From: Pseudomonas grimontii
Lineage (GTDB): Bacteria; Pseudomonadota; Gammaproteobacteria; Pseudomonadales; Pseudomonadaceae
Direction of reading: 5' to 3'
Assembly (NCBI RefSeq): GCF_007858185.1
Contig: NZ_VFES01000014.1
Span: 1-64,000 of the forward strand
Length of the DNA: 64,000 nt
A program made the position numbers and the translations under genes. Below the pieces are notes generated by a model. The model had not been told where the DNA came from. It ran no database searches and was given only the letters and a program-made list of their open reading frames with translations. Of the stretch, positions 1 through 64,000 are shown in pieces (positions within the stretch are counted from its first letter, which is position 1; every line of letters begins with the position of its first letter).

Positions 1-2
1 GC

Positions 3-467
3 ATCTTCTTCTACTGCGGCTTCACCCAGATCCTGTCCATGGGCCGCCGCAACAAAATGACCGGCGTGGCCGAGCAGTTCCAGTACATCCTGCGCGATGA
101 ATCGATGCACCTGAACTTCGGTATCGACGTGATCAACCAGATCAAAATCGAAAACCCACATTTGTGGGATGCCGAGATGAAGGAAGAAGCGACCCAGATG
201 ATCCTGCAAGGGACTCAGCTGGAGATTGAATACGCGCGGGATACCATGCCGCGCGGGGTGTTGGGGATGAATGCGGCGATGATGGAGGATTACCTCAAGT
301 TCATCGCTAACCGTCGCCTGTCGCAGATTGGCTTGAAGGAAGAGTATCCGGGGACGACTAACCCGTTCCCTTGGATGAGCGAGATTATGGATTTGAAGAA
401 AGAGAAGAATTTCTTTGAGACTCGGGTTATTGAGTATCAGACGGGTGGGGCGTTGAGCTGGGATTGA
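3..467 (+). CDS. nrdB: Ribonucleoside-diphosphate reductase, beta subunit (C-terminal part)
   Basis: This is the small, radical-bearing subunit of aerobic class I ribonucleotide reductase, which with NrdA makes deoxyribonucleotides in the cytoplasm. The frame is open from the left window edge, so the start lies outside; about 154 residues remain. It contains the ferritin-like iron-ligand motif around DESMHLNFG (last conserved E/H ligands) and ends with the family's C-terminal tail [16 protein letters not shown], the part that docks on the large subunit. A strong hairpin follows the stop. An internal ATG at 39 is not a real start because the conserved frame continues upstream of it. Confidence 0.93.
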
Positions 468-490
468 TTTTAATTACCAAATATCCCCCT

Positions 491-524
491 AAAGCAAAGC
501 TCTGATAACTCAGGGCTTTGCTTT
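491..524. terminator. Bidirectional rho-independent terminator after nrdB
   Basis: A hairpin with arms AAAGCAAAGC / GCTTTGCTTT, extended by CTGA / TCAG, has a T-rich flank on the plus strand and an A-rich flank on the left. It can end nrdB and also the minus-strand helicase gene that stops at 548. Confidence 0.8.
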
Positions 525-547
525 AACTAAAACTTAATTCTAAAAAC

Positions 548-2440
548 TCATAGCATCATTTCATTCAAAAACCGTGAAGGATGTTGATACTTAGTATCTC
601 CCCAGGGCATCTTTCTCATCTTCGGATAAGTAATATAGATCCAGCGACGTGCGCGAGTTACTGCAACAAAAGCGTTATTTCTTTCTTCATTAATTTGCAA
701 AGATGACTTCGCACGATAGTCAGGAAACACGCCTTCACACATACCGATCAAAAAGACTATATCCTTTTCGAGCCCCTTCATTGTATGCACTGTACTCAAG
801 GTAAGCCCTTTTGGATCAAAATCCTCAATAAGCTGCCCCAAAGCCATAGCATTCCTAAAAGCAGCCAAACTCCCACCTAGCCCCTTCCGCTTGAAAACAG
901 ACCATGATCTTTGGAACTCTGCCAACTCACGCAATGACAACTCTAGCTCTTCGTCTCTCTCACTAGTATCTTTCGGACCCAGACTCTTAAGCACAGAATT
1001 AAAATAGGCAAATAGCTTTAGAAAGTTAGGCTCTTCCAGATCTAGATTATGAACATATTCGAGTAGCTCAGATTGCAGCGTAGGAAAAGGTATACTTGAC
1101 GTCTTTGCAAGCCTTGAAAAAGACATCAATAAATCGGAGTCTCCCCAAGTGACTGGAAAACTAATTTTCAAAGCTCCACACAGTTTTTTACCATCGACCC
1201 AATCTTTAGGGTTAATACGTATCCGAATTGCCAAATCCAAAACCCGACCAAAAGTCGAGTCTGGCTCAGCCAAACGCTCACCCCGTCGCAATGAAAACGG
1301 TATGTTAAGTTCCAACAATTTTCGCTCTAACGCCCCGAAAACAAATCGATTACGCCCAATAATCACCATTTTATCCAAAGCAATATCCCCCTCAATTTCA
1401 GGGTGAATTTTTAAATCCAGAAAACCTTTAATACTTTGACATACCCAATCCGCCTCTTGTTCTTCATCTTGTAAAGCTCGAATCTCTTTATATCCAACCA
1501 GAGCAAAACTTGTGACATCCTGGGATCCAGGCTTTAATTTATTTGCCAATTCAATAACTGACCGAGAACTTCTGAAGTTTTGAGTCAATGAAAATATCAA
1601 TGGAGAAAACTCATTAACAAAATTCTCACATAGATACTTATGAGACGACCCATTAAAACCATAAATCATCTGATTGGGGTCACCAACCATAAATAAACTT
1701 CTAGCTTTATCTCCACACAGAACCTTTATAAATTCGTACTGAGCTTTGTTTAAATCCTGAGCTTCATCAACACAAATATGTTTATATCTAGTTCTATAAA
1801 TATCCCCACACCAAGGCTGATCTAGAAGGACCTTATGCGCATAAACCAATATATCATCAAAATCTATACCACCACTTTGCAGCAACGCATCTTGATAGGC
1901 AGTGTAAATCTCCCAAAATCCAAGTTCGCCTGAGTACTTATCTTTGATTTCCTCCTCACCTAGAAGCCCACGCTTTATTATAGAAAACTGCTCCATATAG
2001 TTTTGTACCACTCGAGAACTATCAACTCTAGCTGTTCCACCACTCCCTTCGAACATTGCTTTTAGATCTATTCCAGCATCCCGGAGTGACTGTAAGAAGA
2101 CAGCTTTCCTATCCTCATCTCGTTCATAAATCTGAAGTTCTTGCGGGAGCCCAATGGTATGCCCGTATTGATTCAGTACGCGCTGCGCCACTGAATGAAT
2201 TGTACCAATCCAGCATCTTTCACCAACATCATCGATATCCTCCAGGCGAGAATTCATTTCCTCAGCAGCTTTATTCGTAAAAGTCAGTGCTATAACTCTG
2301 TCTCTTTTATTAGAATTTAATATATGGCGGATACGCTCAGAAATCACACGCGTTTTACCCGAACCCGCAGAAGCAAGCACCTGAATAGCTTCGCCAATAG
2401 GAGCGTTGACAACAGCCATCTGCTGCGCTGATAGGTTCAT
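548..2440 (-). CDS. UvrD/Rep-type helicase, GajB-like partner of a Gabija defence pair
   Basis: A 630-residue superfamily 1A helicase. Visible motifs: Walker A SAGSGKT (about 24-30), Ia LTFTNKAAEEM (about 52-62), II VDEAQD (224-229), III GDPNQMIYGF, IV QNFRSS, V STVHTMKGLE, VI FVAVTRARRW. All core motifs are intact. The gene starts 2 nt after the stop of the upstream OLD-family nuclease gene, with a Shine-Dalgarno GGGAG inside that gene's end, so the two are translated from one message. An OLD nuclease directly followed by a UvrD-like helicase is the layout of Gabija (GajA-GajB); in that family GajB is thought to sense or process DNA ends. It is longer than the roughly 500-residue reference GajB, so it may be a distinct branch. 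Base composition is clearly more AT-rich than the flanking genes, which suggests transfer. Confidence 0.85.
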   Translation of the reverse strand: MNLSAQQMAVVNAPIGEAIQVLASAGSGKTRVISERIRHILNSNKRDRVIALTFTNKAAEEMNSRLEDIDDVGERCWIGTIHSVAQRVLNQYGHTIGLPQELQIYERDEDRKAVFLQSLRDAGIDLKAMFEGSGGTARVDSSRVVQNYMEQFSIIKRGLLGEEEIKDKYSGELGFWEIYTAYQDALLQSGGIDFDDILVYAHKVLLDQPWCGDIYRTRYKHICVDEAQDLNKAQYEFIKVLCGDKARSLFMVGDPNQMIYGFNGSSHKYLCENFVNEFSPLIFSLTQNFRSSRSVIELANKLKPGSQDVTSFALVGYKEIRALQDEEQEADWVCQSIKGFLDLKIHPEIEGDIALDKMVIIGRNRFVFGALERKLLELNIPFSLRRGERLAEPDSTFGRVLDLAIRIRINPKDWVDGKKLCGALKISFPVTWGDSDLLMSFSRLAKTSSIPFPTLQSELLEYVHNLDLEEPNFLKLFAYFNSVLKSLGPKDTSERDEELELSLRELAEFQRSWSVFKRKGLGGSLAAFRNAMALGQLIEDFDPKGLTLSTVHTMKGLEKDIVFLIGMCEGVFPDYRAKSSLQINEERNNAFVAVTRARRWIYITYPKMRKMPWGDTKYQHPSRFLNEMML

Positions 2441-2442
2441 AA

Positions 2443-4269
2443 CTAAAAGGCTCCCTTTTTAATTTTCTCGAAAAGTTCAACTACTTTAGCAGGGAATTTA
2501 CCGACTTCCAATGTAGAAATTTTTTCAGCAAAGACAGGTGCATATTTAGGTTTGCTAGAGTCAAAAATTTCAATTATTGCCATATTCTCACCCTGCTCGA
2601 CCTTATAATCTCTAACCTGATTGGCAAAAATAGGCTGATTGCAAGCTTCGCATGGTGGTAAAGCTGTTTTTACTCGCCCAGATACAGACCCATCTCTAGT
2701 CTTCATCCAATTCGACAATGCGTCGACGCCGTCTAACTCGGCGATGGTCTCTATTGCTAAGTCACGATAACCGCTACTCAACAAATAGCCTTCAAAGTCA
2801 CTATTATCAAGCACAGTCAAATATGGCGAATTATTGACATCCACTTCACCAAACACAATTTCATAATTTTTTTTCAAAGTTTTTAGTGTTTCAACCTCAC
2901 CATCGCTAAAAACAAAACAAGGTATGAAGAAATTTTTGGCAAACTGAAAGAATGGCAAATATTTCTTACCTGAGCCTCCCACACCAATGAAATTAACTCC
3001 AAGCACAAAAGGTTCGCAGCCAAAATAGGCTCTAAATAGTATAGGTAACGCTTGCTCTTCTGTTTCGCCCTCACACAGAACCAAAGCTTTGGAAAATAAT
3101 ATCTCTCCGCGGGAGTGAATTACCTCCCGATGCAGGCGCCTACGATCTTCCGGCTCGCTATTTTCACTAATAAAACCGACCGAAATGGTATCGCCAGTTC
3201 TACGAATACACCTAAGCCCATCTTGCTCGGCCATTGCAGCTAAGTATGGAGAGTGAGTGCTGATTATTACTTGCCCTCTTGTAGACGCCAGCTGACCATA
3301 CAAGGTTTTCTGAGCGCTGGGATGTAAATGCGCCTCGGGTTCTTCTGCTGCAAGAACTGGAAAAAATGGTTGCTCTTCTTCCTTATATTTTTTTGCCGCT
3401 ATATCTAAAAATGACTTCACCGTCAGCATAGACGCCCAGCTTCGCGTCCCCATGCCGTGATACTCCATTGAAAATGAGCTATCGCTGCTTTCACCAAAGC
3501 TAATCGAAAAGTACTTTGATAAATCACGTATTTTTTTGGGTAGAGGAGTAATTTCGGCGCAGCCGACTCCATGGAACGACTTGCTTAAAAGTTCAAGATT
3601 TTCCTTTAGGCTTTGAAGAGCTGAGCTTTTTTTAACCGCTTCGTCATTAGCGCTCTTTATTAGTCCTTCCAGCAATTCAATATCCCGCGAATCATAAGTA
3701 ACACTTGAAAGCACTTTACCCACGAATGAGGTTTTATCCCTTAACTCAAAGTGTATATCTCTCTGCGCATCAATAGGTATAAGAGGAATATTCTGCCATC
3801 TCCCGACAAATTTATTCTCTTTAATCTTTACGTTTTTCCAATCCGAGTACTCAACCCATTTATCGAGAGTACACCTAACCGTATCGAAGCCGCCCTTAAT
3901 TAGGTTGGGCCTGCAGGTCGTTCGTAAAGCTACAAATTGATTTCCGCTCACATCTGACTGAATACTGTCAGCAAAATAATCAACCCACTGAGCAGAAAAA
4001 GCTCCTACCCTTTTACCTTCCTCAACAACTGGAACAACCCTTATATCGATTTTTATTTCCGTTGATCGTTCCTGCGAAGCAGAGATAAAAAAATCCTCTT
4101 CTGATAAAAACCTTGAATAGTCGCCTAAGGCCAACTGCAAAGCTTTAATTACAGAAGTCTTACCCGAGTTATTAGCACCTATTAATACTGTCACTCTTGG
4201 AAGATATATTTCTAACTGACTTACCCCTCTAAATCCAGCGATACGAATAACATCTATCAAAATCTCCAT
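2443..4269 (-). CDS. OLD-family ATP-dependent endonuclease, GajA-like (ABC ATPase + TOPRIM)
   Basis: A 608-residue protein. The N-terminal ABC/SMC-type ATPase has Walker A GANNSGKTS (31-39), a signature-like GMGTRS (272-277), Walker B and catalytic Glu in LAAEEPEAHLHP (305-316), and an H-loop STHSP (337-341). A C-terminal TOPRIM region follows, with LVLCEGETEEQ (E400, E404) and SDGE (D456, E458). This domain order defines class 2 OLD nucleases, the GajA component of Gabija anti-phage systems. The third acidic motif reads DGE where DxD is more usual, and a C-rich CEAC motif lies near the C terminus. I chose the ATG at 4269 because GGAGGAAAT precedes it; a longer frame to 4302 would translate the poly-G tract. 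The family role, nicking or cutting invader DNA when nucleotides are depleted, is known for relatives and inferred here. Confidence 0.85.
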   Translation of the reverse strand: MEILIDVIRIAGFRGVSQLEIYLPRVTVLIGANNSGKTSVIKALQLALGDYSRFLSEEDFFISASQERSTEIKIDIRVVPVVEEGKRVGAFSAQWVDYFADSIQSDVSGNQFVALRTTCRPNLIKGGFDTVRCTLDKWVEYSDWKNVKIKENKFVGRWQNIPLIPIDAQRDIHFELRDKTSFVGKVLSSVTYDSRDIELLEGLIKSANDEAVKKSSALQSLKENLELLSKSFHGVGCAEITPLPKKIRDLSKYFSISFGESSDSSFSMEYHGMGTRSWASMLTVKSFLDIAAKKYKEEEQPFFPVLAAEEPEAHLHPSAQKTLYGQLASTRGQVIISTHSPYLAAMAEQDGLRCIRRTGDTISVGFISENSEPEDRRRLHREVIHSRGEILFSKALVLCEGETEEQALPILFRAYFGCEPFVLGVNFIGVGGSGKKYLPFFQFAKNFFIPCFVFSDGEVETLKTLKKNYEIVFGEVDVNNSPYLTVLDNSDFEGYLLSSGYRDLAIETIAELDGVDALSNWMKTRDGSVSGRVKTALPPCEACNQPIFANQVRDYKVEQGENMAIIEIFDSSKPKYAPVFAEKISTLEVGKFPAKVVELFEKIKKGAF

Positions 4270-4276
4270 ATTTCCT

Positions 4277-4285
4277 CCCCCCCCC
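4277..4285 (-). repeat. Homopolymer tract G9 just upstream of the gajA-like gene
   Basis: Nine consecutive C on the plus strand (G on the coding strand) abut the Shine-Dalgarno AGGA of the OLD-family gene, 7 nt upstream of its ATG. Runs of this length are prone to slippage. Confidence 0.8.
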
Positions 4286-4307
4286 AAAAATAATCGACAC
4301 ATCTTTA

Positions 4308-4337
4308 ATTATCTTAAAAACAACTTAAAATCGACAA
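4308..4337 (-). promoter_or_regulatory. Candidate sigma-70 promoter for the Gabija-type operon
   Basis: On the minus strand a TTGTCG box (4337-4332) and a GATAAT box (4313-4308) are separated by 18 nt. They lie about 40 nt upstream of the chosen start of the OLD-family gene. The surrounding sequence is AT-rich, so a chance match is possible. Confidence 0.4.
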
Positions 4338-4613
4338 AGCTTCCTTCAAGAACTGCAAACCACAACACCACTCCGCAATATCACTCCTGTATTTTTTTCG
4401 CAACTGTATTTTGTAAAAATCGTTCACTACAATGAGACCACTGAGGCAATATTAGTTACTAATAGCAATTTCTGCGGTATTGACCTGGGAAAGTATTCCT
4501 CTTACCCTCATTTTCGAGCCTAAGAAACTCAAACCAGAGCGGTCCTCCGCACCCGACAGCCATGCGGCTTTTTTTCGCCAGCGGTTTCTCTACGCCTGTG
4601 AAAAATCCTCGTT

Positions 4614-4790
4614 ATGTCGGGAGTGGGCGAATACAAGACCCGAAAGGGGAATATGTCCGGCCCGTCTCTGGTGGGTTTCTTAGCTCCCGACACCTATAAC
4701 GAATGCCCTAAGAAAGCAACCAGAGGTAACGGAAATGCCTGGATACCTTGCACTCCTCACAAAGATCATTCGCCCCAGCACCATTTCTAA
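4614..4790 (+). CDS. Possible 58-residue protein overlapping the C4-like RNA
   Basis: An ATG at 4614 opens a frame of 58 codons ending at TAA 4788-4790. It begins MSGVGEYKTRKGN and ends HKDHSPQHHF. It is rich in Lys, Pro, His and Cys and has no membrane segment. In P1-like immunity operons a short gene (icd) lies between the C4 RNA and ant, so a small protein here would fit. There is no convincing Shine-Dalgarno, and the reading frame may only reflect RNA conservation. Confidence 0.25.
   Translation: MSGVGEYKTRKGNMSGPSLVGFLAPDTYNECPKKATRGNGNAWIPCTPHKDHSPQHHF
4616..4691 (+). ncRNA. C4-type antisense RNA candidate in an antirepressor leader
   Basis: A 76-nt segment is closed by a perfect 8-bp stem (GTCGGGAG at 4616-4623 with CTCCCGAC at 4684-4691) and holds an inner CCC-GAAA-GGG hairpin (4639-4648). 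Phage P1 C4 RNA is about 77 nt, has this closed architecture, and lies in the leader of the antirepressor operon it silences; here a BRO-N antirepressor-like gene begins 125 nt downstream. A weak hairpin with a T7 run (4558-4575) lies just upstream. CCTCCG at 4544-4549 could pair with the CGGAGG ribosome site at 4805-4810. Size, stem and position support the call; I could not run a covariance search. Confidence 0.55.
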
Positions 4791-4816
4791 AACACGCTCC
4801 GACTCGGAGGTGTGTC

Positions 4817-5347
4817 ATGCATGACTCGTCCGTTCCTACCGTCTTTACCCGTCAAAACCTCCCTTTACACGCCCTCCTTCTGGAAAACCAACCATGGTTC
4901 TGCGCTCGCGACCTTGGGCGTTTGATGGGGTGGTACCTGGATGAACGAACGACTCGTAAGCTCGATGAAGACCAACGTAAAACCGTAAAACTGCTATTTC
5001 ACGGTCAGCCAGAAGAAATGCTGATGATTAGCGAATCCGGCGCTTATGCGTTGCTGGTCTATCACTACACACCAGGGAATCGCCTACTGCGTAGCTGGCT
5101 TACTCATGAAGTCGTCCCGACTTTGCGTGACGAGCGTCAGCCGCGAACAGTGGAGCGGCCGCTGTTGAGCATGTTGGACTGGCCAGAGATGTCATTGAAC
5201 CTGCTGCATTGGCAGGATGAAGGCTGGATTCGCCTTCGAGACATGCCCTATCTGTTGGTCAATCGAACCTACCGGAAAGAGTCGGCAAAGACTCCGTGGT
5301 GGCGCAAGGTCACTCAACCTTTCCGAATGAAGCCGCGAATCTACTAA
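4817..5347 (+). CDS. BRO-N domain protein, phage antirepressor-like
   Basis: A 176-residue protein. The BRO-N (Bro/Ant family) DNA-binding domain occupies about residues 8-110: it has the family pattern F..LL.ENQPWFCARDLGRLMG near the start and ISESGAYALLVYH... LRSWLTHEVVPTLR at its end. The C-terminal 60 residues are basic and match no domain I recognise. I prefer the ATG at 4817, which has CGGAGG six nt upstream, over an earlier in-frame ATG at 4748. BRO-N proteins in prophages act as antirepressors or DNA-binding regulators. The C4-like leader supports a phage immunity origin, but no structural phage genes are nearby, so this is probably a domesticated or residual module. Confidence 0.8.
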   Translation: MHDSSVPTVFTRQNLPLHALLLENQPWFCARDLGRLMGWYLDERTTRKLDEDQRKTVKLLFHGQPEEMLMISESGAYALLVYHYTPGNRLLRSWLTHEVVPTLRDERQPRTVERPLLSMLDWPEMSLNLLHWQDEGWIRLRDMPYLLVNRTYRKESAKTPWWRKVTQPFRMKPRIY

Positions 5348-5418
5348 GGCGGACGACCGCCGAATCCTACCAATGCGTAGGAAATTTCGTAGACGCAATA
5401 ATGGCTACTCAGTATCGT

Positions 5419-5439
5419 CCGAGGGCTTTCTACCCTCGG
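5419..5439 (+). terminator. Hairpin after the BRO-N gene
   Basis: Perfect inverted repeat CCGAGGG / CCCTCGG with a 7-nt loop, 80 nt after the BRO-N stop and just before the HNH gene. It has no T-run, so it may be an attenuator or an mRNA-end stabiliser rather than a classic terminator. Confidence 0.4.
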
Positions 5440-5446
5440 CGGCTGT

Positions 5447-6160
5447 ATGGATATTACGAAAGACAACACGGACTGGAGCGACGCGGAGCTGGCAGCTGCG
5501 GTCGAGGCGTACTTAAAGATGTTGGCCTGGGAAAAGAACGGCCAACCGTTCAATAAAGCCCTCGAAAACCGCCTCCTGCGCGAAGGACCGGTGGCAGGCC
5601 GTGCAAAGGGCTCCATCGAGTTCCGCATGCAAAATATCTCCACCGTGCTTGTGCGTATGGGCTGGGACCGCATCGAAGGCTATAAGCCTGCGAAGAACGT
5701 GGGCGCAGGCGTCGAACAACGCATCCGCCAAGCGCTTGCCGCACAGGGTGTATTCGAATCCGAAGACGCCGCCCAAACAGCAGACGAGCAAACGCTTATC
5801 CGCCGCGCATCCAAACTGCAGCAGCAACCTTTCACTCAGCTACCGGACGGCATTGCCCAGCCGCAGAAGGTCTCGACCGTCAGCATCGCTTTTGTTCGCG
5901 ACCCAAAGGTACGCGCCTGGGTACTGAAAGAGGCCGAGGGCATCTGCGAAGGCTGCGGCTCTAACGCGCCGTTTGAGGTCGACGGCCAGCCATTTCTTGA
6001 AGTACATCACGTCAAGCACCTGGCCCAGAAGGGTTCGGATCGCATCACCAATGCTGTAGCCTTGTGCCCCAATTGCCATCAGCGTTGTCACCGGTCGAGT
6101 GATCGGGAGGCTTTCACCGAGGGGCTTTACGCCAAGATCGGAAGATTGGCACGGGAGTAA
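5447..6160 (+). CDS. HNH endonuclease, McrA-like fold
   Basis: A 237-residue protein with two parts. The N-terminal region (about 10-95) has the pattern GSIEFRMQNIS...MGW..IEGYKPAKNVG often found fused to HNH nucleases. The C-terminal HNH domain has zinc cysteines CEGC (167-170) and CPNC (207-210), catalytic HH (187-188) and N202. This is the layout of HNH restriction-like nucleases of the McrA type, which often cut modified or foreign DNA. It lies on the plus strand between the BRO-N gene and a HAD phosphatase. No methyltransferase is beside it, so a modification-dependent or standalone role is more likely than a classical R-M system. The ribosome site is weak. Confidence 0.85.
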   Translation: MDITKDNTDWSDAELAAAVEAYLKMLAWEKNGQPFNKALENRLLREGPVAGRAKGSIEFRMQNISTVLVRMGWDRIEGYKPAKNVGAGVEQRIRQALAAQGVFESEDAAQTADEQTLIRRASKLQQQPFTQLPDGIAQPQKVSTVSIAFVRDPKVRAWVLKEAEGICEGCGSNAPFEVDGQPFLEVHHVKHLAQKGSDRITNAVALCPNCHQRCHRSSDREAFTEGLYAKIGRLARE

Positions 6161-6221
6161 ACTCCTGAGGTCACACCTGATGCACACTCAAAAAAATACT
6201 AGATAGGACCGAGGCCAACCC

Positions 6222-6881
6222 GTGAACCCAGACATGCTCGAAGCCGGCCCCGTAGACGCCAAAGTACTTTCCGTCTTTGACTTCGACGGTACCCTGACCC
6301 ACCACGACAGTTTCGTGCCCTTCCTCAAGTTTGCCTTTGGCACCGGCGAGTTTTATGGCCGGATGGTCAAGCTGGCGGTGCCTGGGTTGCGCTTTTTGAT
6401 GCGGCAGATCAGTCGGGATGAGTTGAAGGCGCAGTTGATCCGCACCTTTATGACCGGGGTGGAGAAGGCGTGGGTGCAGCAGAAGGCCGAGGAGTATTGC
6501 CAGCGCAATTGGGCGCGGTTGATGCGCCCGGCCGGGGTGTTGTCGGTGGAGCAGGAGTTGGGCTCGGGGGCGGTGGTGACGCTGTGTTCGGCGTCGCCGG
6601 CGTTGGTGTTGCAGCCGTTTGCCGATCGGCTTGGGATCAAGTTGATTGGCACTGAGCTTGAGGTGGTCGACGGGGTGTTGACCGGCAAGCTCACCGGGAA
6701 TAATTGTCGGTGTGAGAATAAGGTGCTGCGGCTCGAGGCGGTGTATGGAGACCTGGGGGAGTATCGGCTGCGGGCCTGGGGCGATACGCGTGGGGATCGG
6801 GAGTTGTTGGCGGCGGCGCAGGACGCGCATTTTCGGCATTTTCATGCGAAGAAGAAAAAGCGGGCTCGGTTGCAGCGGTGA
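6222..6881 (+). CDS. HAD superfamily phosphatase, subfamily IB
   Basis: A 219-residue cytoplasmic phosphohydrolase. Motif I is FDFDGTLTHHD (about 18-28) with the nucleophilic Asp. Motif II is in VVTLCSASP, a conserved Lys lies in CENKVLRL, and motif III reads WGDTRGDRELL. A helical cap separates motifs I and II. This matches HAD-IB enzymes of the phosphoserine-phosphatase-like group (PgpC / YfhB type), so a phosphatidylglycerophosphate or small phosphoester substrate is plausible but not shown. The predicted start is a GTG at 6222; an ATG at 6234 is the alternative. The C terminus is basic (KKKKRARL). Confidence 0.85.
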   Translation: MNPDMLEAGPVDAKVLSVFDFDGTLTHHDSFVPFLKFAFGTGEFYGRMVKLAVPGLRFLMRQISRDELKAQLIRTFMTGVEKAWVQQKAEEYCQRNWARLMRPAGVLSVEQELGSGAVVTLCSASPALVLQPFADRLGIKLIGTELEVVDGVLTGKLTGNNCRCENKVLRLEAVYGDLGEYRLRAWGDTRGDRELLAAAQDAHFRHFHAKKKKRARLQR

Positions 6882-6949
6882 TGCGGGGGGGCGGGGTTGG
6901 CGAGGGGACCGAGTGATCCCATCGCAGCCTCGCTGGGGCCCGACAGCTC

Positions 6950-7219
6950 CTACGGTTTGATATGAAGATCATTAACGCCGATTGGCGTGCCCTTCTTTTC
7001 CAGTTCTGAACGTATCGAACCGTAGTGAAATGCAGCCTTGTCGTCGTAATGAACGACATCGAGCCGGGAAGTAAAGTCTTCCACGGCTCGATTATTTTTA
7101 TCTACGAATTGGCTTATTTCAGCCCCGTGCATCAACTCGGCGAGATGATCAACTCTCGCCCCACGGGGTAGGGAATGGCTGGGAGAAATGACAGCCCGAG
7201 GATGCTCTATTGCATAGTT
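6950..7219 (-). pseudogene. Remnant of a VapC-type PIN-domain toxin
   Basis: The minus-strand frame reads LAELMHGAEIS, then VEDFTSRLDVVHYDD, YGSIRSELEKKGTPIG and NDLHIK before a stop at 6950. These are the central motifs of VapC (tRNA-fMet-specific RNase) toxins. Both ends are missing: the N-terminal DTN motif is absent because the frame is closed at 7220, with unrelated residues in its place, and the C-terminal segment with the last acidic residues is cut off after NDLHI. No VapB antitoxin is seen. It fills most of the 487-nt gap between the HAD gene and the next gene, and is a decayed toxin-antitoxin locus. Confidence 0.75.
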
Positions 7220-7368
7220 CTATGGCAACCACCCGACGAACGCCACGCTTAGAGCTCATAACGGGGATTGAACACCGGTTATCGTCGATCAAGCCGGCTA
7301 CATTTTGCCCTCCGTAACGGCTGATATTTGCGTAGTATCCCGCTATTCATCTCACGGACCCGAGCCCC

Positions 7369-8316
7369 ATGAAATTCGACACGGCCTACAGCCTGAGTCT
7401 CGATGACAAGCTGTCGATCTATGACGTGCGAGACCTGAATTTCGACGAAACCAACACCTTCGACTCCGACAAGGACAGTTTTCTCTGCCCCAACGATGCC
7501 TGTCGCGCTGCCTTCGAAGCAGGCAATGTGCTGAGCACGTTTAACGCCAAGAACGTCAACTACCAACGCACCCCGCATTTCAAAAACACGCCGAGCACCC
7601 GGCATATCGACGGCTGCCGCTATGCCAGTCTCCACAAGAGCGCAGAGGGCGAAAACGGCGATGAGCGTGAGGACAATTTCCCATCGGAATTTGTCCTCAC
7701 CCGCCGTACGTACGAGCGTAAAACCGCAGTGGTCGGCACCGAAGGGTTGGTCCCACAAGATTCAGCGAAAATACCTTCAACCCGCAGCGGCGAATCTGTC
7801 AGTTCGAGCGACACCACCCCGGACAAGACCAGCGTGTTCGCCCACCCGGTCGAGTGCTATGTGTCGAACATCGACGACAAGGAAAAGCTCAAAAGCATGC
7901 CGTTGAAGATCGGCGAGCACACCGCGACTTACTCGACGTTTTTCAAGAAGATCGAATACCTGCAAGACAACAAGGGCCTGATCTACTGGGGCAAGATCAA
8001 AGCGATCAAGGACTACACCAGCAGCTTTCGCATCGACTTCGAAAAGAAGGTGTGGCTCGATAAGAAACCCTACTCGGTCAATGTCTATCTGAGCAAAAAG
8101 CTCATTGAGAACTACCGCAAGCGCAAGGCGTTCCTGGAGCAAATCAAGGCGGCGGTGGACAGTGAGCGGGCGTTGTATTGCTTCTTCTACGGGGTCACGC
8201 CGGAGTTGAAACAGGTGCCCAGCAAGAAAACCCCCGAGCAGACGTTCGGGGTGTTCAGCGCAAATATCGAGAACCTGGATCACCTGATTATTCGTGAGGC
8301 GCCAGGGTTGGAATAG
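7369..8316 (+). CDS. Unknown protein with a CoiA-like Cys/His region
   Basis: A 315-residue soluble protein I cannot name. Residues about 40-85 hold CPNDAC, then YQRTPHFKN and H..GC, a Cys..Cys...HF...H..C arrangement like the zinc ribbon of CoiA-type competence/nuclease-associated proteins. A low-complexity polar linker (about 125-165, rich in Ser, Thr, Asp) follows, then a conserved-looking C-terminal half with many aromatic and Lys residues (YWGKIKAIKDY, FRIDFEKKVWLDKKPYSVNVYLSKK). The start at 7369 has no clear Shine-Dalgarno. It sits in the accessory block between a vapC remnant and a LexA-box gene, a setting shared with many defence or mobile-element proteins, but nothing proves such a role. 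Confidence 0.6.
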   Translation: MKFDTAYSLSLDDKLSIYDVRDLNFDETNTFDSDKDSFLCPNDACRAAFEAGNVLSTFNAKNVNYQRTPHFKNTPSTRHIDGCRYASLHKSAEGENGDEREDNFPSEFVLTRRTYERKTAVVGTEGLVPQDSAKIPSTRSGESVSSSDTTPDKTSVFAHPVECYVSNIDDKEKLKSMPLKIGEHTATYSTFFKKIEYLQDNKGLIYWGKIKAIKDYTSSFRIDFEKKVWLDKKPYSVNVYLSKKLIENYRKRKAFLEQIKAAVDSERALYCFFYGVTPELKQVPSKKTPEQTFGVFSANIENLDHLIIREAPGLE

Positions 8317-8355
8317 TGGGTCGATAAAAATCCAGTTGATGAGCGGTCAAAACAA

Positions 8356-8371
8356 CTGTACAAAAACACAG
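8356..8371 (+). promoter_or_regulatory. LexA (SOS) box
   Basis: CTGTACAAAAACACAG is an exact CTGT-N8-ACAG match to the gamma-proteobacterial LexA box. It is followed at once by TATAAT (8372-8377), a -10-like element, so LexA bound here would block the promoter of the XRE gene at 8411. Confidence 0.75.
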
Positions 8372-8410
8372 TATAATTTGCCCTCCCCCGTCGAACCCTG
8401 GAGAAACCCC

Positions 8411-8791
8411 ATGTCCTCTCTGGCAATGAGCTCTTTCGTAGAACAGCAGATCGTCCTGCACCAATTCACCGCCAAACACAGCGTACAGGCCCGCGCGATG
8501 CTGGGCTGGAGCCGCGAAGAGCTGGCCCGCCAGGCGGGTGTGACGGTGGATGCCATCCAACAGTTTGAAAGCCTGGGCGACGTGGGTGATGAAACCCGCC
8601 TGGCATTGGCGTTTCGATTGGAGGCGCAAGGGCTGGTGTTTTTTCCGGGGTTTGCGCCGGGGTGGGGCATGAGTGTGCGGCGGTTTGACACCGCCCCCGC
8701 CGAACCTGCCGCACACACGATTATTTCGCGGCTGATGGGCTCAACAGCGGCATCAATTGATTCACCAACACCCCAACCGAATGGTGTGTAG
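8411..8791 (+). CDS. Small XRE-like helix-turn-helix protein
   Basis: A 126-residue protein. A helix-turn-helix lies at about residues 28-75 (ARAMLGWSREELARQAGVTVDAIQQFE), of the type seen in XRE / Cro-like regulators. The rest is short, with a Pro/Gly-rich stretch and an Ala/Thr-rich tail. The ATG at 8411 has GGAG nearby. The gene lies directly behind a LexA box, so it should be induced by DNA damage. Its 3' end overlaps the convergent kinase-like gene by 71 nt. Confidence 0.7.
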   Translation: MSSLAMSSFVEQQIVLHQFTAKHSVQARAMLGWSREELARQAGVTVDAIQQFESLGDVGDETRLALAFRLEAQGLVFFPGFAPGWGMSVRRFDTAPAEPAAHTIISRLMGSTAASIDSPTPQPNGV

Positions 8792-9278
8792 AGTCCAAGC
8801 GAATCACCGGACAGGTCAGTGGCACCAACCAGGTTTCATGCCGACGCAGGCTGCGTAGGCTGTGGTTGCCGTTGTCGTAACGAGCGGCCCAAGCCAGGAA
8901 GGCGACGCTGTTTTCGTGGCGACTGCCACCTTCCAGGATTTCATCACCGTAGCGTTGCACTTCCCTCATGCGCAGGCGATGCAGGCGCACTTGCGGGTCG
9001 AGGCGCAGGAACACCACGTGGGTGAACTGCGCGATCATGGGGTCGCCCCAGCCGCACAGTGAACCGGACAGCACCCAGCCTTCCAGGCCGGCGGTCTGTT
9101 CCTGCAGCAGGCGGATGCGTTCATCCTTGGGCCGGGCAACGGTGAAAGGGGCGTCGGTTTGCTGCCAGTAGAAGTAGTCGGTGTCGAAGTAAGCGACGTT
9201 CAGACTTTCTGCCAAGGCCCTGCCCAGAGTGCTGGTGCCCGACCCCGCAGCACCGAGGATATGAATTCTATAGGCCAT
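8721..9278 (-). CDS. P-loop kinase-like protein (adenylate/shikimate kinase fold)
   Basis: A 185-residue protein with an N-terminal Walker A GAAGSGTSTLGRAL (about 6-19), a DTDYFYW segment typical of this kinase group, and LRLDPQVRLHRLRMRE in the lid region. NCBI-style names would be AAA family ATPase or adenylate kinase-like. The Walker A has Thr in place of the usual Lys (GSGTS), so nucleotide binding may be altered. The ATG at 9278 has GGAGGGAA upstream. It runs convergently into the XRE gene. The substrate is unknown. Confidence 0.7.
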   Translation of the reverse strand: MAYRIHILGAAGSGTSTLGRALAESLNVAYFDTDYFYWQQTDAPFTVARPKDERIRLLQEQTAGLEGWVLSGSLCGWGDPMIAQFTHVVFLRLDPQVRLHRLRMREVQRYGDEILEGGSRHENSVAFLAWAARYDNGNHSLRSLRRHETWLVPLTCPVIRLDSTHHSVGVLVNQLMPLLSPSAAK

Positions 9279-9364
9279 GGCTTCCCTCCATGACATTGAG
9301 TGTATCTGTTGAAGGCGTCAGCCCTTGAGTTTGTACACGCCAACGCCAACAACCGCCTGTTAAT

Positions 9365-10864
9365 TCAACGCCCGCTTCTGGAACCTGCCTTCGCGGCCTC
9401 CTCGTAGCCATGGGCAACGGCCAGCAGTGTAGGTTCGGCCCAACGGGCACCAAAAAAATAGGCGCTGGTCGGCAGGCCGCGTTCATCTTTGCCGGAAGGT
9501 ACCGAGATCCCAGGATAACCGGCCGCTGCAACTGCGAAATAGCTGTTCGTTTCAAAGTCCGACACCACGGCATCAAGCTTTTCCCCGTCAATCAGCTCAT
9601 CCACTGTGCTGCGAAAATCCTGGATAAGCTCATTCCATAGCGGCTTGCGCTCCTCGGATGTCAAGGTGGATGCATCGATTTCCTTGAGCAGCGGCTGGTG
9701 GTCGGTGTCGCTGCCATCGCGCTTTTCATTGAACGCGATCAACTCGGAAACTGACTTGACCGGCAACCCAGCGCGCTTGCCCAGGTAATCATTCAACTCA
9801 CTCTTCACATCAGCAAACAACAGCTCACCATAGCGCGATGCATCCGCCAGCCGCACGTTCACCGGTACCAGCACTGCGCCTTGTGCGCGAAGCACCTCAA
9901 GCGTTTTTTGAAATTGAGGGCTATTGTCCACCGGCAGGTTTTCGCCATCCGCGAAAAAGGTCGCGGGATAACCAATACGTTTATCCCTCAAGGCGCCAGG
10001 CTTGAGCAACGCGGTGTAGTCGATGCCTTGGGGGGCATCCACATTGGCTGAATCCTGAGGGTCGCTGCCCGACATGGCGTTGAGCAACAACGCGGCATCA
10101 AACACCGAACGCGTCATCGGCCCTGGCGTGTCCTGTCGATGGCTGGCAGGAATGATGCCGCTGCGGCTCAACAAGCCCACGCTGGGTTTGAAACCGACCA
10201 CCCCGTTAAACGCCGCCGGGACGATGATCGAACCATTGGTTTCGGTGCCGACGGCCAAGGGCGCCAAACCAGCGGCGACCGCTACGGCCGAGCCCGAGCT
10301 TGATCCTCCCACCTGTGCATCCGCTTGATGAGGGTTGAGCGTCTGCCCGCCCCGGTGGCTGAAACCGTCGGGGCCGCCACGAAAGCCAGCCAGTTCGGTC
10401 AGGTTGGTTTTACCCAGGATCACTGCGCCCTGCTGGCGCAGGCGTTCGACGATAAACGCGTCCTTGATCGCAGCTGCCCCCACCAATCCAAAGGCGCCTG
10501 CGCTGGTTTGCTGGGTGTCGCCCGTTTCGATGTTGTCCTTGAGGAGCACGGGAATGCCGTGCAGCGCCCCCCGGACCGTGCCGCTGGCGCGTTCGCGATC
10601 CAGCTCGCGAGCAATCTCCAGCGCTTGAGGGTTGAGTTCGATAATGGCGTTTAATGCCGGGTCGCGTTTACGGATGCGCTCCTGCAGGAAGATGACCAGA
10701 TCTTCCGATGTGAGCCCGCCAGGCCTGGCCATCTGTTCACTGAGCTCGCGAACACTGGCACGTTCCGTTCCCGGCGGAACCGGTTTGGAGGTGTCGGCAG
10801 TCAACTCCATCCAAGACGCCGCGTGACTAACAGCCCTATTCACACCATAACCAATACCAAACAT
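9365..10864 (-). CDS. Amidase signature family hydrolase
   Basis: A 499-residue amidase. The Ser-cisSer-Lys catalytic set is visible: Lys in PVLLKDNI (about residue 103), GGSSSGSAVAVAAG, and the nucleophile region GTETNGSIIVPAAFNGVVGFKPS. These enzymes hydrolyse amides, such as peptide-amide or aryl-amide substrates, to carboxylates and ammonia. I chose the ATG at 10864, preceded by GAGGTGG, rather than the frame-open site at 10963. The N terminus (MFGIGYGVNRAV) is short and not a clear signal peptide. It follows, 100 nt downstream, a truncated relative of its own C-terminal half. Confidence 0.88.
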   Translation of the reverse strand: MFGIGYGVNRAVSHAASWMELTADTSKPVPPGTERASVRELSEQMARPGGLTSEDLVIFLQERIRKRDPALNAIIELNPQALEIARELDRERASGTVRGALHGIPVLLKDNIETGDTQQTSAGAFGLVGAAAIKDAFIVERLRQQGAVILGKTNLTELAGFRGGPDGFSHRGGQTLNPHQADAQVGGSSSGSAVAVAAGLAPLAVGTETNGSIIVPAAFNGVVGFKPSVGLLSRSGIIPASHRQDTPGPMTRSVFDAALLLNAMSGSDPQDSANVDAPQGIDYTALLKPGALRDKRIGYPATFFADGENLPVDNSPQFQKTLEVLRAQGAVLVPVNVRLADASRYGELLFADVKSELNDYLGKRAGLPVKSVSELIAFNEKRDGSDTDHQPLLKEIDASTLTSEERKPLWNELIQDFRSTVDELIDGEKLDAVVSDFETNSYFAVAAAGYPGISVPSGKDERGLPTSAYFFGARWAEPTLLAVAHGYEEAAKAGSRSGR

Positions 10865-10964
10865 GAACCACCTCGGGGAAGAGTAAGAAATGACGAAGGA
10901 CCACCGTTGAGCCGGGCGCCAGTCTAAAAACTTCCCTCCCCCCCGCCAGCAAGACGTCGGCAAT

Positions 10965-11750
10965 TCAACGCGTAGGATTGTTCAACACCCCAGGTAGCCC
11001 ATGCTGTGCATTCTCCAGGCAACAAGCATTGCGATACCCCTGTGCCAGCGCCGCCAACGATTCCTTCGACCATCGCGCACCGTAGAACCACAATGTCGCG
11101 CCGCCATCGAGCGCCTCGGCAAATCTCGGGTAACCACTCCAGCACGCACCATGGAACGCAGCACTTTGACTATCGGATACCAGGGCATCCAGCCGGTGCT
11201 CATTCACAAGTTCATCGATTTCATTATGAGTGCGCAGGTTGAACGTGAGGGTGTCGTCGACACGTTGCGCCGGCACGGGTAACAGCTGCGCCCCGGCACG
11301 GCGCAGAACGTCCAGCGCTCGCATGAAAGGCGCACGGTGTTCAATCGGTTCGTGACCATCGCCACGTCCATATCGGTCGGCATACCCCACGCGCGTGCCG
11401 GCCAACGCTTGCATGGCGGTAAAGGTGCTGTTGCTCTGCACCAGCGGCACCTCCACCATCACCGGGCCCTCTGGGTCGATGCCGCTCAAGGCAATCAGCG
11501 TCAACGAGGGATCACGCATGGGTTTAATGGGCAGTGCCGGTACGTTATACCCGGGGATCAGGACCCCACCCTTGGGGTGGATTTGAGGGTGGGGATCGAC
11601 ATCAAACGCGATACTGCGGGGAGGCGCTTGATCGGCGGAAGGACGGGGACACGCAGGCGCCAGACCGGTCATATCCAAGAGCGGAGACAGCGGCTGGCCC
11701 ACCAGGCAAACAGCATTCACCCGCGAAAACTTTCTGCATTTGTTGTCCAT
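10965..11750 (-). CDS. Amidase-like protein lacking the catalytic region
   Basis: A 261-residue protein. From about residue 85 onward it aligns by eye with the C-terminal half of the neighbouring amidase: RVGYADRYG / RIGYPATFF, FMRALDVLRRAGAQLLPV / FQKTLEVLRAQGAVLVPV, LDALVSDSQ / LDAVVSDFE, and FYGARWSKESLAALAQGY / FFGARWAEPTLLAVAHGY. The Ser-Ser-Lys catalytic section is absent, and the first 60 residues match nothing I know. It is either a decayed tandem duplicate or a non-catalytic partner of the amidase. The ribosome site is weak. Confidence 0.6.
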   Translation of the reverse strand: MDNKCRKFSRVNAVCLVGQPLSPLLDMTGLAPACPRPSADQAPPRSIAFDVDPHPQIHPKGGVLIPGYNVPALPIKPMRDPSLTLIALSGIDPEGPVMVEVPLVQSNSTFTAMQALAGTRVGYADRYGRGDGHEPIEHRAPFMRALDVLRRAGAQLLPVPAQRVDDTLTFNLRTHNEIDELVNEHRLDALVSDSQSAAFHGACWSGYPRFAEALDGGATLWFYGARWSKESLAALAQGYRNACCLENAQHGLPGVLNNPTR

Positions 11751-11857
11751 CAGAACGCGCCCCCCGAAATTATTGTCCAGGGATCATCGCATCCTCGCCG
11801 AGGCCTGTCGTAGACCTGAAACAGCTTGAAAACTCCTTTTCCGGCGCCTCTGCGCCA

Positions 11858-12916
11858 TCAGCTCACAAGGTGCTCTTGCGCACATTGGATTTCCACCTCC
11901 AGCCACCATGCATATCCACGCTCCGGCTGGTTCAAACTGAACGCCTGGCCCATCGGCGGTGTGGTGATCGACACATTGCGCTCCCACGCCAGCGCCATGA
12001 TCCGGTCAAAAGGTTCGTGCCAGGCGTGGAACGCCAGGTCGAACGTGCCGTTATGGATCGGCAGCAGCCAACGGCCCTTAAGGTCGATATGTGCTTGCAG
12101 GGTTTGCTCCGGTTGCATATGCACATGGGGCCAGTCAACGTTGTAAGCGCCGGTTTCCATCAACGTCAGATCGAACGGGCCGTACTGTTCGCCGATGCGT
12201 TTAAAGCCGTCGAAATAGCCGGTGTCACCGCTGAAAAAGATCCGCCGCGCGCCGTCGATCATCACCCAGGAACACCATAGGGTCTGGTTGGCATCAAACA
12301 GGCCACGCCCGGAAAAGTGCTGCGCCGGCGTGGCGACAAAGCGAATGCCATCTACCTCGGTGCCCTGCCACCAATCCAGTTGCCGCACCTTGCTGGCGTC
12401 GACACCCCACTTGACCAGAATGTCGCCCACGCCCAGCGGCGCGAGAAAGTAACGGGTCTTGTCGGCCAGTTGCACGACAGCCTTACGGTCAAGATGGTCG
12501 TAGTGGTTGTGGGAAAGAATCACCGCCTCCAGGGGCGGCAGCTCTTCAAGACTGATAGGCGGCTGATGGAAACGCTTGGGGCCAGCCCAACTGAACGGCG
12601 AAGCGCGCTCGGCGAACACCGGGTCGGTCAGCCAGAACTTGCCGCGCATTTTCAGCAACACGGTGGAATGCCCCAGGCGGAACACGCTGTGATCAGGCGC
12701 CGCCAGCAACTGCTCGCGGGTCAGCGGTTGCACCGGGATCTGCCCCACCGGCCGCGTACTGCGTGGCTTGTTGAACAGCATGTTCCAGAAGATACGCAAG
12801 GTCTTGCCAAAGCCACCGTGCTGTACGGGGGCGTCGTTGCTGAAGCTCCCCAGGTCCTGCTCGGCAGGCTTGGGCGCCGCAGGCGAAGACTTGAGGCGGG
12901 TTGAGATCGTGGCCAT
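11858..12916 (-). CDS. MBL-fold metallo-hydrolase, NAPE-PLD/UlaG-like
   Basis: A 352-residue metallo-beta-lactamase-fold hydrolase. The metal-binding motif SHNHYDHLD (about 150-158) is followed by further ligands in PAQHFSGRG, FSGDTGY and LLPIHNGTFDL. The order and the FRLGHSTVLLKM...WLTDPVF start resemble N-acyl-phosphatidylethanolamine phospholipase D and outer-membrane-associated MBL relatives. There is no clear signal peptide, though a hydrophobic stretch lies at about 40-50. It is divergent from a TetR gene with a palindrome between them, so that regulator probably controls it. Confidence 0.82.
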   Translation of the reverse strand: MATISTRLKSSPAAPKPAEQDLGSFSNDAPVQHGGFGKTLRIFWNMLFNKPRSTRPVGQIPVQPLTREQLLAAPDHSVFRLGHSTVLLKMRGKFWLTDPVFAERASPFSWAGPKRFHQPPISLEELPPLEAVILSHNHYDHLDRKAVVQLADKTRYFLAPLGVGDILVKWGVDASKVRQLDWWQGTEVDGIRFVATPAQHFSGRGLFDANQTLWCSWVMIDGARRIFFSGDTGYFDGFKRIGEQYGPFDLTLMETGAYNVDWPHVHMQPEQTLQAHIDLKGRWLLPIHNGTFDLAFHAWHEPFDRIMALAWERNVSITTPPMGQAFSLNQPERGYAWWLEVEIQCAQEHLVS

Positions 12917-12948
12917 TACCGAGTGACTCCTACGGTCCGCTCATAAGT

Positions 12949-13011
12949 TACACTGCACAGTGTAGTTTCAAGATTGCAACAAAATCCGCAGCAAGTAAAC
13001 TACCCGGTGTA
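12949..13011. promoter_or_regulatory. Likely TetR operators between the MBL and tetR genes
   Basis: TACACTG and CAGTGTA form a 7-bp perfect inverted repeat around a 2-nt centre at 12949-12964. A degenerate second copy, TACCCGGTGTA, lies at 13001-13011. Both lie in the 122-nt gap between the divergent MBL and TetR genes, the usual place for a TetR-family operator that controls both promoters. Confidence 0.6.
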
Positions 13012-13038
13012 ATTTCCCTTCCAGAGCCGAACGCACCC

Positions 13039-13665
13039 ATGACTGCCCCTCAACGCCTCACCGACCGCAAACGCGAAGCCATCGTAGCAGCGGCTATCGC
13101 CGAGTTTCGGGCCAACGGTTTCGAGGTCACCAGCATGGACAAGATCGCCGCCACCGCCGGGGTTTCAAAGCGCACGGTGTACAACCATTTCCCCAGCAAG
13201 GAAGAATTGTTCGCCGAAATCCTCCATCAGCTCTGGGCCAGCAGCGTTGCGCAACTCGACGTCAGCTACACCCGCGAGCGCCCCCTGCGCGAACAATTGC
13301 GCGGGTTGCTGGAAGCGAAGATGAAGATGATGGCGGACGCCAACTTCCTCGACCTGGCACGGGTGGCCATCGCCGCCACCATCCATTCGCCGGAACGCGC
13401 GCAAGACATGGTCAACCGCCTGAGCCAGCGCGAAGAAGGCTTTACCCAGTGGGTACGCGCCGCCCAGGAAGACGGCCGCCTCTCCTGCACCGACCCGGCG
13501 TTTGCCGCCCACCAGATCCAAAGCCTGCTCAAGGCCTTCGCGTTCTGGCCGCAGATTACCCTTGGCCAGCCCACCCTCGACGCCACCCAACAGGCCAACG
13601 TCATTGAGTCAGCCATCGACCTGTTCCTTGCCGGCTACGAAGTCCGCGCCCCCCTCGCCCGGTAG
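13039..13665 (+). CDS. TetR/AcrR family transcriptional regulator
   Basis: A 208-residue repressor. The N-terminal TetR helix-turn-helix covers about residues 10-55 (REAIVAAAIAEFRANGF, MDKIAATAGVSKRTVYNHFPSKEELF). The C-terminal region fits the AefR-like TetR_C domain and should bind a ligand. The ATG at 13039 fits the first conserved helix; the open frame to 12901 runs into the promoter region and is not used. Its likely targets are its own promoter and the divergent MBL-fold hydrolase. Confidence 0.9.
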   Translation: MTAPQRLTDRKREAIVAAAIAEFRANGFEVTSMDKIAATAGVSKRTVYNHFPSKEELFAEILHQLWASSVAQLDVSYTRERPLREQLRGLLEAKMKMMADANFLDLARVAIAATIHSPERAQDMVNRLSQREEGFTQWVRAAQEDGRLSCTDPAFAAHQIQSLLKAFAFWPQITLGQPTLDATQQANVIESAIDLFLAGYEVRAPLAR

Positions 13666-13678
13666 AAAGCATTGCAGG

Positions 13679-13700
13679 AGCGACATTCCTGGTCGCTTTT
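13679..13700 (+). terminator. Weak terminator after tetR
   Basis: AGCGAC / GTCGCT stem with a 7-nt loop followed by TTTT, 14 nt after the tetR stop. Confidence 0.5.
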
Positions 13701-13855
13701 GACGCATTCGCCCTCTGTTTTGCGCAAATGGCCTGGAAGGCCACTGATTATTCCCACGCGAATAACTGACAATATTCACAGGTCTTATCCGATCAACGGT
13801 TGATCCAGCCGATCCGCGCCGTCGCATATGTGAAAAACAGCTCAACCAGGAATTT

Positions 13856-14914
13856 ATGGAAAACAGACGAGGCAAAGGGCTCTCATTTGCCAGGCGTATT
13901 TATCAGCCACGGATCATCGGCCTGGGTGTCGGCAGCATCAGCGTCACCGGCGCCTTGTACCCACTCGCCATGCCGGGCTGGGTCTGGGCGTTGTTGCTGC
14001 TTAATGGGTTTGCCTGGGCGCATCTGGCCTACCAGTTGTCGACCCGCTCGCAGTTCCCTTACCAGGCGGAACAGCGCAACTTCCTGTATGACTCGGTATT
14101 CGGCGGGTTCTGGGCAGCCGCCGCACAGTTCACGCCGCTGACGGCCGTGACCATCCTATCGATGATGACCATGAACAACGTCGCCGCCGGCGGCAGGCGC
14201 CTGTTCCTGCGCGGCTTGCTCGCACAAGGGCTGGGGGTCGGCGTGGCGTGGGCGCTGTTCGGTATCAAGTTCAACCCCGAGGTCAGCCTGCTGCAGGTCT
14301 ACACCTGCCTGCCCATGCTGACCCTATACCCCATGGCCATCGGCATGGTTTGTTATCAACTGGCGATCAAGCTGTCGGAACATAAACGCGCCCTCAGTGC
14401 CCTGAGTCGCACCGACAGCCTCACCGGCCTGCTCAACCACGGCTCGTGGAAAGACCTGCTGCACCTCAAGTTCCACAAGTGCCAGCAGCAGCAAAGCCAC
14501 GCCACCATCGCGTTGATCGATATTGATCACTTCAAGCAGATCAACGATACCCATGGCCACATTGTCGGCGACACGGTGCTGCGGCAACTGAGCCTGGAAC
14601 TGCGGCGCAACCTGCGGGAAAACGACTTGGCCGGGCGTTACGGGGGCGATGAGTTCTGTGTGATTCTTCCGCAAATGCCTCTGGAGCAAGCGGCCAAGAT
14701 CATGGAGCAGATGCGCGAAACATTCGGCGATTACCGCCCCCCGCAAATACCGGAACTGCGCGTCAGCCTGAGCATCGGTTTGGCGGACTTCCAGCCCCGC
14801 TTCACCGACGCGGCCATGTGGCTGAACGCAGCTGACCGAGCGCTCTATGCAGCCAAGGACACCGGGCGTAATCGAGTCAATGTCAGTGACGACCGGATCG
14901 CCTGTTCCGCCTGA
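13856..14914 (+). CDS. Membrane-bound diguanylate cyclase (MASE2-GGDEF)
   Basis: A 352-residue inner-membrane enzyme that makes cyclic di-GMP from GTP. The N-terminal MASE2-like sensor (about 15-175) has several membrane segments, including ITGALYPLAMPGWVWALLLL-like and LLQVYTCLPMLTLYPMAIGM stretches. The GGDEF domain (about 180-345) has DSLTGLLNHGSW, LIDIDHFKQINDTHGH and an intact RYGGDEF active site. An RxxD inhibitory site (REND) sits five residues before it, so product inhibition is expected. This architecture is that of AdrA/DgcC-type cyclases, which promote biofilm matrix production. The start at 13856 (ATGGAAAACAGACG) follows CCAGGAATTT. Confidence 0.92.
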   Translation: MENRRGKGLSFARRIYQPRIIGLGVGSISVTGALYPLAMPGWVWALLLLNGFAWAHLAYQLSTRSQFPYQAEQRNFLYDSVFGGFWAAAAQFTPLTAVTILSMMTMNNVAAGGRRLFLRGLLAQGLGVGVAWALFGIKFNPEVSLLQVYTCLPMLTLYPMAIGMVCYQLAIKLSEHKRALSALSRTDSLTGLLNHGSWKDLLHLKFHKCQQQQSHATIALIDIDHFKQINDTHGHIVGDTVLRQLSLELRRNLRENDLAGRYGGDEFCVILPQMPLEQAAKIMEQMRETFGDYRPPQIPELRVSLSIGLADFQPRFTDAAMWLNAADRALYAAKDTGRNRVNVSDDRIACSA

Positions 14915-15065
14915 AATCGCCCCACGACACCTCGTCTGAATCTTCCGTCCAACGCCCTGGGCGATAGCATAAAGCCTCCACTGGTCGCCTACCCAAAAAT
15001 GGTCCTGCTCCTGGGGCGAACTTCTTGTCAGGCTGATCACTCTTAACCCGTTGTTCCACCCCCGC

Positions 15066-15087
15066 TGTCAGCACAAGGAGGCTGACA
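15066..15087 (+). promoter_or_regulatory. Probable RsmA/RsmE (CsrA) binding hairpin over a ribosome site
   Basis: Perfect 7-bp arms TGTCAGC and GCTGACA enclose the 8-nt loop ACAAGGAG and end directly at an ATG (15088). The loop carries ACAAGGA, which matches the CsrA/RsmA consensus ACA(R)GGA displayed in a hairpin loop, and the same bases form the Shine-Dalgarno. This is the textbook layout for Rsm-mediated translational repression. Confidence 0.65.
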
Positions 15088-15198
15088 ATGAGCACGTCAA
15101 CCGTACGGCGAATGCCTTACGGGGGCAGGCGCACATACATGGACACTCCCAGACGCATGCTTGCCCGAGCACCCGAACATGCTATTCAACGCCCATAA
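15088..15198 (+). CDS. Candidate 36-residue leader peptide before the chemoreceptor gene
   Basis: The ATG at 15088 has an excellent AAGGAGG site seven nt upstream and opens a 36-codon frame ([13 protein letters not shown]...HAIQRP) ending at TAA 15196-15198. The product is Arg-rich and has no recognised domain. The frame overlaps the start of the chemoreceptor gene (ATG 15179) by 20 nt in another frame. The receptor's own ATG has only a poor ribosome site, so translation of the short frame could be coupled to it. Confidence 0.45.
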
Positions 15199-16498
15199 AA
15201 AAACCATCAATACCCTGAAACACACCGTGGCTCACCAGGCCAGCCTGCTGGACGCAATCGAGCGCTCCATGGCGGTGATCGAATTTGATCCGCAAGGCCT
15301 CGTGCTGCGCGCCAATGACAACTTCCTCAACACGCTGGGCTACCGCGCCGAGCAGATCGAAGGCCAATCCCACCGGATGTTCTGTACGCCCGCTTTCGCC
15401 CGGAGCGCCGAGTACATGCAGCTGTGGTCCAACCTGCAAAAAGGTCAATTCCAGTCAGGTACTTTTGAACGGGTGGCCAGCAACGGTCAGTCGGTGTGGC
15501 TGGAAGCCAGCTACACCCCAGTGCGTGACGACGAGGGCCGTGTGATCAAAGTGGTGAAGTACGCCCTGGACGTCACCCCGCGCCTGCAGGCCGAAAGCGA
15601 GGCCAACGCCAAGTTGGAAGCCATCGGCCGGGCAATGGCCGTCATCGAGTTCAATCTCGACGGCACGATCATCACCGCCAACGCCAACTTCCTGCAGCGC
15701 ATGGGCTACAGCCTGGCGCAGGTTCAGGGCCAGCATCACCGCCTGTTCTGCCCCCCAGAGACTGCCGCGAGTTCAGCCTACAGTGACTTCTGGCGGCGCC
15801 TGAACCAGGGCGAACTGTTCAGCGGCCAATTCGAACGCGTGGATAAAAACGGCCGGCCCGTGTGGCTCGAAGCCAGCTACAACCCGGTGTACGACGCCAG
15901 CGGGCGCCTGTGCAAAGTGGTGAAGTTCGCCTCGGACATCACCGCGCGCGTGCAACAACATGCCGCTGACGCGCAAAGCGCCGCCCAAGCCTATCACCTG
16001 TCCCTGCATACCCAGGACATGGCGGAAAAAGGCGCCGATGTGATCCAGAAAACAGCCAGCGGCATGCGTGAAATCTCCTCGGACATCGACAGTTCCTCGC
16101 AACTGATCGCCAAGCTGGGCGAGCGTTCGCAACAGATCACCACCATCGTCAACACCATTCGCGGCATTGCCGACCAGACCAACCTGCTGGCACTCAATGC
16201 TGCTATCGAAGCGGCGCGCGCAGGTGAACAAGGCCGTGGTTTTGCCGTGGTGGCCGATGAAGTACGACAGTTGGCGGCGCGCACCAGCGGTTCCACCACG
16301 GAGATTTCCAGCATGATCGCGGTGATCCAGGCTGAAACCCGCCAAGCCATCGACAGCATGGACGCGACCCGCGACCGCGCCGCCCAGGGCGTGGAGCTGG
16401 CCAACCAGGCCGGTACGGTGATCCTGCAGATTCGCGAAGGCACCAGCGAGGCGGTGCACGCGGTGAGCGCGTTTGCCAATGAGCGTGGCGTCCACTAA
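15179..16498 (+). CDS. Soluble PAS-PAS chemoreceptor, BdlA-like
   Basis: A 439-residue methyl-accepting chemotaxis-type protein with no membrane segments. Two PAS domains (about 20-135 and 140-255) are near copies: both carry IEFD/NLDG..L.AN.NFL...GY...Q..GQ.HR.FC and QFERV...G..VWLEASY.PV. The C-terminal signalling domain holds the conserved hairpin [32 protein letters not shown]. This order is that of BdlA, which drives biofilm dispersion in P. aeruginosa, and of Aer-like sensors. The start MLFNAHKK fits the paralogue start MFNLHHK seen at 46081. A diguanylate cyclase gene lies upstream, and the leader carries an Rsm-type hairpin. Confidence 0.88.
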
Positions 16499-16582
16499 GT
16501 AGGCTCCGGGTTATTCATGTGTAAGACAGGTCGCCGAGGCTATAGTGATTCACTGTCTTAACGTTGATGACCCGAGCCCACC

Positions 16583-17104
16583 ATGACACCCGACAAGCCC
16601 GAATCTCCCCCCGTCGATCACCTGCGCTTTCACCGACGCCACGCCCACCTGGCGCCGACCTTTGGCAATGACACCTTTGCCCTCAAGGCCGAGGCCTTTG
16701 CGCGCTTCTTTGGTACGCCGACCTTCCTCGGTGCGCAAACCGCGATCGTGATCTTGTGGGTGGTGCTTAACGTAACCGGCATCACCCACTTCGACGTGTA
16801 CCCGTTCATCCTGCTCAACCTGGCGTTCAGCCTGCAATCAGCCTATGCCGCGCCACTGATCCTGCTGGCCCAGACGCGCCAGGCGGCCCGCGACAAAGCC
16901 CAGTCCGACGCCGATGCACAACACCGTGAAGCACTGGCCATCGCCAATTCCGAACGCCAGGCCCAGGCCGCGCAAACCACCAAACAGCTGCTGGAATTGC
17001 TGGAGCAGAACACCCGACTGACGGAAATGACCAAGCAACTGACCGAACACATCGAAACCCTGACGTGCGAAATGCATGAGCACTACGTAAGAAAACCCCA
17101 GTAA
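16583..17104 (+). CDS. DUF1003 family membrane protein
   Basis: A 173-residue protein. It has two central hydrophobic segments (about 50-70, AIVILWVVLNVTG; about 75-98, FILLNLAFSLQSAYAAPLILLAQ) and a C-terminal coiled coil (LLELLEQNTRLTEMTKQLTEHIETL). The motif YPFILLNLAFSLQSAYAAP is diagnostic of DUF1003 proteins, whose function is unknown. The gene stands alone with the start at 16583. Confidence 0.85.
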   Translation: MTPDKPESPPVDHLRFHRRHAHLAPTFGNDTFALKAEAFARFFGTPTFLGAQTAIVILWVVLNVTGITHFDVYPFILLNLAFSLQSAYAAPLILLAQTRQAARDKAQSDADAQHREALAIANSERQAQAAQTTKQLLELLEQNTRLTEMTKQLTEHIETLTCEMHEHYVRKPQ

Positions 17105-17134
17105 CTGCGTGTATCCATTGTGGGAGGGGCGGTG

Positions 17135-18016
17135 TCAGGGTTTCATCTGCACATGCCGCCCCAACTCATCAAACAGCGTCACCACCGAGCGCAATGCCCG
17201 GCAATCGGGACGTGTCAGCAACCATAACGCCGTGTCGTGCCCTGCCAATGCGGGGCCCAGGGGTTGCAGGCCTTCATCCAGCAGAAAATCCGGCAGCGCC
17301 GCCACGCCCAACCCAGCCCGCACCAGTTCGGTGACCGACAACATGCTGTTGCAGCGATAACTGGGGCGCACCCCAGGCAGGTGTTCGCGGCGCCAGGCCA
17401 CCGTCGGGTGATCGGGCAGGAAGTCGTCCGGCGCGATCCAGGCCAGGTCCGCCAGTGAGCACCCGGCGTGTAGGCGCGCATAGGTGGGATTGGCGCACAC
17501 CTGATACGCCACGGCCCCCAGGCAACGGCCGACAAGGTGCTCCGGCGGTGCCTTGGTCAGGCGCAGGGCAATGTCGGCATCGCGGCGGCTGAGGTTGGCG
17601 AAATCATTGGAAGTGCTCAGTTCCAGGGTCAGCGCCGGGTACTCCGGCATGAACTGCGCCAGCGCCGGCAGCAACAGCCCTTGCAGCACCGAGTCGGTAC
17701 AGGTGAGGCGCACCGTGCCGCTGATCACCTCGCCGCCCTGCTCGACGCCGATGCGCGCCGCTTCCAGCGCTTGTTCGGCACGTTCGGCCTGCTGCGCGAG
17801 GTTGCTGGCCAGGCTGGTGGGCAGGTAGCCGGCGCGGCTTTTTTCAAACAACGTCTGGCCCAATGCGGCCTCCAGCCGCCGCACCGCGCGGAACACCGTG
17901 GACACATCCACCCGCAACAATGCCGCCGCCCGCGCCAGGGTGCCGCCACGCACCAGGGCGAGGATCAGCGACAGGTCGGGGTAATCGATTTGATAGTGCG
18001 TGGCTGCATTGAGCAT
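17135..18016 (-). CDS. LysR-type transcriptional regulator
   Basis: A 293-residue regulator with an N-terminal winged helix (LSLILALVRGGTLARAAALLRVDVSTVFRAVRRLEAALGQTLFE, about 12-55) and a C-terminal periplasmic-binding-protein-like effector domain. I use the ATG at 18016; the open frame to 18079 would run over the promoter of the divergent gene. It probably regulates the divergently transcribed amidotransferase-like and monooxygenase-like genes, only 80 nt away. Confidence 0.88.
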   Translation of the reverse strand: MLNAATHYQIDYPDLSLILALVRGGTLARAAALLRVDVSTVFRAVRRLEAALGQTLFEKSRAGYLPTSLASNLAQQAERAEQALEAARIGVEQGGEVISGTVRLTCTDSVLQGLLLPALAQFMPEYPALTLELSTSNDFANLSRRDADIALRLTKAPPEHLVGRCLGAVAYQVCANPTYARLHAGCSLADLAWIAPDDFLPDHPTVAWRREHLPGVRPSYRCNSMLSVTELVRAGLGVAALPDFLLDEGLQPLGPALAGHDTALWLLTRPDCRALRSVVTLFDELGRHVQMKP

Positions 18017-18096
18017 GTGGGTAAACGCCAATATTGATTGCGTGCGCGCCAATCTATAGTGCGTATCAGGACACCACAAGCCATAGGACGCACACG

Positions 18097-18804
18097 ATGA
18101 AAGCCACCACCTTGCACCTCGCCCTGATCGGCGATTACAACCCCGATGTCATCGCGCACCAGGCCATTCCCGTCGCGCTGCAACGGGCCGCCGAAACCCT
18201 CGGCGTGCAGGTTCATCTGCAATGGCTGGACACCGATACCCTCACGCCCACCACAGAACTGCACGGCTTCGACGGTTTCTGGTGCGTGCCCGCCAGCCCC
18301 TACCGCGACAGCGACGGTGCATTGCGGGCGATCCGTTTTGCCCGCGAACAACGGCGACCTTTCCTCGGCACTTGCGGCGGTTTTCAACACGCGGTACTGG
18401 AATACGCCCGCAACGTGCTGGGCTGGGCCGATGCCGAACATGGCGAACTGGCGCCGGACGCTGAACGCGCGGTGATCACCCCCCTGAGCTGCGCCCTGGT
18501 TGACGCCACCGACAGCCTGCGTTTGACGCCCTACACGCGCATCGCCGAGGCCTACGGCCGTGTTGAAATCGAGGAAGGCTATCGCTGCCGCTACGGCATA
18601 AACCCCGAATTCGCCGATGCCCTGCTCGAACGCGAGATGATTCCCAGCGGGCATGATGCGGCCGGCGATCTGCGCGCGGTCGAGTTGCTCGACCATCCGT
18701 TCTTCGTCGCCACGCTGTTCCAGCCTGAACGCGCCGCCCTCAAGGGCATCACGCCGCCTTTGGCGATTGCCCTGCTCAAGGCTTGCCAGGAGCAGTGCGC
18801 ATGA
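18097..18804 (+). CDS. Class I glutamine-amidotransferase-like protein (CTP synthase C-terminal-related)
   Basis: A 235-residue protein with a class I GATase fold: FDGFWCVPASPYRD, the nucleophile elbow LGTCGGFQHAVLEYARN (Cys at about 95), and a late HPFFVATLFQPE segment carrying the catalytic His/Glu region. It belongs to the family annotated as CTP synthase C-terminal region-related (seleno)protein; here the position holds Cys. The substrate is unknown. Its stop overlaps the start of the next gene (ATGA), so the two are translationally coupled, and a LysR gene is divergent. Confidence 0.85.
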   Translation: MKATTLHLALIGDYNPDVIAHQAIPVALQRAAETLGVQVHLQWLDTDTLTPTTELHGFDGFWCVPASPYRDSDGALRAIRFAREQRRPFLGTCGGFQHAVLEYARNVLGWADAEHGELAPDAERAVITPLSCALVDATDSLRLTPYTRIAEAYGRVEIEEGYRCRYGINPEFADALLEREMIPSGHDAAGDLRAVELLDHPFFVATLFQPERAALKGITPPLAIALLKACQEQCA

Positions 18805-19124
18805 TCGCCAAGACACCCGCCCCACCCTACTACGCCGTGATTTTCAGCTCATTGCGCACCGACGGCGATCAAGGCTACGGCCAGGCCGCCGCCCGCATGT
18901 TGGAGCTGGCGCACGAACAACCGGGGTTTCTCGGAGTGGAATCGGCGCGGGAGGATGGCCTGGGGATTACCGTGTCGTACTGGAGCAGCGAGGCCGCGAT
19001 CCTGGCCTGGAAGCAGCAGGCCGAGCATCGGGCGGTGCGTGAACAAGGACGCGCCACCTGGTACTCGGCGTTTCAGACACGGGTGTGCAAGGTGGAACGG
19101 GCCTACGCATTCCAGGGCCAGTAA
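18801..19124 (+). CDS. Antibiotic biosynthesis monooxygenase-like protein (ABM domain)
   Basis: A 107-residue dimeric ferredoxin-like protein. It has the ABM pattern YYAVIFSSLRTD...M.ELA.EQPGFLGVESARE..GITVSYWSSEAAILAWKQQAEHR.VRE.G, typical of YgiN / YqjZ-like proteins. The catalytic role of most members is unknown; some act on quinones or haem-like substrates. It starts within the stop of the upstream amidotransferase-like gene (ATGA) and is probably controlled by the same LysR regulator. Confidence 0.85.
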   Translation: MIAKTPAPPYYAVIFSSLRTDGDQGYGQAAARMLELAHEQPGFLGVESAREDGLGITVSYWSSEAAILAWKQQAEHRAVREQGRATWYSAFQTRVCKVERAYAFQGQ

Positions 19125-19143
19125 CCTTCGTATCGCCCGGCTC

Positions 19144-19297
19144 TCTGTGGCGAGCGGGCCTGTTGTGGCGAGCGGGCTTGCCCCGCGTTGGGGCGCGAAG
19201 CGGCCCCTGAACCAGACGCTGCGGTTAGTCTGGAGAACCGCGTTAACTGAATTGGGGCTGCTTCGCAGCCCAACGCGGGGCAAGCCCGCTCGCCACA
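19144..19297. repeat. REP pair of the GTGGCGAGCGGGC type
   Basis: TGTGGCGAGCGGGC units near 19144-19185 and the inverted form GCCCGCTCGCCACA ending at 19297 face each other in the gap between two convergent genes. The right unit also contains GGCTGCTTCGCAGCC, an inner palindrome. A second partial unit (19144) precedes the main left copy (19161). Confidence 0.85.
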
Positions 19298-19341
19298 GAA
19301 AACCAGCCTGCCACGCAAGGCTCGCTTACCGCCGATGCCGT

Positions 19342-19665
19342 CTAGCTCACCAGACTGCGCAGCGCGCTGATCTGTGGAATCTCCACTCGCTTCATATACA
19401 CGCGCAGCGGCTCGCTGATGTTGATGCGGTCGTCGATATTCTGGTCGAGCAGCAACTGGATACGCTCGCGGGACAGGGTCATGGTCTGCTCGGGGGCCGG
19501 CAGCCAGACAAATTCAGCGGTGGGGATGATGCCGTCGTCGGCCACGTCCATGCCGAAGGAGTCTTCGCTGAAACGCACGATGTACTGGCCAGTCTTGCGG
19601 TTGAGGCCAACAAAACCGTGGAGTTGGTCGGCGGCCTGGCAGATAAGCTCGGAGGTGATGCGCAT
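19342..19665 (-). CDS. Conserved Pseudomonas protein of unknown function
   Basis: A 107-residue soluble protein (MRITSELICQAADQLHG to ISALRSLVS). It is acidic in the middle (FSEDSFGMDVADDG) and has a helix-rich C-terminal half. I recognise no domain. The ATG at 19665 is preceded by GTGAGG; the open frame upstream to 19800 lacks a better start. It is a single gene, convergent with the ABM-like gene. Confidence 0.7.
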   Translation of the reverse strand: MRITSELICQAADQLHGFVGLNRKTGQYIVRFSEDSFGMDVADDGIIPTAEFVWLPAPEQTMTLSRERIQLLLDQNIDDRINISEPLRVYMKRVEIPQISALRSLVS

Positions 19666-19896
19666 GGTAAACCTCACTGAAAAGTCCCACAGGGACTGGA
19701 AAGATGGTTTACACGCGTGGCGGAAAGTACCGTCCTCTAGCGGGGCGGCTGCGCGCAAGAGTACTGCAATGCAGCGCAAAAAAACCGAGAAAATTGGCAC
19801 GTGCGCACGTTAATGTCGGTTTGGTGATAGCGCCTTTCGCAATCAATTGTTAAAAAGGAGGCCTCTCAAAGCTACCTCCACGAAAGGACTTCGCAT

Positions 19897-21024
19897 ATGC
19901 CTGTCACGTTTTCCAAGAGCGCCCTGCTGCTCGCCCTGGCGCTTGGCCTTGGCCAGGCACAGGCTGCCGAACCGATCAGCCCGGCCGAATTGGCGACAAA
20001 CGAAGGCATTCCCTACCCCGCCGTGATCGCTCACCGTGGCGCCTCCTACGACGCGCCGGAATCCACCGCCGCCGCCTACAAGGTCGCGCGCGACCTGGGT
20101 GCCGATTACCTGGAAATGGACCTGCAGCGCAGCAAGGACGGCGTACTGTTCGCCCTGCACGACAACAACCTGCAGCGCACCACCGACGTGGCTACCAAGT
20201 TCCCCGAGCGCAAAGACGCCCCGGCCAACGAGTTCACCTGGAAAGAACTGCAAACCCTCGATGCCGGCAGCTGGTTCAACGCCGCCTACCCGGACCGTGC
20301 GCGTCCAGGCTTCGTTGGCCTGAAGATCCTGAGCCTGGACGACATCATCAAGATCGCCGAAGGCAACCCGCAGCACAAACCCGGCCTGTACATCGAAACC
20401 AAGGAGCCCAAGCAATTCCCGGGCATCGAAGCCGACCTGAAAAACAAGCTGCTGGATAAAGGCTGGCTCAGCTCCGCCGGCTCCAAGCTGGGCAAGAGCA
20501 ACACCGGCGTCGGCCAGGGCAAGGGCCGCGTGGTGCTGCAGACGTTTGAAAAAGACAGCTTGAAAGAGCTGCAAAAAGAAATGCCAAACACCCCGAAGAT
20601 CCTGCTGTTATGGGTTGGCCCAGGCAGCATCGAGCCTAAATCCACGCAGACCTTCGCCGAATCCGGCGAAACCACCAAGGCCGCCTACTACGCCAAGCAA
20701 GAGCCGAAAGACGCCGCCGAGTTCGAAAAGTGGGTCGACGAGGCCAAGAGCCTCGGCGCCATCGGCACCGGCCCGTCGGCTGAGCTGACCGACCATGGCG
20801 ACCAGAGCTACACCGACCTGGTCAAGCCTGAAATGAACAAGCTGACCCACGACAAGGGCCTGCTGGTGCACGTCTACACCGTGGATGAGCCGGTCGACTT
20901 CGACAAAGTGATGAAGGCCGGCGTCGACGGTATCTTCACCAACCGCGCCGCCGAACTGTTGAAGTTCTACAAGCGCTGGCCGTCGTCCAGCGTGCAAGAC
21001 CTGCTGAACGACTATAAGTACTGA
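19897..21024 (+). CDS. glpQ: Periplasmic glycerophosphodiester phosphodiesterase
   Basis: A 375-residue enzyme that splits glycerophosphodiesters to glycerol-3-phosphate and an alcohol. A signal peptide spans about residues 1-23 (MPVTFSKSALLLALALGLGQAQA then AEP). The GDPD catalytic set is present: HRGASYDAPEST, EMDLQRSKDG (Glu and Asp ligands) and HDNNLQRTTD, with a late VYTVDEP...GVDGIFTN. The length suits the periplasmic GlpQ class. GAAAGGA precedes the ATG. It is next to a small secreted PepSY protein. Confidence 0.9.
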   Translation: MPVTFSKSALLLALALGLGQAQAAEPISPAELATNEGIPYPAVIAHRGASYDAPESTAAAYKVARDLGADYLEMDLQRSKDGVLFALHDNNLQRTTDVATKFPERKDAPANEFTWKELQTLDAGSWFNAAYPDRARPGFVGLKILSLDDIIKIAEGNPQHKPGLYIETKEPKQFPGIEADLKNKLLDKGWLSSAGSKLGKSNTGVGQGKGRVVLQTFEKDSLKELQKEMPNTPKILLLWVGPGSIEPKSTQTFAESGETTKAAYYAKQEPKDAAEFEKWVDEAKSLGAIGTGPSAELTDHGDQSYTDLVKPEMNKLTHDKGLLVHVYTVDEPVDFDKVMKAGVDGIFTNRAAELLKFYKRWPSSSVQDLLNDYKY

Positions 21025-21124
21025 GAGCGTCGGGCATTGGTGTCAGTGCGCCATTAAGGATGAGTTAAGTTGCGCCGGTTAATCTGGCGCCACTTAAACA
21101 GCTCACCGAAGAAGGACACACACC

Positions 21125-21433
21125 ATGAAAACCCTGACTGCCCTGTTCGCTGCCACCGCCCTGACCCTGACCGCCGGCCTGGCCCAGGCCGATGTTCGTC
21201 CGGACCATATTGAAGGTCTGCTCAAGTCCGGTGCCGTGATGCCGTTCGACAAGCTCAACGCCGCCGCCGTGGCCAAACACGCCGGTGCCACGATCAACGA
21301 CACCGAACTGGACCACAACAACAGTGGCGTGCTGGTCTACGAAGTTGAGCTGACCGACACTGCCGGCAAGAAGTTTGAAGTCAAGCTCGACGCCAAGACC
21401 GGCGCCGTGCTGGAAGACAAACTCGACACCTGA
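21125..21433 (+). CDS. Secreted PepSY-domain protein
   Basis: A 102-residue protein with a signal peptide (MKTLTALFAATALTLTAGLAQA, cleavage near 22) and one PepSY domain (GLLKSGAVMPFDKLNAAAVAKHAGATINDTELDH...VYEVELTDTAGKKFEVKLDAKTGAVLED, given in pieces). Such small periplasmic PepSY proteins are thought to inhibit proteases or modulate envelope sensors. A strong terminator follows it. Confidence 0.88.
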   Translation: MKTLTALFAATALTLTAGLAQADVRPDHIEGLLKSGAVMPFDKLNAAAVAKHAGATINDTELDHNNSGVLVYEVELTDTAGKKFEVKLDAKTGAVLEDKLDT

Positions 21434-21452
21434 GTGACCCCATCACCTGAAA

Positions 21453-21483
21453 CCGCGCCACCTCCGGGTGGCGCGGTTTTTTT
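21453..21483 (+). terminator. Rho-independent terminator after the PepSY gene
   Basis: Perfect arms CCGCGCCACC / GGTGGCGCGG, loop TCCG, then a run of seven T. Confidence 0.9.
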
Positions 21484-21614
21484 ATGCGCGCTCGCTAACC
21501 GCGCGTAGGAAAAAACGTCATTTTGTGAATGAAATTACACCGGCACCGCACAAGGCCGCTAAAATCCCAGGCATCAACCTGAGCCTCTGGCTCACCACTT
21601 TGCGAGACTGTTGC

Positions 21615-22787
21615 ATGGGGCAAAAAGCCGCCGACATCGCCACCATTGGCCGAATCAGTGCCGTACCCGCGATGCTCCAAGTCATCAGCGACATGACCGG
21701 GCTGCGCTTTGCCGCCGTGGCGCGGGTGACCGAGGACACCTGGACCGCCTGCGCCGTACTCGACCAACTGGACTTCGGCCTCGGCGTCGGTGGCGAGCTG
21801 GACCTGACCACCACGATCTGCCACGAAATTCGCGGCTCCCACGTGTCCGTGGTGATCGACAAGGCCAGTGAAGACCCGCTCTACCACGACCACCACACGC
21901 CGCGCCTGTACCACTTCGAAAGCTATATTTCGGTGCCGGTGTTCCGCACCGACGGGCGTTTTTTCGGCACGATCTGCGCCTTGGACCCCAACCCCGCCAT
22001 GCTGCGCAGCAGCGCAATCCAGTCGACCATGGAGTCGTTTGCACGGGTGTTGTCGCTACAGATCGAAGCCGAAGAAGCCGCGCAGCATACCCAGGCGCAA
22101 TTGCAGGAAGAACGCAGCACCGCCGAACTGCGAGAGCAGTTTATCGCCGTACTCGGCCATGACCTGCGCAACCCGCTGTTTGCGATTAACGTCGCGGCCG
22201 AACGGCTGCTGCGCAAGCACCCGGACCCGGCCACCGACACCCTCGTGCGGCATATCCTCACCAGCGGCCGGCGCGCTGCGCAGTTGGTGGAAGACGTGCT
22301 GGATTTCGCCAGGGGGCGCATGGGCAGCGGCATCCCACTGAACATCGGCGATTGCCAGGGTTTGCAGGCGGCGTTGCAACATGTGGTGTCGGAGGTGCAG
22401 AGCGTGCATCCGCAGCGAGAGATCCATGCGGCCATCGGCGACCTCCAACAGGTGAAAGGTGACCGTGACCGCCTGGCGCAGTTGCTCTCCAATCTGGTCG
22501 CCAATGCCATCCACCACGGCAGCCATGACGGCCCGGTGGAGGTTCGCGCGCAGGTCGAACACAGCCAGTTCAAACTATCGGTGAAAAACCCCGGGCAGAT
22601 CGACGCACAAGCCTTGCTCCGGCTGTTCCAGCCCTATTCACGTCCTGTCACCGACAAACCGCAGGCCGGCCTGGGCCTGGGGCTGTATATCGTCAAGCAG
22701 ATCGCCGATGCCCATGGCGGGCAACTCAACGTGTCGTCCGACGAGCTGGCGGGCACGCACTTCACCTTTACGCTGGACGTCCACTGA
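21615..22787 (+). CDS. GAF-domain sensor histidine kinase
   Basis: A 390-residue soluble kinase. A GAF domain (about 15-160) carries ICHEIRGS...SYISVPVFRTDGRFFGTICALDP. A HisKA domain has the phosphorylated His in VLGHDLRNPL (about 180). A HATPase domain follows, with LLSNLVANAIHHG (N box) and GLGLGLYIVKQIADAHGG (G box). No membrane segment or response regulator gene is adjacent, so its partner is unknown. The start is uncertain: the ATG at 21615 fits the domain, and the open frame begins at 21468, inside the terminator of the preceding gene. Confidence 0.85.
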   Translation: MGQKAADIATIGRISAVPAMLQVISDMTGLRFAAVARVTEDTWTACAVLDQLDFGLGVGGELDLTTTICHEIRGSHVSVVIDKASEDPLYHDHHTPRLYHFESYISVPVFRTDGRFFGTICALDPNPAMLRSSAIQSTMESFARVLSLQIEAEEAAQHTQAQLQEERSTAELREQFIAVLGHDLRNPLFAINVAAERLLRKHPDPATDTLVRHILTSGRRAAQLVEDVLDFARGRMGSGIPLNIGDCQGLQAALQHVVSEVQSVHPQREIHAAIGDLQQVKGDRDRLAQLLSNLVANAIHHGSHDGPVEVRAQVEHSQFKLSVKNPGQIDAQALLRLFQPYSRPVTDKPQAGLGLGLYIVKQIADAHGGQLNVSSDELAGTHFTFTLDVH

Positions 22788-22800
22788 GCGCGCTTTCAAA

Positions 22801-22818
22801 CTGTCACAAAATCGTCAT
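22801..22818 (+). promoter_or_regulatory. Pho-box-like site upstream of the CorA-type gene
   Basis: CTGTCACAAAATCGTCAT agrees at 15 of 18 positions with the PhoB consensus (two CTGTCAT half-sites 11 nt apart). It lies 70 nt upstream of the transporter start at 22888. A Pit phosphate transporter is the next gene. Confidence 0.45.
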
Positions 22819-22887
22819 ACCGCCTTGCAATGATTCGCCTACGCGAACCTGTGAAACATCCTACAGGCGCTTTCTCTGCGAGCCTCC

Positions 22888-23907
22888 ATGAACCACAGCC
22901 TCGACCACAGCCACCAGGATTCCGATCTGTTTGGCTTGCTTTACGGTTTTCGTTTTCGCCCCGGTGAAAAGGGTGAACAGATTGATTCGGCCACCGCGCT
23001 CCAGGCCTTGCAGCAACCCGCCGATCCGGAAGAGTTCCTGTGGCTGCACCTGAACCTGGCCCACGCTGCCTGCGAGCGGTGGATGCAGGCAAACCTGGAT
23101 TTGCCCGAAGAATTCTTCGAGGCCCTGCACGAAGGTTCGCGCTCCACGCGTATCGAACACGTCGACTCAGCCTTGCTGGCGGTGGTCAACGACGTGGTGT
23201 TCAACTTCAGCAGCATGGTCTCGTCGGACATTTCCACGCTGTGGGTGTGCACCCGCAGCCGGCTGTTGATCAGCGCACGCCTGCAACCCTTGCACTCGGT
23301 GGACAAGTTGCGCTCGTCGGTGAAGGCCGGCGAACACTTTCGCTCACCGCTGGAGCTGCTGGTGCACCTGCTGCGTGACCAGGGTGAAGTGCTGACGCAG
23401 ATCGTGCGCAAGACCAGCATCAGCGTCGACCATATCGAAGACCAGTTGCTGTCCTCGCGCTTGTCCACCAACCGCGCGGAACTGGGCGCGGCGCGCCGGG
23501 TGCTGGTGCGCCTGCAACGCCTGCTCGCGCTGGAGCCGGGCTCGCTGCTGCGCCTGCTCAACCGCCCGCCGCAATGGCTGCAAAAGGAAGACGTGAAGGA
23601 GTTGCGCAAATCCACCGAGGAGTTTGCGCTGATCATCAACGACCTCACGGCGCTGGGCGAACGGATCAAGCTGCTGCAGGAAGAGATCGCCGCCAACCTC
23701 AACGAGCAAACTAACCGAACGTTGTTCACCCTCACCGTGGTGACCGTGTTGGCGTTGCCGATCAACATCATTGCCGGTTTTTTCGGCATGAACGTAGGCG
23801 GTGTGCCGCTTTCCCAGGACCCGGAGGGGTTCTGGATTTTGGTGGCGCTGGTCGCGACTTTCACGCTGATTGCCGGGCGTTGGGCGTTTCGCAAGTTTTC
23901 AAATTGA
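22888..23907 (+). CDS. CorA-family divalent metal transporter (ZntB-like)
   Basis: A 339-residue CorA-type channel. A long cytoplasmic N-terminal domain with a coiled helix (LRKSTEEFALIINDLTALGERIKLLQEEIAANLNEQTNR) precedes two C-terminal membrane helices (LFTLTVVTVLALPINIIAGFF and FWILVALVATFTLIAGRWAF). The invariant GMN loop motif (FFGMNVGG) joins them. The N-terminal half resembles ZntB, which moves zinc, more than magnesium CorA. A Pho-box-like site lies upstream, which is unusual for this family. Confidence 0.85.
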   Translation: MNHSLDHSHQDSDLFGLLYGFRFRPGEKGEQIDSATALQALQQPADPEEFLWLHLNLAHAACERWMQANLDLPEEFFEALHEGSRSTRIEHVDSALLAVVNDVVFNFSSMVSSDISTLWVCTRSRLLISARLQPLHSVDKLRSSVKAGEHFRSPLELLVHLLRDQGEVLTQIVRKTSISVDHIEDQLLSSRLSTNRAELGAARRVLVRLQRLLALEPGSLLRLLNRPPQWLQKEDVKELRKSTEEFALIINDLTALGERIKLLQEEIAANLNEQTNRTLFTLTVVTVLALPINIIAGFFGMNVGGVPLSQDPEGFWILVALVATFTLIAGRWAFRKFSN

Positions 23908-23933
23908 AATGCAATAATTTTGGGAAGGGCTTG

Positions 23934-23966
23934 CCCCCGATAGCCCCCCGATAGCCCCCGATAGCC
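23934..23966 (+). repeat. Short tandem repeat CCCCCGATAGC
   Basis: The element CCCCCGATAGC (part of the REP family core) occurs three times in tandem with slight length variation, directly after the CorA-type gene. The 310-nt gap to the next gene holds this tract, a REP copy and the promoter region of the phosphate transporter. Confidence 0.7.
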
Positions 23967-23971
23967 ATAGT

Positions 23972-24064
23972 TATCTACACACCGTTGGCTCACCGCCGAA
24001 CGCCAGGCAGATAGGGCTGTTGTGGCGAGCGGGCTTGTCCCGCGTTGGGCTGCGAAGCAGCCCC
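23972..24064 (+). repeat. Extended REP module (GTGGCGAGCGGGC type)
   Basis: TGTGGCGAGCGGGCTTGTCCCG followed by GGGCTGCGAAGCAGCCC makes a REP hairpin at 24021-24064. About 50 nt before it (TATCTACACA ... GGCAGATAGGGCTG) are also shared with the copy at 63826, so the repeated unit is longer than the REP core. Confidence 0.75.
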
Positions 24065-24218
24065 AAAACCAGCCTGAAAAGTGGTGTAGACCCTTGGTCT
24101 CTCTAGTGTTTTGTAGACCAGCGGCACACCCGATTACCTAAACAATGACCTGCGGCAGCATCGCTGTAACATTCTGCAATGAACATGAACGGCATCCTCC
24201 CAATACGGATGCCTCGGC

Positions 24219-25835
24219 ATGGCTACCCCTTCCCTGACTGCCTCCACGCACTCATCCTCCGCCGATTCAAAACCGCGCCTGGACAAAAAACCTGGCCTGG
24301 TGACAGTGATCGTTTTTTTCGCCGTACTTGCCATGGGCCTGTTGTTTACCGCCTACAGCCTCATGCACGACATGCACGAAATAGGCGCCCAGCCCACCAC
24401 GTTGACACCGTTCCTGCTGCTGGGTGTGGCACTGTTGATCGCCCTGGGTTTCGAGTTCGTCAATGGCTTCCACGACACCGCCAACGCCGTCGCCACGGTG
24501 ATCTACACCAACTCGCTGCCGCCGCAGTTTGCGGTGGTGTGGTCGGGCTTTTTCAACTTCCTCGGTGTGCTGCTGTCCAGCGGCGCGGTGGCGTTCGGCA
24601 TCATTGCCTTGCTGCCGGTGGAGCTGATTTTGCAGGTGGGTTCATCGGCCGGCTTCGCGATGATCTTCGCCTTGCTGATCGCCGCGATCCTGTGGAACCT
24701 CGGCACCTGGTGGCTGGGGTTGCCGGCCTCCTCGTCCCACACCCTGATCGGTTCGATCATCGGCGTCGGCGTGGCCAATGCCTTGATGCACGGCCGTGAC
24801 GGCACCAGCGGCGTGGACTGGAGCCAGGCGATCAAGATCGGTTATGCCCTGCTGCTCTCGCCGTTGATCGGCTTCGCCTTTGCCGCCTTGCTGTTGCTGG
24901 CCTTGCGCGCCTTCGTGAAAAATCGCGCGTTGTACAAGGCGCCCAAAGGCGACACCCCGCCGCCGTGGTGGATTCGCGGCATGCTGATCGTCACCTGCAC
25001 CGGCGTGTCTTTCGCCCACGGCTCCAACGATGGGCAAAAAGGCATGGGCCTGATCATGCTGATCCTGGTCGGTACGCTGCCGATGGCCTATGCGCTGAAC
25101 CGCACCATGCCGGCCGAGCAGTCATTGCAGTTCGCCGCCGTGGCCGAAGTAACCCAGGTGGCCCTGGCAAAAAGCGCGCCGCAGGTATTGCCGGGCGACC
25201 CGCGACCGATCCTCTCGACCTATGTGAGCACCAAGGAAGCGACGCCTGAGTTGATCCCTGCCCTCGCCGCCCTCGCCGGCCAGATCGGTGACGAAGTCAA
25301 AGGTTATGGTTCCCTGGCCAAAGTCCCCGCCGAAGCCGTGGGCAACGTGCGTAACGACATGTACCTGACCAGCGAAACCATTCGCTTGATGGACAAGGGC
25401 AAGGTCGGCAATTTCGACGCCGACACCCAAGGCAAGCTGCAACTGTTCAAGCAACAGATCGACAATGCCACGCGGTTTATTCCGCTGTGGGTGAAGATCG
25501 TCGTGGCCATCGCCCTCGGGCTGGGCACCATGGTCGGTTGGAAGCGCATCGTGGTCACCGTGGGCGAGAAGATCGGCAAGACCCACCTGACTTACGCCCA
25601 GGGCGCCTCGGCCGAGACCGTGGCAATGCTGACCATTGGCGCAGCGGATATGTTCGGGCTGCCGGTGTCGACCACCCATGTGTTGTCGTCGGGTGTGGCG
25701 GGGACCATGGTGGCCAATGGGGGTGGGTTGCAGATGCGGACCATCCGCAATCTGCTGATGGCGTGGGTGCTCACCTTGCCGGCGGCAATTGTGCTATCCG
25801 GTAGCCTGTACTGGCTGTTCACCAAACTGTTCTGA
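24219..25835 (+). CDS. Inorganic phosphate transporter, Pit family
   Basis: A 538-residue inner-membrane symporter of the PHO4/Pit family. It has the two inverted signature regions EFVNGFHDTANAVATVIYTN (about 86-105) and HGSNDGQKGMGL (about 268-279), about 10 membrane helices, and a large hydrophilic loop between the halves (about 300-415). It imports phosphate with protons, probably as a metal-phosphate complex. A short cytoplasmic N-terminal extension (Ser/Lys-rich, residues 1-25) precedes the first helix. It ends convergently with pxpC across a REPIN. Confidence 0.9.
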   Translation: MATPSLTASTHSSSADSKPRLDKKPGLVTVIVFFAVLAMGLLFTAYSLMHDMHEIGAQPTTLTPFLLLGVALLIALGFEFVNGFHDTANAVATVIYTNSLPPQFAVVWSGFFNFLGVLLSSGAVAFGIIALLPVELILQVGSSAGFAMIFALLIAAILWNLGTWWLGLPASSSHTLIGSIIGVGVANALMHGRDGTSGVDWSQAIKIGYALLLSPLIGFAFAALLLLALRAFVKNRALYKAPKGDTPPPWWIRGMLIVTCTGVSFAHGSNDGQKGMGLIMLILVGTLPMAYALNRTMPAEQSLQFAAVAEVTQVALAKSAPQVLPGDPRPILSTYVSTKEATPELIPALAALAGQIGDEVKGYGSLAKVPAEAVGNVRNDMYLTSETIRLMDKGKVGNFDADTQGKLQLFKQQIDNATRFIPLWVKIVVAIALGLGTMVGWKRIVVTVGEKIGKTHLTYAQGASAETVAMLTIGAADMFGLPVSTTHVLSSGVAGTMVANGGGLQMRTIRNLLMAWVLTLPAAIVLSGSLYWLFTKLF

Positions 25836-25852
25836 CACAACCTGGATTGAAA

Positions 25853-25943
25853 CTGTGGGAGGGGGCTTGCTCCCGATGGCGGTGGTCCAGTCAGCCAATC
25901 TGTAGCTGACACACCGTCATCGGGGGCAAGCCCCCTCCCACAG
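25853..25943. repeat. REPIN (GTGGGAGGGGGCTTGC type)
   Basis: Inverted REP copies GTGGGAGGGGGCTTGC and GCAAGCCCCCTCCCAC flank a short spacer with GGTGG / ACCGTCATC arms, in the gap between convergent genes. This is the REPIN structure of P. fluorescens. Confidence 0.9.
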
Positions 25944-25959
25944 TTTGAATGGCTGTGTG

Positions 25960-26934
25960 TCAGCGAGTGAACAACCCGGCCATAGCTTTCAGGCGTTTCT
26001 TGTACACCCGCCGCGCCTCCAGCGCCTCTTCCAGGGTCACCGCCACAAACCCCGCCCGCTGGTTCGGCTGCATCTGCCCGATCAAGTCCAGGTCGGCACT
26101 GATCACCGTGCCGATCATCGCGTAGCCACCGCCGGATACCGCATCGCGATGCAGCACAATCGGCTCCAGCCCGGCCGGTACCTGGATCGAGCCAATCGGG
26201 TAGCAACTGTCGACGATATTCGACGGATCCGACCCCGCGCCGAACGGTTGCTCACGCGGTTGAAAACTCAGTGCACTGCCGCCCTTGAAGCGATAGCCGA
26301 TGCGGTCCGCCTCGGAGCCGACTGTCCACGGTTCGGCAAAAAAGCTGCTCTTGGCGCCCGCTGTCAATCGCTCGTAATACAGCCCTGGCACCACGCGCAA
26401 TGTGACATCGCCGCCCACCGAGCGGCGCAACGCCATCGGCAAACTGTTGCCCGCACGGCCCAGACCGCTGGCGTCGCCGATGGGCAATTCATCGCCCTCC
26501 TGCAAGCGTCGCCCGTGGAAACCACCGAGTGCACCGAGGGTGTAAGTGGAGCGACTGCCGAGCACCAACGGCACGTCAATGCCACCGGCGACGGCGAGGT
26601 AAGTGCGGGCGCCGGCCTTGGGAAATTCGAAACGCAGCACCTGCCCGGCACGCACCTGGAACGCGGTGTCCTGATGCACCACTTCACCGTCCAGGCGCGG
26701 CGACATCAACGCACCGCTGAGCGCGACCAAGGCATCTCGTTGAAACTCCAGTTCGGGCCCGATCAATGTGCATTCCAGGCCCGCCGCGCCCATGGGGTTA
26801 CCCACCAGATGGTTGGCCGCGCTCAAGGCGTATTGGTCCAACGCACCCGATGGCGGAATGCCCAGGTGGTAATAACCTTCGCGGCCCAGGTCCTGCACAG
26901 AGGTGGCGAGGCCGGGTTTGAGGACCTTGATCAT
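25960..26934 (-). CDS. pxpC: 5-oxoprolinase subunit C (biotin-dependent carboxyltransferase-like)
   Basis: A 324-residue protein of the allophanate hydrolase subunit 2 (AHS2) / KipA family. Family motifs seen: DLGREGYYHLGIPPSGALDQYAL near the N terminus and VGGSSTYTLGALGGFHGR-like region, ending with ISADLDLIGQMQP and FVAVTLEEAL. With PxpA and PxpB it hydrolyses 5-oxoproline to glutamate using ATP. Its start overlaps the stop of pxpB (4 nt), and the upstream order is A, B, C. Confidence 0.9.
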   Translation of the reverse strand: MIKVLKPGLATSVQDLGREGYYHLGIPPSGALDQYALSAANHLVGNPMGAAGLECTLIGPELEFQRDALVALSGALMSPRLDGEVVHQDTAFQVRAGQVLRFEFPKAGARTYLAVAGGIDVPLVLGSRSTYTLGALGGFHGRRLQEGDELPIGDASGLGRAGNSLPMALRRSVGGDVTLRVVPGLYYERLTAGAKSSFFAEPWTVGSEADRIGYRFKGGSALSFQPREQPFGAGSDPSNIVDSCYPIGSIQVPAGLEPIVLHRDAVSGGGYAMIGTVISADLDLIGQMQPNQRAGFVAVTLEEALEARRVYKKRLKAMAGLFTR

Positions 26935-27809
26935 GCCAGCGCCTCCTGCAGGGCTTTCGGATAGCCGATGGGGTCGGCGAGAAACGCATCGAGGGAAAAT
27001 TCCACCGGACGAATGCGCAGGTCGAAACGTCCTGCCTCCACCTCGGCAACCGCCAGGTCGTAGGCGTCCCGGTTGATGGGTTTGAATTGCACGATGTCAC
27101 CCGGCCGGAAGAACACCATATGCGCCTTGAGGTAGGCCAACTGCTGCGCCGGGTCGTAGATCGGCGCCGGGGTCACGCCGAACATCTGGTAGCCGCCGGC
27201 GCCGCGCACCGAGTAGATGCAGCCGAAGCAGCCGCCATGGCCGAGGGTCAGTTTCGGCGTGTCGGTGCGCGGGCGCAGGTACTTGGGCACCTGCAACTGC
27301 CGCTCGCGCTCGACCATCTGGAACATGAACGGCAAGCCCGCGACAAAGCCGACCATCGAGACAAACCACGGCGCGCCACTGTGAGCGGCGATAAACGCGT
27401 CAACATCGGCCAGGCCATTGATACGCGCGGCGTATTCCAGGTCGGTGGCGCTGGGGTCTTGATGGCGGTCGCGAAATCGCATCAGCGTTTCATGGGTCCA
27501 GGGATCGTTATAGAGCACCGGGATTTCGATGATGCGTGTGTGCAGGGTGCGCTCGGCCACGGCCTGGGCTTCGGCGCTTTGCACGGCGTCGAGCAGCACA
27601 TGGGGCGCGATGCGGTCGGGGTCGAAGCGAATCTGGAACGATGCATTGGCCAGGCACACATCCAGCACGCCTTCCAGCGCCAGGCGCTCCACGGCACGGG
27701 TCACGGCCATGCCCTTGAAAAAAGCCTCCAGGGACATGCTCTCGCTGACTTCGGCAAACAGGTGCTCATCACCACCGAAGCTGTAGCGGATGGGGGACGT
27801 TTCAGCCAT
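26931..27809 (-). CDS. pxpB: 5-oxoprolinase subunit B
   Basis: A 292-residue AHS1/KipI-family protein. The middle and C-terminal parts carry EIPVLYNDPWTHE, WFVSMVGFVAGLPFMFQM, VPKYLRPRTDTPKL and GGCFGCIYSVRGAGGYQMFGVTPAPIYDP, typical of allophanate hydrolase subunit 1. It is about 50 residues longer than the shortest KipI proteins because of an N-terminal region. The ATG at 27809 follows CAAGAGGAAC. It overlaps pxpC and lies 58 nt after pxpA. Confidence 0.9.
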   Translation of the reverse strand: MAETSPIRYSFGGDEHLFAEVSESMSLEAFFKGMAVTRAVERLALEGVLDVCLANASFQIRFDPDRIAPHVLLDAVQSAEAQAVAERTLHTRIIEIPVLYNDPWTHETLMRFRDRHQDPSATDLEYAARINGLADVDAFIAAHSGAPWFVSMVGFVAGLPFMFQMVERERQLQVPKYLRPRTDTPKLTLGHGGCFGCIYSVRGAGGYQMFGVTPAPIYDPAQQLAYLKAHMVFFRPGDIVQFKPINRDAYDLAVAEVEAGRFDLRIRPVEFSLDAFLADPIGYPKALQEALA

Positions 27810-27867
27810 GTCTGTTCCTCTTGGAATCGTTATAGAAAGGCAGGCAAAAAGTGAACGTTCGATCTTA

Positions 27868-28623
27868 TTAGGGTGTTTTGACTGTGATGCCCGCCTGGTC
27901 CAGGGCTTCACGGGTGGCTTCCACCAGCTCCAGGGCGCCGGGGGTGTCGCTGTGCAGGCAGATGGAGTCGAATTCAATAAACAGGTCTTCGCCTTCTACG
28001 GTACGCACCAGCCCCGTCTGACACGCACGTAGGACGCGGGCCGCGACCGTGGCCGGGTCCAGCGCGCGTACGTTGCGGGTAAACACGATGGAGCCGGTCA
28101 GATCGTACTCACGGTCGGCATAAAATTCGCGCACCACCGGCTGCCCGAGTTCCTTGGCCACGCGCCAGATCACCGAGTTGGGCATGCAGTACAGCAACAG
28201 TGTCGGCTCGATGATTTGCAGGTTTTGTACCAGCAGGCGCGCGGCTTCTTCGTCGCGGGCCAGGTGCATGTAGAGCGCGCCGTGAGGCTTGATATGTTGC
28301 AGCGTCATGCCCTGGGCGCGGGCGATTTCACGCAGCGCGCCCAGCTGGTAGAGCATGTCGTCGACCAGCTCCTGGGCCGGTGCATGGATATGCCGACGAC
28401 CAAAGCCCACTAGGTCGCGAAAGCCCGGGTGTGCGCCGATGGCCACCCCCAATTGCTTGGCGCGCGCGACGGTGCGGCGCATGGTGCCGGGGTCGCCGGC
28501 ATGGAAGCCGGTGGCGATATTGGCCGAGCTGATATAGGCCATCAGCTCTGCGTCGACGCCATCGCCGATGGTCCAGGGGCCGAAGCCTTCGCCCATGTCT
28601 GAATTGAAATCCACTGCCTGCAT
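27868..28623 (-). CDS. pxpA: 5-oxoprolinase subunit A (LamB/YcsF family)
   Basis: A 251-residue member of the LamB/YcsF family, the catalytic-type subunit that acts on 5-oxoproline. Motifs: [14 protein letters not shown] at the N terminus, [35 protein letters not shown] and [15 protein letters not shown], with [16 protein letters not shown] lies upstream of the ATG. It is the first gene of pxpABC, and a LysR gene is divergent 104 nt away. Confidence 0.93.
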
Positions 28624-28727
28624 CGGGGACGCTCCGCCAAAAGGTGATACTGGAAAGTAGGCTGCGGCTTGACCCCTTGGGAAGATCTATTATCAGATGG
28701 CCTATCTTCTGAAAATCAGATAAAGCC

Positions 28728-29645
28728 ATGTCCCTGACCTTGCGCCAAATCCGCTACTTCGTCGCCACCGCCGAAATCGGCCAGATTTCCCAGGCGGCGA
28801 TTCACCTGAACATCTCCCAGTCTGCCGTGACCACGGCGATCAAGGAGCTGGAAGCCCTGCTTGGCGTGCAGCTGTTCGTGCGCTCGGCCCAGGGCATGAA
28901 CCTGACCGATGCCGGGCGGCATTTTCTCAACCGCGCCTATGTGATTGCGCGCAGTGTCGACGACGCGCTGAACAGCCCGTTGCCCGACTACCGCGCCAGC
29001 GGCGTGCTGCGCCTGGCGGCCAGCTACACGGTGCTGGGTTACTTCCTGCCGCACCACCTGCAGCGCATGGAACACTGGCACCCGGATGTGACCCTCGAGG
29101 TGTTCGAGCAGGAGCGCCAGGCCATCGAACAGGGCTTGCTCGATGGCCAGTTCGACATGGCCGTGGTCCTCACCGCCAACCTCACTCACCCGGCGATCGT
29201 CTCGGAAATCCTGTTCAACTCGGAGCGCCGTTTATGGCTGCCCAGCCATCACCCATTGTGCGAGCGCGGTGCGGTGAGCCTGGCGGATGTGGCGCAGGAG
29301 CCGTACATCCTGCTCACCGTCGATGAGGCCGAACACAGCGCCATGCGTTACTGGGAACAGGCCGGGCAGACGCCCAAGGTGCGGCTGCGCACCAGTTCGG
29401 TAGAGGCGGTGCGCAGCATGGTCGCCAATGGCAGCGGCGTGGCGATCCTGTCGGACCTGGTGCACCGGCCCTGGTCGCTGGAAGGCAAGCGCATCGAAAC
29501 CCTGACCGTCACCGATCCCGTCACGCCCATGAGCGTCGGCCTGGCCTGGCATCGCGAGCGCGCCTTTACCCCGGCGATGCAGGCGTTTCGCGATTACTTC
29601 CACGACGCCTTCCTGGCGCCGCAACAGCTGTCGGCGCGGCGTTAA
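28728..29645 (+). CDS. LysR-type regulator, probably of the pxp operon
   Basis: A 305-residue regulator with an N-terminal helix-turn-helix (LRQIRYFVATAEIGQISQAAIHLNISQSAVTTAIKELEALLGVQLF) and an effector-binding C-terminal domain. It is divergent from pxpA, and the 104-nt gap holds an ATCAGAT / ATCTGAT-like pair (CTATTATCAGATGG and CTGAAAATCAGATAA), suitable for LysR binding. Its stop overlaps the last codons of the next, minus-strand LysR gene. Confidence 0.88.
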   Translation: MSLTLRQIRYFVATAEIGQISQAAIHLNISQSAVTTAIKELEALLGVQLFVRSAQGMNLTDAGRHFLNRAYVIARSVDDALNSPLPDYRASGVLRLAASYTVLGYFLPHHLQRMEHWHPDVTLEVFEQERQAIEQGLLDGQFDMAVVLTANLTHPAIVSEILFNSERRLWLPSHHPLCERGAVSLADVAQEPYILLTVDEAEHSAMRYWEQAGQTPKVRLRTSSVEAVRSMVANGSGVAILSDLVHRPWSLEGKRIETLTVTDPVTPMSVGLAWHRERAFTPAMQAFRDYFHDAFLAPQQLSARR

Positions 29646-30538
29646 AGCTGCGAATGCAGGATGGCCGCCAGCCAGTCCATGAACACCCGCACCCGCAGCG
29701 GTAGATGCCGCTGCCCGGCGTAGAGCAGGGACACATCCAGCGGCGGTGCCGGATAGTCCGGCAGGACCGCCACCAGTTCACCGCTCGCCAACTCGTCGCC
29801 CATGCCCAGGGCCGGCACCTGAATAATCCCGAAACCACCCAGGCAGGCAGACTTGTAGCCATCGGTGCTGTTGACCGTGACCCGCCCGGCCATGGGGATG
29901 CGCAGCACCTTGTTGCCCTGCACGTATTCAAACCCCGCCGAGCGTGAACCCAACGGCCGCACGTAATGCACCAGGTGGTGGTCGGCCAGGTCGGCCAGTG
30001 TCTGCGGCACGCCGTAGCGTTGCAGGTAGGTGGCGCTCGCGCAGTTGATCATCGGCATGCTGCACAGCAGCCGCGCCACCACGCTCTGGTCCGGCTGCGC
30101 GCCGACGCGCAGCACGCAATCGAAGCCTTCGGCGAGCAGGTCGACCTGGCGGTCGGTGGTGCTGATCTCCAACTCGATCAGCGGGTGCGCGTCCATGAAC
30201 TGCGGCAGACGCGGCAGGATCAAGTCCCGCGCCATCACGTTGGGCATGTCCACCCGAATCCGCCCGGCGAGTTGCGCTTCGTCCTGGCGAAACAGCCCCT
30301 CCAATTCCTCCATGTGTGCGAGCAAATCCTTGCTGCGCTCATACAGCACGCGGCCGTCCTGGGTCGCCTGCACCTTGCGCGTGGTGCGCTGCAACAGGCG
30401 TGCACCAAGCAATTCTTCCAGCGCCTGCACATGCTCGGACACGGTGGAGCGCGGCAGGCCCAGACTCTCGCCGGCGCCGGTGAAACTCGACAGCTCGGTG
30501 ACGCGCACAAAGGTGCGCAACAGCTCCAGTTTATTCAT
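29642..30538 (-). CDS. LysR-type regulator beside an SDR gene
   Basis: A 298-residue regulator. The helix-turn-helix is LLRTFVRVTELSSFTGAGESLGLPRSTVSEHVQALEELLGARLLQRTTRKV (given in part as its first helix and recognition helix). The C-terminal domain is of the CrgA/PBP2 type common among aldehyde/quinone-responsive LysR proteins. It is divergent from the short-chain dehydrogenase at 30645, its likely target. Confidence 0.87.
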   Translation of the reverse strand: MNKLELLRTFVRVTELSSFTGAGESLGLPRSTVSEHVQALEELLGARLLQRTTRKVQATQDGRVLYERSKDLLAHMEELEGLFRQDEAQLAGRIRVDMPNVMARDLILPRLPQFMDAHPLIELEISTTDRQVDLLAEGFDCVLRVGAQPDQSVVARLLCSMPMINCASATYLQRYGVPQTLADLADHHLVHYVRPLGSRSAGFEYVQGNKVLRIPMAGRVTVNSTDGYKSACLGGFGIIQVPALGMGDELASGELVAVLPDYPAPPLDVSLLYAGQRHLPLRVRVFMDWLAAILHSQL

Positions 30539-30644
30539 GGGATTGTTCGCCTTATTCGGCCAGTGATTCCGGTATAGCGCTGTTTATCACGTTATGGCCG
30601 GACAAATACACTGCTTCCCACGCTCACTCACCGAGGAACTCACC

Positions 30645-31403
30645 ATGACCCGTAAAATCGCATTGATCACCGGCGCCAGCCGTGGCCTGGGCAAAAACAC
30701 TGCACTGCACCTGGCGGCACAAGGTGTCGACATCATTGGCACTTACCACAGCAAGGCCGATGAAGCGCAGGCATTGGTCGCACAGATCGAACAACTCGGC
30801 GGCCGTGCCGCGATGCTGAAACTGGACGTAAGCCAGAGTGCGACGTTCGCTGATTTCGTCGACGATGTTGCTGGCGTGCTCAAGGATGTTTTCGCACAGG
30901 AGCACTTCGATTTTCTGGTCAACAATGCCGGTATCGGCATTCACGCCAGCTTCGCCGAGACCACCGAAGCGCAGTTCGATCAGTTGGTGGCGATCCAATT
31001 CAAGGGCCCGTTTTTCCTGACCCAAAAGCTGTTGCCGTTGATCCGCGACGGTGGGCGCATCCTCAATATTTCCAGTGGCCTGGCGCGCTTCAGCCTGCCT
31101 GGCTACGCCGCGTACGCCGCGATGAAAGGCGCGATGGAAGTGCTGACCCGCTACCAGGCCAAAGAGCTGGGCAGCCGTGGCATCAGCGTTAACATCCTGG
31201 CACCCGGCGCGATTGAAACCGACTTCGGCGGCGGTGCCGTGCGCGACAACGCCAGCCTCAACGCCATGGTCGCCAGCAATACCGCCTTGGGCCGCGCCGG
31301 GTTACCGGATGATATTGGCGGGGCCATTGCCAGCCTGCTCGCCGACGGTAGCCAGTGGATCACCGGCCAGCGTATCGAGGCGTCGGGCGGCATGTTTCTG
31401 TAG
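30645..31403 (+). CDS. Short-chain dehydrogenase/reductase
   Basis: A 252-residue classical SDR. It has the cofactor motif TGASRGLGKNTA (about 8-19), NNAG (about 88-91), the catalytic Ser in NISSGLARF, and YAAYAAMK carrying the Tyr-x3-Lys pair. It should reduce or oxidise a small carbonyl compound with NAD(P)(H). The GTYHS stretch after strand beta-2 suggests NADP binding, an inference only. The ATG at 30645 has GAGGAACTC upstream. Its last 102 nt overlap the 3' end of the convergent efflux gene. Confidence 0.9.
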   Translation: MTRKIALITGASRGLGKNTALHLAAQGVDIIGTYHSKADEAQALVAQIEQLGGRAAMLKLDVSQSATFADFVDDVAGVLKDVFAQEHFDFLVNNAGIGIHASFAETTEAQFDQLVAIQFKGPFFLTQKLLPLIRDGGRILNISSGLARFSLPGYAAYAAMKGAMEVLTRYQAKELGSRGISVNILAPGAIETDFGGGAVRDNASLNAMVASNTALGRAGLPDDIGGAIASLLADGSQWITGQRIEASGGMFL

Positions 31404-31814
31404 GAACTTGTCGCGCAGCACGTCATAACTCCAGTGATACACATAGGTGTACGGCAGGAAAAACAGCAGTACGCCTATGTCGAGGATAAACGCCTGCACC
31501 AGGCTGATGTTCAGCCAGGCGGCAATCAGCGGCACACACACCAGGATCAACCCCCCTTCAAACAGCAAGGCATGCAGCACTCGGGTCCAACTGTTGTTGG
31601 CCAGTTGCAGGCGCGCCTTGAGGCGGTCGAACAGGCCGTTGAAAATCACGTTCCAGGTCAGCGCCAACAGGCTGATCGCCAAGGTGACCATGCCCATCTC
31701 CAGGGCAGGCTTGTCCATGATCCACGCCAGCAACGGGGTGCAGATCAACAACGCCAGGGCTTCGAAACCAATGGCCTGGCAAACACGTTCAGTAATCGAC
31801 TTGGTAGGGTTCAT
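31302..31814 (-). CDS. PACE family biocide efflux transporter
   Basis: A 170-residue membrane protein with four helices in two tandem bacterial transmembrane pair domains: RVCQAIGFEALALLICTPLLAWIMDKP and ALTWNVIFNGLFDRL in the first, RVLHALLFEGGLILVCVPLIAAW and LDIGVLLFFLPYTYVYHWSYD in the second. This is the Proteobacterial Antimicrobial Compound Efflux family (AceI-like), which exports chlorhexidine and short diamines. It is about 25 residues longer than usual at the C terminus, and that extension is the part overlapping the SDR gene. A LysR gene is divergent, as with aceR/aceI. Confidence 0.88.
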   Translation of the reverse strand: MNPTKSITERVCQAIGFEALALLICTPLLAWIMDKPALEMGMVTLAISLLALTWNVIFNGLFDRLKARLQLANNSWTRVLHALLFEGGLILVCVPLIAAWLNISLVQAFILDIGVLLFFLPYTYVYHWSYDVLRDKFLQKHAARRLDTLAGDPLATVGEQAGNGPANIIR

Positions 31815-31902
31815 GACCCGGCTCCGTGAGTGACGATGATTGCCATCATTAGCCTTTGACTCGATACTTCATAACCAATAACCATCGATCAAGGCGATAG
31901 TC

Positions 31903-32757
31903 ATGGCCTCTAACGAAGTGCTGCAGGCATTTGTGCAGGCGGCCACCCAAGGCTCGTTTTCGGCGGCGGCGCGCAAGCTCGGCAAGAGCCAGTCAACCGT
32001 CAGCGCTGCCGTGTCGAGCCTGGAGATTGACTTGGATGTGGTGCTGTTTGATCGCAGCAGCCGTAAGCCGACGCTGACACCTGCGGGCCATGTGTTGTTG
32101 CAACGGGCCGAGCAGGTGCTGGAGGCCAGCAGTCGGCTGGAATTGGCGGCGAGTCAGTTGGCCCAGGGGTTGGAGCCGAAGCTGAGTATCGCCATGTCGG
32201 ATACCTACCAGTCCGACCGTTTCGAGGTCGCCCTCAGCGCGTTTGAACAGCGCTACCCGGACCTTGAGCTGGAATGCCTGATCGCCGAATGCGAAGACCT
32301 GATCGCCCTGGTCCAAAGCGGCCGAGCGCAGATTGCGTTTATTGAACACCAGGAAGAATATCCGCCGGACCTGACCCGCGCGCCCGTGGACGAGCGCACC
32401 GAAATCGCCCTGTTCGTGTCACCGAAACACCCGCTGGCGGGCCTCGATACCCTCACTGCACACACCCTGCAACAGCACCGCGAATTGCGCCTGGCAAGTA
32501 TCATCAACCCGAACGAAACCCGTGCCAACGGCCGCGTCTGGTCGGCCCCCAGTTACCTGATGCTGTTGGAGATGGCGCAGTTGGGTTTCGGCTGGGCACC
32601 GATTCCGCGCTGGCTGGTGGAACGCTTTGGTGGCGGGCAACTGGTCGAACTCAAGGCACGCGGTTGGCCGCGCTCGGTGGCCGTGGATGCACTGTGGTCC
32701 CGGCACCATCCGCCAGGGCCGGCGGGGAGTTGGTTGTTGGGGAAGATGCTGGAGTGA
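31903..32757 (+). CDS. LysR-type regulator divergent from the PACE pump (AceR-like position)
   Basis: A 284-residue regulator with an N-terminal helix-turn-helix (LQAFVQAATQGSFSAAARKLGKSQSTVSAAVSSLEIDLDVVLFDRSSRKP in part) and an effector domain. It is divergent from the PACE efflux gene with an 88-nt gap, the same arrangement as the known activator AceR of aceI, so it probably activates that pump. Confidence 0.88.
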   Translation: MASNEVLQAFVQAATQGSFSAAARKLGKSQSTVSAAVSSLEIDLDVVLFDRSSRKPTLTPAGHVLLQRAEQVLEASSRLELAASQLAQGLEPKLSIAMSDTYQSDRFEVALSAFEQRYPDLELECLIAECEDLIALVQSGRAQIAFIEHQEEYPPDLTRAPVDERTEIALFVSPKHPLAGLDTLTAHTLQQHRELRLASIINPNETRANGRVWSAPSYLMLLEMAQLGFGWAPIPRWLVERFGGGQLVELKARGWPRSVAVDALWSRHHPPGPAGSWLLGKMLE

Positions 32758-32780
32758 TTTTTTCAGACAATTGAGATTAA

Positions 32781-32870
32781 TGTGGGAGGGGGCTTGCCCC
32801 CGATGACGGTGGGCCAGTCACCCAATGCAGCGACTGACACCCTGCTATCGGGGGCAAGCCCCCTCCCACA
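32781..32870. repeat. REPIN (GTGGGAGGGGGCTTGC type)
   Basis: Inverted REP copies TGTGGGAGGGGGCTTGCCCC and GGGGCAAGCCCCCTCCCACA with an intervening GATGACGGTGGG / CCTGCTATC spacer, between two convergent genes. Confidence 0.92.
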
Positions 32871-32880
32871 TTTTTGATCT

Positions 32881-34104
32881 TCATTGCTTGGGGGAGTTGA
32901 GTTCGGCCAGGCGGTGTTTGAGGAAGCGTTTTTCCGGGATTTGCTGGGTCAGCGACAGGGCTTTTTCGTAGGCTGTCCGAGCCTCGTCCATGCGCCCCAA
33001 CTGCCGGCAAAACTCGCCCCGCGCCGAATGCGCCAAGTGGTAATCCAGCAATTCCCCGCGCGCCAGAATGCCTTCCACCAACTGCAACCCCGCCAGCTGC
33101 CCCTCGCGCATGGCCACCGCCACGGCGCGGTTCAACTCGATCACCGGCGACGGCACGGCCCTGAGCAGCACATCGTAGAGCCCGATAATCTGCGGCCAAT
33201 CCGTTTCCCCGGCGCTGGGTGCCTCGGCATGCACCGCTGCAATCGCCGCTTGCAGGCAATACGGGCCAAAACCCCGCTGGGTCAGTGCCTGTTCCACCAG
33301 CGCGCAACCTTCAGCCATCAAGCACGCATCCCACAACGAACGATCCTGTTCATCCAACAACACCAGTTCGCCGCTGGCCGAAGTGCGCGCCGCGCGGCGG
33401 GATTCATGCAACAGCATCAGTGCCAGCAAGCCCATGACTTCCGGCTCCGGCAGCAATTCCAGGAGCAGGCGGCCGAGGCGAATGGCTTCGTGGGTCAGTT
33501 CCTCGCGCGTGAGGTCCGCCCCCATGGACGCCGAATAGCCTTCGTTGAAGACCAGGTAAATCACGCGCAGCACGCTGTCGAGGCGCTCGGGCAGCTCGGC
33601 CAGTGACGGCACTTGATAAGGGATTTTGGCCTCGCGAATCTTGCCCTTGGCACGCACGATACGCTGGGCGATGGTCGCCGGGGAGGCCAGAAAGGCGCGG
33701 GCGATTTCTTCGGTGGTGAGGTCACAGATCTCACGCAAGGTCAGCGCCGCCTGGGCGTCGGCCGCCAGCGCTGGGTGGCAGCAGGTGAAGATCAGGCGCA
33801 GGCGGTCGTCTTCCACGTCCTCAACGCTCCAGTCAGCGGCTTCCAGTGCGTCAGCCTGCGCCTGCAATAACGGGGTAAAACGAGCCTGGCGGCGTAAGCG
33901 GTCGATGGCCTTGAAGCGCCCGGTCGACACCAGCCAGGCCCGTGGGTTGTCCGGCACACCCTCTTGCGGCCAACGCTCGACCGCGACGAAGAACGCCTCG
34001 TGCAAGGCTTCTTCGGCGAGGTCGAAATCCCCCAGCAGGCGGATCAGGGTGGCGAGGACGCGCCGCGACTCACTGCGGTAGATCGCCTCGATGGGAGGCG
34101 TCAA
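32881..34104 (-). CDS. ECF sigma factor with C-terminal TPR-like domain (ECF42 type)
   Basis: A 407-residue ECF sigma factor. Sigma region 2 (LIRLLGDFDLAEEALHEAFFVAVERWPQEGVPDNPRAWL) and region 4 (LTLREICDLTTEEIARAFLASPATIAQRIVRAK) occupy the first 190 residues. The long C-terminal part carries VIYLVFNEGYSAS, LDEQDRSLWD and ELNRAVAVAM, followed by helical TPR-like repeats (YHLAHSARGEFCRQLGRMDEARTAYEKAL). This is the ECF42 group, which lacks an anti-sigma gene and is linked with YciI/DGPF proteins. It starts with TTG at 34104, overlapping the stop of the SRPBCC gene. Confidence 0.9.
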   Translation of the reverse strand: MTPPIEAIYRSESRRVLATLIRLLGDFDLAEEALHEAFFVAVERWPQEGVPDNPRAWLVSTGRFKAIDRLRRQARFTPLLQAQADALEAADWSVEDVEDDRLRLIFTCCHPALAADAQAALTLREICDLTTEEIARAFLASPATIAQRIVRAKGKIREAKIPYQVPSLAELPERLDSVLRVIYLVFNEGYSASMGADLTREELTHEAIRLGRLLLELLPEPEVMGLLALMLLHESRRAARTSASGELVLLDEQDRSLWDACLMAEGCALVEQALTQRGFGPYCLQAAIAAVHAEAPSAGETDWPQIIGLYDVLLRAVPSPVIELNRAVAVAMREGQLAGLQLVEGILARGELLDYHLAHSARGEFCRQLGRMDEARTAYEKALSLTQQIPEKRFLKHRLAELNSPKQ

Positions 34105-34577
34105 TCGCGCATGCCCTGGGTCACCAGCGTCACCAGGCGGTCCAGGCTCTGGCCCCAGCCGTCGTGAAAACCCATGGCTTCGTGGGCCTGTTTGTCTTCA
34201 GCGCTCCAGTGCATGGCGCGAGCGGTGTAGAGGGTTTTGCCGTCTTGCTCCTCAAAGGTGACTTCGGCGCTCATGAACGGCTTGCCGGAGGGGATCCACC
34301 CCGGCATGAAGGCATCGGTAAACACCAGGCGATTGGGTGCATCGATTTCCAGGAACACCCCTTGGGTCGGGTACTCGCTGCCATCCGGCGCGCGCATCAG
34401 GGTGCGAAACAGGCCACCGACCCACAGGTTCATTTCGCACTCGGGGGTGGTCATGCCGTGGGGGCCCCACCATTGTTGCAGCAAGGCCGGCTCGGTCCAG
34501 GCGCGGAATACACGTCTGCGGGGCGCATCGATCAAGCGGCTGATGGACAGTTCAAATTCGGCGGGTTGCGTCTTCAT
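34101..34577 (-). CDS. SRPBCC family protein (AHSA1-like)
   Basis: A 158-residue helix-grip protein: FELSISRLIDAPRRRVFRAWTEPALLQQWWGPHGM at the N terminus, then PNRLVFTDAF and GWGQSLDRLVTLV at the C terminus. This is the Activator-of-Hsp90-like (AHSA1) SRPBCC type, which holds a hydrophobic ligand. It lies between YciI and the ECF sigma gene, with CAGGAGG ahead of the ATG, and overlaps the sigma gene start. Confidence 0.9.
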   Translation of the reverse strand: MKTQPAEFELSISRLIDAPRRRVFRAWTEPALLQQWWGPHGMTTPECEMNLWVGGLFRTLMRAPDGSEYPTQGVFLEIDAPNRLVFTDAFMPGWIPSGKPFMSAEVTFEEQDGKTLYTARAMHWSAEDKQAHEAMGFHDGWGQSLDRLVTLVTQGMRD

Positions 34578-34610
34578 GGGTAAACCTCCTGAGTTTTATG
34601 TTTGTTGTCG

Positions 34611-34955
34611 TCAGAGATTCAATTCACGCACGGGGCGTACTTCCACACTGCCGACCCGGGCGGCCGGGATACCGCCGGCCACCTGGATCGCTTCGTTCAA
34701 GTCCCGCGCCTCGATCAGGTAGAACCCGGCGAGCTGTTCCTTGGTTTCGGCAAACGGCCCGTCGGTGATCGACAGCTTGCCGTTGCGCATGCGCACCGTG
34801 GTGGCGGTGGTCACCGACTCCAGCGGCTCAGCGGCGAGCATCCGCCCGCTTTTTTGGATGGACTGCGCGTAGGCAAGGCACTCCGGGTCTGCGGGGCTGT
34901 CCGGCGAGGTGTGCAGCACCTGCTCGTTGCTGTAGATCAGGCAGAGGTATTTCAT
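34611..34955 (-). CDS. YciI / DGPF-domain protein
   Basis: A 114-residue protein with the DGPF motif in LSITDGPFAETKEQLAGFYLIEARDLNEAIQ and the N-terminal MKYLCLIYSNE. Proteins of this family are characteristic partners of ECF42-type sigma factors and are thought to be among their regulated targets. It is 33 nt upstream of the SRPBCC gene. Confidence 0.92.
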   Translation of the reverse strand: MKYLCLIYSNEQVLHTSPDSPADPECLAYAQSIQKSGRMLAAEPLESVTTATTVRMRNGKLSITDGPFAETKEQLAGFYLIEARDLNEAIQVAGGIPAARVGSVEVRPVRELNL

Positions 34956-34997
34956 GTGCGTCTCCGTTTTCGGACTATTGACTATAGTTCGCGGCGC

Positions 34998-35417
34998 TCA
35001 AGGTTTCAGGTCGAACAGTGCCGTGCCGCTTGCCATGTCGAACGGTGCCGACCAATGCTCATGCACCACCTTCCAGTCGCCGTTAAAACGTTGATAACCG
35101 GCAGTCACACGCATCCAGCAGGCCTTCACTTCACCGTCCGGCCCGGCACCGCCGCAGTGGGCCAGCCAGTGGGCAAATGCGCTGTCCTGGGACTCGACGA
35201 TACGCAGTTCGTGGAACTCGAAAATGCCCGGACCGGGGCAGTGCTCCATGCAGGCTTCCCAGTGCGCACGGTAGGCCGCCTTGCCCTTGAATTGCAGGGC
35301 GGTCACGGCGTCGAACGAGACGATATCGTCGGCGTAATAGCTGACAATCTTATCGATATTCCGCGAAAGCACGGCGTGCTTCCATTGTTCGATCAGGGTG
35401 TTGATTGCGGTACTCAT
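34998..35417 (-). CDS. NTF2-like (SnoaL/DUF4440-type) protein
   Basis: A 139-residue alpha+beta barrel protein: LIEQWKHAVLSRNIDKIVSYYADDIVSFDAVTALQFKGKAAYRAHWEACM and WKVVHEHWSAPFDM are the NTF2 signature stretches (quoted in pieces). It is the first gene of the ECF42 operon; the ATG at 35417 has GGAGTATCGCC upstream. The ligand or substrate is unknown. Confidence 0.85.
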   Translation of the reverse strand: MSTAINTLIEQWKHAVLSRNIDKIVSYYADDIVSFDAVTALQFKGKAAYRAHWEACMEHCPGPGIFEFHELRIVESQDSAFAHWLAHCGGAGPDGEVKACWMRVTAGYQRFNGDWKVVHEHWSAPFDMASGTALFDLKP

Positions 35418-35562
35418 GGCGATACTCCTTCGGGTTGGAAAATCACGGAAGACACCCTTAGTCGAACGGCCTTTGGGCAAATCGACAGCCCGTTGAAAAA
35501 TAATTTCACCCCGCACAAAACCGCTAGACTGCGCCCTTCTATGCAACTGTTCGGACACGCCG

Positions 35563-36090
35563 ATGCAAACCCGTCTTGTCGCCTACGAGACGCTGAATGC
35601 TGTGCAACAACAGCAAGTCGGCGCCATCGAAGTTCACCCTGAACAGTTGCCGTTTTCCGGCGACATGTATTGCGCCCTCAATTCGCTCCTTGCCAAGCCC
35701 AGCCCCGGCGTCAAAGGCTTTGCGCTGCTGGCCGACGACATTCCGGTGGCTTTCCTCCTGCTCAAACGCCCGCCGTGCCTGCCCCACTGGGCCGACGAAC
35801 ACAGCGCGACGCTGCATGCGTTGCAGGTGGATCGACATCAGCAAGGGCGTGGGTTCGGCAAGGCGTGTTTGCAGGCACTGCCGGCTGCAGCGATGCGGGC
35901 GTGGCCGCGGATCAAGGCGCTGGAGTTGTCGGTGGACACGCACAATGTGGCCGCGATGGGGTTGTATCTGGGCGCTGGATGGGTGGACAGCGGGGAGGCG
36001 TATAAGGGCCGGGTTGGGTATGAGCGGAGGTTGAGGTGGGTGTTGGATCGCTCAGCAACCCGACAGCCAAGTTCGCGCCATGCGTCTTAA
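35563..36090 (+). CDS. GNAT family N-acetyltransferase
   Basis: A 175-residue acetyltransferase. The acetyl-CoA loop is LQVDRHQQGRGFGKACLQAL (QGRGFGK), followed by ELSVDTHNVAAMGLYLGAGWVDSG, the usual motif B. The substrate is unknown. It starts at 35563 and runs into a REP-bearing gap. Confidence 0.87.
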   Translation: MQTRLVAYETLNAVQQQQVGAIEVHPEQLPFSGDMYCALNSLLAKPSPGVKGFALLADDIPVAFLLLKRPPCLPHWADEHSATLHALQVDRHQQGRGFGKACLQALPAAAMRAWPRIKALELSVDTHNVAAMGLYLGAGWVDSGEAYKGRVGYERRLRWVLDRSATRQPSSRHAS

Positions 36091-36170
36091 CCATGGCTCT
36101 GCCGAGGGGCTGCGCAGCAGCCCTATTCAGCGCTGCCGCATTCTTCCGGGTGAACCGCAGCGGTAGGTTT

Positions 36171-36216
36171 TGGGGCCGCTGCGCAGCCCAACGCGGGACA
36201 AGCCCGCTCGCCACAG
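36171..36216. repeat. REP copy (GTGGCGAGCGGGC type)
   Basis: GGGGCCGCTGCGCAGCCC followed by GGGACAAGCCCGCTCGCCACA forms a single REP hairpin in the gap between two convergent genes. Part of a second REP (GGGGCTGCGCAGCAGCCC) lies at about 36106-36123. Confidence 0.75.
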
Positions 36217-36237
36217 AGGGACGTGTTCAGCCAGTGG

Positions 36238-36717
36238 TTACTTGGGTTCCACAGGCAACCAGATCTCCACCGTCCCCAGCCCCTTCTTCCCATCAAAATC
36301 CGCGCTGTAGCGCTCGAAATCCGCCCCCGCCACCTTGTAGCCCGAGTGCGGCAGCCACTCGAACATGATCCGCTCGTAGGTCTGCTCCAGTGCCTGCACC
36401 GGCCCGTAGTGCGGGAACACGGCGTAGTGGTGCGCGGGCAGTTCGACGGACTCGAAGTTGCTCGGCACATCGCCTTTGGACGGCACTTCCACCCCCGCCA
36501 TGTAATCGAATTCACCGTGGCTGGGGTTATGGCAAACGCCGTAGCTCACACCGCCGACGCGCTTTTTGATGTGTCTTACGCTGTCGTCAAACACGCCCCA
36601 CAGCTTGGGAATATCGCCCACAGTGGCCTTTGCATATCGCCCTTGCACCCCGGCGATCACCAGGGCCTTGCCGTCTTCCATGCGTGGCTCTAACGGTTGT
36701 TTTGTCTGCTGATCCAT
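36238..36717 (-). CDS. GyrI-like / AraC effector-binding domain protein
   Basis: A 159-residue protein. Conserved segments: ALVIAGVQGRY, LWGVFDDSVRHI, SYGVCHNP, YMAGVEVPS, ELPAHHYAVFPHYGPVQALEQTYERIMFEWLPHSGY (in part) and VEIWLPVE. This is the GyrI-like small-molecule-binding fold also found in AraC effectors. It could bind a hydrophobic cation or gyrase; the role is not shown. AAGGAGA precedes the ATG at 36717. Confidence 0.87.
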   Translation of the reverse strand: MDQQTKQPLEPRMEDGKALVIAGVQGRYAKATVGDIPKLWGVFDDSVRHIKKRVGGVSYGVCHNPSHGEFDYMAGVEVPSKGDVPSNFESVELPAHHYAVFPHYGPVQALEQTYERIMFEWLPHSGYKVAGADFERYSADFDGKKGLGTVEIWLPVEPK

Positions 36718-36913
36718 CTGAACAGTCTCCTTCTTATGAGGGAACAAACCCGTATCGAGTATAGGGGCATAACTGTGCCGTACTCCATGCAGAAAATTTT
36801 CCTACGCATCTGGACAACTGGCCATCACCGGCCGTATTGTCTGCCCCGCAGGCCACCGCAGTGGCCGACGTCGCTCGGACGGTTCCGGGCGCTTACGTAC
36901 TCTCGAGGCAACA

Positions 36914-38125
36914 ATGGCCGACCAAGGTTCGCCGCGCCGCTTTGCGCGCATAGATCGACTCCCCCCTTATGTTTTCAATATCACTGCCGAGCTGAAGATG
37001 GCTGCGCGTCGGCGCGGCGAAGACATCATCGACTTGAGCATGGGTAACCCCGACGGCGCCACGCCTCCCCATATCGTGGAGAAAATGGTCACCGTCGCCC
37101 AGCGTGAAGACACCCACGGCTACTCCACCTCCAAAGGCATTCCGCGTCTGCGCCGCGCGATTTCGCGCTGGTACAAAGACCGCTACGAAGTGGACATCGA
37201 CCCCGAGACCGAAGCCATCGTGACCATCGGTTCCAAGGAAGGCCTGGCGCATTTGATGCTGGCTACCCTGGACCAGGGCGACACCGTGCTGGTACCCAAC
37301 CCGAGCTACCCGATTCATATCTACGGTGCCGTGATTGCCGGCGCCCAGGTGCGTTCGGTACCGCTGATTCCTGGCGTGGACTTCTTCGCCGAGCTGGAAC
37401 GGGCGATTCGCGGCTCGATCCCCAAGCCGAAGATGATGATCCTCGGCTTCCCGTCCAACCCGACCGCGCAGTGCGTGGAGCTGGACTTCTTCGAACGGGT
37501 GATCGCCCTGGCCAAGCAGTATGACGTGCTGGTGGTGCATGACCTGGCCTACGCCGACATCGTCTACGACGGCTGGAAAGCCCCGTCGATCATGCAGGTG
37601 CCGGGCGCCAAGGACATTGCGGTGGAGTTTTTCACCCTGTCCAAGAGCTACAACATGGCCGGCTGGCGCATCGGTTTCATGGTGGGCAACCCGGAACTGG
37701 TCAACGCCCTGGCGCGGATCAAGAGCTACCACGACTATGGCACGTTCACTCCGCTGCAAGTCGCCGCGATTGCTGCACTCGAAGGCGACCAGCAGTGCGT
37801 GAAGGACATCGCCGAGCAGTACCGCCAGCGCCGCAATGTGCTGGTCAAGGGCCTGCATGAGCTGGGCTGGATGGTGGAGAACCCCAAGGCGTCGATGTAC
37901 GTCTGGGCGAAGATCCCCGAAGCGTATGCCGCCATGGGTTCGCTGGAATTTGCCAAGAAGCTGCTGCTGGAAGCGAAGGTCTGTGTGTCGCCGGGGATTG
38001 GGTTTGGCGAGTATGGGGATGATCATGTGCGCTTTGCGCTGATCGAGAACCAGGACCGGATTCGCCAGGCGGTGCGCGGGATTCGCGGGATGTTCCGGGC
38101 GGATGGGCTGGTCGCTAAAACCTGA
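36914..38125 (+). CDS. alaC: Alanine transaminase-type aminotransferase
   Basis: A 403-residue fold-type I PLP enzyme. The PLP lysine is in [16 protein letters not shown], and family landmarks are [44 protein letters not shown] and [17 protein letters not shown]. This matches AlaC, which interconverts pyruvate and alanine with glutamate. The 196-nt upstream gap holds no gene; it is GC-rich and includes short repeats I could not assign to a regulator. Confidence 0.93.
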
Positions 38126-38152
38126 CCCGATCCACCTGAACAAATGTGGTCA

Positions 38153-38186
38153 AAATGTGGGAGGGGGCAAGCCCCCTCCCACATTT
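38153..38186. repeat. Compact REP hairpin
   Basis: Two inverted REP ends fused directly: AAATGTGGGAGGGGGC and GCCCCCTCCCACATTT around AA, giving a long perfect hairpin between two convergent genes. It may also serve as a bidirectional terminator. Confidence 0.9.
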
Positions 38187-38221
38187 GCATTGGGTTTTCA
38201 CCCTTGCTGCTGGTGTGTCGG

Positions 38222-39574
38222 TTACACCACCAACGACAGCAACATGATAAAGATCAACGCCACAATGGACAGGATGGTCTCCATCGCCGTCCAGGTCTTG
38301 AAGGTCTCGGCCACGGTCATGTTGAAGTACTGCTTCACCAGCCAGAACCCCGCATCGTTGACGTGAGACAGGATCAACGAACCCGCCCCCGTCGCCAACA
38401 CCAGCAGCTCACGGTTAACTCCGGGAATCATCCCCACCACCGGCACTACGATGCCCGCGCCGGTAATGGTCGCCACGGTGGCCGAACCGGTCGCTACACG
38501 AATCACCGCTGCCACCAGCCACGCCAGCAGGATCGGGTTGATCTGTGCGTTCACCGCCATATGGCCGATCACGTCACCCACGCCGCTGGTCACCAGCATC
38601 TGCTTGAAGCCACCACCGGCACCGATGATCAGGATGATCGCGGCGGTCGGCGCAAGGCTGGCGTCGAGCAGTTTGAGGATCTGCTTGGAATGGATGCCCT
38701 GGCGACTGCCAAAGGTGTACAGCGACAGCAGCAACGCCAGCAGCAAGGCGGTGATCGGGTGACCGATCATATCCATCCAGTTGCGCACCACGTTGCCTTC
38801 GGCAAAGGCGATGTCGGCGAAGGTTTTGAGCAGCATCAGGAACACCGGCAACAGCACGGTGACCAGGGTGATACTGAAGCTCGGCAGGTTTTTGTTCTCA
38901 GGCTCGCGGGCCAGTTGGTCGACCAGTTCCTGGGACGGGTTGCCCGGGATGTACTTGGCGATAAACGTACCGAAGATCGGGCCAGCGATGATGGCCGTCG
39001 GCAGCGCGACGATCAGGCCGTAGAGGATGGTCTTGCCGATGTCGGCGCCAAACACACCGATGGCCAGCAGCGGGCCTGGGTGCGGCGGCACCAGGCCATG
39101 GACTGCCGACAGGCCGGCGAGCAACGGGATGCCGATCTTGATCAGCGACACGCCGGTACGGCGCGCGACGATAAACACCAGCGGGATCAGCAGCACAAAG
39201 CCGATCTCGAAGAACAGCGGAATGCCCACCAGGAACGCGGCGAACATCATGGCCCACTGGACCTTGTCCTTGCCGAAGGCGCGGATCAGGGTCTGGGCGA
39301 TCTGATCGGCACCGCCGGATTCGGCCATCATCTTGCCGAGCATCGTGCCCAGCGCGAGGATGATGCCGACAAAGCCGAGCACCCCGCCGAAACCGTCCTG
39401 GAACGCCTTGATGATCTTGTCCACCGGCATGCCCGAGGTCAGGCCGAGAAAGCCTGCCGCGATGATCAGTGCGATGAACGGGTGAACCTTGAACTTGGTG
39501 ATCAGAACGATCAACCCGATGATAGTGACTACTGCATCTAGCAGCAGGTACGACTCGTGGGACATGCCAAACAT
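38222..39574 (-). CDS. gntT: Gluconate:H+ symporter, GntP family
   Basis: A 450-residue inner-membrane transporter with about 12-14 hydrophobic segments. Family landmarks: LITKFKVHPFIALIIAAGFLGL and DKIIKAFQDGFGGVLGFVGIILALGTMLGKMM in the N half, VPPHPGPLLAIGVFGADIGKTI in the middle, and ILSHVNDAGFWLVKQYF near the C terminus. It takes up gluconate. The ATG at 39574 has AGGAGAG upstream. A GntR operator lies 58 nt upstream, between gntT and gntK, so gntT has its own control. Confidence 0.93.
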   Translation of the reverse strand: MFGMSHESYLLLDAVVTIIGLIVLITKFKVHPFIALIIAAGFLGLTSGMPVDKIIKAFQDGFGGVLGFVGIILALGTMLGKMMAESGGADQIAQTLIRAFGKDKVQWAMMFAAFLVGIPLFFEIGFVLLIPLVFIVARRTGVSLIKIGIPLLAGLSAVHGLVPPHPGPLLAIGVFGADIGKTILYGLIVALPTAIIAGPIFGTFIAKYIPGNPSQELVDQLAREPENKNLPSFSITLVTVLLPVFLMLLKTFADIAFAEGNVVRNWMDMIGHPITALLLALLLSLYTFGSRQGIHSKQILKLLDASLAPTAAIILIIGAGGGFKQMLVTSGVGDVIGHMAVNAQINPILLAWLVAAVIRVATGSATVATITGAGIVVPVVGMIPGVNRELLVLATGAGSLILSHVNDAGFWLVKQYFNMTVAETFKTWTAMETILSIVALIFIMLLSLVV

Positions 39575-39631
39575 GGGGGGTCTCTCCTGTTTGTTGTTGT
39601 TATTAAAGCGGGTGTTGAATTTCCTGCCGGG

Positions 39632-39643
39632 GATAGCGCTATC
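39632..39643. promoter_or_regulatory. GntR operator for gntT
   Basis: GATAGCGCTATC, a perfect palindrome. On the minus strand it reads AAG-A-TAGCGCT, matching the Pseudomonas GntR consensus AC-N-AAG-N-TAGCGCT at its core. Confidence 0.75.
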
Positions 39644-39658
39644 TTTTCCGGCAAAAAA

Positions 39659-40192
39659 TTAGTTGGATGGTTCAAAACCGTGTTTCAGCCACCAGGCGTT
39701 GGTCTGCTCGGCCAGTTCCTCGACGCTGTCTTCGCTGGCATTAAGGGCCAGGGTCAGCGACTCGCCCTTGGGCGATTCAAGGGTGGCGAACTGGCTGTCA
39801 ATGAGGCTGGCCGGCATGAAATGGCCGGGGCGATGGGACACGCGGTCGGCGGCGACTTCGCGGGTCAGCTCCAGGAATACAAAGCCCAGGCCCGGCGCGG
39901 CTTCGCGCAGGTGGTCGCGGTATTTCTTTTTCAGCGCGGAGCAGGTGAGTACCGGATGTTCACCGGCTTTGAGCGAACGGCGCAGTTCATCGCACAGGAT
40001 GTCGAGCCAGCCGGCGCGGTCGTCGTCGTTGAGGGGGTGGCCGGCGCTCATCTTTTCGATGTTCGCGGCGGGGTGGAAGCTGTCGCCTTCAATGGCGGTG
40101 GCACCGTTCAGGCGGCACAGGGCCTCGCTGACGCTGGTCTTGCCACAGCCGGCAACACCCATGATGACCAGGGCGGTAACAGGTTGACTCAT
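39659..40192 (-). CDS. gntK: Gluconokinase
   Basis: A 177-residue kinase that phosphorylates gluconate to 6-phosphogluconate, the entry to the Entner-Doudoroff pathway. Walker A is GVAGCGKTS, with EGDSFHPAANIEKMSAGHPLNDDDRAGWLD and CSALKKKYRDHLRE typical of gluconate kinases. The ATG at 40192 follows GAGG; the earlier TTG at 40204 is less likely. It is in the same direction as gntT, with a GntR operator 19 nt upstream of the start. Confidence 0.93.
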   Translation of the reverse strand: MSQPVTALVIMGVAGCGKTSVSEALCRLNGATAIEGDSFHPAANIEKMSAGHPLNDDDRAGWLDILCDELRRSLKAGEHPVLTCSALKKKYRDHLREAAPGLGFVFLELTREVAADRVSHRPGHFMPASLIDSQFATLESPKGESLTLALNASEDSVEELAEQTNAWWLKHGFEPSN

Positions 40193-40210
40193 CGAACACC
40201 TCAAGACGCA

Positions 40211-40222
40211 GATAGCGCTACC
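40211..40222. promoter_or_regulatory. GntR operator for gntK
   Basis: GATAGCGCTACC; on the minus strand it gives A-AAG-G-TAGCGCT, close to the Pseudomonas GntR consensus. Confidence 0.75.
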
Positions 40223-40361
40223 TTTGCACGCCGTAAGGCGAGTGCAAAAACAGGCTTTTCCCGCGCCGTCTTGTCATTTTTATGGAGTGACGCGTGCATC
40301 CGCTCCAATCATTTGAACCGGATCAGGCAACCCAAAGTTCAATAATTTGCAGCCTTTTGGA

Positions 40362-40373
40362 GACAGCGCTACC
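40362..40373. promoter_or_regulatory. GntR operator for gntR
   Basis: GACAGCGCTACC; the minus strand reads AC-T-AAG-G-TAGCGCT, an exact match to the published Pseudomonas consensus AC-N-AAG-N-TAGCGCT. It lies 35 nt before the gntR start. Confidence 0.8.
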
Positions 40374-40407
40374 TTAGTGCCTCGATTTTTGTTTGGCAAG
40401 CCGCCTG

Positions 40408-41436
40408 ATGACCTCTAAGAACGATAAAAATACCCGCACCACCGGTCGCCCTACCCTCAATGAAGTCGCCCGCCTGGCCGGCGTCAGCCCGATTACCGCC
40501 TCCCGCGCGCTGCGCGGCATCAGCACCGTCGCCATCGAACTGGTGGAAAAAGTCCAGCACGCCGCTGCCGAACTCAACTACGTGGTCAACCCCGCCGCCC
40601 GCGCGCTGGCCTCGGCCCAGAGCCATTCGGTGGTGGTATTGGTGCCGTCGTTGTCCAACCTGCTGTTTATCGAAACCCTCGAAGCCATTCATCAGGTGCT
40701 GCGGCCCAAGGGCTTTGAAGTGCTGATCGGCAACTCCCACTATTCACGCGACGAAGAAGAAAACCTGCTGCGCAACTACATGGCCTACCAGCCACGCGGG
40801 TTGCTGCTGACCGGCTTCGATCGCACCGAAAGCGCCCGACGGATGGTCGAGGCCAGCAATGTGCCGTGTGTGTACATGATGGACCTCGACCCCAATGCCG
40901 GCGTGAACTGCGTCGGTTTCTCGCAGTTGGCGGCGGGTGAAACGGCCGCCGCACATTTGATCTCCCGTGGGCGCAAGCGCCTGGCGTATATCGGCGCGCA
41001 ACTGGACCAACGCACCTTGCTGCGTGGCGAAGGTTTCCGTCGGGCGTTGCAACAGGCCGGCCTGTACGATCCGGCGCTGGAACTGCTGACACCACGCCCC
41101 TCCTCGGTGGGCCTGGGCGGCGAGCTGTTCCTGCAACTGCTGGCCGCCCATCCGGATGTGGATGCGATCTTCTTCGGCAACGACGACCTGGCCCAGGGCG
41201 CGCTGCTGGAAGCCATGCGCCACGGTATCAACGTGCCGGAACGTGTCGCGGTACTGGGCTTCAATGACTTGCCGGCGTCGTCCTTCATGGTGCCGCGCCT
41301 GAGCAGCATCAGCACGCCCAGGGAAGCGATCGGGCGGCGGGCGGCGGAGCATTTGCTGACGATCATGGCGGGCAACAAGATCGCCAAGCCGGTGGTGGAT
41401 ATGGGGTTTGAGTTGCAGGTGCGGGAAAGCACGTAG
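40408..41436 (+). CDS. gntR: LacI-family repressor of gluconate genes
   Basis: A 342-residue LacI-family regulator. The helix-turn-helix is PTLNEVARLAGVSPITASRALRG (about 16-37), and the hinge region VNPAARALASAQSHSVVV leads to a periplasmic-binding-protein-like effector domain (LDPNAGVNCVGF, FFGNDDLAQGALLEAM). The ligand is expected to be gluconate or 6-phosphogluconate. I use the ATG at 40408; a TTG at 40393 is the open-frame start. It is divergent from gntK-gntT, with operators in front of each. Confidence 0.92.
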   Translation: MTSKNDKNTRTTGRPTLNEVARLAGVSPITASRALRGISTVAIELVEKVQHAAAELNYVVNPAARALASAQSHSVVVLVPSLSNLLFIETLEAIHQVLRPKGFEVLIGNSHYSRDEEENLLRNYMAYQPRGLLLTGFDRTESARRMVEASNVPCVYMMDLDPNAGVNCVGFSQLAAGETAAAHLISRGRKRLAYIGAQLDQRTLLRGEGFRRALQQAGLYDPALELLTPRPSSVGLGGELFLQLLAAHPDVDAIFFGNDDLAQGALLEAMRHGINVPERVAVLGFNDLPASSFMVPRLSSISTPREAIGRRAAEHLLTIMAGNKIAKPVVDMGFELQVREST

Positions 41437-41452
41437 TCCCTCCCACATTTTT
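41434..41452 (-). repeat. Truncated REP end after gntR
   Basis: TCCCTCCCACATTTTTA is the end of a GTGGGAGGG-type REP with no partner nearby; it overlaps the gntR stop. Confidence 0.5.
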
Positions 41453-41509
41453 AACCATGCCCGCTTGGCCCCTGTTAGATTGGCTGTTCTCCACCGCAAG
41501 GAAAGCACC

Positions 41510-42142
41510 ATGGCACACTCACTGAAAATCTTGGGCCGCACGTCCTCCATCAACGTGCGCAAAGTGCTCTGGACCTGTCAGGAACTGGGCATCGACTACG
41601 TGCGCGAAGACTGGGGCATCGGCTTCAAGCCCACCCAGTCCGCCGAGTTCCTCGCCCTGAACCCCAACGCGCAGATACCGGTGCTGATCGACGACCACGG
41701 CGTCCTGTGGGAATCCAACACCATCTGCCGCTACCTCGTGAACCTCTATCAACGCAATGACCTGCTACCGGTCGAGCCCGCACCCCGGGCCCGGGTCGAG
41801 CAGTGGATCGACTGGCAAGCCGTCGAACTCAACCGCGCCTGGGGCGATGCGTTCACCGCCCTCGTACGCAATAACCCGGACGGCCTGGACGCGGCGCAGA
41901 TTGCCGCCGCCGTGCAGCTCTGGAATGACAAGATGGGCATCCTCGAGCAACAACTGGCCAGGACCGGCGCCTTTGTTGCCGGCGATGAATTCACCCTCGC
42001 CGACATCCTCATCGGCCTCTCGGTGCACCGCTGGCAGATGACGCCGATGGAACGCCCGGCCTACCCCGCCATTGCCGCCTACTACCAGCGCCTAGGCCAG
42101 CACCAGGGCTTCCAGCTCTTCGCCCTCGACGGGCATAACTGA
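41510..42142 (+). CDS. Glutathione S-transferase family protein
   Basis: A 210-residue two-domain GST. The thioredoxin-like domain has LKILGRTSSINVRKVLWTCQELGIDY (catalytic Ser region about 10-13), NPNAQIPVLIDDHGVLWESNTICRYL (cis-Pro, then ES glutathione contact), and a helical domain with GAFVAGDEFTLADILIGL. It detoxifies or isomerises electrophiles; the substrate is unknown. GGAAAGCACC precedes the ATG at 41510. Confidence 0.87.
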   Translation: MAHSLKILGRTSSINVRKVLWTCQELGIDYVREDWGIGFKPTQSAEFLALNPNAQIPVLIDDHGVLWESNTICRYLVNLYQRNDLLPVEPAPRARVEQWIDWQAVELNRAWGDAFTALVRNNPDGLDAAQIAAAVQLWNDKMGILEQQLARTGAFVAGDEFTLADILIGLSVHRWQMTPMERPAYPAIAAYYQRLGQHQGFQLFALDGHN

Positions 42143-42156
42143 TAAAAGCAGCAGCA

Positions 42157-42217
42157 AGCTTTGAGCCGCAAGTCGCAAGCCGCAAGAAAAAGGCAGCTTA
42201 ACTTGAGGCTTGAAGCT
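42157..42217. repeat. Imperfect inverted repeat of AGCTTGAGCCGCAAG type
   Basis: AGCTTTGAGCCGCAAG (42157-42172) and CTTGAGGCTTGAAGCT (42202-42217) are imperfect inverted copies, with extra GCAAG units between them. Similar CAAGC-rich repeats are dispersed in fluorescent pseudomonads. It fills most of the gap between the GST and SDR genes. Confidence 0.5.
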
Positions 42218-42244
42218 CCTGACTTGTAGCTAACCGGAGGGTAT

Positions 42245-42982
42245 ATGAAAGGACTCAACGTACTGCTCACCGGCGCGTGCGGCAGAATCGGCAAGACGTT
42301 TTTCGACGCCTCGAAAGACCGCTACCGTTTCACCCTCACCGACCGCATCGCGCCGGATTTCGACCTGGACGAACACCGCTTCGTACACGCAGACCTCAGC
42401 GACAAAGCCAGCCTCGCCAGCCTGCTCGAAGGTATCGACGTGATCGTGCACCTGTCGGGCATCCCCCACGCCAGCGCCTCGTTCGACGAACTGCTGCCCA
42501 ACAATATCCTCGCCACCACCTACCTGTTTGAGGCCTCCGTGGCTGCGGGTGTGCACCGCCTGGTGTTCGCCAGCAGCGCGCAAACCATCGAAGGCTATCC
42601 GGTAGACCGGCAGATCACCCCAGGCATGCCGGTGATGCCGGCCAACCTGTATGGCGTGAGCAAATGCTACGGCGAAGCACTGTGCGGCTACTACGCGGCA
42701 AAAACCCCGCTGTCGACGATAGCCCTGCGCATCGGCGCGTTTGAATTCGTTGAAACCCACGACCTGAACAACGCCCGCGACCTCAGCGCCTGGCTCAGCC
42801 CGCGCGATGCCGTGCAGTTGCTGCAACGCTCGGTGGAAGCCGTCGGCGTGAAGCACCTGATCGCCCACGGCATTTCCAATAACCGTTTCAAGCGCCTGGA
42901 CCTGAGCGAAACCACGCGGGTGCTGGGTTACCATCCGCTGGACGATGCATTTCAGACCTTCAATATCCCCATCACTGACTGA
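42245..42982 (+). CDS. Extended SDR, uronate dehydrogenase-like
   Basis: A 245-residue NAD-binding epimerase/dehydratase-type protein. It has the glycine motif LLTGACGRIGKTFF (about 7-20), an acidic residue after beta-2, the Ser in FASSAQTIEGY and the YGVSK catalytic motif. The length and the LYGVSKCYGEALCGYYAAK stretch resemble uronate dehydrogenases (Udh), which oxidise galacturonate or glucuronate to lactones. CGGAGGGTAT lies upstream of the ATG. Thirteen nt downstream starts an MFS transporter, so the pair may import and oxidise a sugar acid. Confidence 0.78.
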   Translation: MKGLNVLLTGACGRIGKTFFDASKDRYRFTLTDRIAPDFDLDEHRFVHADLSDKASLASLLEGIDVIVHLSGIPHASASFDELLPNNILATTYLFEASVAAGVHRLVFASSAQTIEGYPVDRQITPGMPVMPANLYGVSKCYGEALCGYYAAKTPLSTIALRIGAFEFVETHDLNNARDLSAWLSPRDAVQLLQRSVEAVGVKHLIAHGISNNRFKRLDLSETTRVLGYHPLDDAFQTFNIPITD

Positions 42983-42994
42983 GTTTTTCCCGCC

Positions 42995-44404
42995 ATGCCT
43001 GCACTCCCCGCTACAGACGGCATCGACCCGATCCGCGCTGCCCATATCAGCGCGCGTATCGACCGCCTGCCCGCCGTCGCCACGGTCTGGCGCCTGGTGG
43101 CGCTGCTGTCGATCGGCGGTTTTTTCGAGCTGTATGACTTGTTCCAGACCGCCTACATCAGCCCCGGCCTGATCAGTGACGGGATTTTCCACACCGGCAG
43201 CGAGGGCGTGTTTGGCTTTTCGGACCAGGCGGCATTCGCCTCGGCGACCTTCCTCGGCCTGTTCCTCGGCGCCAGCCTCCTCAGCCCCATCGCCGACCGC
43301 TTCGGGCGCCGGGCGATCTTCACCTTTGCCTTGATCTGGTACACCGTCGCCACGGTGTTGATGGGCATTCAGACGTCGGCGCTGGGCATCATCGGCATGC
43401 GCTTCCTGGTGGGTATCGGCTTGGGCATTGAGTTGGTAACCATCGACGCCTATCTGTCTGAACTGGTGCCCAAGCGCATGCGCAGTTCGGCGTTTGCCTT
43501 TGCGTTTTTCATCCAGTTTCTGTCCGTACCGGCCGTGGCGTTGATGTCGTGGTGGCTGGTGCCTCAGGCGCCGTTCGGGGTCTCGGGCTGGCGTTGGGTG
43601 GTGCTGAGCAGTGCGGTGTTTGCGCTGTTTATCTGGCAACTGCGCAAGCGCCTGCCGGAATCACCGCGTTGGCTGGCGCAAAAGGGTCGCTTCGAAGAAG
43701 CCGGTACGATCATGGACAACCTTGAGGCGCGCTGCCGGAAAGACCACGGCAAACCGCTGGATGAACCCGAGCCCGAAGCGGTCAGCGTGCAAGGCAGCGG
43801 CCGGTTTGCCGACATCTGGCAACCTCCGTATCGCCGCCGCGCGTTGATGCTGATTGTGTTCCATGTGTTCCAGGCCATCGGCTTTTTTGGTTTCGGCAAC
43901 TGGCTGCCGGCGTTGCTCTCGGGCCAGAGCGTCAGCGTGACCCACAGCTTGCTGTACGCCTTTATCATCACCCTCGCCTACCCGCTGGGGCCGCTGCTGT
44001 TCGTGAAAGTCGCCAACCGCTTTGAAAACAAATGGCAGATCGTCGGCTCCGCCATGGGTGCGGTGATCTTCGGCAGCCTGTTCGCGTTGCAGTCCACGGC
44101 GGTGGGGCTGGTGATCTGCGGGGTGATGATCACCTTCTGCAACGCCTGGCTGAGCTTCAGTTACCACTCCTACCAGAGCGAGCTGTTCCCGACCAATATC
44201 CGTGCGCGGGCGGTGGGGTTCTGCTATTCGTTCAGCCGCTTGTCTACCGTGTTCAGCAGCCTGTTGATCGGTTTTATCCTCGAACACCTGGGCACACCGG
44301 GCGTGTTGGCGTTTATTGCCAGCAGCATGCTGATCGTGATGATCACCATCAGTTGGTTCGGCCCGCGTACGCGCAACCTGGCCCTGGAAAATATCGCCCA
44401 TTGA
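42995..44404 (+). CDS. Major facilitator superfamily transporter
   Basis: A 469-residue permease with 12 membrane helices and a central cytoplasmic loop (about 225-275). MFS motifs: DRFGRRAIF after helix 2, RFLVGIGLGIELVTIDAYLSELVPKRMRS, and RLPESPRWLAQKGRFEEA before the loop. It is of the sugar/aromatic-acid-porter type. Its close spacing to the uronate-dehydrogenase-like gene suggests a sugar-acid substrate. Confidence 0.88.
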   Translation: MPALPATDGIDPIRAAHISARIDRLPAVATVWRLVALLSIGGFFELYDLFQTAYISPGLISDGIFHTGSEGVFGFSDQAAFASATFLGLFLGASLLSPIADRFGRRAIFTFALIWYTVATVLMGIQTSALGIIGMRFLVGIGLGIELVTIDAYLSELVPKRMRSSAFAFAFFIQFLSVPAVALMSWWLVPQAPFGVSGWRWVVLSSAVFALFIWQLRKRLPESPRWLAQKGRFEEAGTIMDNLEARCRKDHGKPLDEPEPEAVSVQGSGRFADIWQPPYRRRALMLIVFHVFQAIGFFGFGNWLPALLSGQSVSVTHSLLYAFIITLAYPLGPLLFVKVANRFENKWQIVGSAMGAVIFGSLFALQSTAVGLVICGVMITFCNAWLSFSYHSYQSELFPTNIRARAVGFCYSFSRLSTVFSSLLIGFILEHLGTPGVLAFIASSMLIVMITISWFGPRTRNLALENIAH

Positions 44405-44537
44405 CGGCAACGGTTGGCCGCCTGCGGGACAATATTTGCCGCGGCGGCCAGGCCAAAGCCAGTAAAAGCGGGGTTAATGGACCCGGCATGTTATTTGCTC
44501 AAGCTATGGCACCGAACATTTTCCCAGGTGACCGATC

Positions 44538-45035
44538 ATGCTGGTTAACAACAACACCCAAGCCGTGTCGACCCTTCAAAAGATCACGCGTCCCGACATG
44601 GACCCTGCCAACGCCGCCGCCAGCACGCTATACAGCGGTGCCCTGCAAGCGGCGCAGCAAAGCGTGACCTTGCCGGCCGCGCAGAAGGATCTGGACAAGG
44701 CGAGCGACCGTATTGATGAAGCCTTCGCCAAAACCCGCGTGCAGTTGCAAGCCAGCACATCGAGCACCGACGCGTCGGCGACCAGTGCTACCTCGGGTGC
44801 GCGCTCGGAGTTCACCGACTACATGAGCAAGACCCCGGCCGAGCGCATTCGCGAGCAATTGCTCAAAGAACAGGGTTTGACCGAAGCCGATGTGCAGAAC
44901 ATGTCCCTGGAAAAGCAGGACGCCATTTCCAAGCAAGTGGCTGAGCGCTTGAAGCAGCAGCAAGAGCAGCAGGTAGCAGCGAAGACCACTGACCCGCAGG
45001 CGCAGACCGTGAAAGAAACCCTGGCTGCGATCTAA
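44538..45035 (+). CDS. Conserved Pseudomonas protein of unknown function
   Basis: A 165-residue hydrophilic protein, rich in Ala, Gln, Ser and Lys, with a predicted coiled C terminus (KQVAERLKQQQEQQVAAK) and a Ser/Thr-rich centre. No signal peptide, membrane segment or known domain is visible. The start ATG at 44538 has CAGGTGACC upstream. It stands alone before an IS remnant. Confidence 0.65.
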   Translation: MLVNNNTQAVSTLQKITRPDMDPANAAASTLYSGALQAAQQSVTLPAAQKDLDKASDRIDEAFAKTRVQLQASTSSTDASATSATSGARSEFTDYMSKTPAERIREQLLKEQGLTEADVQNMSLEKQDAISKQVAERLKQQQEQQVAAKTTDPQAQTVKETLAAI

Positions 45036-45061
45036 ACCACACGATCGTTCCCAGGCTTTGT

Positions 45062-45160
45062 GAACTGACCCCCAAAGGTTGGACACAACCTTTGGGGGTG
45101 TCATGGGTAAGTACACAGAGCAAGTAAAACTGGCAGCAGTGCAGGACTACTGTTCCGGTA
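45062..45160 (+). mobile_element. Remnant of an IS3-family insertion sequence (left end)
   Basis: TGAACTGACCCCCAAAGGTTGGACA resembles an IS3-group terminal repeat; it forms a perfect 13-bp inverted repeat with CAACCTTTGGGGG (45069-45098). After it, ATG 45103 opens the start of a transposase orfA-type protein: MGKYTEQVKLAAVQDYCSGSA. The frame then runs into unrelated DNA at about 45160, so the rest of the element is lost. It abuts a truncated chemoreceptor gene. Confidence 0.8.
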
Positions 45161-46081
45161 GCGCGGCCTGGTTCAGGTTGTGGGAAATTTCTTCGATGAT
45201 CTCCACGGTTTGTTGCACCACCCCGCCCCCTTGCGCGCGCAGGCGTCATTTTGTACCGAGGTGGCGTGGGCCGAATCGGCGGCGGTGCACAGGGTGGTGA
45301 CCTGGTCAGTGATGTCACTGGCGAATTTCACCACTTTGTACAGGCGCCCATTGGTATCGAAGATAGGGTTGTAGGAGGCTTCCAGAAACAGCGTCTGACC
45401 GTATTTGTTTTTGCGCTCAAAGCGGTGTGAGTGGAATTCGCCACGGCTGAGGGAAGCCCAGAACGCCTTGTAGGACGGCGATTCCACTTCGCCGCGATGG
45501 CAAAACATGCTGTGGTGCTGGCCGACGATTTCGCCCAGGGAGTACTGCACGGTCTTGAGGAAGTTTTCGTTGGCGTTAAGGATCTGGCCCTGAGGCGTGA
45601 ACTCGATCACCGCCATGGAGCGGCCGATGGCGTCAATCAGGCTCTGGTTCTCGTACTCATGGTGCACCCGCGCGGAAATATCCGACGCCACCTTGATCAC
45701 TCTGTGTACGTGGTTATCGCTGTCCAGTACCGGCATGTAGCTGGCTTCAAGCCACACTTCCTGGCCGTGCCTGTTCAACCGCATGAACGTGCCGCTCAGG
45801 GCCTCGCCCCGTGCCAGGTCGTGCCACAACTTCGCGTAGGCATCGGTGCGGGTGTAGGCCTCGTCGCAAAAAATGCGGTGATGTTTGCCGCGAATCTCCT
45901 CGGCGCTGTAGCCCATGGCTTTGCAGAAGTTGTCGTTGGCATCGAGTATCACGCCATCGGGGTCGAACTCGATCATCGCCATGGAGCGGCTGATGGCGGC
46001 GAGCTTGGCGTTGGATTCGGTGAGTGCACAGGAAAAACGCTGGATTTCAAGCAGGTCGGCTTTGTGATGAAGATTGAACAT
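45160..46081 (-). pseudogene. Second BdlA-like PAS-PAS chemoreceptor, truncated and frameshifted
   Basis: The minus-strand frame from 46081 (MFNLHHKADLLEI...) encodes two intact PAS domains (AMIEFDPDGVILDANDNFCKAMGYS; AVIEFTPQGQILNANENFLKTVQYS) like the gene at 15179. A one-base shift in the run near 45221-45235 then changes frame: the correct frame continues GVVQQTVEIIEEISHNLNQA, the first part of the signalling helix. Sequence stops there at an IS3-type remnant, so the MCP hairpin is missing. It is a broken paralogue; the PAS part may still be expressed. Confidence 0.85.
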
Positions 46082-46248
46082 GCTCGGATCACCCTTAAGT
46101 TACCGGCGCCTGGCGGGGCGCATTCCATTCATAAAGTGGATACTGCAGGCAGAGCTCTGTGGGAACCACTGTCCAAAACGCCTTATTTCCCGAGCGTCAT
46201 CAACGGTTCTGAGTGAGCATAGACAGGGCTTGACGCGATGCAAGGCCA

Positions 46249-47118
46249 CTAGTCAGCCAGCATTTTCAGCAAGGCACTGGCGGCGGCCGAAGGGGGACGG
46301 GTGGGTGAACAGACCAAGGCAAACTCGCGGTGCAGCGGCACCGTCAACGGCATTACGCGCAGGCCATTACGTTGGACCGGCAGGGCCATTTCCGGCACCA
46401 GCGTGACGCCGACGCCCTCACGCACCAGGCTGAACGCGCTGTTCCATTCGCGCACTTCCACGCGGATATCGCTCAGGCTCAGCCCCGCCGCGGCTCCCAG
46501 GCTACGGGCATTGGCAGTGCAACCACCGGTGGCGAGGACGAAGGGTTGTGCGAGCAATTCCTCAAGCGACACCGTGGCATCGACCGAGCGTTGCGCCAAC
46601 GTATGGTTCGCGGGCAGCACCGCCAACCACAAGTCCCGTCCCAACACCGTGGCGTTACACTCGGGCCTGGGGTTGAGCACCACGCCCAGGTCGATCAGGT
46701 CTGCATCAAGCAGGGTGAGTACTTCGTTGTCGGTGACATCCAGGGTGGTGACCTCGATGCCGGGGTACAACTGATGGAAACGTTGCAACAGCGGTGTCAG
46801 AAACGTTGCCAACACCCTGGGGAAACTGGCGATACGAAGACTTCCACGCAGCATCGGGCGTGCTTCATCCACAGTGCTGCGAATGGTCTGCAACGCACCC
46901 AGCATCACCCTTGCCTGCTCGATCACACTCAACCCCAGGGCAGTGGGCAAGGTCTTGCGCGGTTCACGGGTAAACAGTTGCGCGCCCAGGGTTGCCTCCA
47001 TGCCGGCCATGGCCTGGCTGGCGGCGGATTGGGTCATGCCCACGCATTCGGCGGCAGCGGTAATGCTGCCCTGATCGGCCACAGCCACCAGCAGGCGCCA
47101 GTGCATCAGGTTCATCAT
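46249..47118 (-). CDS. LysR-type regulator next to a GST gene
   Basis: A 289-residue regulator with an N-terminal helix-turn-helix (LVAVADQGSITAAAECVGMTQSAASQAMAGMEATLGAQLF in part) and an effector domain. Two adjacent ATG codons (47118 and 47115) can start it; longer open frame up to 47829 overlaps the GST gene and is not used. It is divergent from the GST at 47215, its likely target. Confidence 0.87.
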   Translation of the reverse strand: MMNLMHWRLLVAVADQGSITAAAECVGMTQSAASQAMAGMEATLGAQLFTREPRKTLPTALGLSVIEQARVMLGALQTIRSTVDEARPMLRGSLRIASFPRVLATFLTPLLQRFHQLYPGIEVTTLDVTDNEVLTLLDADLIDLGVVLNPRPECNATVLGRDLWLAVLPANHTLAQRSVDATVSLEELLAQPFVLATGGCTANARSLGAAAGLSLSDIRVEVREWNSAFSLVREGVGVTLVPEMALPVQRNGLRVMPLTVPLHREFALVCSPTRPPSAAASALLKMLAD

Positions 47119-47214
47119 GGCAGTCGCTGTCCTTATGGCAGGGGTCTGAAGGTTTAATTTTACGCACGGTGCCACGCCAGTGAGACTGGCGCAAATCCTA
47201 CGGAGTTGCCCACG

Positions 47215-47817
47215 ATGAAGCTGTATTTTTCGCCTAACGCCTGTTCCCTCGCGCCGCATATCGTGCTGCGCGAATTGGCGTTGCCGTTTGAGTTGGTACG
47301 AGTCCACAACCAGGCCAAAACCACCGCCGATGGCCAGGACTACCTGCAGATCAACCCCAAGGGCTACGTCGCAGCGCTGCAACTGGATAACGGCCAGGTG
47401 CTGACCGAAGCCAGCGCGATCCTGCAATACCTGGCCGACCTGAGACCCGCAGCAGGCCTGGCCCCGGCCAATGGCAGCTGGGCGCGCGTGCGCTTGCAGG
47501 AATGGCTGAATTTTATTGCCACGGAAATTCATGGAGGCCTGGCGGTGTTCTTCAACGGTGCGATCCAGGGCGACGTGCGGGCGATGTTCCTGGCCACGTT
47601 GTGCAAGCGTTTGGCAGTACTGGTGCAGCCGCTGCAGAGCCAGGATTACCTGTTGGGCGGGGAGTATTCGGTGGCGGATGCGTACTTGTTTGTGGTGCTG
47701 CGCTGGGCGGCGTTTCACCAGATTGATCTGCAGCAGTGGCCGGCGCTGGTGGCGTTTATGCAGCGGGTAGGCGAGCGCCCTGCGGCCATCGCCGCGTTGG
47801 CCGCCGAAAACCCATGA
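47215..47817 (+). CDS. Beta-class glutathione S-transferase
   Basis: A 200-residue GST. The start MKLYFSPNACSLAPHI carries the catalytic Cys at position 10, as in beta-class enzymes (P. mirabilis / P. putida-type GstA). NPKGYVAALQLDNGQVLTEASAILQYLAD supplies the cis-Pro and glutathione-binding acidic-Ser pair, and DYLLGGEYSVADAYLF the N-capping motif of the helical domain. ACGGAG precedes the ATG at 47215. Confidence 0.9.
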   Translation: MKLYFSPNACSLAPHIVLRELALPFELVRVHNQAKTTADGQDYLQINPKGYVAALQLDNGQVLTEASAILQYLADLRPAAGLAPANGSWARVRLQEWLNFIATEIHGGLAVFFNGAIQGDVRAMFLATLCKRLAVLVQPLQSQDYLLGGEYSVADAYLFVVLRWAAFHQIDLQQWPALVAFMQRVGERPAAIAALAAENP

Positions 47818-47950
47818 GCTGAAATGCAACGGAGTGCAGGAACCGCCGACGCCGTGAGTTGTTAGGCATCGGCAACTCAGAGCAGGTATTTCCTGCCCTG
47901 TGCCGTGACGCGGGAAAATCTTGCAGATCGTTTGGTTCTAAGCGTGTAAC

Positions 47951-48067
47951 TCAGTGACCGAACAGGCCTGTCTCGGTTTTCTTGGCTTTCTTGTCGGCGC
48001 GTTTTTCATCGGCAGTCTTTGCCGGTTTCTTCTTCGCGGCTTTCTTTGAATCCATACCTTTGGCCAT
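47951..48067 (-). CDS. Small lysine-rich protein
   Basis: A 38-residue protein, beginning MAKGMDSKKAAKKK and ending TETGLFGH, almost half Lys/Ala. GTGGAGC lies upstream of the ATG at 48067. Small Lys-rich proteins of this type recur in Pseudomonas; the function is unknown and a nucleic-acid-binding role is only a guess. It is flanked by a GST gene and a GNAT gene. Confidence 0.6.
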   Translation of the reverse strand: MAKGMDSKKAAKKKPAKTADEKRADKKAKKTETGLFGH

Positions 48068-48171
48068 GATGCATGCTCCACTTACAGGGGATGTAACAGT
48101 GGGTATACCACCTATTGCCGCACAGAAGGCGCTTATAATCCCAGGCCCTTGATTATGTTGCCCAAAACACC

Positions 48172-48609
48172 ATGCCCGAACTGCACATCGAACCGCTGGC
48201 AGAGCCGCTGTGGCCGTTGCTGAACAAGTTTTATCGCCGCCACGGTTCACCGATGAAGGCGCTCAAGGGCGGGCGCTTGTGGGTAGCGCGCGACAGCGAG
48301 ATTGTCGCCGGGTTGTGCGTGACGCCTGTGGTCGGCGGGCAGTGGTTGACCGGCGTGTTTGTCGACCCGGCGTATCGCGGCCAGGGGTTGGCGGGGCGAT
48401 TGATCGGTGCGGCGGCGGCCGATGTACAAGGCACGCTGTGGCTGCTGTGCCATCCAGACCTGGAGGGGTTGTATCAGCGCATGGGCTTTACGCAAGACAC
48501 GGTGTTGCCTCAATCCCTCAGCGAACGACTGGTGCGCTACAAACGTAACAAGCCGATGATCGCGATGGGCTTAGATCGTTTAGTGCGGTCGTCCTCGGAT
48601 AATGTGTGA
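48172..48609 (+). CDS. GNAT family N-acetyltransferase
   Basis: A 145-residue acetyltransferase with TGVFVDPAYRGQGLAGRLIGAA as the acetyl-CoA loop (RGQGLAG) and LYQRMGFTQDTVLP as motif B. The substrate is unknown. The ATG at 48172 lies 105 nt after the divergent small Lys-rich gene starts. Confidence 0.88.
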   Translation: MPELHIEPLAEPLWPLLNKFYRRHGSPMKALKGGRLWVARDSEIVAGLCVTPVVGGQWLTGVFVDPAYRGQGLAGRLIGAAAADVQGTLWLLCHPDLEGLYQRMGFTQDTVLPQSLSERLVRYKRNKPMIAMGLDRLVRSSSDNV

Positions 48610-48669
48610 TCGCCCGGTGGGGGCCCCATGCTAGCCTCGGCGACACAGTGGCCCATTTTTCGGATGATC

Positions 48670-49488
48670 ATGAAAGCGACCTTTGCAGCTCTGTCCCTTA
48701 CCGCCCTCTTCGTTCCCACTTTCAGTCAGGCCGCTGACGCGCCGATCAGCGCCCAGCAATACGCCAGCGTGTTGGCTGGCAATTGGCGCGACCCGGCCAA
48801 CAGCGCCCGAGACGGCTATCGCCACCCGCAGCAGACCTTGGCATTTTTTGGCTTGTCTCCCAGGCAGACCGTGATCGAGATCACCCCTGGTGGCGGTTGG
48901 TACAGCGAACTGCTCTCGCCGTTGCTCAAGGATCACGGGCATTACATCGCCGCCGTGCAAGCGCCGAGCAGCAGCGCCTATGCGCGCACGTCGGAAGAGA
49001 ACCTGAAAAAGAAATTCGCCGCCGACCCGACGCGCTATGCCAAGGCAGACGTGGTCGAGTTCGATCCCAAGGCACCGGTGTTCGGCAAACCTGCGTCGGC
49101 GGATGCCGTGCTGACCTTCCGCAATGTGCATAACTGGGTGCTGGCCGATACGGCCAAGGCCACGTTCAGCGCGTTCTACAAGGTGTTGAAACCGGGTGGC
49201 GTGCTGGGTGTGGAAGATCACCGGGCCAAGGACGGGGCCGATCTGGAAGCGATCAAGGACAGCGGTTACCTGACCACCGCCCAGGTGGTGAAACTGGCGA
49301 CCGATGCGGGGTTCAAGCTGGCTGGCCAGAGTGAGGTCAACGCCAACCCGAAGGACACCAAGGATTATCCCGCTGGCGTGTGGACGTTGCCGCCGACGCT
49401 GAAGTTGGGGGAGCAGGATAAGGCGAAGTATGTGGCGATTGGCGAGTCGGACCGGATGACGTTGCGGTTCGTCAAACCGGCCAAATAA
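48670..49488 (+). CDS. Exported class I methyltransferase-like protein
   Basis: A 272-residue protein with a signal peptide (MKATFAALSLTALFVPTFSQA, cut near 21) and a Rossmann methyltransferase-like domain: VIEITPGGGWYSELLSPLLKDHGHYIAAVQAP (SAM-binding start, in part), DAVLTFRNVHNW and LKPGGVLGVEDHRA. Members of this family are predicted to be periplasmic, where SAM is not expected, so the enzyme activity is doubtful. An ATG at 48664 is an alternative start. Confidence 0.82.
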   Translation: MKATFAALSLTALFVPTFSQAADAPISAQQYASVLAGNWRDPANSARDGYRHPQQTLAFFGLSPRQTVIEITPGGGWYSELLSPLLKDHGHYIAAVQAPSSSAYARTSEENLKKKFAADPTRYAKADVVEFDPKAPVFGKPASADAVLTFRNVHNWVLADTAKATFSAFYKVLKPGGVLGVEDHRAKDGADLEAIKDSGYLTTAQVVKLATDAGFKLAGQSEVNANPKDTKDYPAGVWTLPPTLKLGEQDKAKYVAIGESDRMTLRFVKPAK

Positions 49489-49508
49489 CCCGGCCTCAAA
49501 TACAAATC

Positions 49509-49542
49509 AAATGTGGGAGGGGGCAGGCGCCCTCCCACATTT
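49509..49542. repeat. Compact REP hairpin
   Basis: AAATGTGGGAGGG / CCCTCCCACATTT around GGCAGGCG, between two convergent genes; may also act as a terminator. Confidence 0.85.
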
Positions 49543-49566
49543 TCGACTTGTAGTGTGCCAGCAAGA

Positions 49567-50106
49567 TTACTCGTCAGCAGCAGGGTCCATGTCGGGAAAC
49601 ATCACGTCAATGAACCCGAACTTGCTGAAGTCGGTAATCCGCGAAGGGTACAGCCGGCCGATCAGGTGATCGCATTCATGCTGCACCACCCGCGCGTGGA
49701 AGCCATCGGCGAAACGTACGATCGGCTCGCCCTTCGGATCAAAACCCTCGTAGCGAATCTGCTGGTAACGGTCCACCGCGCCACGCAGGCCGGGCACCGA
49801 CAGGCAGCCTTCATAGCCTTCTTCCAACACCGGGCTGAGCGGCGTGATCAATGGGTTGATCAGGATGGTCTGCGCCACCGGCGGCGCATCCGGGTAGCGC
49901 TCGCTGGCTTCGAAACCAAAGATCACCAGTTGCAGGTCGACGCCAATCTGCGGCGCAGCCAGGCCGACGCCGCCCACGTGCTCCATGGTCTGGAACATGT
50001 CGTCGATCAATTGCCACAGCTCGGGGCTGTCGAACATTTCCGGCGGCACCGGCGGGGCGACACGCAGCAGGCGCTCATCGCCCATTTTCAGGATTTCACG
50101 GATCAT
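49567..50106 (-). CDS. def: Peptide deformylase
   Basis: A 179-residue metalloenzyme that removes the formyl group from nascent proteins. All three family motifs are present: [10 protein letters not shown] (about 43-52), EGCLSVPG (about 94-101) and QHECDHLIG (about 137-145), with the metal ligands Cys and two His. The HECDH variant (Cys at the third position) is found in the second-copy deformylases of Pseudomonas. It starts 3 nt after the stop of the BrkB-type gene. Confidence 0.92.
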
Positions 50107-50109
50107 CGA

Positions 50110-51060
50110 TCAGGCTTCGTCGGTAGTGGGTTTGGAATGGTCGCGGCCGAGGCCGGAGACGTGTTGTTTTTCGTGCGCGGGCGCAGGCTCATCAAAATCC
50201 TTTGCGCCTGGTTCCTTGCCTTCGGCCGACATGTGCTCGATCACGGCATTCATCTCCGCTCCGAGCAACAGCACGGCGGCGGAAATGTAGAAGTACAGGA
50301 GCAGCACGATGATCGCACCGATGCTGCCATACATGGCGTTATAGTCCGCGAAGGTCTTGACGTAGTAGCCGAAGCCCAGGGAAGCCACGATCCACACCAC
50401 CACCGCGAGCACGGAGCCTGGCGTGATGAAGCGGAATTTCTGCTCGACGTCGGGCATCACGTAATACATGAGGGCCACGGCAAACATCAGCAGGATCACG
50501 ATCAGCGGCCATCGCACGATGGTCCACAGGGTGACCACGAACTCCTGCATGCCGATCTGGCCGGCCAGCCATTCCATCACTTGTGGGCCGAGCACCATCA
50601 GCGCGGCGGCGGCCAGCAGCATGCCGGCGATGCCGATGGTGTAGAAAATCGACAACGGAAAACGCTTCCAGATCGGCCGGCCTTCCACTACGTCGTACGC
50701 GGCGTTCATGGCGCTCATCATCAGGCGCACGCCAGCGGAGGCGGTCCACAGGGCAATCACGATACCCACCGAGAGCAAACCACCCTTGGATTGCTGCAGC
50801 TGGTCGATCACCGGGTTGACCTGCTCCAGGGCCTGGGGCGGCAACACCAGCTCCGACTGCAGGCGCAGCCAGGTGAAAAAGTCCGGCAGGTGCAGGAAAC
50901 CGATCAGGGCGATAAGGAACAGCAGGAAGGGAAACAACGAGAACAGCATCTGGTAGGCCAGTGCCGAGGCGTAGGTGGACATCTCGTCATCGACGAATTC
51001 CTTGACGGTGCGCACCAGCACCTTGTGCAGCTTGAGACCATCGAGAACCGGAAAGATCAT
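50110..51060 (-). CDS. YihY/BrkB-family inner-membrane protein
   Basis: A 316-residue protein with six membrane helices: MLFSLFPFLLFLIALIGFL, VGIVIALWTASAGVRLMM, FPLSIFYTIGIAGMLLAAAAL, IVRWPLIVILLMFAVALMYY, VLAVVVWIVASLGFGYYV and SIGAIIVLLLYFYISAAVLLLGAEMN. The family pattern YASALAYQMLFSLFPFLLF and DVVEGRPIWKRFPLS is clear. Function is unknown; it is not tRNA ribonuclease BN, as once named. The C terminus is charged. It forms an operon with def. Confidence 0.88.
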   Translation of the reverse strand: MIFPVLDGLKLHKVLVRTVKEFVDDEMSTYASALAYQMLFSLFPFLLFLIALIGFLHLPDFFTWLRLQSELVLPPQALEQVNPVIDQLQQSKGGLLSVGIVIALWTASAGVRLMMSAMNAAYDVVEGRPIWKRFPLSIFYTIGIAGMLLAAAALMVLGPQVMEWLAGQIGMQEFVVTLWTIVRWPLIVILLMFAVALMYYVMPDVEQKFRFITPGSVLAVVVWIVASLGFGYYVKTFADYNAMYGSIGAIIVLLLYFYISAAVLLLGAEMNAVIEHMSAEGKEPGAKDFDEPAPAHEKQHVSGLGRDHSKPTTDEA

Positions 51061-51183
51061 AGCGTCTCCTTTCGCCGCAAAGAGGGTGAGTTCGTGGGCG
51101 ACTCAGGGGCCGTTTTCTACATCAAAGTAGCCCATTTGGCGACTTTGAAACAATTCCGCAACTTTAGTTGCAACACATGACAT

Positions 51184-51208
51184 AAAAACGGCCATCCGTG
51201 GATGGCCG
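51184..51208 (-). terminator. Terminator after the CsbD gene
   Basis: CGGCCATC / GATGGCCG with a CGTG loop; on the minus strand a run of T follows it. It ends the CsbD gene, which stops at 51243. Confidence 0.85.
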
Positions 51209-51242
51209 CAAGACTGCGCAATTGCCGTCAGCCGGGTCGGGA

Positions 51243-51428
51243 CTATTTGGTCGCTTTCTTGACCGCGTCCTTGGTATCGCCCACCGCTTTTTGAACTTCG
51301 CCTTTCTTTTCCTGAATAACGCCTTCAGCACGCAGCTTGTCGTTGCCAGTCACTTTGCCGACGCCCTGCTTGATATTGCCGACGGCTTCATTCGCCAAGC
51401 CTTTTGCCTTATCCGATGTGCTACTCAT
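51243..51428 (-). CDS. CsbD family stress protein
   Basis: A 61-residue hydrophilic protein with the CsbD pattern [31 protein letters not shown] (in part) and a repeat-like [21 protein letters not shown]. CsbD proteins rise under general stress; the role is unknown. CCAGGAGACATACC precedes the ATG at 51428. A GAAACT ... GTCAAT arrangement about 60 nt upstream loosely resembles an AlgU promoter, not a firm call. Confidence 0.9.
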
Positions 51429-51627
51429 GGTATGTCTCCTGGGAACAATCAAGGATTTCGGTCATTACCTAGAGATTGACCCGAGGCCGTTCGGCAGAGT
51501 TTCAATTATTTTTCAGCGAGCATTTCATCGCCAGCCGCAGGTTTGGCTTTATGTTTTGCAGCCAACCCCCGAGAATGCCCGGCACATTCAGGCTCTAACG
51601 CTGAATAACAGATCCCGTAGGAAGGTT

Positions 51628-52005
51628 ATGAAACTCAATAAAGCACAGGCCATCGCCCGCAGAAACCAAGAACTGGGCGGTGCCGTACTCGGCGTCAACA
51701 ACTGCCACTTCACCGACCTGGACCGCAAACGCAACATCTGGTGGTTTGACCTGCCAGTGGGTCGTATTGCCGTGGGCCAGTACGAGTGGATTCACCTGTT
51801 GATGCACAACGCCGAGACCGACCAACTGCTGCACCTGAAGGTGCCGACCGTGTTCCTGCGTGAAAAACTCGAAGGGCTGGTGGTGCGCAATGCGGGCAAG
51901 CGCAAACCGGAGATTACCCTGGAGCTGAGTGCGGATAAGGATTCGTTCTTGAAGGATGTGCGCCCGGCGGGTGCGGGTGTCAGCTTCGCGCAGTTCGCCC
52001 TGTAA
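51628..52005 (+). CDS. Conserved protein of unknown function
   Basis: A 125-residue soluble protein (MKLNKAQAIARRNQELGG...). It has an aromatic core IWWFDLPVGRIAVGQYEWIHLLMH and a LKVPTVFLREKLEGLVVR segment. I recognise no domain. The ATG at 51628 has GGAAGG just upstream; the open frame to 51337 covers the CsbD gene region and is not used. It is convergent with fadD1. Confidence 0.72.
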   Translation: MKLNKAQAIARRNQELGGAVLGVNNCHFTDLDRKRNIWWFDLPVGRIAVGQYEWIHLLMHNAETDQLLHLKVPTVFLREKLEGLVVRNAGKRKPEITLELSADKDSFLKDVRPAGAGVSFAQFAL

Positions 52006-52020
52006 GCACCGGATTTAAAG

Positions 52021-52047
52021 GTGGGAGGGGCAAGCCTCCTCCCACAT
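52021..52047. repeat. REP hairpin
   Basis: GTGGGAGG / CCTCCCAC around GGCAAGCCT, between two convergent genes. Confidence 0.8.
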
Positions 52048-52057
52048 TTGGATTGCG

Positions 52058-53749
52058 TTACTTTTTCAGGCCGAGTTTCTTCAGCTCTTCATCGCGCAAT
52101 TCGCGGCGCAGGATCTTGCCCACGTTGGTGGTCGGCAACGCATCGCGGAACTCCACGGCCTTTGGCACTTTGTAGCCGGTGACATTGGCGCGCATATGCT
52201 CCATCACCTGCTCCTTGGTCAGGGTGGCGCCCGGCTTGACCACGATAAAGAGCTTGATGTGTTCCCCGGACTTTTCATCCGGCACACCGATGGCCGCGCA
52301 TTGCAGCACGCCGGGCAAGCCTGCCAGCACGTCTTCAAGTTCGTTGGGGTAAACGTTGAAACCGGAGACCAGGATCATGTCCTTCTTGCGGTCGACGATG
52401 CGCATGTAACCATCCGGCTGGATGATCGCAATGTCGCCGGTCTTCAGCCAGCCTTCGCTGTCGAGCATCTCGGCGGTCGCGTCTTCGCGCTGCCAGTAGC
52501 CCTTCATCACCTGCGGGCCCTTGACGCACAGCTCACCCACTTCACCCAAGGCCAGCTCGACGCCGTCGTCGGTGATGACCTTGCACACGGTCGACGGCAC
52601 CGGAATGCCGATGGTACCGATCTGGATATGCTGGATGGGGTTCACCGTGGCCACCGGGCTGGTTTCGGTCATGCCGTAGCCTTCGCAGATGCCGCAACCG
52701 GTCACGGCTTTCCAACGCTCGGCCGCCGCCAGTTGCAGGGCCATGCCGCCCGACAGGGTGACCTTCAGCGCGGAGAAGTCCAGCTTGCGGAACGCTTCGT
52801 TGTTGCACAGCGCCACGAACAGGGTGTTCAGGCCGACAAAGCCGCTGAACTTCCACTTCGACAGTTCCTTGACCATCGCCGGCAGGTCACGCGGGTTGCT
52901 GATCAGGATGTTGTGGTTGCCGATCAGCATCATCGCCATGCAGTGAAAGGTGAACGCATAGATGTGGTACAGCGGCAGCGGCGTGATCAGGATCTCGCAA
53001 CCTTCATTGAGGTTGGAGCCCATCAGCGCCTTGCATTGCAGCATATTGGCGACGAGGTTGCGGTGGGTGAGCATCGCGCCCTTGGCCACGCCAGTCGTGC
53101 CACCGGTGTATTGCAACACGGCCACGTCGCTGCTGGCTGGGCTGACTTCGTTGACCGCTTGGCCATGGCCCTTGGCGAGTACGTCGTTGAACTTGATCGC
53201 CTTGGGCAAGTGATAGGCCGGGACCATTTTCTTCACGTACTTGATGACGCTGTTGATCAGCAGGCGCTTGAGCGGCGGCAACAGGTCGGCAACTTCGGTG
53301 ACGATCACATGCTTGACGGCGGTCTTGGGCACGACCTTTTCCGCCAGATGAGCCATGTTGGCCAGGCAGACCAGTGCCTTGGCACCGGAGTCGTTGAATT
53401 GGTGTTCCATTTCCCGCGCGGTGTACAGCGGGTTGGTGTTGACCACGATCAGGCCGGCACGGATAGCGCCGAACACGGCGACCGGGTATTGCAGGACGTT
53501 GGGCAACTGCACGGCGATTCGATCGCCGGGCTTCAAGTCGGTATGCTGTTGCAGGTACGCGGCAAAGGCGCCGGACAATTCGTACAATTCACCGTAGGTG
53601 ATTGTCTTGCCCAGGTTGCTGAAAGCCGGTTTGTTAGCGAAGCGCTGGCAGGACTGTTTCAGTACCGCCTGAATATTCGGATACTCGTCTGGATTGATTT
53701 CTGCAGCAATCCCGGCGGGGTACTTATCCTTCCAAAAGTCTTCGTTCAT
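52058..53749 (-). CDS. fadD1: Long-chain fatty acid-CoA ligase, FadD1 type
   Basis: A 563-residue AMP-forming ligase that makes acyl-CoA from fatty acid, ATP and CoA at the inner membrane. It has the AMP-binding signature YTGGTTGVAKGAMLTH (about 211-226), GYGMTETSP, the FACS motif SEGWLKTGDIAIIQPDGYMRIVDRKKDMILVSGFNVYPNELE (in part) and VPKAVEFRDALPTTNVGKILRREL. A second FadD lies 382 nt upstream in the same direction, the fadD2-fadD1 pair of P. aeruginosa (PA3300-PA3299). Confidence 0.92.
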   Translation of the reverse strand: MNEDFWKDKYPAGIAAEINPDEYPNIQAVLKQSCQRFANKPAFSNLGKTITYGELYELSGAFAAYLQQHTDLKPGDRIAVQLPNVLQYPVAVFGAIRAGLIVVNTNPLYTAREMEHQFNDSGAKALVCLANMAHLAEKVVPKTAVKHVIVTEVADLLPPLKRLLINSVIKYVKKMVPAYHLPKAIKFNDVLAKGHGQAVNEVSPASSDVAVLQYTGGTTGVAKGAMLTHRNLVANMLQCKALMGSNLNEGCEILITPLPLYHIYAFTFHCMAMMLIGNHNILISNPRDLPAMVKELSKWKFSGFVGLNTLFVALCNNEAFRKLDFSALKVTLSGGMALQLAAAERWKAVTGCGICEGYGMTETSPVATVNPIQHIQIGTIGIPVPSTVCKVITDDGVELALGEVGELCVKGPQVMKGYWQREDATAEMLDSEGWLKTGDIAIIQPDGYMRIVDRKKDMILVSGFNVYPNELEDVLAGLPGVLQCAAIGVPDEKSGEHIKLFIVVKPGATLTKEQVMEHMRANVTGYKVPKAVEFRDALPTTNVGKILRRELRDEELKKLGLKK

Positions 53750-53782
53750 GGAAGCCCACTCCTCAGCGACGCGAATTCATCA

Positions 53783-53799
53783 TCGCATTTGATGCGATT
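53783..53799. promoter_or_regulatory. Inverted repeat upstream of fadD1
   Basis: Perfect 7-bp arms ATCGCAT / ATGCGAT around TTG, 34-50 nt before the fadD1 start. It could be an operator or an mRNA hairpin; it does not match the PsrA box. Confidence 0.4.
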
Positions 53800-54023
53800 A
53801 TTATTGGTGTATGTTTTTTTAGGTGAATCTGGCGCTTTCAAGCAGGCCTAGACGTCACAAAGCGCGCCGAGAGTAGCAGCTTTGCCAAGGGCCGACTAGA
53901 GCCAAAAGAGGGCCCTACAGTCATAAACGTGACTCAAGAATATCCAGCAGTCACTTTTAGAGCAAAAATTCTATAGACCTGTGGCAGGCTCTGGAATGCG
54001 GCTTCTAAAGCAATAAATAACAA

Positions 54024-54113
54024 TGTGGGAGGGGGCTTGCCCCCGATAGCAGTGGTTCAGCCAACACATTTGGTGACTGATATACCGCCATCGGGGGCAA
54101 GCCCCCTCCCACA
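54024..54113. repeat. REPIN between fadD2 and fadD1
   Basis: TGTGGGAGGGGGCTTGCCCC and GGGGCAAGCCCCCTCCCACA face each other around a spacer. It is the only full REPIN here between genes in the same direction. The rest of the 382-nt gap holds the fadD1 promoter region. Confidence 0.9.
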
Positions 54114-54131
54114 CTTCAATCTCATTTCATA

Positions 54132-55820
54132 TCAAGCGATGTCGCGCAACTCTCGTCGCAGGATCTTCCCTACCGGCGTCATCGGCAGCGAGTCACGCAA
54201 CACAATGTGCTTGGGCACCTTGTACCCCGTGAAGTTGGTCTTGCAGTACGCCTTCAGTTCCTCAAGGCTCACCCCTTCAGCACGCGCCACCACAAACAGC
54301 TTCACCGCCTCCCCCGTGCGCTCGTCCGGCACGCCGATCACCGCGCAGTTGGCCACGGCCGGGTGGGCCATCACCACGTCCTCGATCTCATTGGGGTACA
54401 CGTTGAAACCCGAGACGATGATCAAATCCTTCTTGCGATCGACGATGCTGACGAAGCCATCGGCATCGATCACCGCAATGTCACCGGTCTTGAGCCAGCC
54501 TTCAGCGTCCAGGGTCTCGGCGGTGGCGGCCGGTTGTTGCCAGTAGCCCTTCATCACCTGCGGGCCCTTGATGCACAGCTCGCCGCGTTCGCCCAAGGGC
54601 AGTTCGGCGCCCTCATCGTCAATCACTTTCATCGCGGTAGCCGGCACGGGGATACCCACCGTGCCCAGCCGCGATTTGTTGCCGTAGGGGTTGGTGCAGG
54701 CCACCGGTGAGGTTTCCGTCAGGCCATAACCCTCGCCGATCGTGCAGCCGGTGATTTGCTGCCAGCGTTCGGCCGTGGCCTTGATCAGTGCCGTACCACC
54801 GGAGTTGGTGAGTTTTAGGTGGGAGAAATCCAGGTTCTTGAACTCCGGGTGGTCCATCAACGCCACAAACAATGTGTTAAGCCCCAGCAGGCCGGTAAAG
54901 CGCCACTTTTTCAGCTCTTTGATAAACCCGCCGATGTCCCGCGGGTTGGTGATCAGCACGTTGTGATTACCCGAGACCATCATGCACATGCAGTTCGCGG
55001 TGAAGGCATAGATGTGGTACAGCGGCAGCGGCGCGATCATCACCTCCTGCCCTTCCTTGATCAACGGGTGGCCGTCGTCGCCCACCTGGGACATGCACGC
55101 GCGCGCCTGCTGCATGTTCGCGACCAGGTTGCCATGGGTGAGCATCGCCCCCTTGGCCAGGCCGGTGGTGCCGCCGGTGTATTGCAGCACGGCAATGTCA
55201 TCCAGGGTCACCGGATGATGGGTCACCCCCAGGCCCGCGCCCATGCGCAGGGCACGCTTGAACGACACCGCTCGCGGCAGGTGGTAGGCCGGGACCATCT
55301 TCTTGACCTTGTCGACCACGGTGTTGACCAGCCAGCCTCTGGCGGCGGGCATGAAGTCGCCCATCCTGGCTTCGATCAGGTAGTCGATCTCGGTGTCGGT
55401 GCACACTTCCTGCACCCGCGAACCGAACAGGTTGAGGTAGACCAAGGCGCGCACGCCGGCGTCCTTGAACTGGTGGCGCATCTCGCGTGGGGTGTACAGC
55501 GGGTTGGTGTTGACCACGATCAGCCCGGCGCGCAATGCGCCGAATACGGCAATCGGGTAGTGCAGCACGTTGGGCATCTGTACGGCGATGCGCTCGCCGG
55601 GCTTGAGGTCGGTGTGCTGCTGCAGGTAGCCGGCGAACGCCGCACTCTGGCGCTCAAGCTCGGCGTAGGTCAGGGTGATGCCCATGTTGCTGAATGCCGG
55701 ACGGTCGGCAAAGGCCTTGCACGAGCGCTCGAAGACTTCGATTACCGACTTGTAGGCCGAGAGGTCGATGTCGTTAGGAACACCCGCCGCGCGTTTGTCA
55801 TTCCAGAAATCAGGTTGCAT
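54132..55820 (-). CDS. fadD2: Long-chain fatty acid-CoA ligase, FadD2 type
   Basis: A 562-residue AMP-forming ligase, a close paralogue of the downstream FadD1: YTGGTTGLAKGAMLTH, GYGLTETSP, the FACS motif AEGWLKTGDIAVIDADGFVSIVDRKKDLIIVSGFNVYPNE (in part) and VGKILRRELRD. The two share domain layout along their full length, so they derive from a duplication; in P. aeruginosa the pair has different expression and chain-length use. An MGL-like lipase gene is divergent. Confidence 0.92.
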   Translation of the reverse strand: MQPDFWNDKRAAGVPNDIDLSAYKSVIEVFERSCKAFADRPAFSNMGITLTYAELERQSAAFAGYLQQHTDLKPGERIAVQMPNVLHYPIAVFGALRAGLIVVNTNPLYTPREMRHQFKDAGVRALVYLNLFGSRVQEVCTDTEIDYLIEARMGDFMPAARGWLVNTVVDKVKKMVPAYHLPRAVSFKRALRMGAGLGVTHHPVTLDDIAVLQYTGGTTGLAKGAMLTHGNLVANMQQARACMSQVGDDGHPLIKEGQEVMIAPLPLYHIYAFTANCMCMMVSGNHNVLITNPRDIGGFIKELKKWRFTGLLGLNTLFVALMDHPEFKNLDFSHLKLTNSGGTALIKATAERWQQITGCTIGEGYGLTETSPVACTNPYGNKSRLGTVGIPVPATAMKVIDDEGAELPLGERGELCIKGPQVMKGYWQQPAATAETLDAEGWLKTGDIAVIDADGFVSIVDRKKDLIIVSGFNVYPNEIEDVVMAHPAVANCAVIGVPDERTGEAVKLFVVARAEGVSLEELKAYCKTNFTGYKVPKHIVLRDSLPMTPVGKILRRELRDIA

Positions 55821-56004
55821 TATTCTTGTCCCCTTACCTGAAGGTGTCCGGCCGCTTTTATAGAAAGCGGAGCTTGGGGGACGTTAGCAGCTATGGCCAA
55901 ACAGGCAAATACAGCAAATTGCGTCATTGATTGTATGAATCTTGTCCCTGATGCGTAGGCAGATACCCCGCCTCCTGACAGATGAGCTATACACTGCAAC
56001 AACG

Positions 56005-56026
56005 TTGAGCAGACCTTGAGCAGACC
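56005..56026 (+). repeat. Tandem 11-bp repeat before the lipase-like gene
   Basis: TTGAGCAGACC occurs twice head to tail, then TTGAG again, ending 18 nt before the ATG at 56045. Confidence 0.75.
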
Positions 56027-56044
56027 TTGAGAAAGGGAACCGCC

Positions 56045-56989
56045 ATGAACCACAGCACCTTCTGGCTGACCGCGAATGACCACAGCCGCCTGTACGTCAA
56101 TCATTGGATGCCCGTCGGCCCGGCCAAGGCAGTGGTCATGCTGTCCCACGGCATGGCAGAACACAGCGGGCGCTATGAGCGGCTGGCCAAAGCCTTGTGC
56201 AGTGCCGGCTATGGCGTGTATGCGCCGGACCAGCGTGGTCACGGCCGCACCGCCGACGAAGGTACCCTGGGGCTCTACGCGGAGAAAGATGGCTGGAACA
56301 AAGTGGTCGGCGACCTGGCCAGCCTCAACCAGCACATCGGCCAGCAGCAACCGGGGCTGCCGATCATTTTGCTGGGCCACAGCATGGGCAGCTATATCGC
56401 CCAGGCCTACCTGCTGCACCACAGCGCCAGCCTGCACGGAGCGATTCTCAGCGGTTCGAATTTCCAGCCGGTGGCGTTGTACCGCGCCGCACGGCTGATC
56501 GCTCGCGCCGAACGTCTGCGCCAGGGTATGCGTGGGCGCAGTGCATTGATCGAGTTGCTGTCGTTCGGCTCGTTCAACAAGGCATTCAAACCCAATCGCA
56601 CCGCGTTCGACTGGCTCAGCCGTGACCCGAATGAAGTCGACAAGTACATCAACGATCCACTCTGCGGCTTCCGCTGCACCAACCAGCTGTGGATCGACCT
56701 GCTCGGCGGCTTGCAGCAAATCAGCAAAGCGTCCAATCTCGCCCAGATCGATCCTGGCCTGCCAATCCTGGTGCTGGGCGGCGAATGTGATCCGGTCAGT
56801 GAGGGCAAGCGTCTCAAAAGCCTGGCCCATGCCCTGCGTGAGGCCGGCAGCCAGCACCTGCAACTGAATATCTACCCGCAGGCACGTCACGAAGTGTTCA
56901 ACGAAACCAATCGCGATGAAGTCACCGCCGATGTGCTGACCTGGCTCGACCAGGCCCTGACGTTGCGCAGGCCGGCCCGCTGCGAATAG
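56045..56989 (+). CDS. Alpha/beta hydrolase, monoacylglycerol lipase-like
   Basis: A 314-residue serine hydrolase. Nucleophile elbow GHSMGSY (about 116-122), oxyanion region LSHGMAEHSGRYERLAKAL, and late GGECDPVSEGKRL (Asp) and YPQARHEVFNE (His). This is the lysophospholipase/monoacylglycerol lipase (YtpA/PldB) type, and its position beside fadD2 matches PA3301. It could release fatty acids that the FadD ligases activate. I use the ATG at 56045, with AAGGGA upstream, rather than the TTG at 56027. Confidence 0.88.
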   Translation: MNHSTFWLTANDHSRLYVNHWMPVGPAKAVVMLSHGMAEHSGRYERLAKALCSAGYGVYAPDQRGHGRTADEGTLGLYAEKDGWNKVVGDLASLNQHIGQQQPGLPIILLGHSMGSYIAQAYLLHHSASLHGAILSGSNFQPVALYRAARLIARAERLRQGMRGRSALIELLSFGSFNKAFKPNRTAFDWLSRDPNEVDKYINDPLCGFRCTNQLWIDLLGGLQQISKASNLAQIDPGLPILVLGGECDPVSEGKRLKSLAHALREAGSQHLQLNIYPQARHEVFNETNRDEVTADVLTWLDQALTLRRPARCE

Positions 56990-57046
56990 CTTTTCCTTTA
57001 AAATCAGACAGTTAAATTACCGATTAGCCACAGGATGCACCCTTAG

Positions 57047-57517
57047 ATGACCCAGGTAACCAACACCCCTTACGAAGCCCTCGAAGTCGGCCAGACCGCC
57101 AGCTACAGCAAGACCGTCGAAGAGCGTGATATCCAGCTGTTCGCCGCCATGTCCGGTGACCACAACCCGGTGCACCTGGACGCCGAATACGCCAAGGCGA
57201 CCATGTTCAAGGAGCGTATCGCCCACGGTATGTTCAGCGGCGCGCTGATCAGCGCAGCCGTCGCCTGCGAGCTGCCTGGGCCGGGGACTATCTATATCGG
57301 CCAGCAGATGAGCTTCCAGAAGCCGGTAAAAATCGGCGATACCCTGACCGTGCGTCTGGAAATCCTCGAGAAGCTGCCGAAGTTTCGCGTACGTATCGCC
57401 ACCCGCGTGTTCAACCAGCGCGATGAGCTGGTAGTGGATGGCGAGGCGGAAATCCTCGCGCCACGCAAACAGCAGGTCGTGACCTTGACCGAGCTGCCGC
57501 CGATCAGCATCGGCTGA
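57047..57517 (+). CDS. MaoC-like hydratase
   Basis: A 156-residue hot-dog-fold protein with the R-hydratase motif FAAMSGDHNPVHLDAEYA (Asp and His at about 39 and 44) and RIAHGMFSGALISA. Such enzymes hydrate trans-2-enoyl-CoA to (R)-3-hydroxyacyl-CoA, the PhaJ reaction that links beta-oxidation to polyhydroxyalkanoate synthesis. It follows the lipase-like gene by 57 nt, matching PA3302. Confidence 0.9.
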   Translation: MTQVTNTPYEALEVGQTASYSKTVEERDIQLFAAMSGDHNPVHLDAEYAKATMFKERIAHGMFSGALISAAVACELPGPGTIYIGQQMSFQKPVKIGDTLTVRLEILEKLPKFRVRIATRVFNQRDELVVDGEAEILAPRKQQVVTLTELPPISIG

Positions 57518-57546
57518 GTCCGGTTTCAAGACCAACACCATACAAA

Positions 57547-57635
57547 TGTAGGAGGGGGCTTGCTCCCGATAGCGGAGTATCAGTCGTCGAAATGTCGACT
57601 GATTTTCCGCCATCGGGGGCAAGCCCCCTCCCACA
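57547..57635. repeat. REPIN
   Basis: TGTAGGAGGGGGCTTGCTCCC and GGGGGCAAGCCCCCTCCCACA in inverted orientation, with a palindromic spacer (CAGTCGTCGAAATGTCGACTGA), in a convergent gap. Confidence 0.9.
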
Positions 57636-57653
57636 GTTGTTACACAGCAGGGC

Positions 57654-58121
57654 TTACGACTGAGCGCGAGCCTGGTTACGCAGGGCTTTTACCTGGTCGT
57701 GATTGCGTTGTACGCCGTGGTACTGACGCTCAACCAGATCACGAATACCCAGCAGGTTGTGCTTGTTGATCTTCTCGATGGCTTCCTTGTAAGCCTTCAG
57801 TGCGTGGTCTTCACCGCGCTCGGCTTCGTTCAGCACAGCCTCTTCGTCTTTACCGGTAACCATCGACTTCACATCGACCCAGCCACGGTGCAGGGCGCCG
57901 GCTACGCTGCCGGAATCTTCCGGATCACCGCCCAAGGCACGCACGGCGGTCTTCAGTTCGGCGGCGGCAGTGGCGCAGTCAGCGGAGCGCTTGGCAAACA
58001 GCGCTTTGAGTTCCGGATGCTTGATGTCTTCAGCGCATTCCTTGAAACCTTTCTGGCCGTCGATGCTGGTCTCGATCAGGTCGTTGAGTACGGAGATCGA
58101 TTCTTTGTTGATGTCAGTCAT
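57654..58121 (-). CDS. PA2169-family four-helix-bundle protein (DUF2383)
   Basis: A 155-residue helical protein. The N-terminal ESISVLNDLIETSIDGQKGFKECAEDIKHPELKALF and the C-terminal ERGEDHALKAYKEAIEKINKHNLLGIRDLVERQYHGVQRNHDQVKAL (in part) are characteristic of PA2169-family proteins, distant ferritin-like bundles linked to stress. AAGGAATT precedes the ATG. It is convergent with the MaoC gene. Confidence 0.9.
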   Translation of the reverse strand: MTDINKESISVLNDLIETSIDGQKGFKECAEDIKHPELKALFAKRSADCATAAAELKTAVRALGGDPEDSGSVAGALHRGWVDVKSMVTGKDEEAVLNEAERGEDHALKAYKEAIEKINKHNLLGIRDLVERQYHGVQRNHDQVKALRNQARAQS

Positions 58122-58327
58122 TTTTCAATTCCTTAGGCAGGTGAACAAGGGTTGTCTTAATGATTGCAGCGCTCGTGCCAGGTTTTGAGAAAGTACTTTT
58201 ATGTTTATTTTCAATAACTTAAAAATATTTGAACCATCTGTATGTACGTTATTTGCATGATCTGTCATTTGGCCTTCATGCAGAATGCCTGTATTTTCGA
58301 AGACCTCGCCTCACGCACACGAAGCTC

Positions 58328-58564
58328 ATGAATCCCGAAAAACTCGAACTGCTGATCACCCGCGAAATGCCCTTCGGCAAGTACAAAGGCCGGATCATCG
58401 CCGACCTGCCGGGTCCCTACCTGAACTGGTTCGCCCGCGAAGGCTTTCCCCACGGCGAGCTGGGCGGGTTGCTGGCATTGATGCAGGAAATCGACCACAA
58501 CGGCTTGTCTGAACTGCTGGAACCGTTGCGCGTTAAACACGGTAAACCCGCCCCCCGCCACTAA
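58328..58564 (+). CDS. DUF3820 family protein
   Basis: A 78-residue protein with the DUF3820 pattern MPFGKYKGRIIADLPGPYLNWFAREGFPHGELGGLLALMQEI (in part), which resembles a small nucleic-acid-associated domain found with exonucleases; the function is unknown. The ATG at 58328 fits the family start; the longer frame from 58229 has no support. It is 10 nt upstream of the class V aminotransferase gene. Confidence 0.85.
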   Translation: MNPEKLELLITREMPFGKYKGRIIADLPGPYLNWFAREGFPHGELGGLLALMQEIDHNGLSELLEPLRVKHGKPAPRH

Positions 58565-58574
58565 GAGACTCGCC

Positions 58575-59774
58575 ATGCCAAGGAATGCTGATAACGAACC
58601 TCACTGGCAGGCCATCGCCCAGCGCTATGCGCTGGAACCCGGCCCGATCAATTTGGAGAACGGCTACTTCGGGCGTATGAGCCGCGAAGTGCAGGCGCAG
58701 TACCTGGAACACGTGGCGTTTATCAACCGCAGCAACTCGCTGTATGTGCGCCAGCGCTTCGAGCAAGGTGAAAACGTCGCGGTCCGTCGCCAACTGGCCG
58801 GACTGATCGACGTCGACCCCGAATCGGTAGCCTTCACCCGCAACGCCACCGAAGCCTTGCAGTCGCTGATCCGCAACTACAACTGCCTGCAACCGGGCGA
58901 TCAGGTGCTGATCAGCGACCTGGAGTACGACACGGTCAAAGGTGCGATGCGCTGGTTGGCGGGGGTTCGCGGTGTGGAAGTGATCGAACTGTCCCACACT
59001 CACCCGGCCAGTTTCGACAGCCTGTTGCAGACCTATCGCGATACGTTCGCCCAGTACCCGCGCCTCAAGCTGATGGTACTCACCCATGTGACCCACCGCA
59101 CTGGCCTGGTGATGCCTGTCGAGGCCATCGCCAAGGCTGCGCGTGAGCATGACATCGACGTGATCCTCGACGGCGCCCATGCACTGGGCCAGATCGAGTT
59201 CAACCTCGCCGAACTGGGCATTCAGTTCGCCGGGTTCAACCTGCACAAATGGATCGGCGCGCCGCTGACCCTGGGGTTTCTCTATATCGCCCCCGAACGC
59301 CTGGCGGACATTGATCCGGACATGGGCGAGTTCCACTACCCCGCCACCGACGTGCGTGCGCGTACGTCGTACAGCACCCCCAACTTTCCGGCACTGATGA
59401 CCTTGCCACTGGTATTTGAAGAACATCGCGCCATGGGCGGCGCTGCAGCCAAGGGAGCGCGGGTGAACTATTTGCGCGACGTGTGGGTAAAACAGGTGCG
59501 GGCATTACCGGGCATCGAGGTGCTGACGCCGGATGATCCACGGCTGTATTGCGGGATTACGGCGTTCAAGTTTACGGGGCAGGACCAGCAAGCGATGGTG
59601 GATCGGTTGCTCAAGGACTACGACTTGTTTGCCACTACCCGAGTTGGCGCGGCGTTTGGCACCTGTATTCGGGTGACGCCGGGGTTGGTCACCTCTACGG
59701 TGGACATTCAGCTACTGGCAAAAGCCATTACCGAACTGGCCTACAACGGCCCGGGGGGTGGGGAAGTTCTTTAG
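58575..59774 (+). CDS. Class V aminotransferase-fold PLP enzyme
   Basis: A 399-residue PLP enzyme of the isopenicillin N epimerase / cysteine desulfurase-like group. Landmarks: INLENGYFGRMSREVQ, TRNATEALQSLIRNYN, ISDLEYDTVKGAMRWL, VILDGAHALGQIEFNLAELGIQFAGFNLHKWIGAPLTLGFLY (in part; the PLP Lys is in NLHKW). The substrate is unknown. It has no signal peptide and likely shares a transcript with DUF3820. Confidence 0.88.
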   Translation: MPRNADNEPHWQAIAQRYALEPGPINLENGYFGRMSREVQAQYLEHVAFINRSNSLYVRQRFEQGENVAVRRQLAGLIDVDPESVAFTRNATEALQSLIRNYNCLQPGDQVLISDLEYDTVKGAMRWLAGVRGVEVIELSHTHPASFDSLLQTYRDTFAQYPRLKLMVLTHVTHRTGLVMPVEAIAKAAREHDIDVILDGAHALGQIEFNLAELGIQFAGFNLHKWIGAPLTLGFLYIAPERLADIDPDMGEFHYPATDVRARTSYSTPNFPALMTLPLVFEEHRAMGGAAAKGARVNYLRDVWVKQVRALPGIEVLTPDDPRLYCGITAFKFTGQDQQAMVDRLLKDYDLFATTRVGAAFGTCIRVTPGLVTSTVDIQLLAKAITELAYNGPGGGEVL

Positions 59775-59776
59775 GC

Positions 59777-59810
59777 AAAAAAAAAGCGGTACACCGACCA
59801 AGTGCACCGC
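59777..59810 (-). terminator. Terminator after eda
   Basis: GCGGT-A-CAC / GTG-C-ACCGC hairpin at 59786-59810; on the minus strand a run of nine T follows. It ends the zwf-pgl-eda transcript. Confidence 0.85.
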
Positions 59811-59853
59811 AAAAATGCCGTTAAGCACAGCAACAACGATTCGGTGAATCAGA

Positions 59854-60519
59854 TCAATCCAGCAGCGCCAGCGCCTGCGCGGTGACTTCCTGGATGCGGG
59901 CCCAGTCGCCGTTCTTGACCCACTCCGGGTCAAGCATCCAGCTACCACCCACGCACATCACGTTTTTCAACGCCATGTAGCTCTTGATATTGGCCGGGCC
60001 AACGCCGCCGGTCGGGCAGAATTTCACTTCGCCGAACGGACCGCCCAAGGCCTTGATGGCAGCAACGCCGCCGCTGACTTCAGCCGGGAACAGCTTGAAG
60101 CGGCGGTAACCCAGGCCATAGCCTTCCATGATGCCGGAGGCGTTGCTGATGCCTGGCAGCAGCGGGATCGGGCTGTGTACCGAGGCTTCCAGCAGGTCGC
60201 GGGTAATGCCGGGAGTGACGATAAATTGCGAACCGGCGACTTCCGCCGCTTCGAGCATGTGACGGTCGAGTACGGTGCCAGCGCCGGTGCACAGTTCTGG
60301 GCGCTGCTCGCGCAGAACCTGAATGGCCTTAAGGCCGAACTCGGAACGCAGGGTCACTTCCAAGGCGGTCAAACCACCGGCGGCCAGTGCATCGGCCAGC
60401 GGCAGGATGTCCTGTTCGCGGGCGATGGTGATCACCGGCAGGATCCGCGCCTTGGCACAGAGGCTGTCGATCAGGGCAACTTTATCCGCCATGGACACGG
60501 TCGGTTGAGGGCTTTTCAT
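59854..60519 (-). CDS. eda: 2-keto-3-deoxy-6-phosphogluconate aldolase
   Basis: A 221-residue class I aldolase that splits KDPG to pyruvate and glyceraldehyde-3-phosphate. Family segments: RILPVITIAREQDILPLADALAAGGLTALEVTLRS (in part, catalytic Glu), ELCTGAGTVLDRHM, FIVTPGI and YRRFKLFPAEVSGG with the Schiff-base Lys, then KFCPTGGVGPANI. I use the ATG at 60519, with AAGGA upstream; the ORF opens at 60546, which would overlap pgl by 10 nt. Confidence 0.93.
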   Translation of the reverse strand: MKSPQPTVSMADKVALIDSLCAKARILPVITIAREQDILPLADALAAGGLTALEVTLRSEFGLKAIQVLREQRPELCTGAGTVLDRHMLEAAEVAGSQFIVTPGITRDLLEASVHSPIPLLPGISNASGIMEGYGLGYRRFKLFPAEVSGGVAAIKALGGPFGEVKFCPTGGVGPANIKSYMALKNVMCVGGSWMLDPEWVKNGDWARIQEVTAQALALLD

Positions 60520-60536
60520 AGCGGCTGATCCTTGGC

Positions 60537-61250
60537 TCATGGGCACCAGTAAATCTCTAAAGTAGGTTGCAAAAACGCGCGAATCGGCATGGCAGCAACG
60601 TCGTTACTGGCCAGCGCGGCGCTCAAGGTGGTCAACTTCGAACTGCCGGAAATCGACAGCACGGTGTAGTGGGCCGTGGCCAGCAACGCGCGACTCATGG
60701 TCAGGCGCTGGTGCGGTACGGTCGGCGCCAGCATCGGCCAGCAACGGCGGGTACCGTCGGCCTGCAATGCCTGCGCGAGGTTCGGACTGTTGGGAAACAG
60801 CGATGCGGTGTGGCCGTCATCGCCCATGCCCAGCACCAGCACATCAATGGCTGGCAACTCGGCCAGCAGGCGATCGGCGTGCTCGGCAGCGTCTTCAAGG
60901 TTGGCGGCGGCGCTGTACAGGCTGAGGAACCTGGCCTTGGCCGCCGGGCCTTGCAACAGGTGCTGCTTCAACAGGCCAGCATTGCTGTCGGCATGTTCCA
61001 CCGGCACCCAGCGCTCATCGGCCAGGGTGATGGTGACCTTGGACCAGTCCAGGCCTTGCTTGGCCAGGTTCTGGAAAAACGCCACGGGGCTGCGGCCGCC
61101 GGACACGACCAGGGTCGCTTCGCCACGGGCACTGATAGCCCCCCGCAGTTGTTCAGCCACGTCGTTGGCCAGGCCGTCCGCCAACAAGGCAGGCGTGCGG
61201 TACTCATGGGCCGTAACACCCTGAGGCAGTTTCAATTCAGATATCGCCAT
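60537..61250 (-). CDS. pgl: 6-phosphogluconolactonase
   Basis: A 237-residue NagB/Pgl-type hydrolase that opens 6-phosphogluconolactone. It contains [29 protein letters not shown] and the signature [18 protein letters not shown], with the general base in the GDDGHT loop. The ATG at 61250 lies inside the end of zwf (14-nt overlap), which implies translational coupling. Confidence 0.94.
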
Positions 61251-62703
61251 ACCAAGACCTCCCATCCCGCGTGATCAGTGCAATAGAGCTCATCGGCCCC
61301 CAGGACCCCGCCGCATACGGCTTGGGTGCATCACCGGATTTTTTCCACCCGGCGATCAACTGGTCACACCACTTCCACGCGGCTTCGATTTCATCTTTGC
61401 GAACAAACAGGTTCTGATTGCCGCGCATCACTTCCAACAGCAAACGCTCGTAGGCATCGGGGATACGCGCGCTGCGGTAGGTGTCGGAAAAATTCAGTTG
61501 CAGTGGCCCGCTGCGCAGTTGCATGCCCTTGTCCAGGCCCTGCTCCTTGGTCATCACGCGCAAGGAAATACCTTCGTCCGGCTGCAGGCGGATGATCAGC
61601 TTGTTGCTGATCTGCAAACGCTGCTCGGGGGCGAAGATGTAGTGGGACGGTTCCTTGAAGTGGATGACGATCTGCGACAGCTTCTGCGGCATGCGCTTGC
61701 CGGTGCGCAGGTAGAACGGCACCCCGGCCCAACGCCAGTTACGAATATCGGCGCGCAGGGCGACGAAGGTTTCGGTGTCGCTCTGGGTGTTGGAATTTTC
61801 TTCTTCCAGGTAACCCGGCACCGGCTTACCGGCGCTGTAACCGGCGATGTACTGGCCACGCACCACCTGAGTGGTAAGGCCATCCGGGCTGATCGGCGCC
61901 AGGGCCTTGAGCACCTTGACCTTCTCGTCACGGATGCTGTCGGCGGACAGGTCGGCCGGCGGGTCCATGGCGATCAGGCAAAGCAGCTGCAGCAAGTGGT
62001 TCTGGATCATGTCGCGCAGCTGGCCGGCCTTGTCGAAATAGCCCCAACGGCCTTCGATACCGACCTGCTCGGCCACGGTGATTTCCACGTGGGAAATGTA
62101 GTTCTGGTTCCACTGGGTTTCGAACAGGCTGTTGGCGAAACGCAGGGCGATCAGGTTCTGGACGGTCTCTTTGCCCAAGTAGTGGTCAATGCGGTAGGTG
62201 CGGTTTTCCGGGAAAAACTGCGCCACGGCATCGTTGACCTTGCGCGAGGATTCCAGGTCCGAGCCGATGGGTTTTTCCAGCACGACGCGGGTGTTTTCCG
62301 CCAGGCCGACTTTGGACAGGTTCTCGCAGATCGCACCGTACACCGACGCAGGCGTGGCAAAGTAGGCGATCAGGCGTTGTTCGTTGCCGGCCTTTTCCGC
62401 CAGGACTACGTAGTCATCGGCTTTCATGAAGTCGACGTGTACATAGGTCAGGCGGGCCAGGAAACGCTGGGCGATGCTCTCGTCCAGTTCCTTGCCGACG
62501 TATTTACGCAATTCTTTTTCGATATGGGCCAGGTGTTGCTGCTCGGAGCCGGCTTCCCGGGCCAGGGCCAGGATGCGGGTGTCGTCGTGCAGGAGCCCGG
62601 CGCCATCAAGTTGATAGAGGGCAGGAAATAACTTGCGCAGCGCCAGATCACCCAAGGCGCCAAACAGGGCAAAGGTGCAGGGTTCTACGGTTATCGAAGG
62701 CAT
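61237..62703 (-). CDS. zwf: Glucose-6-phosphate 1-dehydrogenase
   Basis: A 488-residue enzyme that oxidises glucose-6-phosphate with NAD(P)+. NADP-site [16 protein letters not shown] (about 13-28), the substrate/catalytic motif [15 protein letters not shown] (His and Lys), and [12 protein letters not shown] are conserved. It is the first gene of zwf-pgl-eda and is divergent from hexR, with a HexR operator 66-81 nt upstream. Confidence 0.95.
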
Positions 62704-62768
62704 GATGTTTGTTCTTTTATCAAGTTAAGCTACAAATACCTTTTTTCAAGGCATCACTCAAGGAAAAA

Positions 62769-62784
62769 TGTAGTAATAACCACA
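62769..62784. promoter_or_regulatory. HexR operator in the zwf/hexR promoter region
   Basis: TGTAGTAATAACCACA matches the palindromic HexR consensus (TGTA-R-T...Y-T-ACA) at all but one position (CACA for TACA). It lies 66-81 nt upstream of the zwf start and 128 nt before hexR. Confidence 0.65.
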
Positions 62785-62912
62785 ACATTTTCCCGAAATA
62801 CGCATTCCGAGTGGTGGTGTTCAGCTACCCTCAGTAGGATAGGCCACCGCAAAGAGCCACTCGTCGATTGGTTGCCACCCTTATTTGCATCGTCGCCCGA
62901 AGGAAAGACTGA

Positions 62913-63782
62913 ATGGACCGCGTGCGAAATCTTCTGGAACAGATCCGGAACCGCCTCGAAGAATTGAACAAGGCCGAGAAAAAAGTTGCCGAGGTCATCC
63001 TGCTCAACCCGCAGCAGGCGACCCGCTTCTCTATCGCAGCCCTCGCCCAAGCCGCTTCGGTCAGTGAACCGACGGTCAACCGTTTCTGCCGTTCGTTCGG
63101 CGTCAGCGGTTACCCTGAACTTAAATTGCAGTTGGCGCAAAGCCTGGCCAGTGGCGCAGCGTATGTCAGCCGCGCCGTGGAGGCCGATGATAACCCCGAG
63201 GCCTACACCCAGAAGATCTTTGGCAGCGCCATCGCCTCGCTGGACGCCGCCTGCCAGGCCCTGGACCCTGCCCTGATCAGCAAGGCCGTGGACCTGTTGA
63301 TCCAGGCGCGGCAAATCCACTTCTTCGGCCTGGGCGCTTCGGCGCCGGTGGCCATGGATGCATTGCACAAGTTCTTCCGTTTCAATCTGTCGGTCACCGC
63401 CCATGCCGACGTGCTGATGCAGCGCATGATTGCGTCGGTGGCGCACACGGGCGAGCTGTTCGTGATCATTTCCTACACCGGACGCACCCGCGAGCTGGTG
63501 GAAGTGGCGCGCATCGCGCGGGGAAACGGCGCCTCCGTGCTGGGCGTAACCGCCGAGAACTCGCCGCTGGCCAAGGCCAGTACCGTAAGCCTGAACATTC
63601 CACTGCCCGAAGACACCGACATCTATATGCCGATGACCTCACGGATCATTCAGTTGACCGTGCTGGATGTGCTGGCCACCGGCATGACCTTGCGCCGCGG
63701 GGTGGATTTCCAGCCGCATTTGCGCAAGATCAAAGAGAGCTTGAATGACAGCCGGTATCCGGTTGGGGATGAGTTCAACTAA
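62913..63782 (+). CDS. hexR: RpiR-family repressor of the Entner-Doudoroff genes
   Basis: A 289-residue regulator. The N-terminal RpiR helix-turn-helix spans about residues 1-75 ([35 protein letters not shown] in part), followed by a SIS sugar-isomerase fold ([55 protein letters not shown]). The ligand is KDPG. It faces zwf-pgl-eda across a 209-nt gap, and AAGGAAAG precedes its ATG. Confidence 0.95.
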
Positions 63783-63825
63783 GCCAGCCTGTGTGTTGGC
63801 TTCACTGGCCTCATCGGGCCATGGG

Positions 63826-64000
63826 TATCTACACAACTTTTGCTCAACGCTGAACACCCGGCAGATAGGGCTGTTGTGGCGAGCGGGCTTTTCCCGCGTT
63901 GGGCTGCTTCGCAGCCCCAGTAAGGAAGAATGCGGTGTATCAAACACTCTGTGGAGGCTGGTTTTGGGGGCTGCTTCGCAGCCCAACGCGGGCGGCGCGA
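63826..64000 (+). repeat. Extended REP module and inverted REP pair at the window end
   Basis: TGTGGCGAGCGGGCTTTTCCCG and GGGCTGCTTCGCAGCCC lie at 63875-63917, and an inverted partner (GGGGCTGCTTCGCAGCCCAACGCGGGC) starts at about 63966 and runs past the edge. The ~50 nt before the first REP (TATCTACACA ... GGCAGATAGGGCTG) match those of the module at 23972. Confidence 0.75.

Follow-up and report, generated by a model that had tools for sequence, protein, structure and literature searches.

Rsm proteins take part in the bacterial choice between a swimming life and life in a biofilm, and the locus considered here raises the question of whether, and by what route, they might control a receptor gene of Pseudomonas grimontii through a hairpin in its leader. 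The window, that is, the whole stretch of 64,000 nucleotides that was analyzed, carries the receptor gene at positions 15179-16498 of the + strand. The 439-aa product consists of two PAS folds and an MCP signaling domain according to Pfam, and NCBIfam adds domain-level hits over the cut-off with no named equivalog; the designation of the receptor as BdlA-like in the original prediction therefore holds for the PAS-PAS-MCP domain architecture, and for that alone. As also predicted, the receptor's own ribosome site is poor: by eye, only GAG at 15167-15169 (+ strand) can be recognized, a triplet that is invariant in the 63 rows of alignment A1 described below. The domain search places the gene between a MASE2-GGDEF diguanylate cyclase (13856-14914, + strand) and a DUF1003 protein (16583-17104, + strand). 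Among 80 named loci, a diguanylate cyclase gene lies upstream on the same strand in 69 and a DUF1003 gene occupies the matching downstream place in 63, in each case within about 2.5 kb; the missing cases may reflect true absence, contig ends or flank limits. The nearest named relatives by N-terminal identity of the receptor are Pseudomonas sp. MIACH (96%) and P. marginalis PgKB35 (95%). Elsewhere in the window, a 302-aa frame on the - strand (45173-46081) matches receptor residues 16-289 with 48% identity, covering the PAS part and lacking most of the MCP domain.

The hairpin itself, H1 (15066-15087, + strand), hereinafter Rsm-type site 1, reads as originally described, with a perfect 7-bp stem of TGTCAGC (15066-15072) and GCTGACA (15081-15087) that encloses the loop ACAAGGAG (15073-15080), displays GGA at 15077-15079 and abuts an ATG at 15088. 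The best fold of 15040-15220 contains H1 (z -2.17; 5 of 200 shuffles fold equally well), and once more coding sequence is taken in, as in the best fold of 15060-15260, H1 is displaced by long-range pairs. Comparable hairpins, defined by a stem of at least 7 bp with at most one G-U pair and a GGA-containing loop of 6-9 nt, are found at 18 distinct places on the two strands of the window, H1 included, and a 6-bp stem around a GGA loop is attained in 5.3% of its 80-nt segments. As a single-sequence finding, H1 is ordinary and proves little by itself; it is significant because it is conserved across the leaders of orthologous genes. The window also contains two perfect 12-bp stems with GGA-containing loops (45068, + strand; 21479, - strand) which, judging from their length, are more likely to be terminators or other repeats than Rsm sites.

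The conservation of H1 was assessed among 220 loci collected from genomes, not all of them orthologs, which comprise 174 distinct leaders. In 160 of these, the first 130 residues of the receptor are at least 58% identical, and removal of three leaders with uncertain starts (L019, L137 and L203) left 157 distinct leaders as the basis of the conservation counts; outside the counts, L017, which falls under the 58% cut, has a GGA-loop hairpin with an 8-bp stem. Between -140 and -61, 125 of the 157 leaders have a GGA-loop hairpin whose stem reaches 6 bp or more, compared to 2.4% of shuffles, and to this extent the prediction of a candidate Rsm-type target in the receptor leader is borne out. H1 is absent or weak in the remaining 32, which include near misses with a single mismatch (L012, L053), a bulge (L126) or 10-nt loops on 6-bp stems (L085, L090, L091, L104), as well as leaders without the hairpin, such as L014, L214-L217, L219 and L220. 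Two alignments were used for closer analysis: A1 consists of 63 of the 64 thinned rows of the P. fluorescens subgroup, unselected by loop and with the protegens-type L156 excluded, whereas A2 consists of 55 of 73 thinned rows, from which the 18 most divergent were excluded, so that its figures describe the better-conserved rows. The H1 cells are paired in 99.1% of cases in A1, with two pairs showing changes on both sides, and in 91.2% in A2, with four such pairs; the outermost H1 pair is unpaired in 18 of the 55 A2 rows. The unselected evidence for the loop of site 1 is alignment A1, in which GG is invariant over the 63 rows, the next A is at least 90% conserved and the preceding letter is variable. 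A tally of 131 loops, namely the 134 GGA-selected hairpin rows less L019, L137 and L201, in which GGA is present by construction, gives A, T, C and G as the letter before GGA in 74, 38, 12 and 7 cases, respectively. AGGAG occurs in only 7 of the 131 loops, so that conservation as a ribosome site does not account for the loop.

The leader contains a second candidate Rsm-type site, unnamed in the original prediction, that is conserved as well. Site 2, ACATGGA (15137-15143, + strand), is located 36 nt before the receptor ATG, and the motif A-N-GGA is found between -65 and -26 in 149 of the 157 leaders (11.3% of shuffles), in the forms AGGGA (65), ATGGA (63), AAGGA (13) and ACGGA (8), and is missing in the other 8. 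Within the extended motif CANGGA, the letters C, A, G, G and A are invariant in the 63 rows of A1 and N varies; in A2, three of these letters are invariant and two nearly so. GGA in a hairpin loop, usually accompanied by a second GGA site, is characteristic of RsmA/CsrA-regulated leaders and is found here; both sites, with a site 1 stem of at least 6 bp, occur together in 123 of the 157 leaders. The two sites are spaced by 64 nt, at the upper limit of the distances that a single CsrA dimer can bridge. In the window fold, the GG of site 2 lies within a weak 3-bp stem, and the unpaired probability of the site is 0.31 in the longer fold (15060-15260).

Site 2 resides inside a second structured region that follows H1. 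The hairpin H2 (15101-15122, + strand; CCGTA..TACGG, with the inner GGC..GCC) is paired in 94.1% of cells in A1, and its counterpart in A2 in 88.3%, with four pairs showing double changes. In the window fold, site 2 is enclosed by hairpin H3 (15123-15166, + strand; GGGCAGGCG..TGCTTGCCC), which, as defined in A1, is paired in 87.8% of cells and includes one pair with a double change; the A1 consensus fold retains just three H3 pairs, in a shifted register. Inspection by eye also raised a pairing between the receptor GAG and the 3' arm of H3, which was then discarded. For the structure as a whole, 93.2% of the cells are paired in A1 versus 32-43% in slid controls, and 89.8% in A2 versus 18-42%. 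Pairs with double changes are no more numerous in A1 than in shuffles, 248 of 500 of which reach the observed number, and slides by -1 and -2 yield 6 and 8 double-change pairs versus 5 in the unslid alignment, the former slide also giving 31 double-change cells versus 19; the number of double-change cells and the covariation score are above those of all 500 shuffles. In A2, five measures exceed nearly all shuffles (each is reached by at most 5 of 500), a slide by -3 likewise gives 8 double-change pairs, with 37 such cells versus 41 unslid, and the free consensus fold consists of only four pairs, all of them in H1. Conservation of sites and stem through compensatory changes is accordingly found for H1, with the weaker controls just noted, and is less clear for H3.

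A covariance model built from A1 (R1) delimits how far the leader can be recognized as a whole. It finds 9 of 25 other loci at E-values of 0.0002 or less and 3 at 0.018-0.13, and misses 13, among which are the paralog leaders L224, L225 and L228, the most divergent orthologs, and L193, a row unrelated to the protegens type that has a clear hairpin. Against 38 whole genomes, R1 gives three strong hits with E-values below 1e-38 (G000, which is the genome under study, G004 and G017), each at the receptor gene, and weakly hits the leaders of two more orthologs (G019, G011); the remaining hits, at E-values of 0.0075 to 1, are taken as chance.

Upstream of the leader, the subgroup shares a promoter motif. 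GAACTT-N17-TCTTA (15018-15045, + strand) is the only match to the AlgU-type motif in the window on both strands. The published AlgU site is GAACTT-N16/17-TCCAA (PMC9141998). With the second box loosened to TCnnA in our scan, an AlgU-type arrangement, specifically GAACTT-N17-TCnnA, is present in 72 of the 73 P. fluorescens subgroup rows and in none of the 84 other rows, the single exception being L164, a protegens-type leader grouped in the subgroup by identity; the upstream alignment of the subgroup shows an invariant GAACTT along with a TC-type box. The genome encodes one sigma factor above the cut-off of the AlgU/RpoE family model. If AlgU uses this motif, the 5' end of the mRNA would lie near 15050 and H1 about 13-16 nt from it. 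Outside the subgroup, the upstream sequence differs and contains TTGTACAA and TTGTATAA elements, which form an imperfect inverted repeat, TTGTACAA..TTGTATAA, over a possible promoter that takes the place of the AlgU-type motif (for example, in L009, at about -190 to -125). The genome under study also encodes a full-length paralog of the receptor that is 60% identical (L224, C53). By eye, no such hairpin is seen near the start of this gene and its three counterparts (L225-L227), the leaders of which contain a TAAAGTC-type box, then GCCGATAG, and a GAGGG ribosome site. The combination of this box with GCCGATAG is presumably of the FliA type, and, judging from these leaders, the receptor and its paralog appear to be under different control.

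The regulators that such a leader would call for are encoded in the genome, which has three CsrA-family genes as well as RNAs of the RsmZ and RsmY families; an amrZ-type gene and one of the CsrA-family genes are about 3 kb apart (C2:205250 and C2:208037). In P. fluorescens SBW25, RsmQ and RsmE are reported to share the GGA/AnGGA motif, RsmQ binding best in a hairpin loop, and RsmQ is reported to have raised five MCPs (PMC9928087). The same source describes binding of RsmQ to an oligonucleotide with ATGGA from upstream of PFLU4726. This gene was considered as a candidate ortholog of the receptor; it is probably another gene, given that amrZ is annotated as PFLU4744 (PMC4395868) and that an amrZ-type gene lies 49-55 kb away from the receptor gene in the relatives G385, G195, G139 and G017. 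The word "chemotaxis" is absent from the main text of a study of P. putida Rsm targets (PMC7937890), and no report of this receptor leader was found in the open-licence literature searched.

Known principles account for all parts of the leader. Two conserved Rsm-type sites in which the surrounding letters are free to vary are best explained by Rsm binding, and from the observed sites, structure, conservation, promoter motif and regulator genes, we infer such binding, as well as bridging, repression as the sign of control and use of the promoter by AlgU. We lean toward the reading in which the 5' leader of the PAS-PAS-MCP gene, roughly 130 nt long, is a two-site RsmA/RsmE target that is bridged and repressed and, in the P. 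fluorescens subgroup, transcribed by AlgU. Site 1, in the GGA loop of H1, would lie near the predicted 5' end of the mRNA, and site 2 would be the A-N-GGA inside H3. Rsm proteins on both sites, perhaps with one dimer bridging them, would leave the leader poorly loaded by ribosomes, so that less receptor would be made, and the Gac-controlled Rsm RNAs, RsmY and RsmZ, would relieve the repression. In the subgroup, the receptor gene would additionally be transcribed from the AlgU-type promoter; inasmuch as RsmA lowers algU in P. fluorescens F113, Rsm action on algU and on the leader would go in the same direction, making for a coherent feed-forward arrangement. A site overlapping the receptor's ribosome site, typical of repressed targets, is not part of this leader: neither site covers the GAG, and hence direct occlusion is not the obvious mode. 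Targets of the activation or coupling types do not need such an overlap. The modes that remain are repression by a bridged leader, stabilization of the kind found in flhDC, and coupling of the kind found in iraD where the frame suits.

The last of these modes is closest to the original prediction, in which Rsm proteins block translation of a short leader frame, with the receptor translated by coupling to it, as in E. coli, where CsrA controls iraD through translational coupling to ORF27 (PMC5574718). In the window, the arrangement is as predicted: the ATG at 15088 opens a frame of 36 codons (15088-15198, + strand) that overlaps the start of the receptor gene by 20 nt, and site 1 overlaps the good ribosome site of this ATG. 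The ATG is present in 62 of the 63 A1 rows, and the conservation of ATGAGCA is similar to that of the hairpin, although it need not serve translation because AGCA is kept in two A2 rows, L082 and L187, where the start codon is gone. The fate of the frame argues against coupling as the general mechanism. Among 69 ATG leaders of the subgroup, the frame runs 1-50 nt past the receptor start in 18 and stops 0-19 nt before it in 6, as coupling would have it, whereas the other 45 end at very different places: at least 20 nt before the start in 16, more than 50 nt beyond it in 24, and fused in frame to the receptor in 5; the frame lengths range from 2 to 469 codons. Leader indels in A1 are often not multiples of three, and, over 134 hairpin rows of all clades, the codon after the hairpin is ATG in 71, TTG in 44 and neither in 19 (two of the latter, L019 and L201, being hairpins at another place), so that the hairpin is retained in clades with TTG or without a start codon. 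The hairpin thus outlasts the frame: of the two traits that the comparison of P. fluorescens-group leaders was expected to reveal, the hairpin proved to be conserved and the frame did not, an outcome that had been named beforehand as refuting the prediction. The leader peptide was rejected as a general conserved trait, and regulation of the receptor through coupling appears rather improbable overall; it could operate in the window species and its nearest relatives, which are among the 16 of the 69 ATG leaders with a frame end at +20. Only slightly easier to entertain, and still unlikely, is activation, whereby binding to two sites near the 5' end would shield the mRNA from RNase E, in the way that CsrA is reported to stabilize flhDC (PMC7652899). 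The predicted distance of H1 from the 5' end, the position of both sites off the receptor's ribosome site and the increase of five MCPs by RsmQ in SBW25 (PMC9928087) are all compatible with activation; yet the 5' end is a prediction, and the AlgU link described in P. fluorescens F113 argues for the opposite sign (PMC3282751).

Two further explanations dispense with Rsm proteins. The inverted repeat spans 22 bp and lies downstream of a promoter motif, at a distance of about 20 bp, as would fit a DNA operator for a transcription factor. The H1 stem of A1, however, tolerates G-U far more readily than A-C (35 cells to 3), as expected for RNA of the + strand, even though the asymmetry is just 39 to 24 in A2, where part of the A-C count probably stems from the outermost pair; furthermore, GG is kept off-center in the spacer and the second GGA site is outside the repeat, all of which makes an operator scarcely credible. 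It is also very doubtful that the structured leader serves another RNA-level factor (an sRNA, Hfq or the ribosome) and that GGA is retained on some other account. AGCA directly after H1 (window 15091-15094, A1 columns 43-46) is conserved, and the A1 consensus fold proposes that it pairs with UGCU across the start codon of the receptor (4 bp), which could be the business of such a factor. The two sites of the A-N-GGA form with a free N fit Rsm better, and a search of 14850-15400 against Rfam gave zero family matches at E-values up to 5.

Returning to the bridged and repressed two-site leader, we favor repression because binding of RsmA to the algU mRNA lowers algU levels in P. fluorescens F113 (PMC3282751), so that both arms of the control would agree. 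Repression as the sign is a weak choice, and the increase of five MCPs by RsmQ points the other way. Tentatively, and with less confidence than in the target itself, we entertain the possibility that an old Rsm leader persisted through a change of the promoter preceding it, which is of the AlgU type in the subgroup and of another type elsewhere; that two sites away from the ribosome site might act by neither occlusion nor a leader peptide; and that Gac/Rsm and AlgU might jointly gate, in feed-forward fashion, a receptor related to biofilm or taxis. If Rsm binds, a PAS-type receptor that resembles BdlA in architecture would be targeted directly by the motile/sessile switch in much of the P. fluorescens complex, and one subgroup would have it at the crossing of Gac/Rsm and AlgU. 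The large natural set of leaders, in which the hairpin is kept and the short frame drifts, lends itself well to telling Rsm action apart from leader-peptide coupling.

In hcnA, the Rsm site coincides with the ribosome site of the gene, whereas the hairpin site described here is about 100 nt upstream. The likeness to the hcnA-type RsmA/RsmE targets of P. fluorescens (hcnA is named in PMC3282751) consists in the GGA displayed in the loop of a leader hairpin. The iraD-ORF27 system of E. coli is similar in that, in the window, a CsrA-type site is located at the ribosome site of a short frame overlapping the next start, but differs in that coupling was shown there (PMC5574718), whereas the present frame lacks conservation and is joined by a second site, located between its start and the receptor. 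With the E. coli flhDC leader, the receptor leader shares two CsrA-type sites near the 5' end and off the ribosome site, in front of a gene that belongs to motile life; for flhDC, protection from RNase E was shown to bring about activation (PMC7652899), which for the receptor leader is one candidate mode. Finally, the Rsm-AlgU link in P. fluorescens F113 similarly connects Rsm proteins with the control of motility through AlgU (PMC3282751), with the difference that, in the present case, it is a putative AlgU target whose own leader is of the Rsm type.
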